A stretch of 35,420 nucleotides of DNA from Gammaproteobacteria bacterium. Its GTDB lineage: Bacteria > Pseudomonadota > Gammaproteobacteria > Chromatiales > Chromatiaceae. The notes under the pieces were generated by a model, which saw only the letters and a list, made by a program, of their open reading frames with translations, ran no database searches and had not been told where the DNA came from. A program made the position numbers and the translations under genes. The DNA is taken from positions 1 through 35,420 of the forward strand of contig JAHJDE010000200.1 in the NCBI GenBank assembly GCA_018812525.1, given 5' to 3'. Below, in pieces: positions 1 through 35,420 of this stretch. The first letter of the stretch is position 1. Every line of letters starts with the position of its first letter.

Positions 1-139
1 CAAAGGACTGGCATTTTTAACGTAGCGCCGTGTGCTACGGACCTTTAAGGAAGTCACTCCTTTCCCATGCAGAGCATGGAAAAAACCGTTGCTTTCCGGA
101 AAACTCTCTCGCTGAAAGCGTTCTGGAAAGGCCCGGAAG
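1..139. repeat. Terminal direct repeat (circular overlap), copy 1
   Basis: These 139 bases are identical to 35282-35420, the last bases of the window. An exact repeat of this length at both ends is what an assembler leaves when it closes a circle, so the true unit is about 35,281 bp. A genuine terminal redundancy of a linear phage is the alternative, but there are no virion genes. The segment is non-coding and contains the hairpins of module J. Confidence 0.9.
1..139 (-). promoter_or_regulatory. Structured leader module J (diverged copy at the circle junction)
   Basis: Read on the minus strand, three hairpins follow one another as in the other modules. P1 closes with CTTTCC/GGAAAG (92-97 with 125-130) around an inner CGCT/AGCG stem. 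A run of U leads to P2, CCATGC-TCT-GCATGG (65-79), and then to a short P3, AAGGA/TCCTT. An IR1 palindrome lies upstream at 212-242, as in full modules. Primary sequence is strongly diverged and the UAGCUG loop is absent, so membership rests on order and shape only. The next genes downstream across the junction start at 35130 and 34679. Confidence 0.4.
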
Positions 140-141
140 AA

Positions 142-157
142 ACTGGCTTTCGCCAGT
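142..157 (-). other. GNRA-capped hairpin
   Basis: ACTGGC and GCCAGT close on a GAAA tetraloop in the minus orientation. The hairpin lies between the terminator after the Toprim gene and module J. It resembles a shortened version of the module hairpins. Function unknown. Confidence 0.45.
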
Positions 158-177
158 CTCCCCCGAGCAGGTTTAGG

Positions 178-206
178 AAAAAGTCTACAGCTTTTTTCAG
201 GCTGTA
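178..206 (-). terminator. Rho-independent terminator-like hairpin after the Toprim gene
   Basis: On the minus strand TACAGC and GCTGTA form a 6-bp stem, followed a few bases later by five T. It lies about 45-70 bp past the stop of the Toprim gene, the last gene of the long minus-strand run. Confidence 0.55.
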
Positions 207-211
207 AACTC

Positions 212-242
212 CCGAATAACGCCTTTTAAGGCGGTTATTCGG
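212..242. repeat. IR1 palindrome, copy downstream of the Toprim gene
   Basis: CCGAATAAC at one side and GTTATTCGG at the other form a near-perfect palindrome of about 31 bp with a TTTTAA centre. The same GAATAACCG/CGGTTATTC palindrome occurs at the upstream edge of modules A, B, D, E, F, G and H. Confidence 0.7.
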
Positions 243-248
243 ACATTT

Positions 249-1343
249 TTAGGCTGCAAGTCGCACCACGGGGTCCACGACCGGGAAGCCGCTCTTTCGA
301 GAAGTTACCCAGACATCGTTCCAATCCAGCGACTTCTGACCGTAGGGAATTTCACCCGGCGGCAGAATGATTCTGGCCTTTTTGCCACTCGCCCATGCGC
401 GTTCGCATAAGCTGATGGCGGCCTTTTCGCCCGCCTCAGAGCGGTCCTTGTCGGCCCAGATCCACACCTCCAGCACCTCATCCGGAAGCTCCAGGTTGGC
501 AAGGAGCGAGGTGCTGGTTGCGGCCCAGCAGGGCATGCGTGTCGCCATCATTACTGACAGCATGGTCTCCACGCCCTCACCTACCGACAACACCCTGCCT
601 GGGCGCGTCAGAGGGACCGCGCACCCCGATAAGCTGTAGGCCAGCTCATCGTATGTGCAGACCTTTCGGTCCAGCTTTTCCCCTTCGGGAGTGAGATAGG
701 CCCTGTGAAGTGTCACGCCTATCCCGTCGAGGTTGCGCATCACGGCCAGCAAGGCCGGAAACACGCCGACCTTTTCGCCCTCCTCTGAGTAGTAGGGCAG
801 GCCGGGGTGATACCGGAATTGCTTCGGGTCGAGCGACTTGGTGCTCAGCCCACGCGTAGCCAGATAGCGCCGCAAGGGCTCGGCCTCTGGTGCATCCACG
901 GCCAGGCTGGTTCTCAGAATGCGCTGAATCCGCACCCTTCGCTTGTTCGCCTCATCCCGTGTCAGAGATGGAGCCGGTGGCGGCACCAACCGCGGCTCTG
1001 TTGGCAGCAGCGGCACATACCTGTTATCCGGGAGGAGACCGACCTGTTCGGCCACCAGATCCTTGGCGTACAGGTAGTCCAGTCCCTCGGCCCACTGGAT
1101 CAGTGCAATCCCTTGGCGCGTGCCGCAGGTGCTGCATATACCCATCCCTGTCTTGTTCACGTCCCCGAAAAACCTGAACCCGTCCGGGCTACTATGTACA
1201 GGACAGGGCACATGGCGACGGGACCCACTCATCACCGCATCGACTGCGGGATGCAGCGACGGGCTTACGGCATGGAATATATCCAGCCAGCGCCCTACCG
1301 CTGCGTCCCTTACCTGTTCACTGGTTGCGTATGCTTGCCGCAT
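249..1343 (-). CDS. Zinc-ribbon and Toprim domain primase-like protein
   Basis: This 364-residue protein has a primase-type zinc ribbon near the N terminus (CPVH at 47-50, CSTC at 70-73, the arrangement of CHC2 primase fingers). Its C-terminal Toprim domain shows GEGVE at 255-259 and DKD at 298-300, the metal-binding acidic residues of DnaG-type primases. The domain order matches plasmid and phage primase/helicase-associated proteins of the P4-alpha N-terminal type, but no helicase is attached. It probably primes replication or binds single-stranded DNA. The start has a very strong ribosome site (GGAAGGAGG) inside the end of the preceding gene, overlapping it by 26 bp. It is the only candidate DNA-replication enzyme on the circle. 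Confidence 0.88.
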   Translation of the reverse strand: MRQAYATSEQVRDAAVGRWLDIFHAVSPSLHPAVDAVMSGSRRHVPCPVHSSPDGFRFFGDVNKTGMGICSTCGTRQGIALIQWAEGLDYLYAKDLVAEQVGLLPDNRYVPLLPTEPRLVPPPAPSLTRDEANKRRVRIQRILRTSLAVDAPEAEPLRRYLATRGLSTKSLDPKQFRYHPGLPYYSEEGEKVGVFPALLAVMRNLDGIGVTLHRAYLTPEGEKLDRKVCTYDELAYSLSGCAVPLTRPGRVLSVGEGVETMLSVMMATRMPCWAATSTSLLANLELPDEVLEVWIWADKDRSEAGEKAAISLCERAWASGKKARIILPPGEIPYGQKSLDWNDVWVTSRKSGFPVVDPVVRLAA

Positions 1344-1749
1344 TGCGACCTCCTTCCGCTAGGCGCAGGGCCTCGGCGATATTGCCGTTTTCCAGAGCGG
1401 TCAGCGCAAGGCGTGCGCGTTCGTTGCGTTCCACTGCCTTCACCGACGCCTCGGCCTCCGGGAACGCTCCCTTGGCAATCACGGAGAACACCATCGGCTC
1501 GCCTGCATCGCCTTCCTCGTCAAAGTCATCATAGAGGAGAGGCATTTCAGTGGTGTTGTCCCAGAGAGTGCATTCGTTGAAGGCCGCCTCTGCCTTGGCC
1601 TCCGCTTCTCCGGCGGAGGTGGCGTAAACGCCGACCTGCACCCGGTGGGTGTAGGGGAGCGTATATTCCACCACGTATCCTTCTTCGCCCTCGCGGGGCG
1701 TATAGGGCACCGCAGCCTCCGAGACGGAGGCGAAAAGTTCGAGTTTCAT
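1318..1749 (-). CDS. Conserved-looking hypothetical protein, 143 aa
   Basis: I do not recognise this family. The first half looks like a small beta-rich domain (residues 10-75). The C-terminal 50 residues are helical and Ala/Glu/Arg-rich. The start at 1749 is preceded by AGGAGAGAC and by a CCC-AAGAC/GTCT-GGG hairpin whose 3' arm can also pair with the ribosome site. It lies between radC and the Toprim gene and overlaps the latter, so it is probably co-expressed with both. Confidence 0.8.
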   Translation of the reverse strand: MKLELFASVSEAAVPYTPREGEEGYVVEYTLPYTHRVQVGVYATSAGEAEAKAEAAFNECTLWDNTTEMPLLYDDFDEEGDAGEPMVFSVIAKGAFPEAEASVKAVERNERARLALTALENGNIAEALRLAEGGRNAASIRNQ

Positions 1750-1800
1750 AGAGTCTCTCCTGACCCGAGACGCAGCGTCTTGGGCGATGTTTAGGGGGGT
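1750..1800 (-). promoter_or_regulatory. Hairpin leader of the 143-aa gene
   Basis: In the mRNA, AAGAC and GTCT pair, with flanking CCC/GGG, around a GCTGC loop. GUCUC of the 3' arm can alternatively pair with GAGAC in the ribosome-binding strand just before the ATG. It is a short version of the three-arm design seen elsewhere. Confidence 0.45.
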
Positions 1801-1818
1801 GCTTGAAACGAAACAGGC

Positions 1819-2319
1819 CTAGATCAGGCCTTTCTCCGCAAACGAGACTGTTTCGGTTCCGCCGACCACGATGTGATCGAGAACTCGGACATCCACCAGG
1901 GCCAGCGCGTCTTTGAGTCGCCTGGTGATGTTGCCGTCCGCCGCACTCGGCTCAGGCGAGCCGGAGGGGTGGTTGTGGGCGAAGATCAGCGCCGAGGCGT
2001 TGTGCGCCAGGGCGCGCTTCACCACTTCCCTTGGGTAAACGCCGGAGGCGGCAATGGTGCCGCGGAACATCTCCTCGAAAGAGATGATCCGGTGCTGGGC
2101 GTCCAAAAAGATCACCGCGAACACCTCATATTCCCTGGCGGCCAACTTGTGGACCAGGAAGCGCTTGGTGTCCTCTGGCTTGGAAACCCTTTCGGGCCGG
2201 AAGAACCGCTCCGCCAGGATGGCGTCGGCGGCCTTGAGGATGTCGTCTTCGCTCAGGGGAGCGTGGACGATGTATGAGCCCGCGAGATCGCGGACCATGT
2301 TCTGGGGAAGCTCAGTCAT
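1819..2319 (-). CDS. radC: RadC-family JAB/MPN domain protein
   Basis: A 166-residue RadC domain without the N-terminal helix-hairpin-helix part of chromosomal RadC, as is usual on plasmids and ICEs. The metal-binding signature HNHPSG...S..D is complete (H115, H117, S125, D128), as expected of a JAMM-type fold. The biochemical role of RadC is unsettled; on mobile elements it accompanies recombination genes. The chosen start (MTELPQ) overlaps the previous stop as ATGA. An in-frame ATG at 2331 (MGCVM) is possible but would overlap more. It belongs to the operon 3932-249. Confidence 0.92.
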   Translation of the reverse strand: MTELPQNMVRDLAGSYIVHAPLSEDDILKAADAILAERFFRPERVSKPEDTKRFLVHKLAAREYEVFAVIFLDAQHRIISFEEMFRGTIAASGVYPREVVKRALAHNASALIFAHNHPSGSPEPSAADGNITRRLKDALALVDVRVLDHIVVGGTETVSFAEKGLI

Positions 2320-2543
2320 GACGCATCCCATCCCCAGTCAATACCGCCGCCGGGGGTTAGTTGACCGATCCGTACTGCGGAATCCGCGCCGATGTCCAGC
2401 TTGCGCCAGACCAGCGTCGGAAGTCCGATGCTCATCTCGACGACAGGGCGCACCCCGATCTGGGTCCGGGTGGTGAGACGGATCTTGAGCCCAGGGTAGT
2501 GGGCTGCGAGGATCCGTCTCGCATCTTTTTGTGTGGCTATCAT
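2316..2543 (-). CDS. Hypothetical protein, 75 aa
   Basis: Small basic protein of unknown family; the first 30 residues (MIATQKDARRIL) look helical and the rest beta-rich. The start has an AAGGAG site and one of the best three-arm leaders on the element. Its stop overlaps the radC start by ATGA, so the two are translationally coupled. Confidence 0.82.
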   Translation of the reverse strand: MIATQKDARRILAAHYPGLKIRLTTRTQIGVRPVVEMSIGLPTLVWRKLDIGADSAVRIGQLTPGGGIDWGWDAS

Positions 2544-2590
2544 GGTGTCTCCTTGGGAGACACGATCCCTTGCCGGGCGTGTCTCCCGGT
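2544..2590 (-). promoter_or_regulatory. Three-arm translational leader before the 75-aa gene
   Basis: In mRNA order, arm 1 is GGGAGACACG (2587-2578), arm 2 is CGTGTCTCCC (2564-2555) and arm 3 is GGAGACAC (2552-2545). Arm 3 contains the Shine-Dalgarno sequence. Arm 2 is perfectly complementary to arm 1 (10 bp) and also to arm 3 (8 bp). The two pairings are mutually exclusive: one frees the ribosome site and the other hides it. Confidence 0.75.
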
Positions 2591-2611
2591 AGGGTTTATG
2601 GTGGATTTAGG

Positions 2612-2944
2612 TCAGCCGAAGAAGGTCATGCCTTCACGGCAGGCCTTCTCGAATATCTCGCGGGCTTTGGCCTCGGGAATCTCCTTGACCTTGCCGTTCG
2701 CGCCATACAAAAACCGCTGGTTGGCACGAAACAGGAAGTATTCGACTATTTCCCTGAACGTCGCTTCCGGACGCTCCGGGCCGTCGAATTTCAGGAGGTT
2801 GGTGCCGGTCGCCCGCATTCCGAGCAGGAACCGGCCTTGGAAGCCGTGAAGAGCGGTTCGGTCCTGCTCTTCGAAATCCTGTCGGTAGTGGGTCAGGTGT
2901 CCCAGTACCACAGGCTTCAGGAGCGCGTAGTAGCTTATGTCCAT
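2612..2944 (-). CDS. Hypothetical protein, 110 aa
   Basis: Unknown family. It starts MDISYYALLKPVVLGHL and ends with a Lys/Glu-rich helix. The start is preceded by GAGAGGGTAAC. It begins 36 bp after the probable true stop of the upstream frameshifted gene (2981-2983), which supports that gene ending there and not at 2935. Confidence 0.72.
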   Translation of the reverse strand: MDISYYALLKPVVLGHLTHYRQDFEEQDRTALHGFQGRFLLGMRATGTNLLKFDGPERPEATFREIVEYFLFRANQRFLYGANGKVKEIPEAKAREIFEKACREGMTFFG

Positions 2945-2980
2945 ACCGTTACCCTCTCGGATAACAGCAAGTCGCGCCCA

Positions 2981-3573
2981 TCATGAAGGCCACCCAGAGA
3001 TGTGCCTCGCCTTCGTTCTTGAAGCGGACGTGAACCGCTCCATCTCGGGATGTTCTCCGAGCACCACCTCAAACTTCGGCTGGTGGTACTGCGCGTGCCG
3101 GTACATCTCCTTGCCATCTCGGGCGCGGATGATCCGCACCACGCTACTGTCCAGCATACGTCGCTGACGAGCAGAGGGATCTTTAGGGTGCCGGTAGAGC
3201 GTCCGATGTGCCCAAGCGCGTCGTTCTCCTCCAGCCAGTCCCGGCCGGACTCGGAGTCGCCGTAAAAGATACGGACCTTTTCGCCCCGCTTGCGCAGGGT
3301 CTCCAAGATTTTCCGCACCTTCTCTGGGGTTGTCGGGTCGTACCAGGTCCCCAGGTCCTTCTTGCTCGCGGCAAGAAGGGAGAACAGCCGCTCGCGCTTT
3401 TCCATCACGGAGAGCGTGCCGCGCTCCGCGTCGGAAGGAGCCATGTCGGGATGACCCAGACGTTCCGCCAAGGCGCGGGTCTCGCGCAGGGCGTTGTCGT
3501 AGCCCAGGCATGTGTAGCCATAGGAGTGGCGCATGACATACAGCGCCTGCTCATTGTTCAGAGTAATTTCCAT
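2981..3573 (-). pseudogene. Hypothetical gene split by a -1 frameshift near 3160
   Basis: The first frame starts at 3573 (MEITLNNEQ, with AAGGAGGGG upstream). It is protein-like for about 135 residues, up to ...LKIPLLVSD. It then turns into Arg/Ser/Thr-rich sequence typical of an out-of-frame reading. The frame one base back continues sensibly (RRMLDSSVVRIIRARDGKEM... to ISGWPS) and stops at 2981, just before the next gene. A missing base in the assembly, a real mutation or a programmed -1 shift would each explain it; I see no obvious slippery heptamer. Function unknown. Confidence 0.65.
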
Positions 3574-3655
3574 TGGCCCCTCCTTCGGGGTTTGTGCCAA
3601 AAGGAGAGCCGATGTCCCGTGCGGGAGAAAGGATCTCCCTGGCGGGTGGTTTGAT
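3574..3655 (-). promoter_or_regulatory. Hairpin leader of the frameshifted gene
   Basis: In the mRNA, GGGAGA-TCCTT-TCTCCC forms a hairpin. Nearer the start, CCCC and GGGG flank GAAGGA, which puts the ribosome site in a hairpin loop. An upstream CTCTCCTT could also pair with it. The logic matches the other leaders but the sequence differs. Confidence 0.5.
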
Positions 3656-3662
3656 GTTTTGG

Positions 3663-3932
3663 TCAGGCCGATTGCAGCCAGTTGGCCGCGTCGTCCAAAG
3701 CCCAGTGGGCCTTGAATTCGGTGTCATACCGATTCAAGGGGTACTCCATACGGCATCCCTTGGCGCGGCTCTCCACGCTCAGGATCTCCCCCTCGGCACC
3801 CATCAAAAGACGGGCGTCGATGGTGTCGTTCATGGCGACGACAGAGAGGATCGAGGACAGGTACTCCCGTCCTAATCCCCTCGCCTGGGCGCTTTGCTCC
3901 TGTTCCCAGGCGGCAAACAGGTTTTTTTTCAT
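3663..3932 (-). CDS. Hypothetical protein, 89 aa
   Basis: Unknown family; largely helical by composition (MKKNLFAAWEQEQSAQ...). The start at 3932 is chosen because it follows GGAGAGACGCC and a three-arm leader; a longer reading to 3968 would run through that leader. It is the first gene of the operon led by module A. Confidence 0.8.
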   Translation of the reverse strand: MKKNLFAAWEQEQSAQARGLGREYLSSILSVVAMNDTIDARLLMGAEGEILSVESRAKGCRMEYPLNRYDTEFKAHWALDDAANWLQSA

Positions 3933-3990
3933 GGCGTCTCTCCGGTTGTGGGGAAACACCGATCCCATGCCGGGAGTGTTTCCCGGATGG
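3933..3990 (-). promoter_or_regulatory. Three-arm translational leader
   Basis: Arm 1 GGGAAACAC (3984-3976) pairs perfectly with arm 2 GTGTTTCCC (3959-3951). Arm 2 can also pair with the ribosome-site strand GGAGAGAC at 7 of 8 positions, counting G-U. Compared with the 75-aa gene leader, both arms of the stem have changed together (AGACAC to AAACAC, GTGTCT to GTGTTT). Confidence 0.7.
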
Positions 3991-3995
3991 GCAAA

Positions 3996-4167
3996 GGTTT
4001 CTGCTGGGTGTTTTACCTGGCCAACTACCAGGGGCCTTTCGGCGGGAAACCGGATATCTCTGAGCAGCCAACCAAGACGGGCTGTTCAGAGCGATCAGGG
4101 ATAAGGATAAGGGTTTATTTCCGGCGCGGATCGCCGAATAACCGGGTTTAAGCCGGTTTTGCGGGGC
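3996..4167 (-). promoter_or_regulatory. Structured leader module A
   Basis: In transcription order: IR1 palindrome (AACCGG-N7-CCGGTT), IR2 (TCCG-N3-CGGA), a TTATCC box, then three hairpins. P1 is CTCTGAACAGCC/GGCTGCTCAGAG (4091-4080 with 4069-4058, one mismatch). P2 is GCC-GAAA-GGC (4043-4034). P3 is CCTGG-TAGTTGG-CCAGG (4032-4016). The tail is CAGCAGAAACC. It precedes the operon 3932-249. Confidence 0.8.
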
Positions 4168-4179
4168 AAGGAAGGAACA

Positions 4180-4197
4180 CCTCCCCTTTCGGGGAGG
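4180..4197 (-). terminator. Terminator-like hairpin after the DUF1874 gene
   Basis: CCTCCCC-GAAA-GGGGAGG is a perfect 7-bp stem with a GNRA loop, followed on the minus strand by TGTTCC and not a strong T run. A sister hairpin with a GCAA loop sits before module B. Confidence 0.5.
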
Positions 4198-4264
4198 TAT
4201 CCAGGTTCAGTGATGGGCCGTCAGCAAGCGGGCGAGCTGGCGGGTTCCTTGTCGATCACTCTGC

Positions 4265-4615
4265 CTACGCGGCAGAGACGGTGACATAGAGCCACCGGAT
4301 CGCGGCCCCCTCGGGAAGGGCCTTGCAGCCCTCCGGGAGGCGAGGGCCGGTGTACTGGCCGACGACTGCGTCGTCGCCGGCCTTGAGCGTGATGGTTTCG
4401 CGCCGGCACTCGACCGGCACGCCAAGCACCGATTCAAACACCGCAGCCGTGTCGGGATGCCCGACTGCGGAGCGGATCATTTCCGCCTCTCCCACTTCCT
4501 CGGCGGCAAGCAGGAGGTTGATCCGCGCCGTTTCGGCGGAAATTTCGGTGAATTTCACCGAACATGGAAACTCCGCAACCATGTTTGCGGAAAATGCGTT
4601 GAGCAGAATGCTCAT
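4265..4615 (-). CDS. DUF1874 protein, AcrIII-1/Crn2-like candidate ring nuclease
   Basis: The 116 residues match the DUF1874 family pattern throughout: LLNAFSANM at 4-12, SAVGHPDTAAVF at 49-60, GQYTGPRLPEG at 86-96, and a closing beta strand. In the family, SIRV1 gp29 (AcrIII-1) is an anti-CRISPR ring nuclease that degrades cyclic tetra-adenylate and so switches off type III CRISPR ancillary nucleases. Its catalytic histidine sits in the GH motif, kept here as H53. An arginine in the position of the family's ligand-binding residues is also kept (R92). The start at 4615 follows AAGAAGGAGCACCA. Whether this copy cleaves cA4, or acts as a host-type ring nuclease, is inference. It has its own module (B). 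Confidence 0.85.
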   Translation of the reverse strand: MSILLNAFSANMVAEFPCSVKFTEISAETARINLLLAAEEVGEAEMIRSAVGHPDTAAVFESVLGVPVECRRETITLKAGDDAVVGQYTGPRLPEGCKALPEGAAIRWLYVTVSAA

Positions 4616-4650
4616 TGGTGCTCCTTCTTTGTTGAATGCCGCATGAAAGC
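4616..4650 (-). promoter_or_regulatory. Hairpin leader of the DUF1874 gene
   Basis: GCCGC-TTTCAT-GCGGC forms just upstream of the AAGAAGGAG ribosome site, directly after the tail of module B. Confidence 0.5.
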
Positions 4651-4826
4651 GGCGGGGTTTGTGCTGGATGGATTGCTGGCCAGCTACCAGTGCCACTGGT
4701 GGCAAAAAACCATGTGTCTTTGAATAGCCGGCTCGGGAGCAGGTTGTTCAAAGACCAAGGGGAATAGGATAGTGCCAAAAATCCGCAACGGATCGCCGAA
4801 TAACCGGGTTTAAGCCGGTTTTGCTG
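4651..4826 (-). promoter_or_regulatory. Structured leader module B
   Basis: Same order as module A. IR1 is AACCGG/CCGGTT and IR2 is ATCCG-TTG-CGGAT followed by five T. The box is TATCCTAT. P1 is TCTTTGAACAACC/GGCTATTCAAAGA (4754-4742 with 4729-4717), where both strands differ from module A yet still pair. P2 is GCCA-CCAG-TGGC. P3 is CTGG-TAGCTGG-CCAG. The tail is CAGCACAAACC. It precedes the DUF1874 gene. Confidence 0.82.
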
Positions 4827-4845
4827 AGCAAAGAAGGAAAGAACA

Positions 4846-4863
4846 CCTCCCCTTGCGGGGAGG
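4846..4863 (-). terminator. Terminator-like hairpin after the methylase-helicase
   Basis: Perfect 7-bp CCTCCCC/GGGGAGG stem with a GCAA loop on the minus strand, 59 bp after the stop of the giant gene. The stem is identical to that at 4180-4197, with a different GNRA loop. Confidence 0.5.
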
Positions 4864-4921
4864 GTTCGGTTGTGGTTGATGGCGCAGCGCCCCAGAGGGA
4901 CGCGACGCCATCCTGTTTCAA

Positions 4922-7900
4922 TCAAGCGGCTTCGGATTCCGTTTCCTCTGCCGCCGCCATTTCGCCTTTGGTCAGATCAAGGGCACCCTCGATCTCCCGC
5001 TGACGTTGCCGCAGCCAGACCAGCCGATCAGCCTTTTCGAAGGGCTTGGCGGTTTCAGTCTGGATATCGGCCAGTCGCTTTTCCGTTCGTTCCAGGAGGG
5101 CGCGTTCCTCTTTGAGCGCGTCCCCCATTCGCCCCAGGGCGTTTTCGAGCACCTTGACCATCCCTGTCGCGGTCTCTGCTCGTCCGGCCTCATACTCGGC
5201 ATCGCCCAGGAGCAGCAGTTGCTTGCCGCCATTTTTGAGAATGGAAGCGCGTACGCCAACCTGAAGGCCGGCGATCCGTCCGATTACTCGTTCCTCGCTC
5301 GTGCGCACGCCTTGCAGCGCTCGCATGATGGCCTTGCCGGCCTCGGCGCGGTCCCGATAGCGAATACCCTCCACCTCCATGGCGAAGCGGGGTCCGGAGA
5401 CATCGCCGCGAGCGGCAATGTCGGCCTCGATGCCGGCGATTCGCCCCGTCATCCGCTGTAGGCGGCTGGGTAAAGTCGCCAGTTCCTGCCGGTTGCGCCA
5501 TTGCTGCTGGTCCCATTGGGACTTGAGCAGCGACAGCTTGGCCAGCTCGGTATCGACGCCCGCCTTTTCCAGCACCAGGGGATTACCCGACGCCAGTGCC
5601 TTCACCTCGGCATAGGACAGCGCGGCCAGTTCAACATCCTCGGCGCTGCGCATCCCGCTATCACCCTGCATGACCTGGGCGATGAAGCGCGCCTTGGTCT
5701 CAAGCGTCTGCCAAATGTACGAATCGAACGACCCCTCGGTGACATACCGGTAGATCCGCACTTCCTCGTTCAGGTTGCCCTGGCGAATGATGCGGCCCTC
5801 CCGCTGCTCCACGTCGGACGGACGCCAGGGGGCGTCCAGGTGATGTAGGGCCACCAGTCGGGTCTGGACGTTGGTCCCGACCCCCATTTTCCCCGTGCTG
5901 CCCAGCAGGATGCGGATACGCCCCTCACGCACGGACTTGAACAGCTCCTCCTTGGCGGAATCGCTGTCGTAGTCATGGATAAAGGCGATCTCCGCCGCCG
6001 GTACGCCCATCTCGACCAGCTTGTGACGCAGGTCTTGATAAACACTGAACCGTCCGTCGCTGTGCGGCGTGCTCTGGTCGCAGAAGACGATCTGCGCGCC
6101 GCGCACCTTGGTTGTTTCCTGCCAAACCCCTTGCACCTTGCGCGCGCAGAGATTGACCTTGGAGGTCTCCAGGTCCGGGTGGGAGGCATCACCCCGCACC
6201 AGCCGCATGTCCAGGGCGGCCTTGCGTCCGTCATTGGTCACCGCCAGCATGTTGTCTTCGCTCGGAGTCACCTCGCCGTTTCGGATCGCCTCCGCCCGTT
6301 CCACCAGGGATTGGACGTAGAGCTTCAGATCCGGCGTGTTGGGCGCCGTGACCGTTTCCTTGTGGGCCTTCGGCACCGGCAGGTTCAGCATCTCCGCCGT
6401 GCGGATATCCGCCACCTCGCCGAACATGGACATCAGTTCAGGGAGATTGACGAACTTGGCAAAGCGGGTCTGCATGCGGTAGCCGCGACCATCCGGGGCC
6501 AGTTCCAATGCCGTCACCGACTCGCCGAAGTTGCCGGCCCAGGTGTCGAACATGCCCACCTGTTGGTTCTCCAGCGTCCGGGGCTGCAAGTACCGCTGCA
6601 TGACCCACAACTCGGCCATGCTGTTGGATACCGGCGTCCCTGTGGCAAAGGTCACCCCCGCCCGTCCGCCGTGCTTCTCCATGACGTAGCGCGTTTTGAT
6701 GAACATATCGAAGGCCCGTTCCGAGTTGCTGTTGGGCAGCCCGGCGACCCGCGTCATCTTAGTGAATTTCCATAGGTTCTTGAAAAGATGAGCTTCGTCT
6801 ATAAACAGCCAGTCGATGCCCAGCTCCTCGAAGGTCAGCAGATCGTCCTTCTTGGTCTTACCGGTCAGCTTGGCCAGCTTGGCCTCCCAGGACTTCTTCG
6901 CCCGCGCCAGCTCCTTGACGATGCGATTGCCGCGATCCTGCTTGGCGGCAAGGATCGCATCACTGATGGTCGCAATCTCTTCCTTGATGTACTCCTTCAT
7001 GTGCGCGTCGCTCATCTTGATCCGCTCGAAACTCGCGTGGGTCATGAGCACCCCGTCCCAGTCGCCGGTGGCGATCCGGGAGAGCAACAACCGGCGCCGG
7101 TCGCCTTGCAGATCCTCCTTGCCGGCCATCAGGATGTTGGCACCCGGATAGGCCCGCAGAAACTCGGCGGCAAACTGGGCCAGCATGTGATTCGGGACCA
7201 CATAGAGGGGTTTGCTTGCCTTGCCGAGCCGACGGAGTTCCATTCCGGCACAGATCATAGTGAGGGTCTTGCCTGCTCCGACTGTGTGGGCCAGAAGCGT
7301 ATTGACCCCACTCGCTACGGTGCGCCAGGCGGCGTCCCGTTGATGATCGTGCAGCCGGTACACCTGGGAGAACCCCGGCAATACCAGATGCTGTCCATCG
7401 TAGCGACGTTGCACGACCGCATTGAACTGGTCGTTGTAAAGCCGGGCCAGCCGTTGCGCCCGAGCATCGTCCGACCAGAGCCATTCAACAAACCCTTCCT
7501 TGAGCTGCTGCTGTTTTTCACGCGCCGCGATGGTCTCCTTCTGGTTGACCAAACGCTTGTCCCGATCCAGTGGGCTGGGGTCATAGACCGTCGGCACCAT
7601 CTGGTTCAGCGCCAACTCGAACAGTGTCACCGCGTTGACGCGCCCCGTCCCGTAGGTCTGGGTTGCCGCCACGGAGTACCTTGTCCGCCAGTCGGGTTCC
7701 AGGCTCCAGGCACCGGCCAATGCGCCGAACTCGACCCGGTTGGAATCACCTTCCAGGGTCTCGTTCAGAAATGCCTCGTAGTCGCTGGCCGGTATCCAGG
7801 TGGACCCGATACGCGCCCCGATCTCGTGCGGAGCCAAGTCGGCGGGAATGACCGCCTCCAAGGCCTGCGCGTTGCCGTGATACCGCTGGCCTGCCAGTCG

Positions 7901-9829
7901 GGCGACCGTCAGCTTGTCGCGGACGTTACCGGAGAGGTAGGCATCCGCCGTTTCCCAGCGGCCCGTTGCCGGGTCCAGGAACACCGAGCCATCCCCTTCG
8001 AGTTCCTGCATCACTTCCTCGCCCGGTTTCCCGAGCAATTTCCCGATCCGGTTCTCGACGACGCGGCCCTTTTCGACGATGCAGGCGAGCAATGCCTCCT
8101 GCGCCGTTTCGCACCGCTCAATGCGACGGAAGGCCCCCGCCGTGCGCCGGTGGAAGATATCCGCCTTCTCGGCGGTTTGGGTTGCTTCATCCCACCGCTC
8201 CAATGACAGCAGCAGCGGCAGATCCGGGTCAGCCCGAAAGGCTTGCCGGTTGGCCTTGGCATGGAGGAAGCCCTGCTGTCCCTGGAAGTTGTCGTAGGCC
8301 AAGCTCAGTGACAGGCGGTAGGTCTCCAGGATGCGGTCATCTTCGGTCTCGGCCTGGGCCTTGACCAGCTTCCGTGCGGCATCGCGGATCTCCACCATCC
8401 CGGCGATACGATCCAGGGTCTTCTGGGGCGCCTTGTAGAGCACCGCTTCAGATCCGTGGATCTCGTATACCTTGCCATCGACCAGCCGGAAGCCCGGACG
8501 GTGCTGTTCTGTCAGCGACAGCTTGATTACCGTGCCGGAATCCAGATCCTCCTGTATCGAGGCGTAGATCCCCTCGGGCAACAGGCCGATCTTATCCGTC
8601 AGGGCCGCGTCGAGGTCGCCCTCGAAGATGCAGCCGGTGGACTTGCCGTAGCCGTTATCGCACAGCTTGAGCTTGCCGATGACCCACTGGGGGTTGGCGG
8701 CAAAATACTGGTTCGTGTAGATCTTGGGCCTTTCCCAATAATTCTGCCCGCCGCCATAGACCGGTGACGAGGTGTCCAGCTCCTTTACGTCCATCCACTC
8801 CCTTTTGGCCGACTTGCCGGAGAGGGGTTTTTGCAGGATCAGGATGTCGGTCGTTACCGACGTGTTGGCGATCTTCTTGAACGCCGTGTTTGGCAGCCGG
8901 ATAGCCGCCACCAGATCCGCCTGCGATCCCAGGTACTGCCGTACCCGGTCCTCGTTCTTGTCCATCGTCCCTGACGAGGTGATGAACACCACCAGCCCGC
9001 CCGGTCGGACCACTTCCAGCGCCTTGGCGAAAAAGTAGTCATGGATCAGGAAGCCCTGGTAAGGCACATTCCGAAGCTCCGGCACCTGGTAGTTGCCGAA
9101 TGGGACGTTCGAAATCGCCAGATCAAAATACCCTGGCGGCAAGGAGCGCCGCTCGAAGCCGTCCTGAACCGCCTGCACATCGAAGTCGCCGTAGAGCTTC
9201 TTCAGAATGCGCGAACTGATCTGGTCGAGTTCGATGGCCGTGATCTGGCTGTTGCGGGCGATTGCCTCGGGCATGGCGCCCAGGAAATAGCCCGTGCCGG
9301 CGGAGGGCTCCAGGATGCGGCCCCCCTTGAATCCCAGCCGTTCCACCATCGCCCACATGGCCTCGATGATCTCCAACGAGGTGTAATGGGCATTGGGCGT
9401 GCTGGCGTGGGCGGATTCCCATTCATCCCCGTCCAGCAAGGTCTGTAGCCGCTCGGCGCGGGCAGACCAAGACGGATCTCTCTGCTCCCGGTTGAACGCC
9501 TGGGGCAGGCCGCCCCATCCGGTGTAGCGATTGAGGATGGTCCGTTCGTCCGCGTTGGGCTGACGCTTCTCGGCCCACAGCTTGCGCAGCAGGTCGATGG
9601 CGGCGACATTGGCCTCGAACTTGGTCACATCCCCCGACATGTCGGTGAAGGTGGCCGCTTCGAGACGGGGCCAGATGGGCTTGGCGGGTTTGTCCGTTTT
9701 AGCCCGCGCCAGGAAGGGGATGATCTCTGCCTGGTGCTGCCCCGAACAACCCAGCACCTCAAGGGGGTTCTCATCGGGACCGAAGCCGGGCAGCCACATA
9801 ATGGCTTCGGCGAGCGATGTTCTTTTCAT
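4922..9829 (-). CDS. DarB-like N6-adenine methylase / SF2 helicase, 1635 aa
   Basis: A giant fusion. The N terminus carries the YTGWGG signature (102-107) of the N12-class adenine methylase family, SAM motif I EPSAGTGYF (174-182) and a motif IV variant SNVPFGNY (240-247; canonical is NPPF/Y). The middle and C terminus are a superfamily 2 helicase: GAGKT near 850, DEAH near 1011, ATGTPVSNS further on, and QREGRIIRQGN near 1343. A coiled-coil-like tail follows. Known relatives include phage P1 DarB, which protects incoming DNA from type I restriction, and large plasmid or ICE methylase-helicases. Here it probably modifies or protects the element's DNA, but host restriction could also be its role. 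It stands alone behind module I, with a ribosome site in a hairpin. Confidence 0.93.
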   Translation of the reverse strand: MKRTSLAEAIMWLPGFGPDENPLEVLGCSGQHQAEIIPFLARAKTDKPAKPIWPRLEAATFTDMSGDVTKFEANVAAIDLLRKLWAEKRQPNADERTILNRYTGWGGLPQAFNREQRDPSWSARAERLQTLLDGDEWESAHASTPNAHYTSLEIIEAMWAMVERLGFKGGRILEPSAGTGYFLGAMPEAIARNSQITAIELDQISSRILKKLYGDFDVQAVQDGFERRSLPPGYFDLAISNVPFGNYQVPELRNVPYQGFLIHDYFFAKALEVVRPGGLVVFITSSGTMDKNEDRVRQYLGSQADLVAAIRLPNTAFKKIANTSVTTDILILQKPLSGKSAKREWMDVKELDTSSPVYGGGQNYWERPKIYTNQYFAANPQWVIGKLKLCDNGYGKSTGCIFEGDLDAALTDKIGLLPEGIYASIQEDLDSGTVIKLSLTEQHRPGFRLVDGKVYEIHGSEAVLYKAPQKTLDRIAGMVEIRDAARKLVKAQAETEDDRILETYRLSLSLAYDNFQGQQGFLHAKANRQAFRADPDLPLLLSLERWDEATQTAEKADIFHRRTAGAFRRIERCETAQEALLACIVEKGRVVENRIGKLLGKPGEEVMQELEGDGSVFLDPATGRWETADAYLSGNVRDKLTVARLAGQRYHGNAQALEAVIPADLAPHEIGARIGSTWIPASDYEAFLNETLEGDSNRVEFGALAGAWSLEPDWRTRYSVAATQTYGTGRVNAVTLFELALNQMVPTVYDPSPLDRDKRLVNQKETIAAREKQQQLKEGFVEWLWSDDARAQRLARLYNDQFNAVVQRRYDGQHLVLPGFSQVYRLHDHQRDAAWRTVASGVNTLLAHTVGAGKTLTMICAGMELRRLGKASKPLYVVPNHMLAQFAAEFLRAYPGANILMAGKEDLQGDRRRLLLSRIATGDWDGVLMTHASFERIKMSDAHMKEYIKEEIATISDAILAAKQDRGNRIVKELARAKKSWEAKLAKLTGKTKKDDLLTFEELGIDWLFIDEAHLFKNLWKFTKMTRVAGLPNSNSERAFDMFIKTRYVMEKHGGRAGVTFATGTPVSNSMAELWVMQRYLQPRTLENQQVGMFDTWAGNFGESVTALELAPDGRGYRMQTRFAKFVNLPELMSMFGEVADIRTAEMLNLPVPKAHKETVTAPNTPDLKLYVQSLVERAEAIRNGEVTPSEDNMLAVTNDGRKAALDMRLVRGDASHPDLETSKVNLCARKVQGVWQETTKVRGAQIVFCDQSTPHSDGRFSVYQDLRHKLVEMGVPAAEIAFIHDYDSDSAKEELFKSVREGRIRILLGSTGKMGVGTNVQTRLVALHHLDAPWRPSDVEQREGRIIRQGNLNEEVRIYRYVTEGSFDSYIWQTLETKARFIAQVMQGDSGMRSAEDVELAALSYAEVKALASGNPLVLEKAGVDTELAKLSLLKSQWDQQQWRNRQELATLPSRLQRMTGRIAGIEADIAARGDVSGPRFAMEVEGIRYRDRAEAGKAIMRALQGVRTSEERVIGRIAGLQVGVRASILKNGGKQLLLLGDAEYEAGRAETATGMVKVLENALGRMGDALKEERALLERTEKRLADIQTETAKPFEKADRLVWLRQRQREIEGALDLTKGEMAAAEETESEAA

Positions 9830-9900
9830 GGTGATCTCCGGAGAAAAAAAGCCCCCGGAGACACGATCACCCCCTACGGGATAAAGGTATCCCGCGAGGG
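9830..9900 (-). promoter_or_regulatory. Leader hairpins of the methylase-helicase
   Basis: GGGATA-CCTT-TATCCC is the first hairpin. Then TCTCCGG pairs with CCGGAGA, the ribosome-site strand, and flanking GTGA pairs with TCAC next to the start. In the closed form the ribosome site is buried. Confidence 0.6.
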
Positions 9901-9935
9901 CGGTTGGAAGTCTGTACGGCGTCCCGCGCAGACAG

Positions 9936-10050
9936 TGTTTGTGCTGTATGTCTTTTTCGGCACTCAGCTAGAGCCGCCCGATTTCTCGGGAAGAAACCCG
10001 GCTTTCCGCAACTGACCCGGCGCGTTGGATCTGGTCAGCTCTGGAAAGCC
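9936..10050 (-). promoter_or_regulatory. Structured leader module I (diverged, shape kept)
   Basis: Little primary sequence is shared with the other modules, but the fold is kept. P1 has an 8-bp outer stem GGCTTTCC/GGAAAGCC (10050-10043 with 10007-10000) and an inner CTGACC/GGTCAG stem. P2 is CCCGA-GAAA-TCGGG (9990-9977). P3 has the TAGCTG loop (9976-9958). The tail CAGCACAAAC follows. IR1 and IR2 are missing. It precedes the giant methylase-helicase. Confidence 0.72.
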
Positions 10051-10066
10051 CGCGCCGAAGCGCGGG
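10049..10066 (-). terminator. Terminator-like hairpin after the 109-aa gene
   Basis: CCCGCGC-TTCG-GCGCGGG, followed on the minus strand by CTTTCC. It is a perfect 7-bp stem with a UUCG loop but only a short T run, and it slightly overlaps the P1 stem of module I. Confidence 0.55.
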
Positions 10067-10097
10067 GTTGTTTGGTGACGCCGGATTGCCCCGCCGT

Positions 10098-10427
10098 CTA
10101 TTTGTCGCTGACCAGGGCCAGCACCCTAGCGTCGCCCATGAGGAGTGCCCTCCCTGAGGGGAGACATGCCTCAAAGACGTGGCCGATGGTTCCGCCCTTG
10201 TCGGCGGCCCATCCAGCCTCTGCCTGCTCGCACAGGCGCAGCAGTTGGGCCACCGCGCGGTTCAGCCAGGGTTCGTCCGGCTCTACGCCGGAAGCCTTGG
10301 CCTCTTCGCGCAAGATGGCGCGGAGGCGGTGGAGATGATTTCCATCGCTCTCGTCCACCATGGCGCCGGTGGCTTTGCCTCGCAATCTGTTGCGTCCGAT
10401 TACGAGGGGGATTTTGACGGGGCTCAT
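10098..10427 (-). CDS. Hypothetical protein, 109 aa
   Basis: Unknown family; basic N terminus (MSPVKIPLVIGRNRLRGK) followed by helices. The start overlaps the preceding stop as ATGA, indicating translational coupling. It is the last gene before module I. Confidence 0.78.
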   Translation of the reverse strand: MSPVKIPLVIGRNRLRGKATGAMVDESDGNHLHRLRAILREEAKASGVEPDEPWLNRAVAQLLRLCEQAEAGWAADKGGTIGHVFEACLPSGRALLMGDARVLALVSDK

Positions 10428-10705
10428 GCGCCCCCCCTTACGGCTCTTGCCGTCGCAAAGCCGTTGGCGCGCAAACGCACCATTTCGGTCTCTGGCTGGC
10501 GGATGCAGATCTTCACCTGCTCCAGGACGCGACGCAGGAGGCGCGCTGCTGCCAGCAACCCCTCTTTTTCCGCGTCGGATTCGAGTGCGCGGATGCGGGT
10601 CTCAGTGACCCGCCAGTCTCTTGCGCAACCGCCCGCGTGAAAGGCGACCAGGAGCACATCTGCTGCGTCCTGCGCGTAGTGGTCAATTTTTTGAATTGGG
10701 TCCAT
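10424..10705 (-). CDS. Hypothetical protein, 93 aa
   Basis: Unknown, probably all-helical; begins MDPIQKIDHYAQDAADVLL. The start has AGGAGG held in a GGGACCT/AGGTCCC hairpin, a direct example of a sequestered ribosome site. It is coupled to the next gene by an ATGA overlap. Confidence 0.8.
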   Translation of the reverse strand: MDPIQKIDHYAQDAADVLLVAFHAGGCARDWRVTETRIRALESDAEKEGLLAAARLLRRVLEQVKICIRQPETEMVRLRANGFATARAVRGGA

Positions 10706-10775
10706 GGGACCTCCTGTTGTAGGTCCCGCCGGGCCACCCCGTCGGGGCGATGGCCCCGAACGGGATAAGGTTGAA
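10706..10775 (-). promoter_or_regulatory. Leader with ribosome site inside a hairpin
   Basis: GGGACCT pairs with AGGTCCC, enclosing AGGAGG right before the ATG. Upstream, GGGGCCA can pair with TGGCCC, the same arms as in the leader at 13395-13460. Confidence 0.65.
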
Positions 10776-10787
10776 ATTCGACGACCG

Positions 10788-11285
10788 TTAGAGGTCCAGT
10801 ACGCCCGCCTCAGCCAGGACGGCTGTCTCGCCGAGCCTGGCTTTCTCCCGCTCAGCGGGGTCGCTTCCGGCCGCGTGGGCCTCCGCCCACGCTTTGTACT
10901 CGGGCGTTCCGTGCCGAGACAGCCATTGCTGGTGGTCCTCCATTTGGCTTACGCTTTCAAAGCCCAGCGCCAGCGCCCGTTCGCGGCGCTCGTCCTGCTG
11001 GCGATTCTCGTCAGAGAACAACTCTCCCTCCGGGTCGAATCCGGCCCAGATCCCGCCGTCGTCCGGCAGAGAGTCGTTTGCGGTGATGCCGATCATCCAG
11101 CCATCGAAGAAGCTGTCGGCGTCACCCTGTACCTCTCCGCCGCAGTGATCGCAGATCACCTTGGCGATATCGGTCATGAACGCCCCGTACTTCTGGGGCG
11201 TGTCTAGCTGAAGGTCAGCCTGTCGGCCAACCAGGAGGCCGGTTACGATTTCGGCCAGTTCTCCGGGGGTGATTTGCTTACCCAT
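10788..11285 (-). CDS. Hypothetical protein, 165 aa
   Basis: Unknown family. An isolated CDHC pair (45-48) may bind metal. The C-terminal half is charged and helical. The start overlaps the end of the upstream gene by 8 bp, and AGGAGG lies within that gene. It belongs to the unit led by module C. Confidence 0.8.
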   Translation of the reverse strand: MGKQITPGELAEIVTGLLVGRQADLQLDTPQKYGAFMTDIAKVICDHCGGEVQGDADSFFDGWMIGITANDSLPDDGGIWAGFDPEGELFSDENRQQDERRERALALGFESVSQMEDHQQWLSRHGTPEYKAWAEAHAAGSDPAEREKARLGETAVLAEAGVLDL

Positions 11286-11565
11286 GGGACACCTCCTCGG
11301 TGCATTCTTCCATTCCCTCCATGAAGGCTTTTAGTGAGACGCCTGCCTCGTCAGGGGGGAACGCTGCCCAGCCGTTCGGCCCCGTGGCGCACACGACCCG
11401 GAGGCCGTTGGCGGTCGCCCAGTCGGGGACGAACTCCATGTCCTCCAAGCCCTCCTGGCGAAGGAGCGCGAGGAGCGAGGGGGCCGACAGGTCGGTGTCC
11501 GCCGGAACCCCAATGGTGGCGTAGGCCGTCAGGTCTACGCCGACCGTAATGGTGAGTCTTGTCAT
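11278..11565 (-). CDS. Hypothetical protein, 95 aa
   Basis: Unknown family; begins MTRLTITVGVDLTAYATIGV, a likely beta-rich small domain. The start at 11565 is set by GAAGGAGGAAAAC; a longer frame to 11607 would cross the leader hairpins. First gene after module C. Confidence 0.78.
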   Translation of the reverse strand: MTRLTITVGVDLTAYATIGVPADTDLSAPSLLALLRQEGLEDMEFVPDWATANGLRVVCATGPNGWAAFPPDEAGVSLKAFMEGMEECTEEVSHG

Positions 11566-11632
11566 GTTTTCCTCCTTCAAGGAAAAAACCCACCGGTTGC
11601 CGCCCATCGGGACGGTTATCCCGGTGGGAAGT
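11566..11632 (-). promoter_or_regulatory. Leader with ribosome site inside a hairpin
   Basis: CCCACCGG pairs with CCGGTGGG around an inner GGGA-TAACCG-TCCC hairpin. Then TTTTCC pairs with GGAAAA around the AAGGAGG ribosome site. Confidence 0.6.
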
Positions 11633-11648
11633 TAAATGCGGCAGTCGC

Positions 11649-11731
11649 CGCTGTTTTTGCTGGATTTGCTGACCAGCTCCAGTGCCCGAGGGCCAAAAAC
11701 CTTTCAGCAGCCGCAGACGAGTCGGCGGCTC
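11649..11731 (-). promoter_or_regulatory. Structured leader module C (short copy)
   Basis: P1 is AGCCGC/GCGGCT (11730-11725 with 11714-11709). P2 is GCC-CTCG-GGC (11693-11684). P3 is CTGG-AGCTGG-TCAG (11682-11669). The tail is CAGCAAAAAC. IR1, IR2 and the TATCC box are absent. Confidence 0.65.
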
Positions 11732-11836
11732 TTGGGTCGTGCTCCTTACGCGGAGCCGCCCCCTGCGGGAGCGGACCCGCAGGGCTGTGTTTGGGATACG
11801 CCCAGGAAAAACCTGGACAGCGTTTAGGTTCAAAGA
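11732..11836. other. Hairpin-rich spacer between the 99-aa gene and module C
   Basis: No gene seen. It contains CTGCGGG/CCCGCAG and CCAGG/CCTGG hairpins just after the stop of the 99-aa gene, which may end its transcript, but no clear T run follows. Confidence 0.4.
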
Positions 11837-12136
11837 TCAGCCGGTAAGCGCCTGGATCTGGCCAGCATCAACGGCAAAGCAAGCGACTTGCCTGCCGTTG
11901 CCCGAGATGATTGACCAGACCTCTGCTCCTGGCCTGCCCGCCACCCGCGCGTTGTTGCACAGCACGCCGGTGTAGACGGCCTTCTTGGCCTTGAAGGTGC
12001 CCACGGCGACATTGCCGTTGGCGGATACCCCCTCGACACAGAAAGCTCGTCCCTTGATATCCAGGCTGGCGCCGTTTTGGGCCACATAGGACTCAAGCTG
12101 GGATACGCCTGGGCTGGTAACGATGGATTGCTTCAT
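11837..12136 (-). CDS. Hypothetical protein, 99 aa
   Basis: Unknown family, rich in small residues and beta-type alternation (MKQSIVTSPGVSQLESYVA...). It follows the zinc-ribbon gene by 9 bp, with AAGGTG as ribosome site. Confidence 0.78.
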   Translation of the reverse strand: MKQSIVTSPGVSQLESYVAQNGASLDIKGRAFCVEGVSANGNVAVGTFKAKKAVYTGVLCNNARVAGRPGAEVWSIISGNGRQVACFAVDAGQIQALTG

Positions 12137-12145
12137 GTCGGCACC

Positions 12146-12697
12146 TTACCCTTGACCGGGGCTGTCGGTGTCGGCCCTGAAGAAAAGACCACAGTCCCCG
12201 CAGTCGTAGAGTCCCTCCTCGTCTGGGCCGGAGACATTGCTCGATCCACAGCCCACCAAATCGCCCGTGTTGCGGGTTGTATCGGGGCAGCGTGGGCAGC
12301 GATGGTTTCGCTCTTCCTCCTTCGCCATACGTTCCTGCATCTCGACAGCGAACTCGGCGGGTGACATCAGGCCGTAACGGGCCAGACGCACCGGGATATC
12401 TTCCGGATCGAGATCTCCGTTCTCCAGGCGCCATGCCTGGAACGCAGCGACCTCCGTTTCGGAGACGAAGGGAAATTCCCTCACGCTCGTCTCGAACCGC
12501 TCGACTTCGAGTGCTGTTTCTCCCGAGAGCAAGCCTTCTTCATAGGCGAATGCAGCCGCGTCTTGAAGCATGGCCTTCGCTTTTTCCGGGGTCTCGCCGT
12601 TCAGGTGGTAGGTGACCTCCATTTGCAGGAGGAGCCGCATCGAGACCGTGCCGTCTTCCGTGGTTGCGAGTTTCAACAATTGGAGGTTCTTATTCAT
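12146..12697 (-). CDS. Hypothetical protein with C-terminal zinc ribbon, 183 aa
   Basis: Residues 1-130 look helical and acidic. A zinc-ribbon-like end has CPRC at 134-137 and CGDC at 166-169. The start at 12697 overlaps the end of the upstream gene by 8 bp and uses GAAGGAGGCGAAG within it. Function unknown; the ribbon suggests nucleic-acid or protein contact. Confidence 0.8.
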   Translation of the reverse strand: MNKNLQLLKLATTEDGTVSMRLLLQMEVTYHLNGETPEKAKAMLQDAAAFAYEEGLLSGETALEVERFETSVREFPFVSETEVAAFQAWRLENGDLDPEDIPVRLARYGLMSPAEFAVEMQERMAKEEERNHRCPRCPDTTRNTGDLVGCGSSNVSGPDEEGLYDCGDCGLFFRADTDSPGQG

Positions 12698-13394
12698 CTT
12701 CGCCTCCTTCTTCGCCGTTCTCTCCGTTTTCGCCAGCAAACGCCTCGATCACCCAGTCGAGACTACTGCCATAGAACAGTCTGCCATCGACCCAGCGGAA
12801 CTCGGGTTCCTTGGGCTCTACGGCGGGTCCGTCGCTGACGACCTTCAGGAAGTCGTCGATGTCGATGGGGCGCGTTTCCACGCTCCAATCGCAGTGCTTG
12901 AGGCGCCCTTCAAGCCAAAAGTTTCCCCCGCTCGTCACGCGAAGGGCATCCCCCTGGATGCGAAGCTCTTCATCCCTGTGCCACTGCTTTGGGTAGTATG
13001 TAAAGCCCACATCATCCAGGCTATTCTCCGCGAGAACCCGACGCAGCCGGGTAAGCACACGGAGGAATGTCGTGTCCACGGTGATAACCGCGAAGCCCGG
13101 TGGGTCAGCGAACTCGTTGGTGGCGTATGCGTCCACCACCAACTCGAAGGGCTCGGTGACTTCGGGCAGGGCGACACGAAAGGCATCGCCCCCCGTGTAC
13201 GTTCCGTTGCAAATCGCGTCGTCCATCGCTACGGGCACGGGAACTGCGTCGTCGATGGTCCAGTCCACGAGCCACGCCATCCCTTCTTCGTCTGTGTTGA
13301 TCTCCTTCTCTTGCTGAAGAAGGGAGTTAACGGCGGATCTTGCGTCCGCCTCATTTTCGTCCGACAGGATGCGGACAGAAATAATCTGAGCCAT
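12690..13394 (-). CDS. Hypothetical protein, 234 aa
   Basis: Unknown, strongly acidic, ending in a Glu/Asp-rich tail (NGEEGGEDE). It may contain two beta-rich domains. The start at 13394 (MAQIISVRIL) follows GAGGAGG held in a TGACC/GGTCA hairpin. A reading from 13412 would begin inside that hairpin. Confidence 0.8.
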   Translation of the reverse strand: MAQIISVRILSDENEADARSAVNSLLQQEKEINTDEEGMAWLVDWTIDDAVPVPVAMDDAICNGTYTGGDAFRVALPEVTEPFELVVDAYATNEFADPPGFAVITVDTTFLRVLTRLRRVLAENSLDDVGFTYYPKQWHRDEELRIQGDALRVTSGGNFWLEGRLKHCDWSVETRPIDIDDFLKVVSDGPAVEPKEPEFRWVDGRLFYGSSLDWVIEAFAGENGENGEEGGEDE

Positions 13395-13460
13395 TTTGAC
13401 CTCCTCGGTCATTTAGGGGCCACCTCCCCTACCGGGGATTTGGCCCCGGATAGGGAAGTT
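13395..13460 (-). promoter_or_regulatory. Leader with ribosome site inside a hairpin
   Basis: GGGGCCA pairs with TGGCCCC around an inner CCCC/GGGG hairpin. Then TGACC pairs with GGTCA enclosing GAGGAG. The arms match those of the leader at 10706-10775 in type but not fully in sequence. Confidence 0.65.
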
Positions 13461-13481
13461 TGTTTGCCGCTTAGGGCGGCT

Positions 13482-13649
13482 TTAGATGTACAGCCCCCAA
13501 ACGTCCTTTCGTTCGTTCAGGGCAGCGATACTCCAGGACCGTAGTCCCTGGGTGTTCGCCAGCTCGCGAGCCATGCGCTCGCATTCGGCCTTCGTGCCCC
13601 TGACATAGAGGTGCCGGCCAAGGTTTTTCACGAAAATCTGGCTGGCCAT
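13482..13649 (-). CDS. Hypothetical small protein, 55 aa
   Basis: Begins MASQIFVKNLGRHLYVRG and ends KDVWGLYI. The start is preceded by GAGGAGCTGAAC and follows the upstream stop by only 2 bp. The upstream gene starts with a near-identical context (GGGGAGCTGAATATGGCCAG), suggesting that the start region was duplicated. Unknown function. Confidence 0.75.
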   Translation of the reverse strand: MASQIFVKNLGRHLYVRGTKAECERMARELANTQGLRSWSIAALNERKDVWGLYI

Positions 13650-13651
13650 GT

Positions 13652-13969
13652 TCAGCTCCTCAGCAGGCGCGCCGCATAGCTCTCGCCGATTGTTCGATCA
13701 ACTTGAGCCAGGAAGTCGGAGAGAATGCCCTCCGCTTCGCTGTCATTCGCGCCGGGACTAATTTTGGCCCAGCAGGTTGAAAGGATATTGCGCCCCTCGC
13801 TCTGATAGTCGCCGGCAAGTCGGATTCGCTCCGCGTTCTCATGGATATAGATGTGGGCGGCCTTGGGTCCAACGATCGTTGGGTAGAGCCTTTGGACCAC
13901 TGGCATGATCCCGACGACCTCCCATCCCTTGTCGGTCAGGTGCTGGATGATGTCTGTTTGACTGGCCAT
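13652..13969 (-). CDS. Hypothetical protein, 105 aa
   Basis: Begins MASQTDIIQHLTDKGWEVVG. Unknown family; mixed alpha/beta by composition. The start at 13969 is chosen for GGGGAGCTGAAT and because it follows the previous stop by 2 bp. Confidence 0.78.
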   Translation of the reverse strand: MASQTDIIQHLTDKGWEVVGIMPVVQRLYPTIVGPKAAHIYIHENAERIRLAGDYQSEGRNILSTCWAKISPGANDSEAEGILSDFLAQVDRTIGESYAARLLRS

Positions 13970-13971
13970 AT

Positions 13972-14232
13972 TCAGCTCCCCAACCGAAGGGAAGCGTTCT
14001 GGCCAGCGATGCCGCACGTCTGCATGTAGTCCAGCAGCCCGCAGACATCGCGCCCGTGGCGCATGTGTCCGTCATTGACGAGCCAAAGCCCGTCTTCGTC
14101 GGGCCAGCCGGTGTCTTCGTCCTCGTTGGAGAACGAAAAAACCTCCTTGCCGGACGTGTCCTCGACATGGGCCTTGAACAGCCCTCGTTCGTCCAGGTCA
14201 GTGACCAGGACGAGATTTTGTTTTCTGGGCAT
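13972..14232 (-). CDS. Hypothetical protein, 86 aa
   Basis: Begins MPRKQNLVLVTDLDERGLFK; rich in Asp/Glu with Trp. Unknown. It is preceded by AAGGAGACACC and a three-arm leader, so it can be controlled apart from its neighbours. Confidence 0.78.
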   Translation of the reverse strand: MPRKQNLVLVTDLDERGLFKAHVEDTSGKEVFSFSNEDEDTGWPDEDGLWLVNDGHMRHGRDVCGLLDYMQTCGIAGQNASLRLGS

Positions 14233-14300
14233 GGTGTCTCCTTTGCGCAGAGACATCAGCGACCCACGGTGGGGACGGTGATGTCCCTCGCGGGTTGTTG
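14233..14300 (-). promoter_or_regulatory. Three-arm translational leader
   Basis: Arm 1 GGGACATCA pairs with arm 2 TGATGTCTC. Arm 2 also pairs through GTCTC with GAGAC of the AAGGAGACACC ribosome strand. Confidence 0.65.
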
Positions 14301-14313
14301 ATGTTGATTGGCC

Positions 14314-14535
14314 TTAGCCTTTCCGGAGTCGCCGGTAGTAGAGAAACACCGGCAGGCTCAATCCGAACCAGATCGACCAATGGACTTGCGCCGAGCCCTC
14401 TTGAGCACTGCGCAGGATCTCAATACCGCTGACCCATGACTGGAACGCCATACCCAGGAAACCCTGGAACAGCGCCCCCGCCCAGAAGGAGCGGGTGATA
14501 CTGGACCGCACGTTATTCAACAGGAGGTCTTTCAT
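14314..14535 (-). CDS. Small putative membrane protein, 73 aa
   Basis: Two hydrophobic stretches (about 17-33 and 50-66) flanked by Arg/Lys predict a two-pass inner-membrane protein with a basic C-terminal tail (YYRRLRKG). The start overlaps the upstream stop as ATGA. Function unknown. Confidence 0.75.
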   Translation of the reverse strand: MKDLLLNNVRSSITRSFWAGALFQGFLGMAFQSWVSGIEILRSAQEGSAQVHWSIWFGLSLPVFLYYRRLRKG

Positions 14536-15059
14536 TGACCGCCCCCTGCCGCCGCAATCGCGTCCCTGACTTGCTCCATTGCCTCGTGGCAGATGAAGCC
14601 GTCGCCGTCCCGATCTGTTTCGATCAGGCCCAGGGCGGCCAGCAGGTCGTCCCGCTGCTTAGCGAGCTTGGCGATGTCCTCGCGCGGACCGGTCATCCCT
14701 CCGGTGTCGGCGATCCATTCCAGCTCCTTGTTTGAGATGCCCTTACAGGCCTTGACGCATGCCTTGGTCCGTTTGGTGGGCTCTGCATCCTCCAAACGGG
14801 CGGATGCTTCGTTCCACAGGAAGGCGTAGAGCCCTCCCTTGTCTGCCGCCAGCGTTCCGACATCTTCAATGCTGATGGCGATTTTGTCGCCTTCCGGCAC
14901 GACTGGCACGGGCCAGATCTGGCCCCGCCAGTCTTCGAACTGGATGGTGGCGGAAAGCCCCTCCGGGTCGGATAGATCGAACTCCACAGTAGAGTCCTTC
15001 ACGTATTCCGCCCGGCTGGCGAAATCCTGGACGAGTTCACGAAACCTCGTCTCGTTCAT
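14532..15059 (-). CDS. Hypothetical protein with EF-hand-like loop, 175 aa
   Basis: Unknown family. Near the C terminus, DRDGDGFICHEA resembles a calcium-binding EF-hand or Excalibur loop (Asp at positions 1, 3 and 5, Gly at 6, Ile at 8). The preceding helix is charged. It is coupled to both neighbours by ATGA overlaps. Confidence 0.8.
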   Translation of the reverse strand: MNETRFRELVQDFASRAEYVKDSTVEFDLSDPEGLSATIQFEDWRGQIWPVPVVPEGDKIAISIEDVGTLAADKGGLYAFLWNEASARLEDAEPTKRTKACVKACKGISNKELEWIADTGGMTGPREDIAKLAKQRDDLLAALGLIETDRDGDGFICHEAMEQVRDAIAAAGGGQ

Positions 15060-15172
15060 TTTTCGCCCCTCCCGAAAAGCCTCCGCGCCGAGAGGCGCAG
15101 GAGGTTAAGGATGGATACGCGGGACTGAGGTTTCAGCCCGTAGTAGGCTTCCATGAATACTTCAATGCTCAT
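15056..15172 (-). CDS. Small protein, 38 aa
   Basis: MSIEVFMEAYYGLKPQ..., with a basic C terminus (RLSARRLFGRGEK). The start at 15172 follows GAGGGGGCCGCC, 10 bp after the upstream stop, and the end overlaps the next start as ATGA. The tight packing supports a real gene. Function unknown. Confidence 0.68.
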   Translation of the reverse strand: MSIEVFMEAYYGLKPQSRVSILNLLRLSARRLFGRGEK

Positions 15173-15182
15173 GGCGGCCCCC

Positions 15183-15404
15183 TCAGCACGGCACGAGGTG
15201 GCAAAGAACCGCGTCGCTGACGCGGTCGCGGACCACGACATCGACCCTGCGCCCAGTGGGCACCAGATCAACGCGGGCGTTGACGGCGGCCACGCGCAGG
15301 CGCAGCCGGTCCAGCACTTCCAGCTCGTTGCTGGGGTCCTGGATCTCAATCTTGGCGGCCTTTTTGCAGGGCCATCCCTTGTCTATAACAGTCTTAAACC
15401 ACAT
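15183..15404 (-). CDS. Hypothetical protein, 73 aa
   Basis: Begins MWFKTVIDKGWPCKKAAK, followed by Arg/Val-rich alternating strands. Unknown. First gene of the long operon behind module D. The ribosome site GGAGAAAACC is part of a perfect competing hairpin. Confidence 0.8.
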   Translation of the reverse strand: MWFKTVIDKGWPCKKAAKIEIQDPSNELEVLDRLRLRVAAVNARVDLVPTGRRVDVVVRDRVSDAVLCHLVPC

Positions 15405-15470
15405 GGTTTTCTCCTGATTCGCCGGAGAAAAACCGCTCCCCGCAAGGGAGAGAGGTCTCCCCGGCAGGGT
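15405..15470 (-). promoter_or_regulatory. Three-arm translational leader
   Basis: Arm 2 GGTTTTTCTCC (15434-15424) pairs with arm 3 GGAGAAAACC (15414-15405), the ribosome strand, over 10 bp with one bulged T. An upstream GGAGACC can compete for arm 2. Confidence 0.7.
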
Positions 15471-15520
15471 TGTGATTGATGCCGCAGGATTGCGGCGATA
15501 TTTGGTGCCGCATAAAAAAG

Positions 15521-15696
15521 CGGCGGGGTTTGTGCTGGGCGGATTGCTGGCCAGCTACCAGTGCCACGAGGGCAAAAAACCATGTGTTTTTGAACAGCCG
15601 ACTCGGGAGCGGGTTGTTCAAAAACATCTGGAGATAGGATGGGGCAAAAAATCCGCAACGGATCGCGGAATAACCGGGTTTTAGGCGGTTTTGCGG
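15521..15696 (-). promoter_or_regulatory. Structured leader module D
   Basis: IR1, IR2 (ATCCG-TTG-CGGAT then six T) and the box CATCCTAT. P1 is GTTTTTGAACAACC/GGCTGTTCAAAAAC (15625-15612 with 15599-15586), 13 of 14 Watson-Crick plus one wobble. P2 is GCC-CTCGT-GGC and P3 is CTGG-TAGCTGG-CCAG. The tail is CAGCACAAACC. It is the closest relative of module B. Confidence 0.82.
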
Positions 15697-15706
15697 GATT
15701 AATAAC

Positions 15707-15732
15707 CCCGGCGGCCCTATTAGGACGCCGGG
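15707..15732 (-). terminator. Terminator-like hairpin before module D
   Basis: CCCGGCG/CGCCGGG, perfect 7-bp stem, followed on the minus strand by GTTATTAAT. It lies just after the stop of the 73-aa membrane protein gene. The same stem occurs before module E. Confidence 0.55.
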
Positions 15733-15739
15733 ATCTGAG

Positions 15740-15961
15740 TTAATTATTCGCGCAATCCGGACGAAACCATGAATAGATTCCGGCCAGCGTTGTAACGGTA
15801 AACCCGATCTGCATAACCACAAGTCCCCATGCCTGCGTTTGGATGCCAAAGGCGATCCAGCACAGATTGGAGGCTAGGTAGGCCAGGAAGCCGTACTTCG
15901 ACCAATCTCCCTTCCAGGCGATCAATGCCGAGCCGAGTAGGCCCATAACTGCCCCGCCCAT
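15740..15961 (-). CDS. Small membrane protein, 73 aa
   Basis: Two to three hydrophobic segments (MGLLGSALIAW, YGFLAYLASNLCWIAFGI and LVVMQIGFTVTTLAGIY) suggest an integral inner-membrane protein. A start at 15961, directly after the upstream stop, or at 15946 (MGLLGS) is possible. Function unknown. Confidence 0.75.
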   Translation of the reverse strand: MGGAVMGLLGSALIAWKGDWSKYGFLAYLASNLCWIAFGIQTQAWGLVVMQIGFTVTTLAGIYSWFRPDCANN

Positions 15962-16153
15962 TCAATAAGCATAGCGGCAGGCATCCCTTATCCTGGCATC
16001 GCGCTCTGCATCCGAGAGGCTTTGCCAGTTATAGTTATCGTCGCAGCAGGCTTCGCAGTAGCCTTCGTGCAGGGTATCAGTCCCCTCTCCACACCGCAGA
16101 CAGGTGAACTCGAAATCCTCCTCGACAGTGATGGGCTCAATCTCTTTGTTCAT
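15962..16153 (-). CDS. Small zinc-ribbon protein, 63 aa
   Basis: Two cysteine pairs (CLRC at 18-21, CEAC at 33-36) form a compact zinc ribbon, followed by an acidic then basic helix. Ribosome site AAGGAG. It lies between cobT and the membrane protein gene. Function unknown. Confidence 0.8.
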   Translation of the reverse strand: MNKEIEPITVEEDFEFTCLRCGEGTDTLHEGYCEACCDDNYNWQSLSDAERDARIRDACRYAY

Positions 16154-16198
16154 AGCTCTCTCCTTGCCCGGAGCCGAAGCTCCGGGGTTGAGGTTATT
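16154..16198 (-). promoter_or_regulatory. UUCG hairpin leader
   Basis: CCGGAGC-TTCG-GCTCCGG is a very stable hairpin ending 5 bp before AAGGAG. CTCC of its 3' arm can also pair with GGAG of the ribosome site. Confidence 0.55.
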
Positions 16199-16200
16199 GT

Positions 16201-18285
16201 TTAAGCCGCCGCCAGCATCCTCTCCGCCAGGGCATTGAGAATGGCCGGAGCCAAGTCATTGGCGCTTTTGATCACGCCGGACTTGCGACAGATCTTCCGT
16301 ACTGCCTCGGTGCCGATGCCGACCCCGTAGAGTTCGATGCCGGAGCGCTCGATCAAGCCGGCCACCTGTTGGGCTGCTGGCATGTTATCGGGCGATCCAT
16401 CTGTCACCAGCATGAGGATCTTTCGTTCCTCCCTACGGGCTACCAACCTGTTCCCGGCGATCCAAAGCGCTTCCGCAGTGGGTGTACCGCCGCTTGCTGC
16501 AATGGCGCCGATCCTTCCCCTCGCCCGTGCGAGCGGGGCATCGAAGGTCTTGATGGCGCCGATCTGGCTGCCCGCAAAGGGGATCACCTCGAACGGCACG
16601 CCCATGACGGCGCACACCTCGGCCATGGCGATGACCGCCTGGGTGGCCAGGATGATGTCGTCCTTGAGCACGAGCCCAGAACCCTTTATCGCCCAGCCCA
16701 TTGATCCTGAGCAGTCCAGCACCAGGGATACGGCGGGCTTTGGGGCCTGGGTCACCACCTTGTGGCGATAGACCCGCGTCTCACCCACCAGGGCCTGATG
16801 CAGTCGGCGCCCATCCAGGCGTCCTTCCTCGGCGACGACCGTGCGACTGCGGCGTTTCGTTTGAAACTCCACCACCAGCCTCCGTTGCAATTGCGAGATC
16901 TGTCCAGACACGGCGCCCTTGAGGGCACTGTACCGGGGCAGATTCTCGCCCTGGGGCGGAGGGGTGATGGTCTGGGGGTTGAAAACGAAGTTGCCCTTCG
17001 CCGCCGCCTCCGCTGCCATGGCCTGTGCCGCGCCTTTGCGGTCGATGGCCGGACCCTGGTCGATGTTGGCATCTTCCAGGATCTGCCTGGCGGAACCGCC
17101 TCGACCAGCGCCGCCGCCTTGACTGGAGTCATCGGCTTTCTGATCGGACCCGTCTTGATCGCCATCCGAATCCTGGCCAGTGCCATCTTGGCCACCGCTG
17201 GAGCCCTGGTCGGACTCTTCCTGATCGCCATCAGAGCCCTGACCGGGCTCGTCTTGGTCACCGTCAGAGCCCTGGCCTGAGTCACCTTGGCCGCCATTGG
17301 AGTCCTGGTCGGACTTTTCCTGGTCGCCGTCAGAGCCCTGGTCAGTGCCATCTTGGCCACCGCTGGAGCCCTGGTCGGACTCTTCCTGATCGCCATCAGA
17401 GCCCTGATCGGGCTCGTCTTGGTCACCGTCAGAGCCCTGGCCTGAGTCACCTTGGCCGCCATTGGAGTCCTGGTCGGACTTTTCCTGGTCGCCGTCAGAG
17501 CCCTGACCGGGCTCGTCTTGGTCACCGTCAGAGCCCTGGTCAGTGCCATCTTGGCCACCGCTGGAGCCCTGGCCGGACCCGCCCTTGCCTTCCTGCGGAT
17601 CAGAGGGCTTTTTTTCCTGCGGCTTGGGCTCAGGTGGCTTCTCTTGCTCATCCTGGATGTCCTTGATGAGCTGAACGACCTGCCCGGAGAGCTTCAGGGT
17701 CTCTGCCGTGGAATTGGCGGAGTAAAGTTTCGTGGAAAGCAGGGCTTCCAGCCGCGCCACGCCTTTCTCCTCAATGTGCTTTACCAGCTCCGCGCGGGAG
17801 GTGGCAAGGATCGGATCGACGCCCTGAAGCAGGACGTTTTTCCGCCCCCAGGCGTCGCAGAAGACTTGCAATGCGTCTGCGGGTCCCTTCTCGCCCGTGC
17901 GGCATTGACCCCTGGCAACGGCGATCTCCGCCGATTCTGCCAAGGTTTGCTGGCAGCCCAGGTAGTCATCCCCGAGCTTGCGCTCGATGAAGGTGTCCTC
18001 CAGGGCATTCCAGATACCGAACTGGAGGTCCGATATCGTGGGCCGTTTTTTCCCTACCATATCGAAATCCGAGTGGCGGATGTGTCCGCACTCGTGGTCG
18101 ATGTCCCCGACCACCATTTTCACAGTGGATTCATCGGCATCGACCGGCAGCGGGCTCGACCAGATGGTCGTTCCCTCGGTTCTGGGCGGTCCCTGCCATA
18201 CGATCTTGACTCCCTTCTGCCCGGCGATGGCCGAGCAGATCGCCGGAAGCGTGTTCCGGAGAGTGGTGTTTCGGCTCGCGTTCAT
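16201..18285 (-). CDS. CobT-like VWA domain protein, 694 aa
   Basis: The N-terminal part has a HECGH metal-site motif (64-68). A long low-complexity Gly/Ser/Asp/Gln linker (about 228-385) follows. The C-terminal von Willebrand A domain shows the MIDAS signature DCSGSM near 521. Despite the usual cobaltochelatase CobT label, such genes on ICEs and plasmids pair with a MoxR-type AAA ATPase, here the CobS-like protein at 22200-23225. They are better seen as a MoxR-VWA remodelling pair. The start at 18285 (MNASRN) follows AAAGGAGAGACC; a reading from 18534 would run through the leader. DUF3150 lies immediately upstream in the operon. Confidence 0.9.
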   Translation of the reverse strand: MNASRNTTLRNTLPAICSAIAGQKGVKIVWQGPPRTEGTTIWSSPLPVDADESTVKMVVGDIDHECGHIRHSDFDMVGKKRPTISDLQFGIWNALEDTFIERKLGDDYLGCQQTLAESAEIAVARGQCRTGEKGPADALQVFCDAWGRKNVLLQGVDPILATSRAELVKHIEEKGVARLEALLSTKLYSANSTAETLKLSGQVVQLIKDIQDEQEKPPEPKPQEKKPSDPQEGKGGSGQGSSGGQDGTDQGSDGDQDEPGQGSDGDQEKSDQDSNGGQGDSGQGSDGDQDEPDQGSDGDQEESDQGSSGGQDGTDQGSDGDQEKSDQDSNGGQGDSGQGSDGDQDEPGQGSDGDQEESDQGSSGGQDGTGQDSDGDQDGSDQKADDSSQGGGAGRGGSARQILEDANIDQGPAIDRKGAAQAMAAEAAAKGNFVFNPQTITPPPQGENLPRYSALKGAVSGQISQLQRRLVVEFQTKRRSRTVVAEEGRLDGRRLHQALVGETRVYRHKVVTQAPKPAVSLVLDCSGSMGWAIKGSGLVLKDDIILATQAVIAMAEVCAVMGVPFEVIPFAGSQIGAIKTFDAPLARARGRIGAIAASGGTPTAEALWIAGNRLVARREERKILMLVTDGSPDNMPAAQQVAGLIERSGIELYGVGIGTEAVRKICRKSGVIKSANDLAPAILNALAERMLAAA
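17120..17600 (-). repeat. Tandem repeat coding the acidic linker of the CobT-like protein
   Basis: Units of roughly 30-60 bp recur, encoding variations on GSDGDQDEPGQ, GSSGGQDGTDQ and DSNGGQGDSGQ. Larger blocks are repeated almost exactly (around 17160-17340 and 17340-17570), which suggests recent expansion by slippage or unequal recombination. It may also be an assembly-length uncertainty. Confidence 0.85.
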
Positions 18286-18345
18286 GGTCTCTCCTTTGGC
18301 GTCACCCCCCTTACAGGGAAGTGACGCCCTGTAGGGGTTGATGGG
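18286..18345 (-). promoter_or_regulatory. Hairpin leader of the CobT-like gene
   Basis: GGCGTCAC pairs with GTGACGCC (8 bp), with an inner CCCTGTAAGGG hairpin, ending 3 bp before AAAGGAG. Confidence 0.6.
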
Positions 18346-18352
18346 ACAGGGA

Positions 18353-19327
18353 TTACCAGGCGTAATCCCGGACTTCCTCTGCGTCCGCAACGGGGGGCGG
18401 CATGGATTCCGACTCGGATTCGGGCTCATCGCCTTCTTCCTCAACGGGCTCCTCCACCACTTCCTCCGGCTCGGGCCGGATGGCCGGGAACAGGCTGTCG
18501 CCAGCCTTGATCCGTGCGTCGAGGGCATCGGCATCCGAGAGGATGCTCAGCATCCCCATCAGCGCCATCCTCTCGCCCGTGTGGTAGTCGGCGTCCTTTT
18601 CCCGCTCGGGGATCTCGGACAGGACCGACTCGATCTCGCCGGCCACCTTGCGGTAGCGTTGGTCGAGATAGGCCAGGGCCTGGCACTTCTCGGCGATTTC
18701 GCTGGCGGCCTTGATCATGGTGGCGCAACGAGGGGCGGTAACCGCCTTCTTTGCGCGACCCTGGATCTCGGCCAGAGCCTGACCGTAGAGGCCGGTCAGC
18801 ACCTCCGCTTCCTCATCCGCGTGGATCTCAACGATCCGGGGTTTGAGGAAGCGGAACTGGATGCTTTGCTCCAGGTACTCCAGCGTTGGCTGTGCATCCC
18901 GGATCAACTCCAGCAGCAGCTCGCAGTGCTGGAAATTGGCCTCCTCGCATTCCTTGCGAATACCCTCCAGGTGCTCGACGCGGCGCGCCTCGTACTTGGA
19001 AAGCAGCGACGCCTTCTCGGCGTAGAACTCGACGGAAGTGGCCTCCATGAATTCCACGACAGCCTCGCGGCTGAAGGACGAGTCATCCGTGACCCAGCCG
19101 ATGAGTTCATGGAAGGCGCCGTTGCGGCGCAGGAATTCCTGCGTCCGCTTCCGGAGCTTTTCGAAGGACGAAAGGTCCTCCGAGGAGATCACCGGCTGCC
19201 GGAGCAGCGGGTGAAGGCTGGCGGGCAGATCGGCGGAGATGCCGAGTGCCCCTTGGAGCGCAACCCCGCCGACCATGCGGACGGCGGAGATACTTGATAT
19301 AGAAAAATTGAAAACGCTGAGTTTCAT
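18353..19327 (-). CDS. DUF3150 domain protein, 324 aa
   Basis: A long helical, Glu-rich protein matching DUF3150 in size and in context between the VWA protein and other genes of the CobS/CobT block. Family function is unknown; it may be a partner of the AAA/VWA pair. The last 45 residues form an acidic Pro/Glu/Ser tail that ends in DYAW, a terminal YAW shared with two other proteins here. The start at 19327 follows GGGAGAGATCC. Confidence 0.82.
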   Translation of the reverse strand: MKLSVFNFSISSISAVRMVGGVALQGALGISADLPASLHPLLRQPVISSEDLSSFEKLRKRTQEFLRRNGAFHELIGWVTDDSSFSREAVVEFMEATSVEFYAEKASLLSKYEARRVEHLEGIRKECEEANFQHCELLLELIRDAQPTLEYLEQSIQFRFLKPRIVEIHADEEAEVLTGLYGQALAEIQGRAKKAVTAPRCATMIKAASEIAEKCQALAYLDQRYRKVAGEIESVLSEIPEREKDADYHTGERMALMGMLSILSDADALDARIKAGDSLFPAIRPEPEEVVEEPVEEEGDEPESESESMPPPVADAEEVRDYAW

Positions 19328-19395
19328 GGATCTCTCCCATGCGCCCCCTCCGTCCGGAGGCGCAAATGTCTCCCGAGACGGCGGGTTTGTTTGGA
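19328..19395 (-). promoter_or_regulatory. Double-hairpin leader of DUF3150 gene
   Basis: GTCTCGGGAGAC and GCGCCTCC-GGAC-GGAGGGGGCGC fold in tandem. The GGGAGAGATCC ribosome site is flanked by ATGG/CCAT. Confidence 0.5.
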
Positions 19396-19427
19396 AGCGA
19401 CCCTCTCAAGAAGGATCGCGATAGGTT

Positions 19428-19904
19428 TTAGCCGTTGGTCCGCCAGGAACCGTCAGGCGAGCGGCAGGCCGTGCCGTGGATCACCTCCGACCGTCCGCCA
19501 ACAAAGGCTTTGGTGGTGTAATCGCGGCAGGGACCCGAGCGACCCTCATAGGTGCGCGTGGGTACGACGGTGTAACTGTTGCCGTTGTCCGGATTACTCC
19601 AGGACGTGGGCTGCATAGAGCGGTTTTGCTCCAGGGCAAGCCGGGTCCGGAATTGGTCCCGCTCATCCATGGCACGCCCCAGTTGGCCGCCGGCATAGGC
19701 GCCAGCCATGGTGCCGGCGATGATCATGGCCGTGCGGCCAGATCCTTCGCCAAGCTGGTTGCCGACGATTCCGCCGGCAATACTGCCGGCGATCATGCCC
19801 ATGTCCCGGCGGGACAGGGTTGCTTCCGTACAGCCGGTGGTGGCTGCAAGGATGGCCAACAGGACGATGGCCGGGAAGATCTGAACGAATGTGTTTTCGC
19901 GCAT
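19428..19904 (-). CDS. Glycine-zipper (17 kDa antigen-like) envelope protein, 158 aa
   Basis: An N-terminal hydrophobic signal (residues 7-24) ends in TTGC, a weak lipobox with C25 as possible lipidation site. A glycine-zipper segment (about 36-80: GSIAGGIVGNQLGEGSG and GTMAGAYAGGQLG) follows, then a small Cys-containing C-terminal domain. Similar proteins sit in the outer membrane or periplasm. Its role on a mobile circle is unclear; it might affect the envelope or surface exclusion. First gene after module E. Confidence 0.85.
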   Translation of the reverse strand: MRENTFVQIFPAIVLLAILAATTGCTEATLSRRDMGMIAGSIAGGIVGNQLGEGSGRTAMIIAGTMAGAYAGGQLGRAMDERDQFRTRLALEQNRSMQPTSWSNPDNGNSYTVVPTRTYEGRSGPCRDYTTKAFVGGRSEVIHGTACRSPDGSWRTNG

Positions 19905-19965
19905 GTTAATTCCTCAACATGCCTCCCCCGTCCGGGAGGCAATAAAGTCTCCCGAAGACGGCGGG
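19905..19965 (-). promoter_or_regulatory. CCGTC/GACGG-type leader hairpin
   Basis: CCGTC and GACGG enclose CGGGAG/CTCCCG around a TTTATT loop. Nearly the same leader precedes the DHH gene (27852-27910), and a variant precedes the FGE-fold gene (32042-32105), so this leader is itself a dispersed repeat. Confidence 0.6.
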
Positions 19966-19995
19966 CTTGTTTGATTCCGCAGGTTAAGGCGGATG

Positions 19996-20166
19996 GGTTT
20001 CTGCTGGGTGTTTTACCTGGTCAACTGCCAGGGCCTTGCGGCGGGAAAATCGGGAAACCTCTGAGCAACCGGCCATGGCGGGCTGTTCGGAGATTTCTGG
20101 GGATAGGATAGGGGTTTGAATCCGGTGCGGATCGCGGAATAACCGGGTTTTAGGCGGTTTTGCGGG
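19996..20166 (-). promoter_or_regulatory. Structured leader module E
   Basis: IR1, IR2 (ATCCG-CAC-CGGAT), box CTATCCTATCC. P1 is CTCCGAACAGCC/GGTTGCTCAGAG with wobble pairs. P2 is GCC-GCAA-GGC and P3 is CCTGG-CAGTTGA-CCAGG. The tail is CAGCAGAAACC. It leads the glycine-zipper/DUF3150/cobT unit. Confidence 0.8.
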
Positions 20167-20176
20167 CTGGATGATG

Positions 20177-20203
20177 CCCGGCGACCCAATAAGGGCCGCC
20201 GGG
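20177..20203 (-). terminator. Terminator-like hairpin before module E
   Basis: CCCGGCG/CGCCGGG perfect stem, same as before module D, with CATCATCC after it. It lies 8 bp past the stop of the preceding gene. Confidence 0.5.
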
Positions 20204-20210
20204 ATCTGGG

Positions 20211-20470
20211 TTAGGTTGCGTCGAGCTGGCGGATCACGTCCGCCAGATAATCCGGGGCCAGATCGGCCTGATCAGCCAGCTTGGCGTCGGTGATATAGAA
20301 CTTCTCACCATCGACGATGGTAATAAAGCTCGGATCACCCCCTTCCGTGTTGGCGTCGAGCACAATGACCCGCATCGGCATATTGGCCACGATGTCATGG
20401 ATCCTGAGCGCTGCCAATAACGCAGCGCGGCCAGGATCGTTGCGGCCTGGCGTTCGTTGAAACTATTCAT
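20211..20470 (-). pseudogene. Hypothetical gene with probable -1 frameshift near 20395
   Basis: An ATG at 20470 opens MNSFNERQAATILAALRYWQ, which looks like the start of a family of small plasmid proteins I have seen beginning this way. The frame then degrades. One base back, HDIVANMPMRVIVLDANTEGG... continues to a stop at 20211. That second part alone has only a TTG start and no ribosome site. The two halves together would give about 85 residues. A missing base, or two overlapping genes, would explain this. Function unknown. Confidence 0.6.
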
Positions 20471-20572
20471 TTTTTGCTCCAGTGTATTTGCGACAAGGAG
20501 CGGGTCTCCCCTCGAAGGAGCGACCGCTCCCGTCAGGGATGTTGAAATGGCCGCATTTGCGGCCTGATGGGT

Positions 20573-21043
20573 TTAGATTGGTAGGAACAACTTGGACGGA
20601 TGGTCCGCGAGCTGTTCGAAACCGTATTGTAGGTAAAAGCCGATTGCGGTTGATTTGGCGTCAACCACGATGCCTGAACCGCCTACCTCGGACGAAATGC
20701 GCTGCAATCTCGAAATCGCATTGGCGAGCAAGAGCCCTCCAAGTCCCTTTCGCTGATACTTCTCCGCGACAGCCAGTCGTCCTATCCGATAGGCCGGGAT
20801 CTTGTCCGGCAGCTTCCTCTGCCATTGTTTCGGGACATCTCCCGCCTGGAGTTCGGTTACGCTGATCGCGTAATAACCAAAAACCTCCGCGCCGGTTTCC
20901 GTCTCGACCGCGACGTAGGTCGTTGACACGCCCTTGGCGCTGTGTTGTCTCGCGAAACGCCGGAGCCAGCCGTTCAGTTCGGCGTCGCCGCAATCGAAGC
21001 CCTTTCGATCATGGTGACCAGTCAAAGGAAGAATCAGAGTCAT
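20573..21043 (-). CDS. GNAT acetyltransferase toxin, TacT-like
   Basis: 156-residue GCN5-type N-acetyltransferase. The acetyl-CoA motif reads RIGRLAVAEKYQRKGLGG (86-103), and a tyrosine in the FYLQYGF segment (136-142) fits the catalytic position. TacT-type toxins acetylate aminoacyl-tRNA and stop translation, neutralised by a DUF1778 antitoxin. The upstream gene is exactly that partner and overlaps by 35 bp. The start has AAAAGGAGGG. Confidence 0.88.
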   Translation of the reverse strand: MTLILPLTGHHDRKGFDCGDAELNGWLRRFARQHSAKGVSTTYVAVETETGAEVFGYYAISVTELQAGDVPKQWQRKLPDKIPAYRIGRLAVAEKYQRKGLGGLLLANAISRLQRISSEVGGSGIVVDAKSTAIGFYLQYGFEQLADHPSKLFLPI

Positions 21044-21311
21044 CCGCCCTCCTTTTCTCGTAGTCTGCCATGAGGGATTTCAGCTTCTCATTCCTTGGCG
21101 GTGGATTCTCTATCAGCTCCAGCAGCCGTAAAGACTCCCGTCGCGTCAGACATATCCTCGCCTCGCTCTCAATTACCCGTTCCGCTTTCTCAAGGGCCGC
21201 CTGCACCAGGAACTGGTTCAGGGTGGCGCCCATGAGGTCTGCGGCCATTTGCAGTTTCTCTTGCACATGGGGCGCAAGCCTCGTGGTCAATCGTGCAGTT
21301 TGCGTGGACAT
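21009..21311 (-). CDS. DUF1778 ribbon-helix-helix antitoxin, TacA-like
   Basis: 100 residues. The N-terminal ribbon-helix-helix (TARLTTRLAPHVQEKLQMAA...TLNQFLVQAAL) binds DNA. The acidic C terminus (DDSDSSFDWSP) should wrap the toxin. The start at 21311 follows GGAGGCCGGC; an in-frame ATG further up (about 21365) lacks such a site. It overlaps the TacT-like gene, as usual for this pair. It probably autoregulates the pair and stabilises the element. Confidence 0.85.
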   Translation of the reverse strand: MSTQTARLTTRLAPHVQEKLQMAADLMGATLNQFLVQAALEKAERVIESEARICLTRRESLRLLELIENPPPRNEKLKSLMADYEKRRADDSDSSFDWSP

Positions 21312-21369
21312 GCCGGCCTCCAGGCGTTGCGGGTCAATAGGTCCACTATAGGCATGCGGCGTCATAATG

Positions 21370-22038
21370 TCACCAGGCATACACGCACTCCCCTTCTTCA
21401 ATCGGCGCGTTCACAAAGATCCGCGTCGATCCGACGACGAACCAATGCTGGCCGACGAGCGGGGCGAGTTCGCCCCAAAGGGGATACCACGCGAAGTCTT
21501 CGAGGGCCGAGGTTACGGACAGGCCGGTCGCGTGGTACTCCAGGTTGTCGGAGCAAGACACAGCCAGCCCGTTGTTGTGCGCCAGGATGGACAGGAACAG
21601 CCGCACAGGAAAATCGAACAACTGCTTCCCCGTGGTGATGATCCCTTGCCCTGTGCCGTTGTTTGAGAGCCAGCCGTCTCGCGACGTGCCCAGCTCCATC
21701 ACGGCCTTCCTTTCCCGGCTGGTGAGCGAGTCCAGGAATGACAGTGACGGATAGCCGAAGGCTGCTACCTGTTTGCCGTCCACCAGGAAATAGACCTGGC
21801 GCCAGTCTTCCCCTGCTTGCAGGATGAGCCTGGGCTTGAACAGGTGCTGGCACCCGCTCAAGATCCGATTGACCAGTTCCGCCGCCGTTTCCAGGTCGGA
21901 TTGGGCAATCGCCTTGTTCGCCTTCCATTGCAGGAAATAACCTTGCTCAGCTTCCTGCTCGGGTTCTTGCGTGGATACCGGCGGAACAGGTGGGGCGGTG
22001 GGTGGATGGAGCTGTATGGCAAAGTCAACGGGCAACAT
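21370..22038 (-). CDS. Hypothetical protein ending in YAW, 222 aa
   Basis: Unknown family. A Pro/Glu-rich N-terminal segment (10-35) precedes a probable alpha/beta domain. The C terminus is EGECVYAW, sharing the last three residues with DUF3150 and the exonuclease. The start overlaps the small basic protein upstream by 14 bp. It follows cobS in the same unit. Confidence 0.8.
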   Translation of the reverse strand: MLPVDFAIQLHPPTAPPVPPVSTQEPEQEAEQGYFLQWKANKAIAQSDLETAAELVNRILSGCQHLFKPRLILQAGEDWRQVYFLVDGKQVAAFGYPSLSFLDSLTSRERKAVMELGTSRDGWLSNNGTGQGIITTGKQLFDFPVRLFLSILAHNNGLAVSCSDNLEYHATGLSVTSALEDFAWYPLWGELAPLVGQHWFVVGSTRIFVNAPIEEGECVYAW

Positions 22039-22150
22039 GACGCTTGCTCACGTGTTTTTCGCGCCGGACATACTTCGTCCGGTCGCGATGGGTGGCCGCC
22101 TTGCAGAACTTGCCTGCATGCTTGGCCACCGGGTTTTTTCCGGTTTTCAT
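22025..22150 (-). CDS. Small highly basic protein, 41 aa
   Basis: MKTGKNPVAKHAGKFCKAA... is rich in Lys, Arg and His, suggesting nucleic-acid binding. The start at 22150 follows GAGGAGGAACC and a strong hairpin. Its end overlaps the next gene. Function unknown. Confidence 0.7.
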   Translation of the reverse strand: MKTGKNPVAKHAGKFCKAATHRDRTKYVRREKHVSKRHVAR

Positions 22151-22199
22151 GGTTCCTCCTCGCCGCCCCACGCCCCGAAGGGCATGGGGCGACTGTGGG
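22151..22199 (-). promoter_or_regulatory. Hairpin leader of the 41-aa gene
   Basis: GCCCCATGCCC pairs with GGGGCGTGGGGC around TTC, directly upstream of GAGGAGG. Confidence 0.55.
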
Positions 22200-23225
22200 T
22201 TAGATGATGAGGTTGACGCCGAAGATCTTATGGAAGACCTCGGCAACCGGCACCTGCTCTACGGGTGATAGCCCGTCCAGGTAGGCATCCCGGAAGGCAT
22301 CTCCTGTGTCTGCCAGTTCCTTTGTGGCCCTGGCGAAGTTGACCAGGTTCCGAACGGTGAAGGGCAGACTCACGACACCCTCGTTGACGAGCGCACGGCA
22401 GGCCCGCGCCGTGTCCACCGCAAGCGCGGAGAACGGCTTGTCCCCCGGTACTTTGACGGCATCGAGGTTCTTGATCCCGTTCACCAGGATCGCCCTTTCC
22501 TGATCCTCGCTCAAATACCCGAGCTGGATGTAGGCGAAGCGCGAACGAGTTGCCCCGTTCTGGGCCTGCGATCCGGCATAGATTCCGGTCTCGTCAATGC
22601 CGCCCGCCGTGTTGGCGGTGACCACGACGGCCACGTCCTGGGCGCAGTGGATGACCTCGCCCGTTTCCGGAATGGTCACGCTGCCCGTTTCCAGAAATCG
22701 GTTCATCTGGGCCGCCACGCCGGGCGGGCACATATTGAACTCGTCCAGGATGATGATTGCCGCTTCATCCTGCATGGCCAGCGGAAGCTGACCGTACTGG
22801 AAGCTGGTCTCAAGACCAATGCCTCGCTTGGCCAGGGTCCAGAGGGCCTTGGCGACGGACGCCAGGCCTTTTTCGCCTTCGCCGGTGACTTCGGCAGAGG
22901 TGGAGGCGATCTTCATTGTCCCCAGCAGTTCGCGAAGAGAGGTCTCCTCGCCGAAAGAGATTACGTGGACCGGGCGGTCCAGCCGGGCACCGATCTGAAT
23001 GAACAGCTCGGTCTTCCCGCATCCCGACGGGCCGTGCGCCCAGATCGGGCGCTGTTGGTGTAGGTTCCGCAGAATCCGGCGTAGATTGCCGAACTGGAAC
23101 TGGAAGGGGATCTCCTTCCGGTTCGACCCCCTCCCTGTCTTGCACGCGGCAGAGACGGGGATCTTGGTGGTGTCGGTGTTTGGGGACTGGACCCCAAACG
23201 CCTCAAAAATCGATTTGTTGCTCAT
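22200..23225 (-). CDS. CobS-like MoxR-family AAA+ ATPase, 341 aa
   Basis: Walker A is GPSGCGKT (65-72) and Walker B is IIILDEFN (157-164), with a downstream VTANTAGG sensor-1-type segment. The family acts as an ATP-driven remodeller of VWA partners, here most likely the CobT-like protein at 16201-18285, although the two are not adjacent. On ICEs and IncA/C plasmids the same pair sits near the recombination genes. The start at 23225 (MSNKSIFEAFGV) follows TTTGGAGGGCAC and a clear three-arm leader. Confidence 0.92.
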   Translation of the reverse strand: MSNKSIFEAFGVQSPNTDTTKIPVSAACKTGRGSNRKEIPFQFQFGNLRRILRNLHQQRPIWAHGPSGCGKTELFIQIGARLDRPVHVISFGEETSLRELLGTMKIASTSAEVTGEGEKGLASVAKALWTLAKRGIGLETSFQYGQLPLAMQDEAAIIILDEFNMCPPGVAAQMNRFLETGSVTIPETGEVIHCAQDVAVVVTANTAGGIDETGIYAGSQAQNGATRSRFAYIQLGYLSEDQERAILVNGIKNLDAVKVPGDKPFSALAVDTARACRALVNEGVVSLPFTVRNLVNFARATKELADTGDAFRDAYLDGLSPVEQVPVAEVFHKIFGVNLII

Positions 23226-23284
23226 GTGCCCTCCAAAGGGTTTTGTGGGCACACCGACTCCCTGTTCGGGGCGGTGTGCCCCGG
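23226..23284 (-). promoter_or_regulatory. Three-arm translational leader of cobS-like gene
   Basis: Arm 1 GGGCACACCG (23281-23272) pairs perfectly with arm 2 CGGTGTGCCC (23256-23247). Arm 2 also pairs with GGGCACA of the ribosome strand GGAGGGCACATG (7 bp). Sequence differs from the GAGACAC-type leaders, yet all three arms have changed together. Confidence 0.75.
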
Positions 23285-23299
23285 CTGGGGTGATGGTGC

Positions 23300-23328
23300 T
23301 TGACATGCGCTCGCTATAGTATCATACT
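23300..23328 (+). promoter_or_regulatory. Sigma70-like promoter of the plus-strand block
   Basis: Perfect -35 TTGACA (23300-23305), 17-bp spacer, -10 CATACT (23323-23328; 4 of 6). It faces the only plus-strand genes. It is the clearest consensus-type promoter I could find in the window. Confidence 0.7.
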
Positions 23329-23335
23329 GGTATCA
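23319..23335. promoter_or_regulatory. Direct repeat GTATCA x2, candidate operator
   Basis: GTATCA at 23319-23324 and 23330-23335 are spaced 11 bp, about one helical turn, and overlap the -10 box and start site. This is where the product of the first plus-strand gene could repress its own promoter. Confidence 0.5.
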
Positions 23336-23340
23336 GTTTG

Positions 23341-23814
23341 ATGCCATACGAGTCAATGCCAATGAAATCTCTTGTCGTCCGCTTCTCCAGCAAGGTCGCT
23401 GCCTTCGAAACCACGCATGATCGCCTCAAGGACATCGCCGAATTTCTCGGCGTCAGTCAAAACAAGGCAGCACACTACGCAATCAACAAGGCCTGGGAAT
23501 CACTCGCGTCGAATGACGACATGCGTGAGGATCTGGAATTCAAACGTCACGGGCGCAAGGTAGGAAAAGTGACATACCTCAATGCCCCAGACGATCTCAT
23601 CCAGCGCGTCGAGGAGCGAATTGCCAAAGGCATTCCGCTCCCCCACGAAGACGATCAGGACCTGGAAGGCTCTCTGCTGTTCCGGTTGTTATCCGCAGAG
23701 CAGCAGAACCAAGTCAGGTCTGAGTGCAGTCCGCTGGCCAAGCGCCGCCTCATCGTAAAGTTCCTTGAGGAACAACAAGATAAGGCGGTTGCCGCTGGCG
23801 AGGGCTTGTCATGA
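23341..23814 (+). CDS. Putative DNA-binding regulator or antitoxin, about 157 aa
   Basis: First plus-strand gene. Residues around 25-55 (LKDIAEFLGVSQNKAAHYAINKAWE) look like a helix-turn-helix or ribbon-helix-helix DNA-binding region; the C terminus is charged and helical. The start is uncertain: ATG at 23341, 23356 or 23362 are in frame and none has a strong ribosome site. The promoter predicts a transcript starting close to 23336, favouring the later ATGs. The next gene overlaps by ATGA. A regulator with its target, or a toxin-antitoxin pair, are both plausible. Confidence 0.75.
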   Translation: MPYESMPMKSLVVRFSSKVAAFETTHDRLKDIAEFLGVSQNKAAHYAINKAWESLASNDDMREDLEFKRHGRKVGKVTYLNAPDDLIQRVEERIAKGIPLPHEDDQDLEGSLLFRLLSAEQQNQVRSECSPLAKRRLIVKFLEEQQDKAVAAGEGLS

Positions 23815-24062
23815 ACCCTCGCCAGTATTTCGTCGAGGACCCCATGACCGGACGGATTCGCTTCACCAAGACTGGCGAGGCGCGCTTCCGGGAACGGTTT
23901 GCTCGATCCGGTTTCCAGATCGACCAGATCCGCACCATGGCCCAGTTCGAAGCGGCGGTTGACGCCACTTTTGAACGGGAGATGAACGAATTGGCCGCCG
24001 GAATGCGCGGTGAGGACCCGGTTTTGGACCAAATCCTTGCAGGGCTTCCTGGCTGGGCGTGA
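23811..24062 (+). CDS. Hypothetical protein coupled to the regulator, 83 aa
   Basis: Unknown; Arg/Phe-rich middle (RIRFTKTGEARFRERFARSGF) and acidic C-terminal half. Its ATGA overlap with the regulator suggests obligate co-translation, as for toxin-antitoxin or regulator-partner pairs. Confidence 0.72.
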   Translation: MNPRQYFVEDPMTGRIRFTKTGEARFRERFARSGFQIDQIRTMAQFEAAVDATFEREMNELAAGMRGEDPVLDQILAGLPGWA

Positions 24063-24121
24063 GGGCCTTGCGTTCCGCCCAATCTGATTTACCCTGACCA
24101 GAAACAGACAGGAGAAACCAT

Positions 24122-24304
24122 ATGCAAGTTATCAATGGCGGGCGAGACAAACTCATAGAAGAGTTCGGTCGCCTGATACTCGACACCTTCGGACGGAAAG
24201 ATGAAGTGGTCTATCGCCGCATGAGCGAGATATCCCATGCGCTTGATCGACGAACTGATCACCTTAGCGTTGTTCCCGAGCACGAAGCTCGGAACGCGAA
24301 ATAA
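24122..24304 (+). CDS. Hypothetical protein, 60 aa
   Basis: MQVINGGRDKLIEEFGRLIL..., mostly helical. It has a good ribosome site (CAGGAGAAACC). Its 3' end overlaps the 3' end of the convergent minus-strand gene by 41 bp. Function unknown. Confidence 0.65.
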   Translation: MQVINGGRDKLIEEFGRLILDTFGRKDEVVYRRMSEISHALDRRTDHLSVVPEHEARNAK

Positions 24305-24467
24305 TCTCCTCGTCAATCAGTCGGACCATCCGTTTCAGGTCACCCCTGAGTTCGGAGCGGGGGTTTTCTTCGAGAAATCGCAGATAGCCCCGCTTCTCCT
24401 CAATCAGTTTCTCCGTCTCGAACGAGTCAAGGCGGGTGAAGAACTCCTTCCAGAATTGCTTGTTCAT
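24264..24467 (-). CDS. Hypothetical protein, 67 aa
   Basis: MNKQFWKEFFTRLDSFETEK..., charged and helical. Start set by GGAGAAGCACC and a three-arm leader. It is the only gene between module F and the convergent plus-strand block. Function unknown. Confidence 0.75.
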   Translation of the reverse strand: MNKQFWKEFFTRLDSFETEKLIEEKRGYLRFLEENPRSELRGDLKRMVRLIDEEIISRSELRAREQR

Positions 24468-24522
24468 GGTGCTTCTCCGGTTAAGAGGAAACACCGACCC
24501 CTTCCGAGCGTGTTTCCCGGAT
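24468..24522 (-). promoter_or_regulatory. Three-arm translational leader
   Basis: Arm 1 GGGAAACAC (24518-24510) pairs with arm 2 GTGTTTCCTC (24494-24485). Arm 2 also pairs with the ribosome strand GGAGAAGCAC at 9 of 10 positions counting G-U. Confidence 0.7.
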
Positions 24523-24528
24523 GGGTAA

Positions 24529-24693
24529 GGTTGGTGCTGTCTTTACCGGTTCAGCTACCGGGCCTTTCGGCGAAAAAACCGGATATCTCTGAGCAGCCAG
24601 CCAAGACGGGCTGTTCGGAGGGATCAGGAATAAGGATATGGGATTATTTCCGGCGCGGATCGCGGAATAACCGGGTTTAAGCCGGTTTTGCGG
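24529..24693 (-). promoter_or_regulatory. Structured leader module F
   Basis: IR1, IR2, TATCC-type box. P1 is CTCCGAACAGCC/GGCTGCTCAGAG. P2 is GCC-GAAA-GGC. P3 is CCGG-TAGCTGAA-CCGG, where the CTGG/CCAG stem of other modules has become CCGG/CCGG on both sides. The tail is shortened. Confidence 0.8.
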
Positions 24694-24712
24694 AGCAAGG
24701 AAGGAAGGAGGG

Positions 24713-24756
24713 CAAGAAAACCTTTCCGCAACGATCCAAAAAGCGTTCCGGAAAGG
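24713..24756 (-). terminator. Terminator of the 28118-24800 operon
   Basis: CCTTTCC (24756-24750) pairs with GGAAAGG (24727-24721) and is followed on the minus strand by TTTTCTTG. A sequence-related hairpin (GGGCCTTTCC, AACGCTTT) occurs at 91-132. Confidence 0.6.
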
Positions 24757-24799
24757 CCCCTGGAACGCCTTGCAGGCGCCCAGGGACATCAGGTTCGGT

Positions 24800-25003
24800 C
24801 TATGCCGCCGAATCCCATCCGAGCCAAAACTCCTGGCGCTCAGGGTCCGTCAGCACATCGTTCGAAAGCCGCAGGTCGATGACATTGCGACTCAGGTTCG
24901 GGGCGTACTCGCCCAAAATACGGCGGTAGAAATCGCTTCCGTCCCGCCACTCCTCGTGGATGTGCTTGCCTGTGGCAAACAAATCCCTCTTTTTCATTTT
25001 CAT
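24800..25003 (-). CDS. Hypothetical protein, 67 aa (65 from the second Met)
   Basis: MKMKKRDLFATGKHIHEEW..., charged. ATG at 25003 overlaps the upstream stop; ATG at 24997 lies at a better distance from GAGGAGGAGG. Unknown function; last gene of its operon. Confidence 0.75.
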   Translation of the reverse strand: MKMKKRDLFATGKHIHEEWRDGSDFYRRILGEYAPNLSRNVIDLRLSNDVLTDPERQEFWLGWDSAA

Positions 25004-25179
25004 GCCTCCTCCTCGATGGCCTCGATGGCATGGAGCGCTTCATGGCAAAGGCCGGCGGCCTCTTGCCATTCCTTGTGCTCTTCGTTGGTCATGGAGCCGT
25101 CGCCCTCCATGCCGTGTTTTCCAGTCAGCTTGGCCGCAAACGCCCACATGGCGTTCATGGCCTCAAGGGTTTTATTCAT
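25000..25179 (-). CDS. Hypothetical protein, 59 aa
   Basis: MNKTLEAMNAMWAFAAKLTG..., helical and acidic, ending EAIEEEA. The start at 25179 follows GGGAGCTGAA, whose strand can pair with the arm upstream. Unknown function. Confidence 0.75.
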   Translation of the reverse strand: MNKTLEAMNAMWAFAAKLTGKHGMEGDGSMTNEEHKEWQEAAGLCHEALHAIEAIEEEA

Positions 25180-25245
25180 TTCAGCTCCCAGTAAGGAAAA
25201 AGGAGCCACCCCAGCCGGAGCTGGAGTGGCCCCGGTTGGGTTATA
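25180..25245 (-). promoter_or_regulatory. Three-arm translational leader
   Basis: GGCCACTCCAGC pairs with GCTGGGGTGGCT around TCCG, with one T-G wobble. The following GCTCC can instead pair with GGAGC of the ribosome strand. Confidence 0.65.
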
Positions 25246-25251
25246 TCGAAA

Positions 25252-26310
25252 TTACCAGGCGTAAGAGGAGCGGGGCTCCTCTTGCTCTGGCTGTGTTGGC
25301 TCAGGTTCCGCGTCCTTTTTCTCTTTCCGCTTTTTGGATGCCTTCTTTTCGGCCTCCTCCGTGTCGGCCTGGGTGACTCGCATCCGGCTGGATACGGCTC
25401 CCCGGTACTTGTCCAGCACGTCATCCGTCAGAACGAGCTGTGGAGCCAGTTCAGCGATCAACGCCTTCCAGTCCACGCTGGCCTGCTGCTGATAGCGCGT
25501 GATGGCGACACCATCGCACTCGGCGCGCAGGAACTCGCCCATCAAGAGCACCAGCTTGTCGTCAAACCCCTTTTGCTGGCCTTTCAGCGTCTTGACCTGC
25601 CCCTCGGCGGCGGCCAGGAATGCGCTGACGCGCTTTCTCTCGGCGGCCAGGGTCATCCACTCGCCACGCTCTTGCCCGGCGGGCACGAAGATGTCAAGCA
25701 GCGGGTCCTTGGCGGGTTCTTTCTCGTTCAGCACCAGATCCCAAAATGCTAGGGATTCGGTGATGATTTCCTGATGGAGCGCTTCATCCTTTTGGATGTC
25801 GAACTCCACCGTTTCCGGCTCGCCGGTCTGGGGATTGAAACGGAAGAACACCAGCTTCCCGCCGTCCGATCCGGCGACCAAAATCTGGTGCTGCACCTGG
25901 ACGTAGTAGCGCTTGTATTCCTTGGACTCCGTTCCGCTTTCCTTGACCGATTCAAATGTCGAATCGGCTGGGCATTTGATTTCGACGGGACGCCCGTTGT
26001 CATCCACCCCATCGAACGACACCCGAAGGATCGGATGCTCGTCATGCTCGCCGCAGAACGGCAGCAGCATGAGGCCGTACTTCTCCTCGATGTGCTTCCT
26101 TGCCACCGGTTCCAGCTCGACTCCGCGCCGGACATTGGGGTTTCCGGACAGGTCCACGGGGGGAACCTTGTCCAATTTCTCGGCCCAGATCCGCCAGGGC
26201 GTTTTCTCGTCGTGCCGGCCCAGGATCGCGGCTGCGTCCGTGCCCGTGACGCCCTGCTTGCGCCAGGGGTACCATTCTGGTGTCCGTTGGGCGATATTTA
26301 CGACGTTCAT
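25252..26310 (-). CDS. YqaJ-type (lambda exonuclease fold) recombination nuclease, 352 aa
   Basis: The PD-(D/E)XK core is complete: Glu in RRGVELEPVA (61-70), D100 in VSFDGVDD, and EIK at 110-112, followed by a QVQHQ motif. The family degrades one strand of double-stranded DNA 5' to 3', feeding 3' tails to an annealing protein, here RecT at 32136-33161. A helical region and a Lys-rich then Pro/Glu-rich tail end in SSYAW, the same terminal YAW as two other proteins. The start is 3 bp after the upstream stop with GAGGGGGTAGG. Confidence 0.92.
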   Translation of the reverse strand: MNVVNIAQRTPEWYPWRKQGVTGTDAAAILGRHDEKTPWRIWAEKLDKVPPVDLSGNPNVRRGVELEPVARKHIEEKYGLMLLPFCGEHDEHPILRVSFDGVDDNGRPVEIKCPADSTFESVKESGTESKEYKRYYVQVQHQILVAGSDGGKLVFFRFNPQTGEPETVEFDIQKDEALHQEIITESLAFWDLVLNEKEPAKDPLLDIFVPAGQERGEWMTLAAERKRVSAFLAAAEGQVKTLKGQQKGFDDKLVLLMGEFLRAECDGVAITRYQQQASVDWKALIAELAPQLVLTDDVLDKYRGAVSSRMRVTQADTEEAEKKASKKRKEKKDAEPEPTQPEQEEPRSSYAW

Positions 26311-26313
26311 GGC

Positions 26314-26853
26314 CTACCCCCTCTTCAGGCCCAGAAGGGCCGCGAAAGGGGAGTTGGCCATGCGTTCTGCCTCTGCGGCTTCGTATGCCGCCTTCTCTTC
26401 CGCGATCCTGGCTTGCGCCTCGCGGATATAGGCGACCTGCTCGGGCGTCGCCGAAAACCCGAATTCCTTTTCGGCCTCCCGTGCGGCATCCCATCGGGCT
26501 GTCGTGCTTCGTCCGCCCTTCCCGGCGCGGATGAATGCCTCGAACTTCTCCCTGTCCAGTGTCGGGGCCTGGCTTGCGAGCCAGAAAAACCCCGCTTCCC
26601 ATGAGGGCTGGGGGAAGGTCTGCCCCGTGCCCCAGTCCTGGCGGAACTGGACCACGGAAGTGGTTTCGGCGTGGGTGATCTCCCACGTCGTGTGGGACCA
26701 CTTCCCGTTCTTTTCATGGGCCACAGCTACGCCGTGGCACACGCCGGGAATACTCTTCCCGGTAAATGAATGGATGTCACCTTCCATGGTGACGATCACA
26801 CAAATCGCCAGACAGTCCCTGCTGCCCTGACGGTCGTTCCAAGTCGTTTTCAT
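26314..26853 (-). CDS. Hypothetical protein, 179 aa
   Basis: Unknown family. The N-terminal half is Trp/His-rich and probably beta (e.g. GKWSHTTWEITHAETTS). The C-terminal third is a charged helix (AYIREAQARIAEEKAAYEAAEAE). Located directly before the exonuclease gene, with which it is likely co-translated. Confidence 0.8.
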   Translation of the reverse strand: MKTTWNDRQGSRDCLAICVIVTMEGDIHSFTGKSIPGVCHGVAVAHEKNGKWSHTTWEITHAETTSVVQFRQDWGTGQTFPQPSWEAGFFWLASQAPTLDREKFEAFIRAGKGGRSTTARWDAAREAEKEFGFSATPEQVAYIREAQARIAEEKAAYEAAEAERMANSPFAALLGLKRG

Positions 26854-26940
26854 AACACCCTCCTTCGGGTATTACTGGGGCGCGTCCGCCCGGAAATTGA
26901 TTACCGGGCAAAGGCGTCCCTCTGTTGGTTGTTGGTTGAT
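26854..26940 (-). promoter_or_regulatory. Leader with ribosome site in a hairpin loop
   Basis: ACCC-GAAGGA-GGGT presents the ribosome site in a loop. Upstream, GCCCGG pairs with CCGGGC around TAATCAATTT, flanked by GACGC/GCGCC-type arms. Confidence 0.55.
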
Positions 26941-26996
26941 TGCGCTTGGCTGCGATCTCCTGAAACCCATTCTCCGGGGATCGGGAAACACGCAAC

Positions 26997-27851
26997 TCAG
27001 TGGCTGGAGGCAGTCGCCAGGCAGGGCTTGATGCCAGTGGCGAGTTTGTGCAGCTCGTCATGGGGCAGAGTGAACCCTGCCGCATGTTCGTGGCCGCCAC
27101 CGCCAAAGCGGCCGGCGATCACGGAGACATCCATGCCGCCGTCATTCGATGAGCGGAGGCTGAAATTGCGGCCTGATGGGGTATCGCAATACACCGCAGC
27201 AAACCGTTCGCCACACGCCAGGATCGCGCCTGCGTCTGATGCCCACCCCAAGGGGGCATTGACCATCGGGACATCGTGCCCCGCGATCACGCCACGGGTG
27301 GCGCAGCGGCGCAGGTGGCCCTCAATCTCCTTCTTGCGGCTCCTTGCAAGGCATGCGCCCTCCATGCGAAGAGAGGCGACGGGAGTTGTCAGCAGCCTGT
27401 CCCATTCCCCGAACTCCATGGGGTATGAGTACAGGGCGGCCACGATCTCCCGCGTTCCCTCAAGCTCGAACCGCCACAGGTCCTGATCCTGGATGTGGCA
27501 GAACAACTCGGGCTGCTCATCGCCTGGATAGAAGTAATCCCAGGCGAGCATTACGCCCGACCGCTCCATATCGAACACGGCCTCGACGTTGGGCGGCAGG
27601 CCCATCAGTTCCGCCTGAGCGGACTTGTGGTGGTCGAGGATCAGGATCGACCGGGCCTTTCCTGCCAGCTCCAGCAGGACGTGCCGGGGATAGGAAAAAT
27701 CGACCAGGATCAGATCCTCGCCTTCGCCAATGGCCGGAGGCGCTTCCTGGTAGACACCGGGAAAGAATCCGACCTCCGGCCCCAGTGCTTTTTTGACGAC
27801 CCACGCGGCGCCGAAGCCATCCGCGCAGTCGCCGTGATAAACACAGAGCAT
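26997..27851 (-). CDS. DHH-family phosphoesterase, 284 aa
   Basis: Motif I is HGDCADGFGAAW (6-17), motif II is VDFSYP (50-55), motif III is DHH (73-75). A C-terminal DHHA1-type motif GGGGHEHAAGF also appears. These are the metal and substrate residues of NrnA/RecJ-like phosphoesterases, so it probably hydrolyses short oligonucleotides or a cyclic or linear nucleotide signal. If the DUF1874 protein produces linear A2-P or similar, this enzyme could act downstream; that is inference only. The start at 27851 follows GGGAGAAGTAC. Confidence 0.9.
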   Translation of the reverse strand: MLCVYHGDCADGFGAAWVVKKALGPEVGFFPGVYQEAPPAIGEGEDLILVDFSYPRHVLLELAGKARSILILDHHKSAQAELMGLPPNVEAVFDMERSGVMLAWDYFYPGDEQPELFCHIQDQDLWRFELEGTREIVAALYSYPMEFGEWDRLLTTPVASLRMEGACLARSRKKEIEGHLRRCATRGVIAGHDVPMVNAPLGWASDAGAILACGERFAAVYCDTPSGRNFSLRSSNDGGMDVSVIAGRFGGGGHEHAAGFTLPHDELHKLATGIKPCLATASSH

Positions 27852-27910
27852 GTACTTCTCCCACACCTCCCCCGTCCGGGAGGCAATAAAGTCTCCCGAG
27901 ACGGCGGGTT
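27852..27910 (-). promoter_or_regulatory. CCGTC/GACGG-type leader hairpin
   Basis: Same hairpin as at 19905-19965: CCGTC/GACGG with CGGGAG/CTCCCG around TTTATT. CTCCC of the 3' arm can also pair with the GGGAG ribosome site. Confidence 0.6.
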
Positions 27911-27929
27911 TATATATATAGAGGGGGCT

Positions 27930-28118
27930 CTACTCGGCCAGGAGCCGGGACAGCATTTCCCCCTCAATGGTTTTGACGATCTTGCGCACGTCCTCACGGA
28001 CGCCCTTATCGACCAGCGTGGCGGCAAATCCCGCCATGCGATCGCGTTTGCTAACCAAATCCTCGTCGGACGCCTTTTCAAGAAAGGCGAAAAAGGCCGG
28101 CCACTGTTGGCGGCTCAT
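27930..28118 (-). CDS. Hypothetical protein, 62 aa
   Basis: MSRQQWPAFFAFLEKASDED..., a charged helical protein. The ribosome site is weak (AGGCGAAGCC). It lies directly after module G and heads the DHH/exonuclease unit. Function unknown. Confidence 0.68.
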   Translation of the reverse strand: MSRQQWPAFFAFLEKASDEDLVSKRDRMAGFAATLVDKGVREDVRKIVKTIEGEMLSRLLAE

Positions 28119-28140
28119 GGCTTCGCCTGTGGTAGTGTTT

Positions 28141-28308
28141 AGGCTGTCGTTGCCGGTCAGCTACCGGTGCTCCGGGGAGCAGGAAAATCGGCGGAAGCCT
28201 CAGAGCAGCCAACCGCAGCGGGCTGTTCAAAGGCATCCAGGGAGATAGGATAGGGACTTAAATCCGGAACGGATCGTGGAATAACCGGCTTAAAAGCGGT
28301 TATTCGGG
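28141..28308 (-). promoter_or_regulatory. Structured leader module G
   Basis: IR1 in its full form (GAATAACCG/CGGTTATTC), IR2 (ATCCG-TTC-CGGAT), box CTATCCTATC. P1 is CCTTTGAACAGCC/GGCTGCTCTGAGG. P2 is GCTC-CCCG-GAGC. P3 is CCGG-TAGCTGA-CCGG. It lacks the CAGCA(A/C)AAAC tail. It leads the unit 28118-24800. Confidence 0.8.
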
Positions 28309-28458
28309 GCAGGAATGAAAAAGCCACGGGACCGAGAGTATCGTTGGTGCTCTTCAGGGTTTGTTAGCCAAGTCCGCAGGCCGGGGCACTCGCGGTCGCC
28401 ACCATGAGGGTACTGTTTTTTTGCGCCGCCAGAGCCAGGATAAGGCCCCTTGACGCGG
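28309..28458. other. Non-coding spacer downstream of the Fic gene
   Basis: About 150 bp with no convincing gene. It contains a partial IR1-like GCGGTTATTCGCG at 28446-28470 and an AAGGCCCCTTGAC segment resembling the sequence upstream of module H (34127-34137). This suggests a decayed module edge. Confidence 0.4.
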
Positions 28459-29478
28459 TTATTCGCGCCTAATTGCGAGGCGCGAGATGGATTTCCCGTA
28501 GGCATCCACGAAGCAGCGTTCCGCCAGCCGGGTATCGCCCAGTTCGTAGAACGCCAGCATCGAAACGATGTAATCCTGTTTGCCGAAGTCGATAAACGAG
28601 ATCGGCGGCAGCTTGGCTTGTATCAGCGGTACATTGCACATGGCCCGCGATGTTCTTTTGTTTCCATCTTGGAACGGCTGGAGGTAGGCAATCCGCGTCA
28701 GCAGGTAAAACGCCGCCTGCACGGGATTCTCGATGGTGCCTGCCGTTGCCAATATTTTCTCCAGCATCCTTCCGATGTAGCCGGTACCGGGCCGGAATGG
28801 CGGCAGGTAGGTGCTGAAGCGGATATCCACATCGGTATATTCTCGCGTCGTTCCCCGCTGCTCCTTCGGCAGGAAGTGAGCCGCCTCTTTCAGCGCAGGC
28901 AGGTCATGATCGTTGGTCAGCAGGTCATGGACCTCGAAGATCGAATCCAGCCGCATGTGATCGTGCAGGTATTCGAACGCCTCCTTGTGGTTGAGCACGA
29001 GGAAGGCATCGGCCAACGGCTTGCCTGCCGATTTTTCCCCGTATTCGATCAGTGCCTGCGTATCCAGCAAGGAATAGGTTCCGCCTTCCAGGACGGAAGA
29101 AGCGCAGGCGAAATCGATCAGGAACTTGCCGAGTTCCCGCTTGTTGAGCAGATACGCGGGCATTCCCTTGAACCGTTGAACGGATTCCGCCGCCAGGTAG
29201 GGTTCAGGCTCCAGCAGCTCTTCCCGGTACGGAGCCAGCGTCCTTCCTGTATGCGGCCTCGCAAAGTAGGCCCGCAAAGCGGATAGGGGGTCCGCGCTAT
29301 GGTAGCGGGTGGCCGGTCCCTTTCCGGTGACCACCAGCGTCCCGGCCTGCAACGCCTCCTTTAACCGGCGATTCAGGGTTGTGCGGCTGAACTTGAGATG
29401 CCGTTCAATCTCGCCCGCCGAAACCCCTTGCGGAAAGTTGCCGACGAAATCCAGCAAATCAGCCATGGAGTTAAACAT
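28459..29478 (-). CDS. Fic domain protein with altered catalytic motif, 339 aa
   Basis: An N-terminal winged-helix-like domain (1-60) precedes a Fic fold. The Fic motif reads QPFQDGNKRTSR (around 266-277) where HPFxxGNGR is canonical: the catalytic His is Gln, and the second Gly of GNG is Lys. An inhibitory-helix-like SSVLEG lies near 126-131, matching the (S/T)xxxE(G/N) pattern. Fic enzymes transfer AMP or other groups to protein hydroxyls; loss of His usually abolishes AMPylation. This may be an inactive, regulatory or different-chemistry member. No ribosome site precedes the ATG at 29478 or 29466. Confidence 0.85.
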   Translation of the reverse strand: MFNSMADLLDFVGNFPQGVSAGEIERHLKFSRTTLNRRLKEALQAGTLVVTGKGPATRYHSADPLSALRAYFARPHTGRTLAPYREELLEPEPYLAAESVQRFKGMPAYLLNKRELGKFLIDFACASSVLEGGTYSLLDTQALIEYGEKSAGKPLADAFLVLNHKEAFEYLHDHMRLDSIFEVHDLLTNDHDLPALKEAAHFLPKEQRGTTREYTDVDIRFSTYLPPFRPGTGYIGRMLEKILATAGTIENPVQAAFYLLTRIAYLQPFQDGNKRTSRAMCNVPLIQAKLPPISFIDFGKQDYIVSMLAFYELGDTRLAERCFVDAYGKSISRLAIRRE

Positions 29479-29591
29479 GGACGTTTAACGACCCCGCCGG
29501 TTTAAGCCATTGGCGCAGGCATCGCACGACGCGCGCCGTGATAGCCGGGCGTCCGGCGGCATTTCTAACCATCCGTCGTTGCCGTTGGGGC
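29479..29591 (-). other. Spacer between IscB and Fic, with a hairpin
   Basis: No gene. GCCGG-GCGT-CCGGC at 29544-29557 forms a hairpin about 35 bp after the IscB stop, possibly the 3' end of the IscB element or a terminator without a T run. Confidence 0.4.
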
Positions 29592-30902
29592 TCAAGCGGC
29601 CCTGGGGTGTTCATAGGCATAGCCATCTCCTCGTTGCAGCAGGGTAAAGCGATGATGGGGCGCGGTGATCTTGATCCGTTTGTCGTTGGTCCGGGTCTGG
29701 ATATCGAAGGCTCCCCGTTCCCTCACGGCAACCTTGCCGACATAGGCTCCCCGGTATTTCCCGGATGGCTGCACCAGTCGCACCAAGTCCCCGGTCTGGA
29801 AGCCCCGCACGCGCTTGACGCCCTTGGGCTTGGTCCTTGGCGTACCGTATTTATCCATCAGGCACATTTGCCGCGAACCATGTCCGATGGCCCGGATGGA
29901 GAGGGGCCGCAGTTTCTCGGGGATCATTGGGGCAGCGCCGCTTTCGCCCGTACAGGCCGCATCGATCCAGTGAGCTTTTGGGTAGTTCTGCCGCGTCCGG
30001 TTGAACTTGGTGCGCCCACCGGAGCCGGTCTCCAGCGGAAGTCCGGTTTGTTGCAGGGCCTCGAACAACGCCCGGCGGGTTGAGTTGACGGCGGCGGCAT
30101 CCTTCAGGGGCGCCTTGGCATTCGCCTTGATCGATTTCAAACGATCCGGGTCGTCTTTCAGGAATTCCTCCACCGGACGAGCCTCTTTCTTCTCGTTGCA
30201 GCGCTGGCAAGCCAGGGTCAGGTTGGATACTCGATCCGTGCCGCCCCGCGCCCTGGGTACGATGTGGTCGATCTGGAGGGGGGCGTTCTCCTTGTCGCAG
30301 TAAGCGCATTTCCGTCCCCATTTCTCCAACAGGTATTCCCTGACCTCGTAGCCGAACAGCTCGCCCTGTTGGTATTCGACGCCTTCGACCTCGGGATTCT
30401 GGAGCTTCTGGGTGTCGAAGCGGACCAGTTCCAAACTGAGAGCCGAGACCGGCGCCCAGCGGCGGAGTCGGTTGACCCAGCTCGTCACGGTTAGCACGCG
30501 GTGATAGAGACTGGGGGCCAGCCACCCCTTGGCTCTTCTCTGAATATTCGATCGCCTGGGGCGGAAGCGGCAATGAAGATAGCGGCGCCTCTTCCGGACG
30601 GCCTTGCGCGCAAGTAACGACGCCTTGATCGCCAGCCCCCGGTGATGCAGCTCGGCGGCCCAGATCACTTTGTCGCCCCGCTTTCCTGTGATCACCATCG
30701 CAATGCCGGTGGTCTTGCTGCCGGGATCGAGCTTGAGGCGTAGCGGCTGCGCATCGCCGCCCTCGCGTTCGAGCAAGATGATCGTGAACGGCTCACGGCG
30801 GAACACTGCCGCTTTCCCGTCCGACAGCAAGCGCCTGGCCCTGGCCGCCTGGCAGGGCATCAAGGGCTGCTGGTTTTTGTCCAAAACAAAGACTCGTTGC
30901 AT
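29592..30902 (-). CDS. iscB: IscB RNA-guided nuclease (RuvC + HNH), 436 aa
   Basis: The domain order is that of IscB. PLMP is at 13-16 and RuvC-I is LDPGSKTTGIA with D59. The Arg-rich bridge helix spans about 95-125. RuvC-II carries E158 (LSLELVRFD). The HNH domain has CAYC (199-202), IDH (211-213) and CQRC (232-235). RuvC-III is HWIDAACTG with H311 and D314. All catalytic positions are present, so it should be active. IscB uses an omega RNA coded just upstream, seen here at 30921-31200. No TnpA transposase is present, so the element is either mobilised in trans or fixed cargo. Confidence 0.95.
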   Translation of the reverse strand: MQRVFVLDKNQQPLMPCQAARARRLLSDGKAAVFRREPFTIILLEREGGDAQPLRLKLDPGSKTTGIAMVITGKRGDKVIWAAELHHRGLAIKASLLARKAVRKRRRYLHCRFRPRRSNIQRRAKGWLAPSLYHRVLTVTSWVNRLRRWAPVSALSLELVRFDTQKLQNPEVEGVEYQQGELFGYEVREYLLEKWGRKCAYCDKENAPLQIDHIVPRARGGTDRVSNLTLACQRCNEKKEARPVEEFLKDDPDRLKSIKANAKAPLKDAAAVNSTRRALFEALQQTGLPLETGSGGRTKFNRTRQNYPKAHWIDAACTGESGAAPMIPEKLRPLSIRAIGHGSRQMCLMDKYGTPRTKPKGVKRVRGFQTGDLVRLVQPSGKYRGAYVGKVAVRERGAFDIQTRTNDKRIKITAPHHRFTLLQRGDGYAYEHPRAA

Positions 30903-30920
30903 TCCAAAATCTCAAATAAT

Positions 30921-31200
30921 GGCGGTTACCCGCCGTTCTCCGCATCGGGCCGAAGCCCTATCGGGTAAAGGTCACCTCGCCTGGAGCGCGGGGTCGTTCA
31001 GCCATTTCGGGTCGAATACTGCGTGTTGCACACTCGTCTGTTCCTCATGGCCTCAGATCAGGGGGCTGGTGAAGCACCCCAGGGTGAGTCGCTTTCGCTT
31101 CACCCGCGCTCGTCTGCCTTCCTTGGCAGGCTGATTGAGCCTTCACGCTATCCCCGACACGCCCTGGATGGGCACGAAGGGGAAGCGAGGCAACGACTCA
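30921..31200 (-). ncRNA. Omega RNA (HEARO) of IscB
   Basis: Non-coding, ending 18 bp before the IscB start as expected for HEARO/omega RNAs. On the minus strand it folds into stable hairpins: CTGCC/GGCAG (31129-31114), GGGTGA/TCACCC with a GAAA inner loop (31105-31082), GGGC-TTCG-GCCC (30958-30947) and GGCGG-GTAA-CCGCC (30934-30921). The 5' boundary, and so the guide, is not fixed by sequence alone; it should lie near 31200-31225. Confidence 0.8.
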
Positions 31201-31405
31201 ACGGTTAGATTACTCGCTTGATTCATCATGGATTATTCTGCATCTATCCGCGAATGGCAAGATTATTGGTTGGATGCGTCGTGTGCTATGGGGAAAGGCC
31301 CGGAAGCCCGCTTGCGCGGGTCTCCGGACGGTTGTTGAGGCGACATCCGAAATCAGATGCAGCCGGTTTGTGCGCGCTAGACCTGAAGGCCCGGCGCACA
31401 AGGAG
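31201..31405 (-). other. Spacer between the FGE-fold gene and the omega RNA
   Basis: No gene. The part at 31204-31275 is clearly more AT-rich than its surroundings and probably spans the left end of the IscB element and its guide. Nearer the FGE gene lie TTGTGCGC/GCGCACAA and the GNRA hairpin at 31299-31326. Confidence 0.5.
31299..31326 (-). other. GNRA hairpin downstream of the FGE-fold gene
   Basis: Minus strand: CCGGA..CCCGC-GCAA-GCGGG..TCCGG, 10 Watson-Crick pairs plus one G-T with a single A-C mismatch and a GCAA loop. It could be a terminator without a T run, or a relic of the hairpin that follows variable regions in diversity-generating retroelements. It lies about 80 bp past the stop. 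Confidence 0.5.
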
Positions 31406-32041
31406 TTAAGGCTTAATCGTCCTGGCGAGACGGAACCCGACGAAGTAGCAACGGTCGCCTGGCGAGCTGAAGTCGCGGTTGGCGGCGCGCGCGTTACTGG
31501 CGTCGAAGTTCCAGCAGCCGCCGCGCAGCACCTTTGGTCCGTCGCAGTCGTCGTCATAGGCCGAGCATGTCCACTCCAAGACATTGCCGTGCATGTCGTG
31601 CAGGCCCCAGGGATTGGGCTTTTTCTGGCCCACGGGATGAGTGACCCATTCGGAGTTTTCGATGTACCAGGCGTACTCGCCCAGTTGCTGATCGTCCTCG
31701 CCGAAGCAGTATCGGCTGGTGGTTCCGGCCCGGCAGGCGTACTCCCGCTCAGCCTCAGTCGGCAGGCGGTAATCTTCGCCGGTCTCCCGACTCAGCCAGT
31801 CAGCATAGGCGGTGGCATCGTGCCAGCTCACCCTGACCACAGGCTGATCGTCGTCGTTGAAGCCCCCGCCACTGTCGTGGTCCGGCTTAAATCGCCGGTA
31901 CTCGGCGTTGGTTACCGGGCACTTGCCCAGGTAGAAGTCGCCGACTTCTACCTCATGTTGCCGCTCGTTGTCGAAGCGGTCTTCCTCTGTTTCCGGGCTG
32001 CCCATCACGAATTGGCCGCCCTTAATGAAAATCATCTCCAT
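31406..32041 (-). CDS. FGE-sulfatase / C-type-lectin-fold protein, 211 aa
   Basis: SUMF1/formylglycine-generating-enzyme fold throughout: IKGGQFVMGS, PVTNAEYRRF, PVVRVSWHDATAYADWLS, YRLPTEAEREYACRAG, WGLHDMHGNVLEWT and a closing VGFRLAR. The paired catalytic cysteines of true FGE are not apparent, so enzyme activity is doubtful. The C-terminal RGGCWNF...NRDFSS...VGFR segment is of the kind that serves as the variable region of diversity-generating-retroelement target proteins. The start at 32041 follows CTGGAGAAAACG. It lies downstream of recT. Ligand binding is the likeliest role. Confidence 0.88.
   Translation of the reverse strand: MEMIFIKGGQFVMGSPETEEDRFDNERQHEVEVGDFYLGKCPVTNAEYRRFKPDHDSGGGFNDDDQPVVRVSWHDATAYADWLSRETGEDYRLPTEAEREYACRAGTTSRYCFGEDDQQLGEYAWYIENSEWVTHPVGQKKPNPWGLHDMHGNVLEWTCSAYDDDCDGPKVLRGGCWNFDASNARAANRDFSSPGDRCYFVGFRLARTIKP
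31409..31520 (-). other. VR-like C-terminal segment of the FGE-fold gene
   Basis: Encodes VLRGGCWNFDASNARAANR, then DFSSPGDRCYFVGFRLAR. Aromatic and Asn/Ser/Asp positions alternate as in DGR variable regions. I found no template repeat or reverse transcriptase in the window. Confidence 0.4.
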
Positions 32042-32105
32042 CGTTTTCTCCAGGCGCACCTCCCCCGTCCGGGAGATGCAATATGTCTCCCAGGACGGTG
32101 GGGGC
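32042..32105 (-). promoter_or_regulatory. CCGTC/GACGG-type leader hairpin
   Basis: Variant of the leader at 19905 and 27852: CCGTC/GACGG with GGGAGA/TCTCCC around a CATATTGCA loop. Confidence 0.55.
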
Positions 32106-32135
32106 TTGGATGGCGTGCCCTGGCGGGGTAGCCGG

Positions 32136-33161
32136 TTATTGGTCTGGGTCCGGCCCAGCCGGCGGCGGTTCCGAATCCGGACCGGAATCGGCGTTAGTCG
32201 CTTCCGTTTCGGCCTTCTTGAGCTGATCCAGTGCCCAGGTCAGCTCTTTGCCCTTAAATTTCTCCGACATGTAGTCGGCGCAGGGTTTCCATGCTCCCTG
32301 CTTTTGGGCGCGGACAAGAATCTGCGCGACACGGGTTTTCACCGTCTCCGGCACCTGATCGTCAGCCGGGACTTGAGGCTCGGCGGGTTCGGTCGTGGCC
32401 TGCGGAATCCCCTCCCCCGCCTCTTCGTTGAGGTAAGAGATGGCGGACTGGAGCCGTCCAGAATCAGCGCCGGAAACGGCGGAGTTGTACCACCATTTCG
32501 AAGCCCTTTTCAGGACCGTCTTTTTCCGCATTTCTCCCTTTGAAAACTCCTTTTTCCATGCGTCTGAGGACGGGTTCAGGAGCGCGATCTCCTGGAACTC
32601 CGACTCGGTCATGGTCTCAACCATCACCGTTCCGTCAGGGAGCGTAGCGATGACGTAGCCGCCGACGACCGGGCCGCGCTCGCCGAAGAAGTTGGCGTTC
32701 GTGTGTACGGGTGCCGCGCTGGGGCCTTTGTACTCGAACCGGTCTTGGGCATGAACCAGTTCCGGTTTGGCGGTCTTGATCAGGCCCTCATCCACCGCGA
32801 TTTTGATCAGGCCACGGTATCCTACGTCCAGGATCAGCTTGGTCTTCCTGACCACCAGGTAGGCATAGGCCCTTGATGGATCCAGGGTCAGGCCAATGCT
32901 GGCCTGCATGAGCAGCGCCCGCTTGAACTGTTCCGGTTCCTGGCATGCCTTCTCCAGGAGGTTCAGGTTACTGGTGAGGATCGCCCACAAGAAGGCGATC
33001 TCTTGCTCAGTATGGAGCCCGTGCCTGGCCAGGGTGCGAGCATATTGCTCGCGGATTTGATTGAGGGCAGTCACGACCTTGGCCTTGTCGTAGTCGCTCT
33101 CCTTTTTATACTGTTTCTGGTCGCCACCGCCTGCCTGGCGAGCAGTGTTCTGATAAGCCAT
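32136..33161 (-). CDS. recT: RecT-family single-strand annealing protein, 341 aa
   Basis: The core (about residues 40-220) carries RecT-family features such as MQASIGLTLDPSRAYAYLV, LDVGYRGLIKIA and KTVLKRASKWW. An acidic Pro-rich tail follows. RecT-type proteins coat and anneal single-stranded DNA. The YqaJ-type exonuclease at 25252-26310 is the natural partner and SSB at 33320-33823 the third component. The start follows GAGGAGACACCC and a GCGCC/GGCGC hairpin. Confidence 0.92.
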   Translation of the reverse strand: MAYQNTARQAGGGDQKQYKKESDYDKAKVVTALNQIREQYARTLARHGLHTEQEIAFLWAILTSNLNLLEKACQEPEQFKRALLMQASIGLTLDPSRAYAYLVVRKTKLILDVGYRGLIKIAVDEGLIKTAKPELVHAQDRFEYKGPSAAPVHTNANFFGERGPVVGGYVIATLPDGTVMVETMTESEFQEIALLNPSSDAWKKEFSKGEMRKKTVLKRASKWWYNSAVSGADSGRLQSAISYLNEEAGEGIPQATTEPAEPQVPADDQVPETVKTRVAQILVRAQKQGAWKPCADYMSEKFKGKELTWALDQLKKAETEATNADSGPDSEPPPAGPDPDQ

Positions 33162-33200
33162 TGGGTGTCTCCTCGCGCCGAACGGCGCATTGGGTGGTTT
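33162..33200 (-). promoter_or_regulatory. Hairpin leader of recT
   Basis: GCGCC-GTTC-GGCGC ends directly before GAGGAGACACCC. The ribosome strand GAGACACC is the same as in the 75-aa gene leader. Confidence 0.55.
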
Positions 33201-33245
33201 CTTCCATCATCCCTTGATTTCGAAAAATGCAAGGGCAATAGAGAT

Positions 33246-33269
33246 GAAAAAGGGCGCCGAAGCGCCCTT
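33246..33269 (-). terminator. Rho-independent terminator after ssb
   Basis: AAGGGCGC-TTCG-GCGCCCTT followed by a T run on the minus strand. It is a classical terminator between ssb and recT, implying that recT needs read-through or its own promoter. Confidence 0.85.
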
Positions 33270-33280
33270 GTCGTTTGGGT

Positions 33281-33311
33281 CCCCAGGGGCGCGTTACGTG
33301 CGCCCCTGGGG
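33281..33311. other. Perfect 12-bp hairpin right after ssb
   Basis: CCCCAGGGGCGC and GCGCCCCTGGGG enclose a 7-base loop, 8 bp beyond the ssb stop and just before the terminator. It may protect the 3' end of the mRNA or act with the terminator. Confidence 0.7.
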
Positions 33312-33319
33312 GAGGAATC

Positions 33320-33823
33320 CTAGAAGGGGATGTCGTCCTCCGGCCCCTCAAAGCCGAAGTCGTCTAAGCGGGGGGGCTGGTTCTGCGCCGGAGCGGGGCG
33401 CGGCCCGCCGTTCTGGCCCTGGGGCCGGGACTGTGGGGGGGTGCCGCTGGACTGGCCGCCGGTCTGGCCATTACTGGCCTGTCCGCCGCTCTTGCCGTCG
33501 AGCATCTGCATCTCATCGCAGATGATTTCGGTGGTATAGCGGTCCTGGCTGCTCTGGTCCTGCCACTTGCGGGTCGCGAGCTTCCCCTCGACATAGATGG
33601 TGGAGCCTTTTTTCAGGTACTCGCCGACCACTTCCGCCAGGCGGCGGTAGAAGACGACTCGATGCCACTCCGTTTTTTCCTGCTTTTGACCGCTCTGGTC
33701 CTTCCACGACTCAGTCGTGGCTAGGCTGATAGTCGCCACAGGGATGTTCGCCCCCTGTGTGTACCTGACCTCGGGGTCCTTCCCCAGGTTGCCGATGAGA
33801 ATTACTTTGTTGACGCCTCTCAT
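33320..33823 (-). CDS. ssb: Single-stranded DNA-binding protein, 167 aa
   Basis: The OB fold covers residues 1-108 ([37 protein letters not shown]). A Gly/Gln/Pro-rich linker follows, then the acidic tip DDIPF typical of bacterial SSB, which docks recombination and repair proteins. With RecT and the YqaJ-type nuclease it forms the recombination module. The ribosome site AAAGGAAAA is held in a TTTTCC/GGAAAA hairpin. First gene after module H. Confidence 0.96.
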
Positions 33824-33880
33824 GTCTTTTTTCCTTTTGGAAAAGGCCCCTTATTGAAAGCGGGGCATGATTGATACCGC
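33824..33880 (-). promoter_or_regulatory. Leader of ssb with sequestered ribosome site
   Basis: GCCCC/GGGGC forms a first hairpin; then CCTTTTCC can pair with AAAAGG/GGAAAA, which includes the ribosome site. Confidence 0.6.
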
Positions 33881-33922
33881 AATCCGGATTCGGACTTGCG
33901 GCGGGTTTGGTGCCGTTGACAC

Positions 33923-34101
33923 GGCGGGGTTTCTGCTGTTTTTACTGGCCAGCGACCAGTGCTCCGAGGAGCAAGAAAACCCATCAGAAGTCTCTGAACG
34001 GCAAGCAGGCGCGTGCTGTTCGGAGATCACTGGGGCAATAGGATAGGGAGTTAAATCCGGTGCGGATCGCAGAATAACCGGCTTAAAAGCGGTTATTCGG
34101 G
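33923..34101 (-). promoter_or_regulatory. Structured leader module H
   Basis: IR1 in full form (GAATAACCG/CGGTTATTC), IR2 (ATCCG-CAC-CGGAT), box CTATCCTATT. P1 is TCTCCGAACAGC/GCCGTTCAGAGA with mismatches. P2 is GCTC-CTCG-GAGC. P3 is ACTGG-TCGCTGG-CCAGT. The tail is CAGCAGAAACC. It leads ssb. Confidence 0.8.
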
Positions 34102-34122
34102 AGATGAAATGAAGATGAAATG

Positions 34123-34155
34123 AAAAAGCCCCTTGACCTGATGGTTCTTGGGGCT
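34123..34155 (-). terminator. Rho-independent terminator before module H
   Basis: AGCCCC (34155-34150) pairs with GGGGCT (34132-34127), followed by a T run on the minus strand. It closes the unit 35130-34278. Confidence 0.75.
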
Positions 34156-34277
34156 ATTCCTGGGTTGCCAGCTTGGCACGCAGGCCGGAGCACTCTCTGA
34201 AAAAAAGCGCTCTGGTCCTGCGGGCTAAGCCGCAGGGTTTGGTCCCGACAGTCCTCCATGGACTGCCGGGGAGGGGG
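34156..34277. other. Spacer after the 133-aa gene
   Basis: No gene seen. It contains a CAGTCC/GGACTG hairpin and a CTGCGG/CCGCAG pair, and leads into the terminator. Confidence 0.4.
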
Positions 34278-34679
34278 TTAGAACTTCCAGGGCATCTTGC
34301 CCTTCCGTCCGCCCCTCTCGCGAGGGGTCTCCGGGGCCTCCGGGGCCTCCGGGTCCGCCAGGGGGTCCTGGGCGTCGAACGCCCACGACCACCCGTCTCC
34401 TTTAGACATTTCCTTGTCGTCTTCCCATCCATGGGAAATTACGCTGTATCCCTCCGGCGCGTATGACACGCGGCGGAGGACGGTAATGTGGGTGTCGCGC
34501 CCCCCCCACGAACTTTCCACCTCAATGGTGGAAAAGAGGTCGGCCCCGGAAAGGGCCGACAACACATCGATGGAGCCCGTGTAACGGGCTCCATCGATGT
34601 CCATGGTCAGGTCGGGGAGATCTTTCCCCCCGACCCAACCGATCAGGGGCATTACAGCCCCCATGGTGATTGCGTTCAT
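34278..34679 (-). CDS. Hypothetical protein, 133 aa
   Basis: Begins MNAITMGAVMPLIGWVGGK. Trp/Asp-rich beta-type middle, a Pro/Glu stretch (DPEAPEAPETPRE) and a basic end (RGGRKGKMPWKF). Unknown. The start at 34679 has GAGGAGGAATA after a GGGCC-AAAA-GGCCC hairpin, the same as the 113-aa gene. Confidence 0.78.
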   Translation of the reverse strand: MNAITMGAVMPLIGWVGGKDLPDLTMDIDGARYTGSIDVLSALSGADLFSTIEVESSWGGRDTHITVLRRVSYAPEGYSVISHGWEDDKEMSKGDGWSWAFDAQDPLADPEAPEAPETPRERGGRKGKMPWKF

Positions 34680-34753
34680 TATTCCTCCTCGGGCCTTTTG
34701 GCCCAAAAATGGAAAAAAGCACGCTACACCCCGCCGGGTGAAACGTACCCGGT
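34671..34753 (-). repeat. 83-bp duplicated leader, copy 1
   Basis: Identical by eye to 35122-35204. It holds the start codon region (MNA), GAGGAGGAATA, the GGGCC-AAAA-GGCCC hairpin, a T-rich stretch and an ACCGGG/CCCGGC arm pair. Confidence 0.85.
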
Positions 34754-34788
34754 GGGTTCCCCGGCGGATGCCGGGGGTATAAAAAAGT
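34754..34788 (-). other. Hairpin between the two leader-duplicated genes
   Basis: CCCCGGC-ATCC-GCCGGGG lies after the stop of the 113-aa gene, preceded on the minus strand by a T-rich stretch. It may end that transcript or protect it. Confidence 0.45.
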
Positions 34789-35130
34789 TCATTGCCCGAG
34801 GCAATGCCCGAACAGGGCCTTGCCCGCTTGGGCAAGGGTTTGGTTAGGCTTGTCGTACCTCAGGTACTCCCACAGTTTTTCCGCGCGCTCCGGCGCGGAA
34901 AAACCTCCCATGGTGCGAGCGACATACGCGACCGTCATGGCCGCGTCGTCGTCGATGTTAGGAAAACCGCTGGACCGGGGGGCCGGACCGTAACCCCCGA
35001 CCAACGGGATCCATCCCAGTGCGCGGCCATAGGCCGCGCCGTTGAACGTTTGGCCCGAAGGCCCTGTCCCTTTGTGGTGCGCGCGGAGCGCACCAAGAAA
35101 ATCTTCGCTCTCCCTCAGTGTTGCGTTCAT
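34789..35130 (-). CDS. Hypothetical protein, 113 aa
   Basis: Begins MNATLRESEDFLGALRAHHKG, with a Gly/Pro-rich middle and a helical end. Unknown. It shares leader and first codons with the 133-aa gene but not the rest, so only the expression signal was copied. Confidence 0.78.
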   Translation of the reverse strand: MNATLRESEDFLGALRAHHKGTGPSGQTFNGAAYGRALGWIPLVGGYGPAPRSSGFPNIDDDAAMTVAYVARTMGGFSAPERAEKLWEYLRYDKPNQTLAQAGKALFGHCLGQ

Positions 35131-35204
35131 TATTCCTCCTCGGGCCTTTTGGCCCAAAAATGGAAAAAAGCACGCTACACCCCGCCGGGTGAAACGTACC
35201 CGGT
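35122..35204 (-). repeat. 83-bp duplicated leader, copy 2
   Basis: Second copy of 34671-34753. The flanks diverge at once: a CCGGCA/TGCCGG hairpin follows here, a CCCCGGC/GCCGGGG hairpin in the other copy. Confidence 0.85.
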
Positions 35205-35281
35205 TGGGTTTCCGGCAAAAATGCCGGAATGTTCTTGTGTCCATCACATGCGCGCCAGGCCCCGAGGGGAGCGCGAGCATG
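35205..35281. other. Non-coding region leading into the junction
   Basis: No gene. Contains a CCGGCA-TTTT-TGCCGG hairpin (around 35213-35228) and GC-rich inverted segments. With 1-248 it forms the longest gene-free stretch of the circle (about 360 bp) and is the best place to look for a replication origin, although I see no iterons or DnaA boxes. Confidence 0.45.
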
Positions 35282-35420
35282 CAAAGGACTGGCATTTTTA
35301 ACGTAGCGCCGTGTGCTACGGACCTTTAAGGAAGTCACTCCTTTCCCATGCAGAGCATGGAAAAAACCGTTGCTTTCCGGAAAACTCTCTCGCTGAAAGC
35401 GTTCTGGAAAGGCCCGGAAG
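35282..35420. repeat. Terminal direct repeat (circular overlap), copy 2
   Basis: Exact second copy of bases 1-139. It should be counted once in the circular molecule. Confidence 0.9.

What the first reader, a model, noticed from the sequence alone, without database searches (positions are those of the whole stretch)
4265..4615. DUF1874 (AcrIII-1/Crn2-like) candidate ring nuclease on a bacterial circle
The 116-aa protein matches the DUF1874 pattern including the GH motif (H53). AcrIII-1 of archaeal viruses degrades cA4 to defeat type III CRISPR. Here it has its own structured module and lies next to a DarB-like anti-restriction candidate, suggesting a counter-defence pair.
Basis: partly seen in the sequence, partly recalled or inferred. 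Interest (0 to 1): 0.68.

Follow-up and report, generated by a model that had tools for sequence, protein, structure and literature searches.

The report
Plasmid-borne ring nuclease, likely anti-CRISPR
A bacterial plasmid carries a gene for a small enzyme of the kind that phages use to destroy the alarm molecule of type III CRISPR immunity, in an assembly that itself has that immunity and its own off-switch enzymes of the same family.

Summary
Window 4265-4615, minus strand, encodes a 116-aa DUF1874 protein (PF08960 above its cut-off). A confident model (pLDDT 95) matches the AcrIII-1:cA4 crystal structure 6scf (Z 13.5). H53 aligns with catalytic H47 of SIRV1 gp29. It is 36% identical to AcrIII-1 of phage THSA-485A, which blocks cA4-dependent immunity in E. 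coli. Its nearest relatives sit on phage contigs and a conjugative Nitrosomonas plasmid. The window is a 35,281-bp circle.

The same assembly holds Cmr-type (III-B) loci with GGDD Cas10, a Card1-type nuclease and two DUF1874 (Crn2) proteins, only 26-27% identical to the plasmid copy. None of 69 spacers examined matches the plasmid.

The neighbouring 1635-aa gene is DarB-like. The "structured module" is one of seven copies of a 186-nt intergenic element, found nine more times on partly syntenic contigs of a congener without the acr gene. Best reading: an AcrIII-1 gained as accessory cargo by a plasmid, behind one of its repeated modules. A new member of a known family; the modules are the less explained part.

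The parts
4265..4615 (-). acrIII-1-like gene, 116 aa, DUF1874; putative catalytic H53; conserved N6, S9, R72, R92, E95
4644..4831 (-). structured intergenic module directly upstream of the acr gene (28 nt before the ATG); 85% identical to the module at 15515-15701
4168..4197 (-). terminator-like hairpin followed by a T-rich stretch, downstream of the acr gene; near-copy at 4834-4863 between the DarB-like gene and the acr module
   Evidence: read by eye (the terminator scan was not run); repeat family D18
4922..9829 (-). DarB-like protein with SNF2/helicase matches and weak methyltransferase matches, 1635 aa
3984..4169 (-). module copy ahead of an 89-aa and a 212-aa ORF
15515..15701 (-). module copy ahead of a 73-aa ORF
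19984..20170 (-). module copy ahead of a 158-aa ORF
24517..24698 (-). module copy ahead of a 76-aa ORF
28124..28312 (-). module copy ahead of a 62-aa ORF and the DHH phosphoesterase gene
33916..34105 (-). module copy ahead of the SSB gene

Best explanation
The gene encodes a ring nuclease of the AcrIII-1/Crn2 (DUF1874) family, carried by a 35.3-kb plasmid as an anti-CRISPR. Inferred mechanism: a homodimer binds cyclic tetra-adenylate (cA4), which a type III Cas10 makes when the crRNP detects plasmid RNA. H53 (equivalent of SIRV1 gp29 H47) assists cleavage of the ring into linear di-adenylate. The cA4-activated effectors of the host (Card1/Can2-type nuclease, CARF/SAVED membrane proteins) are then not switched on, or are switched off early, so plasmid and cell survive targeting. 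Shown here: family, fold, catalytic-site residues, plasmid location, nearest relatives on phages and plasmids, and a host assembly with type III loci and cA4-type effectors. Inferred: cA4 cleavage, benefit to the plasmid, dimer formation, and expression from the upstream module.
For: PF08960 and PHROG hits. Model pLDDT 95 with VIA Z 13.9 to 2j85, 13.5 to 6scf (AcrIII-1 with cA4), 13.3 to 2x4i, 12.9 to Csx1-Crn2 8y7f. H53 aligned with H47, and R72/R92/E95 with R66/R85/E88 of SIRV1 gp29 (alignments, numbering counted from them). Among 114 aligned sequences H53 is kept in 114, R92 in 113, R72 in 112, E95 in 108. THSA-485A AcrIII-1, 36% identical over 111 columns, almost completely prevented cA4/Csx1 plasmid immunity in E. 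coli (PMC7371418, passages). Nearest viral relatives L070-L072 carry between them portal, terminase, head and tail genes; N. stercoris conjugative plasmid protein 60% identical. Tree of 82 rows: P0002 + that plasmid protein + L070-L072, SH-aLRT 82; the two host Crn2 proteins form a separate pair. Host: Cmr2/Cas10 matches, GGDD in those of C5 and C89, Card1_endonuc and CARF/SAVED proteins beside host Crn2. No cas family among the hits of the window proteins scanned, other than the Cas9 likeness of IscB.
Against: No spacer of four arrays (69 spacers, two genomes) matches the plasmid; best 11 mismatches against 10 for shuffled spacers, so targeting of this plasmid is not shown. The 114 sequences were partly collected with a pattern that contains GH and include identical copies, so the counts are partly circular and not independent. 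The P0002-type protein is rare: of 194 family genomes only the own one has it in full; 8 more have weak partial matches, so there is no population signal. The host already has two DUF1874 enzymes, so the gain from a third is not obvious. Whether contig and host loci share one cell depends on the assembly, which may be a metagenome bin.
Confidence: 0.85

Rival explanations
1. It is a Crn2: a host-type off-switch that tempers type III signalling for the good of the cell, carried on a plasmid.
For: Same fold and active site as Crn2; the host genome has two Crn2 genes.
Against: No type III gene was found among the scanned window proteins; the plasmid protein is 26-27% identical to the host Crn2 pair and groups with phage and plasmid proteins.
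Confidence: 0.07
2. It is a cA4 sponge or a dead ring nuclease: it binds but does not cleave.
For: Sponging exists among members of another ring-nuclease family, Csx15 (PMC13148439, abstract and passages).
Against: Catalytic histidine and the conserved arginines and glutamate are all kept.
Confidence: 0.04
3. Its real substrate is another cyclic nucleotide and it guards against a different signalling system.
For: Substrate not tested; Crn4 shows that ring nucleases can be broad (PMC12830947, passages).
Against: The DUF1874 enzymes described in the passages read degrade cA4; the host has cA4-type effectors by family match.
Confidence: 0.04

Closest known systems
AcrIII-1 of Thermoanaerobacterium phage THSA-485A
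   Same: DUF1874; 36% identity over 111 columns; shares NAFS, GH and RLPEG motifs
   Different: on a phage; the window protein has about 12 extra residues before GH
AcrIII-1 of SIRV1 (gp29; PDB 2x4i, 6scf)
   Same: fold (Z 13.3-13.5); catalytic His and Arg/Glu positions
   Different: archaeal virus; 24-27% identity in the structural alignment
Hypothetical protein Nstercoris_02317 on Nitrosomonas stercoris plasmid 1 (AP019756)
   Same: 60% identity; also plasmid-borne
   Different: conjugative MOBP/MPF_T plasmid by PLSDB typing; no module match in the 20-kb stretch around it; backbones not compared gene by gene
Host Crn2 proteins (contigs C202, C89)
   Same: PF08960 family, same assembly
   Different: 26-27% identity; sit beside CARF/SAVED or Cmr genes
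Crn2 domain of Marinitoga Csx1-Crn2 (8y7f/8y7g)
   Same: fold, Z 12.9 and 12.4
   Different: fused to a Csx1 ribonuclease in a type III-B locus

Membership tests
DUF1874 ring nucleases (AcrIII-1/Crn2) | PF08960 score above curated cut-off | tested here: met
   34.8 bits against 26
DUF1874 ring nucleases (AcrIII-1/Crn2) | fold of STIV B116/SIRV1 gp29 | tested here: met
   VIA Z 13.9 (2j85), 13.5 (6scf), 13.3 (2x4i), rmsd 2.2-2.5 over 101-109 residues
DUF1874 ring nucleases (AcrIII-1/Crn2) | catalytic histidine of the GH motif | tested here: met
   H53 aligned with H47 of 2x4i; 6scf has alanine at this place; H47A is the inactive variant in PMC7213978 (passages)
DUF1874 ring nucleases (AcrIII-1/Crn2) | homodimer that binds cA4 | not tested
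   only the monomer was modelled
DUF1874 ring nucleases (AcrIII-1/Crn2) | metal-independent cA4 cleavage | not testable with these tools
   needs an assay
AcrIII-1 (mobile-element branch) | encoded by a virus or plasmid, outside a type III locus | tested here: met
   35,281-bp circle; no type III cas hit among the scanned window proteins
AcrIII-1 (mobile-element branch) | groups with mobile-element homologues | tested here: met
   group of five with three phage contigs and one plasmid, SH-aLRT 82, not starred; 110 columns, 42 of 74 inner branches open
AcrIII-1 (mobile-element branch) | inhibits type III immunity in vivo | not testable with these tools
   shown only for the THSA-485A relative (PMC7371418, passages)
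Csx16 ring nucleases | match to a Csx16 model | tested here: inconclusive
   PADLOC model PDLC01147 'Csx16' rings at 9.2e-8, but it also rings at 1.2e-48 and 6e-42 for the two host proteins that are PF08960 members; no NCBIfam hit
DarB-like antirestriction proteins (neighbour gene) | full-length likeness to phage proteins annotated so | tested here: met
   3 of the 15 listed phage records bear this name, 95-97% of the query, 38-39% identity; others are annotated differently or not at all
Frpo/ssi single-strand promoters (for the module) | hairpin that pairs recognisable -35 and -10 elements on the transferred strand | tested here: inconclusive
   hairpins supported by paired changes; strand signal contradictory; no convincing -35/-10 pair seen by eye; no comparison with known Frpo sequences

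The most novel reading that the evidence does not exclude
The seven 186-nt modules are a previously undescribed structured control element with which this plasmid lineage switches on establishment and counter-defence genes (SSB, DHH phosphoesterase, AcrIII-1) together, perhaps from the single strand on entry like Frpo, and new anti-defence genes are recruited by duplicating a module in front of them.
Probability: 0.15. Interest if true: 0.7.

Novelty: new member of a known kind. Interest (0 to 1): 0.42.

Why it matters
The same enzyme family is found on both sides in one assembly: two host Crn2 off-switches and a plasmid copy whose nearest relatives are on phages and a plasmid. That makes it testable whether the mobile-element version is faster or tighter than the host version against the same effectors. 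It also ties a likely anti-CRISPR gene to a repeated plasmid element, which gives a handle for finding further counter-defence genes in this lineage by the element rather than by homology.

Tried and rejected
Looked for targeting of the plasmid by spacers: 17 spacer-like stretches of one array, and 69 spacers of four arrays (two in the own genome, two in the congener). Only contig stretches around type III loci and the module contigs were read, not whole genomes; none matched better than shuffled spacers.

Looked for the module in Rfam: nothing at gathering score in the window; in five module loci three hits, all far under their families' cut-offs. Looked for it outside the genus: 2 of 188 family genomes and 2 of 210 order genomes (largely the same set; stricter filters that lose weak matches), both times only the own genome and the one congener; no exact core-pattern match in viral contigs; no match in PLSDB for one copy; none in the Sulfuricystis pSTJ2 stretch or near the N. 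stercoris gene.

Tried to decide which strand of the module folds. Single copies show no steady preference; the acr copy folded as DNA has z -2.7 on the gene-sense and -3.9 on the other strand. G-T to A-C cells are 27 to 14 with the covariance-model pairs, which favours the gene-sense strand. RNAalifold on a free alignment of 14 copies (two of 16 distinct copies dropped as too divergent) gives the other strand a lower energy, -27.1 against -9.6, and that structure has 42 A-C against 12 G-T cells, the sense one 9 against 21. Each count leans to the strand on which its structure was predicted; left open.

Rejected: that H53 conservation alone proves activity (the collection pattern contains GH). 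Rejected: calling the acr and DarB-like genes one operon (hairpins and a module lie between them). The tree used 82 of the 114 collected sequences; L069 and L118-L148 were dropped to keep it small.

Full report
Observation. The ORF at 4265-4615 (minus strand) is intact: ATG, 116 residues, stop, with a ribosome-binding-like stretch just upstream. The contig ends share 139 identical bases, so the window is a circle of 35,281 bp. GC is 60.5%, against 60-63% for the four host stretches measured.

What it is. Pfam places it in PF08960 (STIV_B116-like, DUF1874) at E 1.9e-8, above the curated cut-off; PHROG 5063 at 1.3e-14. A profile of 31 relatives hits PDB sequences 2j6b, 2x4i, 2j85 and 6scf at E 7e-16 to 2e-12. 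The AlphaFold2 model (31-row alignment of window and fetched-locus proteins) has mean pLDDT 95.0. The structural aligner gives Z 13.9 to 2j85, 13.7 to 2j6b, 13.5 to 6scf (AcrIII-1 with cA4), 13.3 to 2x4i and 12.9 to Csx1-Crn2 8y7f; the one other entry listed is at 2.8. In the alignments, H53 falls on H47 of SIRV1 gp29, whose H47A variant binds cA4 but is called catalytically inactive in PMC7213978 (passages). S9, R72, R92 and E95 fall on S11, R66, R85 and E88; that these residues contact cA4 is recalled from the AcrIII-1 structure paper, which I did not read. In 114 aligned sequences (the window, 107 loci, three from annotated plasmid and phage records, one earlier viral locus and the two host proteins, some of them identical copies) H53 is kept in 114, R92 in 113, R72 in 112, S9 and E95 in 108 each. 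The collection used two patterns, one with GH in it, so the first number is partly by design.

Relatives. tblastn finds 5 of 72,556 plasmid records and 2 of 50,697 phage records (one phage, two records) at E 1e-5 or better. The best is a hypothetical protein of a conjugative Nitrosomonas stercoris plasmid, 60% identical. The viral collection gives 99 relatives, of which 80 were kept, and the genome collection 28. Of the three nearest viral contigs, L070 carries portal, terminase and Rz-like spanin genes, L072 terminase, RecE-like and Erf-like genes, and L071 head and tail genes (ten ORFs scanned). In a quick tree of 82 rows (of the 114) the window protein groups with these three and the Nitrosomonas protein (SH-aLRT 82); the two host DUF1874 proteins form their own pair (99), far away. 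The tree has 110 columns and 42 of 74 inner branches open. [quoted passage not shown] coli plasmid assay (PMC7371418, passages).

Host. The assembly G000 (3.5 Mb, 215 contigs, completeness 100, contamination 1.08) has three PF08960 genes: the plasmid one, one on C202 and one on C89. The C202 gene sits between a Card1-type CARF-PD-DExK nuclease and a protein that PADLOC calls CARF with 2 TMs (Pfam SAVED, below its cut-off); the C89 gene follows a CARF-TM protein and cmr genes and has a reverse-transcriptase ORF on its other side. Cmr2/Cas10 matches lie on C89, C5 and, below the cut-off, at the end of C45; those of C5 and C89 keep GGDD. C5 also has an RT-Cas1 fusion and a 17-repeat array. RAMP genes lie on C5, C45, C89 and C189. 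So the signal that AcrIII-1 destroys is probably made in this host. No spacer matches the plasmid: 0 of 69 spacers from four arrays of this genome and a congener.

Neighbourhood. The 1635-aa gene at 4922-9829 has SNF2/helicase matches above the Pfam cut-offs and methyltransferase matches below them. It finds 126 phage records; the 15 listed cover 94-98% of it at 38-43% identity, three annotated DarB-like antirestriction. Between it and the acr gene lie a terminator-like hairpin and a 186-nt module; another hairpin and module follow the acr gene, so it looks monocistronic (read by eye; the terminator scan was not run). The rest of the plasmid has a Toprim primase-like protein, SSB, RecT, YqaJ exonuclease, a CobS/CobT-like pair, Fic and IscB, and among 41 further ORFs scanned together DHH phosphoesterase, RadC, FGE-sulfatase, a TacA-like antitoxin and a GNAT acetyltransferase (except for the first ORF, the DHH protein, these scans do not say which ORF matched). 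No relaxase or type IV secretion family was among the hits.

Modules. Seven copies lie upstream of minus-strand ORFs: acr, a 73-aa ORF, a 158-aa ORF, an 89/212-aa pair, a 76-aa ORF, a 62-aa ORF plus DHH, and SSB. A congener (G053) has nine matches on three contigs. 29 of the 47 window ORFs compared have tblastn matches on the four congener stretches taken, and five of the seven modules stand before related genes there: SSB, DHH, the 73-aa, the 158-aa and the 212-aa ORF. The acr gene has no counterpart on those stretches; the one PF08960 match in G053 is on C5, the contig that also carries RAMP genes. A full DarB-like gene is not found in G053, which has only two short matches of 86-100 residues, though a 114-base stretch matching the DarB 3' end at 73.5% lies beside the module at L167:8729-8914. 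Whether the congener contigs are a plasmid was not shown. The acr module is 85% identical to the 15515-15701 module, its closest copy among the 14 aligned, which suggests a duplication. Paired changes support the hairpins: on the 16 distinct copies, 15 of 32 pairs have changes on both sides, 0 of 500 shuffles as high, and slid controls reach 9 at most; this alignment was fitted to the model and so leans towards it. Which strand folds is undecided.

Comparison with print. PMC12409355 (passages) reports AcrIII-1 in 36 of 28,114 phages and Crn2 in 7 type III loci. [quoted passage not shown] PMC11541004 (passages) describes Frpo single-strand promoters before SSB and in anti-defence islands of plasmid leading regions; the arrangement here resembles that, but no promoter elements were shown.

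Verdict. A real AcrIII-1-type gene on a plasmid, new member of a known family, in an unusually telling setting.

Noticed in passing
window 3984-4169, 4644-4831, 15515-15701, 19984-20170, 24517-24698, 28124-28312, 33916-34105 (minus); G053 copies in L166-L169: Seven copies of a 186-nt structured intergenic module, nine more in a congener; not in Rfam at cut-off; found in no other genus among the family and order genomes searched.
   Followed up: partly
L011 (G000:C202) 3712-5670; L012 (G000:C89) 916-2147: Host Crn2 proteins beside a Card1-type nuclease, a CARF/SAVED-like 2-TM protein and a CARF-TM protein: cA4-type effectors in the plasmid's own assembly.
   Followed up: yes
window 26997-27851: DHH phosphoesterase (PHROG 4771, E 7e-89) behind a module, 65% identical to one on a congener contig; could finish off linear oligo-adenylates, untested.
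   Followed up: no
L167:8994-9109 (G053:C20): A stretch matching 114 bases of the 3' end of the DarB-like gene, beside a module, in a congener where no full copy of that gene was found.
   Followed up: partly
window 29592-30902: IscB (E 5.5e-132), with a 79% identical relative on the congener contig C32.
   Followed up: no
window 17130-17591: Array of 33-base repeats inside the CobT-like ORF.
   Followed up: no
window 34670-34765 and 35121-35216: Two 96-base copies, 96% identical, 451 bases apart start to start.
   Followed up: no
L013:12793-14838 (G000:C5): Reverse transcriptase-Cas1 fusion next to type III genes and a 17-repeat array.
   Followed up: no
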